Origin: a bacterium
GTDB taxonomy: Bacteria > UBA9089 > CG2-30-40-21 > SBAY01
NCBI GenBank assembly: GCA_040757115.1
Contig: JBFLYA010000099.1
Span: forward strand, 1 to 13,838
DNA: 13,838 nt
Direction: 5' to 3'
Below the pieces are notes generated by a model. The model was not told where the DNA came from. It made no database searches and saw only the letters and a program-made list of their open reading frames with translations. Below are positions 1-13,838 of the stretch, piece by piece. Made by a program: the position numbers and the translations under genes. Position 1 is the first letter of the stretch, and each line of letters begins with the position of its first letter.

Positions 1-133
1 TAGAAATTGATTGTGGAAAACAACAAATTTCCATAAATTTCTATTAGTTTCTATTAATTTCAATTTTTTTAATAATATCTCCCTATCTCCTTAATCTCCA
101 CATCTCCTTTTGTTACACCACCTGAACACTTAC
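1..133. repeat. Degenerate AT-rich short repeats at the window edge
   Basis: No gene is visible in positions 1-208. Bases 1-44 form an imperfect hairpin: TAGAAATT at 1-8 pairs with AATTTCTA near 37-44, and an inner GGAAA pairs with TTTCC. It is followed by near-copies of TTTCTATTA. ATCTCC then occurs four times, starting at 77, 85, 94 and 102, a loose 8-9 bp period. CTGAACACTTAC at 122-133 is the reverse complement of GTAAGTGTTCAG, one member of the GTAANNNTTCAG terminal motif that recurs through the window. The left part of this region lies outside the window, so element borders cannot be fixed. Confidence 0.5.
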
Positions 134-208
134 TAATATTTAATATTTATTTGTTGTCTCCCCCAAATCCTATTTTGCAGAACCCTATGTTCCTATTTAA
201 CAATACCC

Positions 209-757
209 TCAAGAGCCAAAAAATTCCTGGAATCTCTGGTAAGAAAGAGTTTCTTTCCCTATCAATCTTTCTATATTCTTTTTAATATAATCAGTATCAA
301 TAGTTGTTTGAATCTCTTTTATTCCGGCAATGTCTTTTCTATCATATTCTCTATCAGAGAGAAGTTTCAAAATGATTACATCTTCACAAGTAGCAAATCT
401 TATCTCTTTATCATATAAAGAAAAACACCTTGCCCTTCTTATTACCTCTCTAAAATAAGGAAGAACTGGGAGAATGATATCTATCCTTACATCTTTATAA
501 TAAACTTCAGAGAGATAGCCTTGGGTTAGTTCCTTCAAAAGATGGTCTTTATCAAAACTAAATCCACTTTTTTTCAAACTTTCTAAGAATTTAGGTATCT
601 TTATCTTTTCTATCTCTATTAGTACATCTATATCGTATGTGGCACGAGGTAAGCTATATATCCCTGAAGCTAAAGCGCCTATAATAACATACCCAATAGA
701 TTCATCTTCCAAAACAGAGATAAATTTTATCAATCCTTCTTCAAATACATTTTTCAT
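209..757 (-). CDS. Minimal nucleotidyltransferase-fold protein (MNT / DUF6036-like)
   Basis: This 182-residue protein looks like a minimal nucleotidyltransferase-fold protein. GALASG (27-32) followed by RATYDIDVLI (38-47) gives the glycine-rich turn and the paired metal-binding acidic residues D42 and D44. D93 in RIDIILPV is the likely third acidic residue. FATCEDVIILKLL (121-133) and the later DRKDIAGI (139-146) match the C-terminal helical part of DUF6036/AbiEii-like stand-alone nucleotidyltransferases. Its start overlaps the stop of the upstream small gene in ATGA (754-757), so translation is probably coupled. Such proteins often act in toxin-antitoxin-like pairs by transferring nucleotides to RNA or protein. 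The fold is well supported; substrate and role are inferred. The length is normal for the family and no catalytic residue appears lost. Confidence 0.8.
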   Translation of the reverse strand: MKNVFEEGLIKFISVLEDESIGYVIIGALASGIYSLPRATYDIDVLIEIEKIKIPKFLESLKKSGFSFDKDHLLKELTQGYLSEVYYKDVRIDIILPVLPYFREVIRRARCFSLYDKEIRFATCEDVIILKLLSDREYDRKDIAGIKEIQTTIDTDYIKKNIERLIGKETLSYQRFQEFFGS

Positions 758-993
758 TTCTTTGTCCGCTGGTTATTTATAAAGGCTTGGAAAGATTTTT
801 TCTTTTCTTCCTTTTCTTTTTGGTAGAGCCTTAGTTTTTTATCTTTTTCTTTTATCTCCAGGAGACTATTAGATACCGAATAGAGTTCAATGATTGATTT
901 AAGCTTCTGGCAAGGAGGTATTCTCTTTATCTCCTCTATTTCCTCTTTTCTCTTTTTGTGAAATATATCTTTCAAATCAGTGATTTCTTTCAT
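754..993 (-). CDS. Small charged coiled-coil protein paired with a nucleotidyltransferase
   Basis: A 79-residue protein, very rich in Lys and Glu, with no family I recognise. Residues 1-25 and 45-70 look like amphipathic helices broken by a PPC segment near 26-28, and the C-terminus is strongly basic. No signal peptide or membrane segment is present. The gene starts 69 bp after the hdrB stop and overlaps the following nucleotidyltransferase gene by 4 bp (ATGA). That arrangement, a small charged protein followed by an MNT-fold protein, resembles two-gene toxin-antitoxin-like modules, but this is inferred from layout only. I see no clear Shine-Dalgarno sequence or promoter of its own, so it may depend on read-through from hdrCB. 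The 7-bp repeat array at 1021-1048 lies in its leader. Confidence 0.6.
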   Translation of the reverse strand: MKEITDLKDIFHKKRKEEIEEIKRIPPCQKLKSIIELYSVSNSLLEIKEKDKKLRLYQKEKEEKKKSFQAFINNQRTKK

Positions 994-1020
994 CTTTTTA
1001 TCTATTATTTTCCTAAAATT

Positions 1021-1048
1021 AGTAGTCAGTAGAGAGTAGTTAGTAGGT
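1021..1048. repeat. Heptamer array AGTAGNN x4
   Basis: Four consecutive 7-bp units, AGTAGTC, AGTAGAG, AGTAGTT and AGTAGGT, lie between the hdrB stop and the start of the small charged-protein gene. It is the smallest of three heptameric arrays in the window; the other two are at 4460-4529 and 13603-13718. Confidence 0.6.
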
Positions 1049-1062
1049 TGGTAGCTGCAGTT

Positions 1063-1974
1063 TTATCCTCCTGAAGAACAACCCCCAACTAACCCTATCG
1101 GTCTAATCAAATGCCTTTTCAACCACCTCTCTACCTCTTTCATCCCCAACGCCAGACCCAATATCTCGGTAAAATAAAAGATAGGCATATTTGTTCCATC
1201 CTGGCGCATTTCAAGGTTTGTTTGACACAACGGGCAGGCAGTAACAATACATTCTGCACCCGCCTGTTTTGCCATACTAACAAGTTTCCCCACCAATTCA
1301 ACTACCACTGGAGATTGCGATAAAGATAATCCTGCCCCACAACAGTCTGTTTTATATGACCAGGAAACCACATCACAGCCGCAAGCATCAAGGATTTTAT
1401 CCATAGATTGTGGCTGTTCTACAGAATCAAATCCATCCTTTTGTGGTGGTCTGGTTATCAAACAGCCGTAATAAGGAGCAACCTTTAACCCGGACAAAGG
1501 TTTTTTTACCATTTTAGCAATTTGTCCTACTTCCTGATAGAGCACATCTAACAAATGCCTGACCTTAAGTTCACTGGAAAGTGGAACTCCCTCTTTTTGT
1601 TCCAACCTTTGAATGTCCCCCGCTGGCGGGGGTAAGGGGGTGGAATATCGTGCGATACCAACTATTTGTTCCAACCTTTGTCTTTTCTCACCATCCTCTC
1701 TTAATTCCTTATCCGCCTGTTTGAGATTGCTATAACAGGCTGAACAAGGGACAGCTATATCCAGACCTGCATTTTGAGCCAGCAGGATATTGCGACTACT
1801 CAGGTCTGTAGATAAGTTATGATTCAAGCTATGCGCCGCACTGGCTCCACAACAATTCCAGTCAGGAATATCTATCAATTCTATATCCAATTTATGACAC
1901 ACTGCTCGTGTTGACTCATCATATTCCTTGCCTGTAGAATGAAGTGAACAACCGGGATAATACGAAAATTTCAT
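1063..1974 (-). CDS. hdrB: Heterodisulfide reductase subunit B-like protein (two CCG domains) with in-frame palindrome insertion
   Basis: This 303-residue protein is HdrB-like, with two cysteine-rich CCG domains. The first uses C9, C41, C42, C77 and C80; the second uses C171, C211, C212, C247 and C250. In HdrB these bind the two non-cubane [4Fe-4S] clusters that reduce a disulfide or pass electrons to a partner. The start lies one base after the hdrC stop (TAAAATG), with an AGAGGTG ribosome site inside the end of hdrC, so the two are coupled. Residues about 99-125 carry a 23-residue insertion in the linker between domains; without it the length would be about 280. The C-terminus ends in an extra GGCSSGG tail. 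No HdrA, Mvh or Flox gene is in the window, so the electron donor and the physiological substrate are unknown. Both cluster sites look complete. Confidence 0.9.
   Translation of the reverse strand: MKFSYYPGCSLHSTGKEYDESTRAVCHKLDIELIDIPDWNCCGASAAHSLNHNLSTDLSSRNILLAQNAGLDIAVPCSACYSNLKQADKELREDGEKRQRLEQIVGIARYSTPLPPPAGDIQRLEQKEGVPLSSELKVRHLLDVLYQEVGQIAKMVKKPLSGLKVAPYYGCLITRPPQKDGFDSVEQPQSMDKILDACGCDVVSWSYKTDCCGAGLSLSQSPVVVELVGKLVSMAKQAGAECIVTACPLCQTNLEMRQDGTNMPIFYFTEILGLALGMKEVERWLKRHLIRPIGLVGGCSSGG
1596..1680. repeat. Palindromic repeat inserted in frame in hdrB, flanked by a 16-bp duplication
   Basis: TTTGTTCCAACCTTTG occurs at 1596-1611 and identically at 1665-1680, exactly 69 bp (23 codons) apart. 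Between them are the perfect palindrome CCCCCGCTGGCGGGGG (1617-1632; 7-bp stem, TG loop), a GTAAGGGGGTGG tail, and a second hairpin at 1641-1660 (TGG+TATCG pairing with CGATA+CCA, AA bulge). The protein shows QRLEQ twice, 23 residues apart, with a proline-rich PLPPPAGD between. This reads as an element insertion with duplication of its target that kept the frame. The same palindrome type recurs at 10046-10061. Confidence 0.8.
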
Positions 1975-1975
1975 T

Positions 1976-2494
1976 TTATTTACACCTCTTAAACATTTGC
2001 TTCACAGCCTTTCTGCCTTTAATAATCTCTGGGAATATACTTAACTTACCCTTAATAAACATATCCCGTCCCAGTTGCATATCCTGGAACAGGTTGGCAC
2101 TTCTTAGCTTGTAGAGCCCAATCAATTCTACCTCGTGTGTCCTGCCCCATCTTTTAACACTATCAAGGAATAGTTGATGGAACATAGTCACATTTGGTTG
2201 TTTGCTGGGTATTTTTTCTTTTATGGCTATTTCTCGAAGGGTATCCATCACTCTGGGAATATCAATTTGCATCGGGCATCTGGTAAGACAGGTTTGACAT
2301 CCAACACATAACCAAATGACAGAAGAGCAAAGCACTCTATTTTTGTCTCCCATCTGAATCATTCGGTTAATCTGATTAGGTTTGTAGTCCATCCAGGAGG
2401 CGATGGGACAACCGGATGAGCACTTCAAACATTGAAGACATTTATTTACATTTTGATTACTTTTTTCTCTTATTTGTAACTCTAAATTCATCAT
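1976..2494 (-). CDS. hdrC: Heterodisulfide reductase subunit C-like ferredoxin protein
   Basis: This 172-residue protein is HdrC-like. It has two classical [4Fe-4S] motifs, C19-C22-C25-C29P and C63-C66-C69-C73P, followed by a helical C-terminal part typical of HdrC. It is expected to be cytoplasmic and to carry electrons between an HdrA-type flavoprotein, or another donor, and HdrB. The start at 2494 is preceded on the minus strand by AAGGA with a 6-base spacing. An ATG one codon later (2491) is also possible. It is the first gene after a consensus promoter and is followed by hdrB after one base. Absence of hdrA nearby means the complex partner must be encoded elsewhere. The alternative is a GlpC/LutA-type redox pair, but the order C then B and the double CCG partner favour Hdr. 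Confidence 0.88.
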   Translation of the reverse strand: MMNLELQIREKSNQNVNKCLQCLKCSSGCPIASWMDYKPNQINRMIQMGDKNRVLCSSVIWLCVGCQTCLTRCPMQIDIPRVMDTLREIAIKEKIPSKQPNVTMFHQLFLDSVKRWGRTHEVELIGLYKLRSANLFQDMQLGRDMFIKGKLSIFPEIIKGRKAVKQMFKRCK

Positions 2495-2516
2495 CTAAAT
2501 TCCTTTTTGTGAAATT

Positions 2517-2545
2517 ATTATATCAGAATAAAGTAGTTATGTCAA
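2517..2545 (-). promoter_or_regulatory. Perfect sigma70-type promoter for hdrCB
   Basis: Read on the minus strand, TTGACA (2545-2540) is followed by a 17-base spacer and TATAAT (2522-2517). Both boxes match consensus fully. Transcription should start near 2510, giving a leader of about 16 bases that carries the AAGGA ribosome site. Confidence 0.85.
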
Positions 2546-2622
2546 GAAGAAAACAAACGAATCATATTGACCCATTACGATTTCTACCATTTTTTCCCTT
2601 GATTATATAGGAAAGTATAACA

Positions 2623-2763
2623 TACCACGAATTTCACGAATTGGACGAATAAAAATGTGTCTAATTGTCTGGTAGTCTATGTAACACAGACACCAGACTA
2701 CCTGAATGGTTACATTATTCTAATAATTAGTATTCATTCGTAAAATTCGTTTAATTCGTGGTA
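2623..2763. repeat. 141-bp inverted-repeat element with CACGAATT arms
   Basis: The ends TACCACGAATT (2623-2633) and AATTCGTGGTA (2753-2763) are perfect inverted repeats. The arms continue imperfectly with repeated CACGAATT/GACGAATA-type words. Inside, GGTAGTCT (2671-2678) pairs with AGACTACC (2695-2702). CTGAATGGTTAC at 2702-2713 matches the reverse complement of the GTAANNNTTCAG motif. No protein is encoded. It ends nine bases before the -35 box of the MFS gene and separates it from the divergent hdrCB promoter. Confidence 0.75.
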
Positions 2764-2771
2764 ACTTTTCC

Positions 2772-2800
2772 TTGACTTTTTTCCTGATTTTTGTTATCAT
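2772..2800 (+). promoter_or_regulatory. Promoter of the MFS gene, near-leaderless
   Basis: TTGACT (2772-2777), a 17-base spacer, and TATCAT (2795-2800); each box has one mismatch to consensus. The predicted start of transcription, about 2807, is only a few bases before the ATG at 2811, and no Shine-Dalgarno sequence is present. Confidence 0.7.
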
Positions 2801-2810
2801 TCGAGTTGTT

Positions 2811-3959
2811 ATGGATAAAGAAGTAGCAAGAAAACCAATTAAAATATTTGCTTTAGCATCATTTTTAAATGATTTAGGTTCTGATATGATTTATCCCATC
2901 TGGCCATTATTTGTCACCTCTGTCTTAGGAGCCAATATGGCTGTTCTTGGTTTCATCGACGGACTGGGTGAGGCTATCGTTTCCATATCACAAGCCGCCT
3001 CTGGTTACATCTCTGACAAAATGAGAAAAAGGAAGGTTTTTATCTGGGTAGGTTATTTGTGTGGTTCGGTATCAAGGGTTGGTTACGCTCTATCAACTAC
3101 CTGGCAGTATTTAATTCCATTCAGGATTTTAGATAGAGCAGGCAAAATAAGAGCCGCTCCAAGAGATGCTATTGTGGCTGATATTTCTACAAACGAAAAT
3201 AGAGGCAGAAACTTTGGATTAATCAGAGCGATGGATAATTTGGGGGCGGTATGTGGGATTATAGTTTGTATCTTATTTGTTGAATTATTAGGATATAGAA
3301 ATTTATTTTTAATAGCCGCTATACCATCAACTATTAGTAGTTTGTTAATTTTTGCTTTAATAAAAGAAAAAACAGCAACTGGTAATATCTACAAGGGATT
3401 TTCTCTGAAAAACTTAGATAAAAACTTTAAATTATTTCTCCTCTTAAGCTCTTTTTTTGCTCTGGGTTCTTTTAGTTACTCTTTTTTACTGGTATATGCA
3501 AAGGAATTGGGTTTTCAGGTAACATTTATCCCGGTTCTGTATTTGGTATTTACTCTGACTGCTTCTATTTCTTCTTTACCTTTTGGGAAACTTTCTGATA
3601 AGATAGGTAGAAAACAAGTCCTGCTGTTATCTTATATTTGTTGGGGATTAGTTGCCTATAGTTTTATCTTTATTCAAATCTATTGGGTAATCATTTTGAC
3701 ATTCGTTTTATACGGTTTGCACAAAGGGATGTTAGAACCTGTTCAAAGAACATTAGTCAGTGAACTAACCCCGGTAGAATACAGAGCAAGCGGTTTGGGT
3801 CTATTTCAGATGGTTGTAGGTTTGTGTGCCTTGCCATCTTCTCTGATTGCAGGGATACTCTGGGACAGAATTAATATATTTATGCCATTTTATTTTTCCT
3901 TGAGCCTAACCATTTTGTCAATTATTATGCTAATGTTTGTGAGGGAGAAACGGTTATGA
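2811..3959 (+). CDS. Major facilitator superfamily (MFS) transporter
   Basis: This is a 382-residue integral membrane protein with the hydrophobic pattern of a 12-helix MFS carrier. The conserved loop motif appears twice, as GYISDKMRKRK after helix 2 and GKLSDKIGRKQ after helix 8, one per half. DRAGKIRAAPRDAIVAD in the first half is a hallmark of an MFS subfamily that is widespread in bacteria but poorly characterised. It would act in the inner membrane as an exporter or proton-coupled carrier; the substrate cannot be told from sequence. I place the start at ATG 2811. A TTG at 2772 would also be in frame but overlaps the promoter's -35 box, and would add a hydrophobic, cysteine-free 13-residue extension. 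The gene is single, with no co-directional neighbour close downstream. Confidence 0.88.
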   Translation: MDKEVARKPIKIFALASFLNDLGSDMIYPIWPLFVTSVLGANMAVLGFIDGLGEAIVSISQAASGYISDKMRKRKVFIWVGYLCGSVSRVGYALSTTWQYLIPFRILDRAGKIRAAPRDAIVADISTNENRGRNFGLIRAMDNLGAVCGIIVCILFVELLGYRNLFLIAAIPSTISSLLIFALIKEKTATGNIYKGFSLKNLDKNFKLFLLLSSFFALGSFSYSFLLVYAKELGFQVTFIPVLYLVFTLTASISSLPFGKLSDKIGRKQVLLLSYICWGLVAYSFIFIQIYWVIILTFVLYGLHKGMLEPVQRTLVSELTPVEYRASGLGLFQMVVGLCALPSSLIAGILWDRINIFMPFYFSLSLTILSIIMLMFVREKRL

Positions 3960-3987
3960 CCTTACGGTTCGCAAAGGACAAAGTATC

Positions 3988-4026
3988 GTAACTGTTCACC
4001 GCAGAGACACAGAGACGCAGAGAAAA
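3988..4026. repeat. Dispersed CGCAGAG-type repeat
   Basis: GTAACTGTTCA (3988-3998) leads into CACCGCAGAGACACAGAG and GACGCAGAG. The same combination recurs at 13770-13810, and a related CACAGAGG form occurs in the 11688-12020 element. It lies directly after the MFS gene and encodes nothing. Confidence 0.65.
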
Positions 4027-4073
4027 AATTAAAATTTATTGGTAATTATTCAGCCACAGATGGACACGGATGA

Positions 4074-4380
4074 GTAAGCGTTCAGGTCATTGCAAAATAT
4101 CTAATAATAATGTAAAATGGGCAATGTAAAATGAAAAATGTAAAATGAGAGGATGGATGAAATAAAAGGTGATGATATGACTGAAAGCTTGCTTGAAGGT
4201 AATAGATCGGGCACAATTGCTTCCACAGGCTCGGTTACAAAATATACTTGATCAGGCTGAAGAATTATGCAAGATGATTGGGAAATCAATTCTTACTGCC
4301 AGAACACAGAATTGACTTTTAAATTTTTAATTGCTCATTTTACATTTTACAGTTATTTTTTTAAGTAGCTGAACGCTTAC
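4074..4380. repeat. Inner 307-bp element with perfect 12-bp terminal inverted repeats
   Basis: GTAAGCGTTCAG (4074-4085) and CTGAACGCTTAC (4369-4380) are perfect inverted repeats. Subterminal GTAAAATG words on the left face CATTTTAC words on the right. The flanks share ACGGAT (4066-4071 and 4381-4386), which may be a target duplication or an old tandem word of the interrupted repeat. Inside is a decayed four-helix-bundle gene. It has the form of a non-autonomous mobile element, but no transposase is present. Confidence 0.7.
4177..4315 (+). pseudogene. Remnant of a four-helix-bundle (S23 / rRNA intervening-sequence type) protein gene
   Basis: An ATG at 4177, preceded by AAAGGTGAT, opens with MTESLLE. 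After about 16 bases the meaningful reading continues in the +1 frame, from 4193 to the TGA at 4313-4315. That frame contains LDQAEELCKMIGKSILTAR, which resembles the last helix of four-helix-bundle proteins encoded in rRNA intervening sequences and elsewhere. The usual middle of the roughly 120-residue family, with its SGTSVGAN-like motif, is missing, so the gene has an internal deletion and a frame change. It lies wholly within the inverted-repeat element 4074-4380. The identification rests on a short C-terminal match recalled from the family. Confidence 0.55.
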
Positions 4381-4459
4381 ACGGATAAAACACTGAAAAT
4401 TCATAATCTGTGTCCGTTTTCCGTGTCCGTAATCAGGCTGAAGGTTTTTCCTCCTGTTG

Positions 4460-4529
4460 TCCTCTGTCCTCTGTCCTCTGCCCTCTGCCTTCTGCCCTCT
4501 GCCCTCTGCCCTCTGCCTTCTGCCCTCTG
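4460..4529. repeat. Heptamer array, CCYTCTG-type, 10 units
   Basis: Ten perfectly phased 7-bp units: TCCTCTG three times, then CCCTCTG or CCTTCTG seven times. Only the first and third bases of the unit vary. The array resembles the short tandemly repeated heptamers known from cyanobacteria. It lies in the outer element, in the gap between the MFS and FapA-like genes. Confidence 0.85.
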
Positions 4530-4626
4530 TACTTATCCGTGCTAATCCGTGTTAATCAGTGGCTGAATAGATACTATTCCAGAGGTTCATGAATTTTCCG
4601 AATGCCTCCAAACGAATTTAATTCAC

Positions 4627-4655
4627 TTGACAAAATGAGGAGTAAATGGTATTAT
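4627..4655 (+). promoter_or_regulatory. Sigma70-type promoter of the FapA-like/GT-C-like unit
   Basis: TTGACA (4627-4632, full consensus), a 17-base spacer, and TATTAT (4650-4655, one mismatch). Transcription should start near 4662, about 29 bases before the preferred start codon at 4691. Confidence 0.75.
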
Positions 4656-4690
4656 TGAGTTCAACATTTTAATAGAAAATGGAGAAGAAA

Positions 4691-7648
4691 ATGACAGGTC
4701 AATTTTTAGACGAGAAAAAAAAGATATTAACAAATGGCTCACGAAAACTTGGTTTTCTTGAAGTTAATGAGAATGAAACAAAGGCATATTTTACCTTTTT
4801 CCCGCCAGAAAATGGTAAAGTAGTTAACCCTGAAGAAATAATTTCATCTTTACACGAGGAAGGTATTTTAGATATAGATATGGATATTATTCGGCGGACA
4901 ATTATAGAAAACCAATTTAATCAGAGAATACTTATTGCTACAGGAATACCACCAACTAATGGTGAAAGTGCATACTTTTTATATCAATTTGGCGCCGAAG
5001 GAGAATGTCCAACGATAGAAGTCATTCCAGGTCAAATTTTAGCCGTAAAAGTTCCATGCGGTTATGGAATTCCAGGAACAACCGTTACTGGAGAAAAGGT
5101 TCCTCCTTTAATGGGAGAAGATATTGAGATTATTCCAGGTAATAATACGGCTATTTCTCCAGATGGACTAAAAGTTTATGCGACTGGATTTGGAAATGTG
5201 ATGTGGACAGGAAATAAAGTTGAGGTGGAAAGGATATTTGAAATCCCCAATGATGCAAAGGAAAATATTGATTTTCAAGGCAGTGTCTTAATCGGTGGTA
5301 ATGTTCATAATGGGGTTGAAATAAAGGCAACTGGTAATGTGAATGTTAAAGGAGAGGTTCTACCACAAGCCCAAATAAAAGCAGGTAAAGATATTATTGC
5401 TAGAGCAATCAAAGGCGCTATTTTAGAGGCTAAAGGAAATGTAGTCAGTGAAGAGATTATTGATGGGCAAATCACGGCTCAAAATGTCCTCCTGAAAGAT
5501 AAAGGAATTCTTTGTGGTGGAAAGATTAAGGCTAATTCTTTGATTGAAGCAAAAATAATTGGTAATGAAAATAATCTCCCAACAACACTTATAGTTGATG
5601 AAGATGGTAAGGTTTCGGCATCTTCTTTTATCTACCCGGAAACTAAAATTACTATTGGGAAAATAACCATAAAGATAAAAAAAGAAGTCAAAGAGGTCTT
5701 ATATTACAAACTTAGAGATTCTGTTGTTCAATCCAGATATAAACCTGCTGAAATAAGAAAAGAACAAGGAACGCAAATATTGGAATCTCAGATATATTCA
5801 TCCACAATACCTCCATCAGTAGTTATTAAAGCCACCTCTTTATCAGAGGCAAAAGAAATAGGTGCTGAACTCCTGAATTTACCTCCTTCAGAGGTAGATT
5901 GTCAGATAGGAATAGCGGACGAGGATATTTCTTTAATGCGGGTTTTTCAACTGGGTATTAAAGGACCGTGGGAAGAAGGATGGAAAAAAAGGGTAAAAGA
6001 AGAAATTTCGCGTGCCAGAATAGATAACATTGATGGAATGTTTGAATTCTTCAACACGGATAGCGGTTTATATTTATCTATACTTTCCCCTAAAGGAAGT
6101 GGAAAAGAAGTTACTTTAGAAGAAATTTTGATGTATGCAGCAACCAAAGGCTTTGTGAATGTTAATAAAGATATACTTAAAAAAGCAGTTGAAACTCCAT
6201 CTTCTAAACCAATAATGGTTGGACCAAGACAAAGGCTATTAGAATTAGACGGCAAGATTGAACTAGAGATTACCCCGGATTACTCAAAGGCATATATTAT
6301 AGTTACTCCACCTCAGGTAGGTGGACTTCCAGCCACTTTTGAGGAGGCAATGTGTGCCTTACGAGAAAATGGTGTAGTTGCGGGAATTAAAGAGAAGGTA
6401 CTTGCAGAAGCAGTATTTGCTCAGAAAAATAGGCCTGAATTGGTTGCTGAGGCTATTTTACCTGTCCCGGGCGAACCAGCAACATTAGAATATAAATTCC
6501 GCGCAGATAGGTCTAAAGTAATATTAGAAGAAGATGAGTATGGTCGGGTGGATTTTAAAAAATTAAATCTTATTGAGAATGTTCGTGCTGGACAGGTTTT
6601 AGTGGTAAAAAAAGCCCCAGGAAAAGGCACGCCAGGTAGACTAATCAATGGCCTCGAAATTCCTGCCCTACCAGGACAGGATATAAAAATGCCTGCTGGA
6701 AGAAATACAGAGGTATCGATAGGTGGCACAGAATTAATTGCAACGACAAATGGCCAGGTAATTTTAGCCGCAGATAATAAAGTGAATGTTGAAGATACCA
6801 TTCAAATTAAAGGAGATATTAATTTACAAACTGGAAATATATATTTCCTCGGCACGGTTATCATTGATGGGAGTGTCGAGGATGATTTTGAAGTCGAGGC
6901 AACGGGTGATGTCCAGATTAAAAATACTGTTGGTAAATGCTATATTTCTGCTGGCGGAAGTATTGCTATTGGAGAAGGCGTAAAAGGTAAAGGTGCGGCA
7001 CGATTATTTGCCGGCGGACATATCTTTGCTAAATATATTGAAAATGCTAAAGTAGAGGCAAAAGGCACTATTCAGGTAACTCAAGAAATTATGCACAGTC
7101 AGGCTGACGCCGGTAAATCTGTCCTTTTAGAAGGTAAACAACGAGGTTCTATTATTGGAGGTAGGGTTAGAGCAGGTGATGAAATCCACGCTCGAGAAAT
7201 TGGTGCCCCAGCTGGAACTTACACAAAAATAGAAGTCGGTGGCACACCACGAGTCCGAGAACAATTAGATAACTTAAATAGAGTTTATCAAAGAGATGTT
7301 AATAGATTAGAAACAATAAAAAGAGATATTGCCGTTCTAAAAGATAAGAAAAAACAAGAAAAAGAAAAGTTTCCTATTGAAAAAGAGGCTAAACTACAAA
7401 AACTTATTCGCGAACATAATAAATTAACCGTAAAATTACAACGATATACTGACCAAAAGGAATTTTTAGAGGTGAGAATACAAGAGTCACTTGGTGGCAA
7501 AATTTATGTATCACATACCTTATTTCAAGGCGTAACTATAACCATCCGAAATGCTACTCTGGAAATAAAAGATAATTACAGCTCCGTTAGCCTTGGTCCT
7601 AAAGGAGAAGATGAAGTCGGCATCTATCCGTATGGAATAACGAAATGA
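4691..7648 (+). CDS. Tandem DUF342/FapA-like beta-helix protein
   Basis: This protein of about 985 residues is built from two DUF342 (FapA) copies. Each has an N-terminal alpha/beta module, a linker domain with GIPGTTVTGEKVP (copy 1, ~126-138) or GTPGRLINGLEIP (copy 2, ~646-658), and a glycine-spaced right-handed beta-helix (~185-315 and ~700-850). An additional N-terminal-type module lies at ~447-505. A Jag_N-like stretch (~376-405) sits between the copies. A charged coiled coil (~855-925) precedes a final beta segment. FapA proteins are linked to flagellar assembly or envelope localisation; no flagellar gene is present, so the role is open. There is no signal peptide, so it is cytoplasmic or membrane-associated. 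I chose ATG 4691 because GGAG lies six bases upstream; ATG 4679 is also possible. Its stop overlaps the next start (ATGA). Confidence 0.85.
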   Translation: MTGQFLDEKKKILTNGSRKLGFLEVNENETKAYFTFFPPENGKVVNPEEIISSLHEEGILDIDMDIIRRTIIENQFNQRILIATGIPPTNGESAYFLYQFGAEGECPTIEVIPGQILAVKVPCGYGIPGTTVTGEKVPPLMGEDIEIIPGNNTAISPDGLKVYATGFGNVMWTGNKVEVERIFEIPNDAKENIDFQGSVLIGGNVHNGVEIKATGNVNVKGEVLPQAQIKAGKDIIARAIKGAILEAKGNVVSEEIIDGQITAQNVLLKDKGILCGGKIKANSLIEAKIIGNENNLPTTLIVDEDGKVSASSFIYPETKITIGKITIKIKKEVKEVLYYKLRDSVVQSRYKPAEIRKEQGTQILESQIYSSTIPPSVVIKATSLSEAKEIGAELLNLPPSEVDCQIGIADEDISLMRVFQLGIKGPWEEGWKKRVKEEISRARIDNIDGMFEFFNTDSGLYLSILSPKGSGKEVTLEEILMYAATKGFVNVNKDILKKAVETPSSKPIMVGPRQRLLELDGKIELEITPDYSKAYIIVTPPQVGGLPATFEEAMCALRENGVVAGIKEKVLAEAVFAQKNRPELVAEAILPVPGEPATLEYKFRADRSKVILEEDEYGRVDFKKLNLIENVRAGQVLVVKKAPGKGTPGRLINGLEIPALPGQDIKMPAGRNTEVSIGGTELIATTNGQVILAADNKVNVEDTIQIKGDINLQTGNIYFLGTVIIDGSVEDDFEVEATGDVQIKNTVGKCYISAGGSIAIGEGVKGKGAARLFAGGHIFAKYIENAKVEAKGTIQVTQEIMHSQADAGKSVLLEGKQRGSIIGGRVRAGDEIHAREIGAPAGTYTKIEVGGTPRVREQLDNLNRVYQRDVNRLETIKRDIAVLKDKKKQEKEKFPIEKEAKLQKLIREHNKLTVKLQRYTDQKEFLEVRIQESLGGKIYVSHTLFQGVTITIRNATLEIKDNYSSVSLGPKGEDEVGIYPYGITK

Positions 7649-8619
7649 AAAAAATAACACCCCTGTTAATTTTACTATTCTTTTCCTGGATAAGCGCTGT
7701 TTTATTCCTCTATTTCAAAGTCCATTATTCTTATCTGGCTTTATTTTTAAGCAAAAATAATATCTTTGATGAATTATACCTTTTATTTATATTGGCTTTA
7801 TTAAGTTATGCCTCAGGTCGAAGGATATTTTTACTGACTAATGTCAAATTTTCCTCTTTCCTCGAAGAATTTATCTTTGCCAATGGTGTTGGATGGATAA
7901 TATTAGCTTGTGGGCTAATGATTGGGAAAATAGCCCTGCTCATACTCCTTTTATTCTTTATTATAGAATTATTCCCAATTATCAGAATTATATTAAATAA
8001 GATAAAATGTCTTTTTGGTATCAAACCTGTCGGCTTAAATATAATTTTATGGTTTTTATTGGGTATAACTATATTTTTTACCTTCCTAATGGCATTAACA
8101 CCTTCTTTTATCTCTTTTAATTTCATATTTCCAATAGGATTTAAGTTGATTTATTTCTATTTTGGAATTTTAATCATTATGACTATCTTTGCTTTAACCA
8201 GAAGGCATTTTAATCAAAATTGTGGACTCCTCGCAAGTTGCATATTTTATATCAATAGTTTATGGATTTTTCCATTTGAAAGAACAACAATCGAGTTTGT
8301 AGTAATTTTTTATGGATTATTAGCCGTTTATTTATTACTGAAATGGAATCAAACTTTGAAGGATGGGTATTTTAAATTCATCTTTCGATGTCTGATTCTA
8401 TTAGTTCTTTTCCCTATCTTTATCTCGCATCTTATCTATAGATATTCTGGAGAATATACCTTATTAAGGCGGGTTATTCTTTGTGTAATTACGGGTGTTT
8501 TTATACTCATTTTGGGCTATGAATCCTACATTATATTCAATTATGCTCCATTGAAATTTATCTTTGGATTACAAACGGCTTCAGAATATCTTGCTCGAAT
8601 TGTTTCTGTATTAAAATAA
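7645..8619 (+). CDS. Polytopic membrane protein resembling a reduced GT-C glycosyltransferase
   Basis: A 324-residue protein that is almost entirely hydrophobic, with roughly nine membrane segments. It starts inside the stop of the FapA-like gene (ATGA), so the two are co-translated. The layout recalls GT-C (ArnT/PMT-like) lipid-dependent sugar transferases: a GRR turn and SSFLEEFIFANGVG in the first third, ALTP near 150, then FYFGILIIMTIFALTRRHF with GLLASCIF, and LLAVYLLLKW. The end has LKFIFGLQTASEYLAR, also seen in that group. However, the large external loop with acidic catalytic residues, normally just after ALTP, is missing; only about 15 residues separate ALTP from the next helix. It may be a non-catalytic derivative, or a membrane anchor for the FapA-like protein. 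The family link is from remembered pattern only. Confidence 0.65.
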   Translation: MKKITPLLILLFFSWISAVLFLYFKVHYSYLALFLSKNNIFDELYLLFILALLSYASGRRIFLLTNVKFSSFLEEFIFANGVGWIILACGLMIGKIALLILLLFFIIELFPIIRIILNKIKCLFGIKPVGLNIILWFLLGITIFFTFLMALTPSFISFNFIFPIGFKLIYFYFGILIIMTIFALTRRHFNQNCGLLASCIFYINSLWIFPFERTTIEFVVIFYGLLAVYLLLKWNQTLKDGYFKFIFRCLILLVLFPIFISHLIYRYSGEYTLLRRVILCVITGVFILILGYESYIIFNYAPLKFIFGLQTASEYLARIVSVLK

Positions 8620-8673
8620 CACAAAACTCATTAAAATACAAGGGGCTTTATCGTTTTTTTTCTATCCTATGTC

Positions 8674-8854
8674 TATAGCAGTTATTATTCAAAACTTTAC
8701 TTAGAATTAAATTTTCTACCAATATATCGTTCCTACGGAACTGATTGATTTGTCTATCTATTCCTACCGATATTATGTTCCTAACGGAACGATTATTCTC
8801 CTGCCTTATTTATGGGTATTATCCTATGTAAACTTCCAGTTAATAACCGCTATA
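8674..8854. repeat. 181-bp inverted-repeat element with two tandem GTTCC/GGAAC hairpins
   Basis: TATAGCAGTTATTA (8674-8687) and TAATAACCGCTATA (8841-8854) are inverted repeats matching at 13 of 14 bases. Inside, CTACCAATATATCGTTCC and CCTACCGATATTATGTTCC begin two tandem copies of a unit ending in hairpins: GTTCC-TAC-GGAAC (8729-8741) and GTTCC-TAAC-GGAAC (8777-8790). This explains most of the gap 8620-8919; I see no gene or clear terminator there. Confidence 0.7.
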
Positions 8855-8877
8855 TTTTTCGGTTTAACATTTTTTTC

Positions 8878-8906
8878 TTGCCTTTTTTTTAAAAATATGG
8901 TATAAT
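8878..8906 (+). promoter_or_regulatory. Promoter of the PorV-like gene, very short leader
   Basis: TTGCCT (8878-8883), a 17-base spacer, and TATAAT (8901-8906). The expected start of transcription, about 8913, leaves a leader of about seven bases before ATG 8920, with no Shine-Dalgarno sequence. Confidence 0.75.
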
Positions 8907-8919
8907 AACAGTCGATTAA

Positions 8920-9813
8920 ATGATGAAAAGGCTTATCTTCATAAGTATATTTCTTTTTATCAGTTCTTTTGTCTGGGCAAAAAATAATACCGGTGCGACA
9001 TTCTTGAAAATTAATGGTGGAGCAAGACCAGCGGGAATGGGTGATGTCTTTTGTGCCGTTGCCAATGATGTTAATGCGTTATATTTTAACCCCGCAGGAT
9101 TAGCTCAGATTAAAGGAGAAGAGTGTTTATTAACCTATACTCAATGGTTTGAAGATGTTAAATATAACTACCTTGCCTTTGCCCAAAATATTAGTCGTGC
9201 TCGAACCATAGGTGGCAATGTTACCTACCTCCGCATAAATGACCTCATTGGTAGAGATGATGACGGAGACCTGACAGGTAATTTTGATGCTTATGACTTA
9301 GCCTTAGGATTAGCTTATGCTGAAAGGTTATCTAAACATTCATTAGTTGGGTTACATTTAAAATCTATCTATCAATTAAATGAAAATACCTCTGGAAGTA
9401 GCATAGCGATTGACTTCGGCTGGTTATACAAAAACATCATTAAAGATTTAGATCTAGGACTATGCATCCAAAATATTGGAACAAAGATAAAATTTATTAA
9501 AAAAAAAGAAGAATTACCTTTAAATATCAAAGTAGGTCTTGCTTACAAATTACCTCGTATCTTGATTATAGCCGTAGATGGAAATATACCTGAAGATGGT
9601 AAAGTATCTGTTAATGCAGGAACAGAAATTACTCTCCTGCGTTTTCTATCTCTGCGCACTGGTTATAAATCCCAGACTGATTTAGATTCAAAAAGTCATT
9701 GGAGTTATGGAGTAGGATTAAAAATAAGTGATTATCAGATTAATTATGCCTTTGTTCCGTATGGAATATTAGGGGATACACATAGAGTGTCTTTATTACT
9801 TAAGTTTCTTTAA
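8920..9813 (+). CDS. PorV/PorQ family outer-membrane beta-barrel protein
   Basis: A 297-residue protein with a signal peptide (residues 1-20, ending FVWA). The N-terminal signature of the PorV/PorQ (UPF0164, FadL-related) family follows: GATFLKINGGARPAGMGDVF (25-44) and NALYFNPAGLAQI (52-64). The rest alternates in the manner of amphipathic beta strands, with short polar turns and a C-terminal strand ending in LLKFL, as expected of an outer-membrane barrel. Family members serve type IX secretion in Bacteroidota, but the family is broad in other didermic phyla, where its role is unknown, and no Por secretion gene is visible here. ATG 8920 is used; a second ATG follows at 8923. It is transcribed from its own promoter. 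The downstream propeller gene has its own ribosome site and is separated by a repeat element. Confidence 0.85.
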   Translation: MMKRLIFISIFLFISSFVWAKNNTGATFLKINGGARPAGMGDVFCAVANDVNALYFNPAGLAQIKGEECLLTYTQWFEDVKYNYLAFAQNISRARTIGGNVTYLRINDLIGRDDDGDLTGNFDAYDLALGLAYAERLSKHSLVGLHLKSIYQLNENTSGSSIAIDFGWLYKNIIKDLDLGLCIQNIGTKIKFIKKKEELPLNIKVGLAYKLPRILIIAVDGNIPEDGKVSVNAGTEITLLRFLSLRTGYKSQTDLDSKSHWSYGVGLKISDYQINYAFVPYGILGDTHRVSLLLKFL

Positions 9814-10045
9814 CTATAGTTTCGTGATTTTTAGAAGATTGAAATCCCCTGAAAACACAAGGAAGAGGAATTATTGCAAAGTTATAGCTAAACCATGAGT
9901 TGCAAAAAATAGTGAGTGAATTACAAAATTCCAAATCACAAATTCCAAATTACAAATAAATTCCAATGACCAAAAATCAAAATTCCAAACAAAAGAAGGA
10001 GAAGTGCTTTTCAATGAGGCAATAGAATTAAAGAAAAGTTATCTT

Positions 10046-10061
10046 CCCCTCTTGAGAGGGG
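10046..10061. repeat. Palindromic repeat, second member of the family inserted in hdrB
   Basis: CCCCTCTTGAGAGGGG is a perfect 7-bp-stem hairpin with a TG loop, followed by TTAGAGGTGTG. The copy in hdrB is CCCCCGCTGGCGGGGG followed by TAAGGGGGTGG. Stem length, loop and tail agree, so they belong to one repeat family. In transcripts it may also act as a weak terminator, but no T-run follows. Confidence 0.65.
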
Positions 10062-10215
10062 TTAGAGGTGTGTCCTTCAATTATTGAAAAACCTAAATCT
10101 GACATTATTGAGCAAAATATTCAACTCCCTTTAACAAAATTGATAAAGCAATAGGTTTAGGAATTTGGTGTTTGGAATTTATTTGGAATTTGGTATTTGA
10201 AATTTGGAATTTATA

Positions 10216-10244
10216 TTGCAAGGTTATGGTTAAACCATGATAAA
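10216..10244 (+). promoter_or_regulatory. Possible promoter of the propeller gene, with an internal palindrome
   Basis: TTGCAA (10216-10221), 17 bases, then GATAAA (10239-10244); both boxes match only four of six consensus bases. The spacer contains the perfect palindrome ATGGTT-A-AACCAT (10226-10238), a possible operator. It lies in the right end of the 9818-10259 element. The match is weak. Confidence 0.3.
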
Positions 10245-10287
10245 TAAATTCACGAAACTCCAGTTTAAGGAAAAAGGAGGATAATAA

Positions 10288-11679
10288 ATGTTAAAAAAGA
10301 TAACTTTTATTAGTTTAATCATTGGGATAGTATCAGTCACATCCATAAGTCTGGCACAACAGCCGATAGAGCAAGGTGGAACAGAGACAACCGCAGTTTT
10401 GGGTCCAACATTACAATTTGCTACTAAAACGGGTGGAGGGATTCAATCTGCCATTGTCTTAGGGGATATAGATGGTGATGGAAAATTAGAAGTGGTTACT
10501 GCGGCTTTTGATCAAAATGTCTATGTCTTAAATGAAGATGGAAGTTTATTGCCTGGCTGGCCTGTAAAACTCCCTCAAGCCTGGCTTTTACGGTCATCTC
10601 CGGCTATTGGAGATATTAATAACGATGGGAATTTAGAGATAGTCATTGGAACATTAGAGGCAGAGGTCTATGCCCTGGATAAAACTGGTAAATCCATTCC
10701 TGGTTGGCCAGTAAAGGTTATGGGAGGAATCTTCTCCTCGCCTGCATTAGCTGATATTGACCAGGACAAAAAATTAGAAGTGATAATAGGCTCAATAGGT
10801 GAAGGAGAGGCGATTTTTGTCTATGCCTTTAATGAAGATGGAACTATAGTTCCAGGTTGGCCGGCAAAGATTAATGCTACCACCTGGTCTTGTGCCAGCA
10901 TAGGGGATATAGATAAAAATGGTAAATTAGAAATAGCCGTAACGACTTGTAGTGGAAATACTTACCTCTGGGATAGAAAAGGGAAATTACTTTCTGATTG
11001 GCCTGTCCTCGCCGGTTTCTGGAATATTTCTTCTTCGGTATTTGGAAATATAGATAAGGATAAAAAATTAGAGATAATTGTAAGTTCAAATGATAAAAAG
11101 GTATATGCTTTTAAGACAAACGGAAAATTAGTTTCTGGCTGGCCTGTTCAAACTGACGGGGCAATTATCTCTTCTCCTGCATTAGGAGATATTGATGAAG
11201 ATGGAGAGTTGGAGATAATAATTGGTTCTGATGATAAAAAGGTATATGCCTTTAATGGAGATGGGAGTTTAGTTCAAGGTTGGCCTGTAACTTGCGGCGG
11301 AGGTATCCAGGCATCTCCTATCCTGGGAGATATTGATAAAGATAGGAAAATAGAGATAATCGTTGGTTGCACAGATAAAAAGGTATATGCCTTCAATGGA
11401 GATGGAACATCGGTTACAGGATTTCCATTACAGACAGAAGGTGCCATCTTCTCAACTCCAGCATTAGGGAATATCGATGATGATGATGGGCTTGAATTAA
11501 TTGTGGCATCATTTGATTCAAAGGTATATTGTTGGGATTTTGGACCAGGAACATACAATATCCCTCCAGATAAAGGGAAAAACAAGAAAAAGACAAATAC
11601 CTCAAAATTATTACCCTGGCCAATGTTTCAACATGATGAATGTCATACAGGAACACATCCGGGCATATCCTCCAGATAA
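10288..11679 (+). CDS. Exported FG-GAP/VCBS repeat beta-propeller protein
   Basis: A 463-residue protein with a signal peptide (1-23, ending SLA) and eight FG-GAP/VCBS repeats. The calcium-binding cores fall near 59, 108, 155, 207, 253, 300, 347 and 394, each of the form GDIDxDGxLEI. Adjacent blades carry VYAFNGDGSLVxGWPV. The spacing is about 47 residues, so an eight-bladed propeller of the integrin-alpha type is likely. The basic linker KGKNKKKTNTSK is followed by PWPMFQHDECHTG, the usual end motif of such proteins. Blades 5-7 share near-identical DNA at an exact 141-bp period, showing recent repeat duplication. AGGAGG at 10275-10280 lies seven bases before the ATG, the strongest ribosome site in the window. 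It probably acts at the cell surface or in the periplasm. No sorting domain is seen and its ligand is unknown. Confidence 0.9.
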   Translation: MLKKITFISLIIGIVSVTSISLAQQPIEQGGTETTAVLGPTLQFATKTGGGIQSAIVLGDIDGDGKLEVVTAAFDQNVYVLNEDGSLLPGWPVKLPQAWLLRSSPAIGDINNDGNLEIVIGTLEAEVYALDKTGKSIPGWPVKVMGGIFSSPALADIDQDKKLEVIIGSIGEGEAIFVYAFNEDGTIVPGWPAKINATTWSCASIGDIDKNGKLEIAVTTCSGNTYLWDRKGKLLSDWPVLAGFWNISSSVFGNIDKDKKLEIIVSSNDKKVYAFKTNGKLVSGWPVQTDGAIISSPALGDIDEDGELEIIIGSDDKKVYAFNGDGSLVQGWPVTCGGGIQASPILGDIDKDRKIEIIVGCTDKKVYAFNGDGTSVTGFPLQTEGAIFSTPALGNIDDDDGLELIVASFDSKVYCWDFGPGTYNIPPDKGKNKKKTNTSKLLPWPMFQHDECHTGTHPGISSR

Positions 11680-11687
11680 CTATTTTG

Positions 11688-12020
11688 GTAAGCGTTCAGC
11701 CACAGAGGCACAGAGTTCACAGAGAATTAAGGAAATTAGCCACAAATGGACACGCATTATAGCACTTATTAATCGAAATTTGACATAGATAGGGCTATGA
11801 AATTCCAAATCACAAATTCCAAATTCCAAATAAATTCAAATAACCAAAATTCAAAACATTACCCCCATAGTTTGGTATTTAGGACTTGAAATTTGGTGCT
11901 TATTTGAGATTTGGTGCTTGGGATTTGGGATTTTTTTTACTTATCCACTCTGAGTAAAGTTTTGACTAATAACTGCTATATTCCCTCTGTGTTCTCTGTG
12001 GCTATATCCTGAACGGTTAC
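11688..12020. repeat. 333-bp nested inverted-repeat element with GTAAGCGTTCAG ends
   Basis: GTAAGCGTTCAG (11688-11699) faces CTGAACGGTTAC (12009-12020), 11 of 12 matching. Next inward, CCACAGAGGCACAGAG on the left faces TTCTCTGTGG on the right. Innermost, AAATTCCAAAT arms (11800-11933) fold on ATTTGG words, as in the 9818-10259 element. Three inverted-repeat layers are thus nested concentrically. The left end is eight bases after the propeller stop. No gene is present. Confidence 0.75.
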
Positions 12021-12176
12021 AAAAAATTGTAGTTATTGTCAGACACTACCAAAATTACAAGACATTAAATTCCATTTCGTGTCCTTCGTGCTGAATAGTT
12101 ACAAATTAAGTAAAAAATAAGGTGACCATTTAGACGATTACAAAATAAGAAGTAATTGAACAGTTGCAAAAAATAT
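12021..12176. other. Gene-free spacer with dispersed-repeat fragments
   Basis: This stretch holds TTTCGTGTCCTTCGTG followed by CTGAATAGTTAC (12091-12102), the reverse complement of a GTAANNNTTCAG end. Further along is the degenerate TGAACAGTTGC (about 12158-12168). No matching left end is seen for the 12091 motif. There is no coding sequence. Confidence 0.5.
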
Positions 12177-12205
12177 TTGCAATTCTATTATAAATATTGT
12201 ATAAT
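12177..12205 (+). promoter_or_regulatory. Promoter of the ATPase gene
   Basis: TTGCAA (12177-12182, four of six), a 17-base spacer, and TATAAT (12200-12205, consensus). Transcription from about 12212 gives a leader of about 31 bases that contains AGAGG (12233-12237), five bases before ATG 12243. Confidence 0.65.
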
Positions 12206-12242
12206 ATACGCAATAACAATGCACATATTATAAGAGGCATCT

Positions 12243-13607
12243 ATGAACAAGGAATACTTGAAGAATGTAATTATTGACCAACAAAAAGACATTCTTGAGA
12301 AAATTATGAATACAAATGTCATATCCCGTGAAGGTGCGGATAGATGTGAAAGGTATATAAGATACCCGAATGTCTTGTTAATAACCGGGTTACGAAGAGC
12401 GGGTAAGTCATTTTTTGCCAGCCAGCTTGTGAAAAACAAAAAATATGCATATTTAAACTTTGATGATGAAAGATTGATTGAATTTAATATCCAGGATTTT
12501 AATCTTATTCTGGAATGTTTTTATGAACTCTATCCTGATTTTGAGTATCTGTTATTTGACGAAATACAAAATGTAGGTGGCTGGGAACTCTTTGTCAGTA
12601 GATTAAGGGATAAATACAAAATAATTATCACTGGTTCAAACGCAAATCTATTAAGTAAAGAAATGGCAACCCATTTGACAGGAAGATATAGTGATTTTGT
12701 CCTCTTTCCGATGAGTTTTAGAGAATACCTTGATTACAATAATGTTGGGATAATATCATCATATTCTACCACTGAGAGAAGTAAGATTACTTCATTCTTT
12801 GACAGATATGTTAAGGAAAGTAGTATTTTTGATTATTATAAATTCGGTAAGGAGTTTTTAAGAAATTTATGGGCTTCTGTAATTGTCAAGGATATCACTA
12901 TTCGTTACAAGATAAAGTATCCTTCAGTGTTGGAGAAACTATCTGTTATGCTGATAAATTATTTTACATCTAAAATTTCTATTAGTAATCTAACCAGAAA
13001 TCTAAAAGTAAAAAGTCCAAATACAGTGGCTGAATATATAAGGTATCTGGAAAACAGTTTTCTCGTTTTTACCTTAAATAAATTTTCATATAAAATCAAG
13101 GAACAGTTATCAACATTTAAAAAGATATATATTATGGACAATGGTTTTATTAATGCTATGATTTTTAATTTCAGTGAAAACAGAGGAAAACTCCTGGAAA
13201 ACATTGTGGCTATTGAATTGAAGCGTAGAAGCATAAGAGACGATTTTGAAATATTTTACTGGAATAATTACTATGTAGAATGTGATTTTATAATAAAAAA
13301 GGGAAAACAAGTTATTTCTGCATATCAGGTATGTTCTGAACTAAATATCAATAATAAGGAAAGAGAGATTAGCGGATTAACTGCGGTAATGAAAGAATTT
13401 GATTTAAAAAACGGCACGATTCTTACTGAATCAATGGAAGATGAAATATCAATAAACAGTTCTAAAATACAGGTAACACCGGTATGGAAATGGCTTTTGT
13501 CTGAATTTTCGATGGTGTCTGAAAATAACTCTAATAGTGAAATCTATGCAGATTTGGTGTCCAAAAGGGATTTCCTCCAAAGAGCAAAATGCAAAACTCG
13601 TTTATAG
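12243..13607 (+). CDS. AAA-type ATPase with DUF4143 C-terminal domain
   Basis: A 454-residue cytoplasmic protein of the widespread ATPase/DUF4143 family. Walker A is GLRRAGKS (49-56), Walker B YLLFDEIQN (102-110), and the sensor-like segment IITGSNANLL (128-137). GRYSDFVLFPMSFREYL (148-164) is the family signature after the P-loop domain. A helical, winged-helix-like part (about 225-280) leads to the DUF4143 nuclease-like domain with LLENIVAIELKRR (317-329), FYWNNYYVECDFII (338-351) and AYQVC (360-364). E319 and D348 fit a PD-(D/E)XK core, but the usual final lysine is replaced by cysteine in QVC, so nuclease activity is doubtful. Members are often single accessory genes; the function is poorly known. 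The stop codon TAG (13605-13607) lies inside the first unit of the following repeat array, so the last residues may not be native. Confidence 0.88.
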   Translation: MNKEYLKNVIIDQQKDILEKIMNTNVISREGADRCERYIRYPNVLLITGLRRAGKSFFASQLVKNKKYAYLNFDDERLIEFNIQDFNLILECFYELYPDFEYLLFDEIQNVGGWELFVSRLRDKYKIIITGSNANLLSKEMATHLTGRYSDFVLFPMSFREYLDYNNVGIISSYSTTERSKITSFFDRYVKESSIFDYYKFGKEFLRNLWASVIVKDITIRYKIKYPSVLEKLSVMLINYFTSKISISNLTRNLKVKSPNTVAEYIRYLENSFLVFTLNKFSYKIKEQLSTFKKIYIMDNGFINAMIFNFSENRGKLLENIVAIELKRRSIRDDFEIFYWNNYYVECDFIIKKGKQVISAYQVCSELNINNKEREISGLTAVMKEFDLKNGTILTESMEDEISINSSKIQVTPVWKWLLSEFSMVSENNSNSEIYADLVSKRDFLQRAKCKTRL

Positions 13608-13718
13608 TTTAGGGTTTATAGTGTATAGTTTATAGTTTATAGTGTATAGTTTATAGTGTATAGTTTATAGTCCTTCAACTATCAACTATAAACTATCAAC
13701 TATAAACTATCAACTATC
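13603..13718. repeat. Inverted heptamer array (TATAGTK x10 facing AACTATM x6)
   Basis: From 13603 to 13672 ten phased 7-bp units run, mainly TATAGTT and TATAGTG, with one degenerate TAGGGTT and a final TATAGTC. After a 4-base spacer (CTTC), six units AACTATC or AACTATA (13677-13718), mostly complementary to the first set, follow. Transcribed RNA would form a long AU hairpin that could stop transcription or protect the 3' end of the ATPase mRNA. Confidence 0.85.
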
Positions 13719-13769
13719 TTTGCCAAAGTTCAGTAAAATTATCTCTTTCCTTTCAGCGTTAAAATACTT

Positions 13770-13812
13770 GTAACTGTTCAGATAGTAATTCACCGCAGAG
13801 ACGCAGAGAAAC
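13770..13812. repeat. GTAACTGTTCAG motif with CGCAGAG-type repeat
   Basis: GTAACTGTTCAG (13770-13781) is followed after nine bases by CACCGCAGAGACGCAGAG, as at 3988-4026. It looks like the left end of another element that continues past the window. The remainder to 13838 shows no gene. Confidence 0.6.
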
Positions 13813-13838
13813 AGAAAGGAAAATATCTTTTTTTTCGT

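Follow-up and report, generated by a model that had tools for sequence, protein, structure and literature searches.

An in-frame palindromic insertion in hdrB of an uncultured bacterium and its probable mobilization by a DUF559 nuclease

The window analyzed here is a stretch of 13,838 nucleotides, contig C99 of a 4.3 Mb draft genome (the source genome, G000). It contains a gene for an HdrB-like protein and an hdrC-like partner gene (Table 1). Two CCG domains (PF02754) are recognized in the HdrB-like protein by Pfam, and its matches to the HdrB-type NCBIfam models fall below the curated cut-offs. One of its closest homologues with a named record comes from a Candidatus Desantisbacteria MAG, which makes Desantisbacteria the probable phylum. 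Within hdrB, the 16-mer TTTGTTCCAACCTTTG occurs at 1596-1611 and again at 1665-1680, 69 bp from start to start, and a 16-mer direct repeat arose in 0 of 2000 shuffles of the 501-bp region. In the protein, QRLEQ is present at residues 99-103 and 122-126, a spacing of 23 residues. HdrB homologues from the same phylum are exactly 23 residues (69 bp) shorter at this site, reading RQELEQVVGRQWTGSVQVRHLL where the source protein reads RQRLEQ, 23 residues and then KEGVPLSSELKVRHLL. Deletion of 69 bp from hdrB restores the exact homologue length, confirming that these 69 bp, or 23 codons, are a true in-frame insertion. In the AlphaFold model, residues 110-131 have a pLDDT below 50 and would form a disordered loop that separates one cysteine-rich CCG domain from the other. 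A preliminary description had proposed the 16-bp duplication 69 bp apart, the repeated QRLEQ, an in-frame palindromic element and an extra peptide between the CCG domains, and it had suggested that homologues would lack exactly 23 residues here; all of this was upheld.

Table 1. Features of the hdrB region, in window coordinates
Feature	Position	Strand	Basis
hdrB, HdrB-like protein, 303 aa, bearing the insert	1063..1974	-	Pfam CCG x2; homologue alignment
Duplicated host sequence, second copy (QRLEQKEGVPLS); 1596-1611 perfect, rest diverged	1576..1611	-	repeat and homologue alignment
33-bp palindromic core, repeated mobile unit; exactly 11 codons; minus-strand translation STPLPPPAGDI	1612..1644	+	genome-wide copies
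Hairpin CCCCCGCTGGCGGGGG of the core	1617..1632	+	genome counts, folding
G-rich tail TAAGGGGGTGGA of the core	1633..1644	+	alignment of copies
Duplicated host sequence, first copy (QRLEQIVGIARY); perfect over 1665-1680, its final 16 bp on the + strand; IVGI similar to VVGI in homologues	1645..1680	-	repeat and homologue alignment
Second small palindrome TATCGTGCGATA	1646..1657	.	single occurrence in genome
hdrC-like partner gene	1976..2494	-	context only

The hdrB of a congeneric species (G001) carries a letter-for-letter identical insert in a region of 92% identity. Because the insert is present in the assemblies of two species, an assembly artefact is disfavored. The insertion either predates the split of the two congeners or passed between them. 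The insert and its flanks run for 108 bp without a difference between these species, which are about 92% identical, and window 1531-1699 contains 2 differences from G001 where 14 would be expected. This low divergence reflects either recent recombination or constraint; since the conserved tract reaches past the insert, recent recombination also fits. Over a somewhat longer interval, window 1439-1699 compared with L038, 3 differences separate the congeners and about 22 would be expected. Folded as single-stranded DNA, the whole 85-nt stretch is no more stable than expected by chance (z -1.2), and its reading as a structured RNA or a terminator was rejected for this chance-level folding.

The mobile unit is the 33-bp core alone, an oriented hairpin followed by a G-rich tail. 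In its exact form, the hairpin (CCCCGCNNGCGGGG) is found in 78 copies in the source genome and 23 in the congener, while the reversed-sequence control has 0 matches in both and 0 matches to CCCCCGCTGGCGGGGG are expected in the shuffled window. The copies have in common TGTCCCCCGCTGGCGGGGG, a short spacer and then AGGGGGTGGAA, with TGTC or TATC as the 5' foot of the hairpin and the G-rich tail on its 3' side. They are arranged as solo units, in tandem, as inverted pairs or inside several larger repeats with terminal repeats of their own, and many lie within repeats whose ends are of the CTAGTGCTCTGTCGC, TATATGCAATC and CGACCTGTGCGGTTAG types. Core and tail together were detected in 5 of the 98 genomes searched, all five within the phylum. 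The preliminary description had anticipated further copies of the palindrome with its tail in the source genome, and these are numerous. It had also placed two hairpins between the repeats, and both exist. The first is the multicopy hairpin of the core; the second, TATCGTGCGATA, occurs once in the genome, inside the duplicated host copy and outside the mobile unit, and was rejected as a part of the element.

The core is mostly intergenic, and only a small minority of its copies lie in genes: about seven genic loci were counted among roughly 240 model matches in the loci searched and retrieved. In relatives, the same 33-nt unit is found in an smc, a hypF and an amidase gene. Exact GGCGGGGGTAAGGGGGTGG was found at five sites in 290 genomes, all five in frame in conserved genes: hdrB (G000 and G001), smc (G001), and the amidase gene and hypF (both G010). 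A model search added two further in-frame genic cores, in a cobB-type gene (G010) and a Ca-ATPase gene (G007). HypF is exactly 21 residues longer than its solved homologues 3vth and 4g9i, and its insert splits the IIRRxRGYAP motif, of which the duplication leaves one copy whole. The Ca-ATPase has 28 residues where the solved homologue 9euq has 5, a gain of 23. In smc, the core is located in the hinge, where the protein of G000 is 10 residues shorter than that of G001. Additionally, a DUF559 gene in G003 bears an in-frame core of its own type, and yhcG of G007 (C184) is apparently truncated at a core. Among the loci searched, hdrB is the only conserved gene of the source genome found with an exact in-frame copy, the other genic copies being in relatives. 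The preliminary description had looked to the source genome for copies in genes that keep the frame, and this held for several genes of relatives and, in the source genome itself, for the exact copy in hdrB. In the frames in which hdrB, smc and hypF read the core, the TAA variant is needed, because the commoner TTA variant would place a stop there. The TAA variant in genes thus looks like the outcome of selection for the reading frame and not like a special form that invades genes.

The gain in hdrB consists of the 33-bp core and a further 36 bp that seem to duplicate adjacent hdrB sequence, perfect over 16 bp and diverged over the remainder. Because the upstream copy runs on as IVGI, similar to the VVGI of homologues, the duplication of host sequence seems to measure about 36 bp rather than 16, and its conserved end is apparently what is seen as the perfect 16-bp repeat. 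The total gains are 69 bp in hdrB, 63 bp in hypF and 69 bp in the ATPase. In hdrB, hypF and the amidase gene, the flank match on either side of the core was reached by 0 of 300 random placements each within the same locus, the amidase duplication lying in a region that is repetitive anyway. The match at the Ca-ATPase is marginal (15 of 300 random placements), and the smc and cobB-type copies have no flanking duplication relative to random placements. Direct duplications are, in sum, long at three of six genic copies, marginal at one and absent at two, and the core itself is a palindrome. The duplicate copies in hdrB share 16 identical bases and are then about half identical; those in hypF have identical ends around a differing 9-base patch. 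Such clustered-patch divergence is not predicted by simple duplication plus drift.

Inverted cores are present on both sides of a DUF559 gene at six loci (G010 C79, G007 C10, G001 C44, G008 C124, G000 C76 and G000 C347), the last three of which are gene remnants. A further DUF559 locus, G000 C228, has a core on one side. At the six loci with both flanks, the core stands in forward orientation on the upstream side of the gene and in reverse orientation on the downstream side, no more than about 100 bp away, and at several DUF559 loci its tail occupies the position of a ribosome-binding site immediately ahead of the DUF559 start. Further types of DUF559 in the phylum are accompanied by matching cores of their own, CCCCCTTAATAAAGGGGG with TTAGGGGGTTGT and CCCCTCTTGAGAGGGG with GTAGGGGGTGTGTT, in addition to a TTGATGGGAGAGGG type. 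In a strict flanking-inverted-repeat test, 15 of 27 DUF559 loci passed compared with 1 of 162 control placements. The other 12 loci fell below the strict threshold (L318, L328, L332, L333, L335, L336, L342 and L343 among them), some having one-sided or partial cores or lying at contig ends. By this measure, DUF559 and the palindromes are strongly linked, though not at every locus. In the phylum, the strict core is present in five genomes, and the same five have a DUF559 gene flanked by it, a co-occurrence (5 of 19 genomes) with a probability of 1 in 11628 (p 9e-5) if the genomes are independent, which ignores shared ancestry. G005 has weaker core-like matches and no DUF559 match.

The same inverted layout is found at plasmid DUF559 genes of four Deinococcus species, the cyanobacterium Pseudanabaena, and the alphaproteobacteria Azospirillum lipoferum, Sphingomonas and Sphingobium; plasmid loci of these five genera are among the 15 that passed the strict test. 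No DUF559 gene was found in viral contigs, and phages yielded two weak records. Aligned DUF559 proteins possess invariant D, E-x-D-G, H and D residues, and by sequence the endonuclease-like protein 3hrl is a solved homologue. DUF559 has been described as a Vsr-like PD-(D/E)XK domain (PMC12907096) and has been assigned to the EDxHD family of homing endonucleases (PMC9403480). On a Sphingomonas plasmid (L340, 1480-1890), a DUF559 gene and its palindromes lie between sufB and sufC. The C-termini of some DUF559 proteins are the translated downstream palindrome: PPPNPRQRG, PPPAPASGG, PPTPSQEG and PNPSPEGEG (L279, L298, L306 and L340). On plasmids of Gloeocapsa, Picosynechococcus and Allocoleopsis (H83, H84 and H85), palindromes resembling the flanks of the Pseudanabaena DUF559 gene overlap annotated NRPS, DUF1156 and pentapeptide-repeat genes, and these are possible further genic insertions.

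Several known systems share features with the core. The Rickettsia palindromic elements (RPEs) are described as repeats of about 150 bp inserted in frame in unrelated housekeeping genes, with nearly half of them within genes, and no mobilizing enzyme is named for them in the passages of the review consulted (PMC10969869). The copies in hdrB, smc, hypF, the amidase gene, the cobB-type gene and the Ca-ATPase gene are likewise inserted in frame. In contrast to RPEs, the core is 33 bp long, is mostly intergenic and has a candidate nuclease. In REP/RAYT systems, the enzyme gene is described as lying between two inverted copies of the palindrome (PMC2817692). The core resembles REPs in being an oriented, abundant and short (20-40 bp class) multicopy palindrome, and the enzyme gene again lies between two inverted copies whose sequence tracks the enzyme subtype. 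However, DUF559, of the PD-(D/E)XK type, stands in place of a Y1 HUH transposase, and the core has a 3' G-rich tail and no GT(A/G)G head. Because the enzyme is different, the core and DUF559 are not a REP/RAYT system. Like MITEs, the cores are small, non-autonomous, multicopy repeats, and some lie within MITE-like repeats with terminal inverted repeats; the solo genic core, in contrast, is not bounded by separate terminal inverted repeats, and the duplication beside it is long and of variable length. DUF559 belongs by description with the Vsr-like and EDxHD endonucleases (PMC12907096; PMC9403480) but is here a free-standing nuclease gene flanked by multicopy palindromes, with no intein or intron seen. 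By analogy, the core and DUF559 seem to work like REP and RAYT, and the genic copies look like RPEs.

The explanation that we favor, and hold to be somewhat better than an even proposition, is that a non-autonomous, REP-like selfish palindrome was inserted in hdrB after mobilization by a DUF559 nuclease. That palindromes flank DUF559 genes in several groups of bacteria suggests that they are moved by this enzyme. On the analogy of RAYT and REP (PMC2817692), an autonomous unit with its non-autonomous copies should look like this: an enzyme gene set between inverted copies of a palindrome that is found throughout the genome. From this anatomy, we infer that the DUF559 nuclease is probably the mobilizer of the core. 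Two inverted cores with a DUF559 gene between them would be the autonomous form, and DUF559 would take the role that the RAYT transposase has for REP elements. The nuclease may cut staggered nicks in target DNA, into which a copy of the core would be joined or copied, and gap filling would then leave 16-36 bp of duplicated target. In hdrB, such an event would have copied about 36 bp of host sequence to the other side of the core, adding 69 bp with the frame kept and 23 disordered residues. Most genic insertions would be lost, and the rare ones that keep the frame would persist.

Each of the alternatives accounts for some of these observations. The core could travel inside MITEs that unrelated transposases mobilize, with solo genic copies as remnants or gene-conversion products and DUF559 as a passenger. 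Many copies do lie inside repeats with their own ends, and intergenic copies may hitchhike by way of another transposase. Nevertheless, the six genic copies have no such ends, one core is present in several unrelated repeats, and cores match the DUF559 subtype across genera, with similar layouts in other phyla, so that this explanation is unlikely. That no dedicated enzyme is involved, the core having been captured by template switching during break repair and DUF559 merely preferring such sites, is decidedly unlikely as well. Template switching would account for the duplicated flanks and their patchy divergence, including a duplication length that varies from 16 to about 36 bp, is absent at two loci and is patchy at two, but it is at odds with a precise 33-bp unit common to independent genic insertions and with the DUF559 flank architecture in several phyla.

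The two remaining alternatives are less probable still. Mobilization of the core, as a classical REP, by a RAYT of the Y1 HUH family is very improbable, even though it is a multicopy short palindrome, often in inverted pairs, and Y1_Tnp genes exist in these genomes. By published description, RAYT genes invariably lie between two inverted REPs (PMC2817692), but the core was present at 0 of 15 Y1_Tnp loci from four genomes (G000, G001, G007 and G010), and the GT(A/G)G head is absent from the 5' foot of the hairpin. RAYT was rejected as the mobilizer because none of these 15 Y1 loci carries the core. There is very little probability that the hdrB insert is a functional linker or a regulatory DNA or RNA element under selection. 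The identity of insert and flanks between the two congeners speaks for such a role, but the loop is predicted to be disordered, the folding energy is ordinary, an identical core is found in unrelated genes and intergenic repeats, and the conserved tract exceeds the insert, as recent recombination would also explain.

Beyond hdrB and the preferred role of DUF559 there, we give even chances to a broader proposal, that DUF559 nucleases and palindromes with a hairpin and G-tail together make up a class of minimal mobile element that is widespread and differs in mechanism from REP/RAYT and from known transposons, its solo copies contributing extra peptides to proteins in several bacterial phyla. 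The genomes compared are drafts and are related to each other. No literature linking DUF559 with palindromes was found in a search that was thin on subscription journals, and the novelty of this link is provisional. In-frame coding palindromes, best known from Rickettsia, are extended here to a distant uncultured phylum, where a single, defined unit of 11 codons is inserted in several housekeeping genes and a concrete candidate for the mobilizing enzyme can be named. Should DUF559 be the mobilizer, this common family of unknown function would acquire a role, and many anonymous bacterial palindromic repeats would be explained.

Other repeats were noted in the window and elsewhere. A core variant ending in AAGGAGGTGGAAAAGAATG forms a near-perfect ribosome-binding site for an 85-aa ORF with four paired cysteines, at about 1996-2040 of L191 (G001 C75) and about 2015-2058 of L282 (G000 C204). 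At 4475-4530 of the window, CCTCTGCCCTCTGCCTTCTG repeats near an intergenic stretch resemble those beside one core family elsewhere in the genome. A separate dispersed repeat (TAGAAATTGATTGTGGAAAACAACAAATTTCC...) is common to the start of the window (1-130) and another contig (L036), and an inverted, probably dispersed repeat, CACGAATTTCACGAATT ... AATTCGTGG, lies at 2620-2790 between hdrC and an MFS-like gene. In L033 (G000 C7), at about 1200-2100, CRISPR-like direct repeats GTGCGAATAATAGACCTGATGAATAAGGGATTGCGAC surround a Y1 transposase gene.
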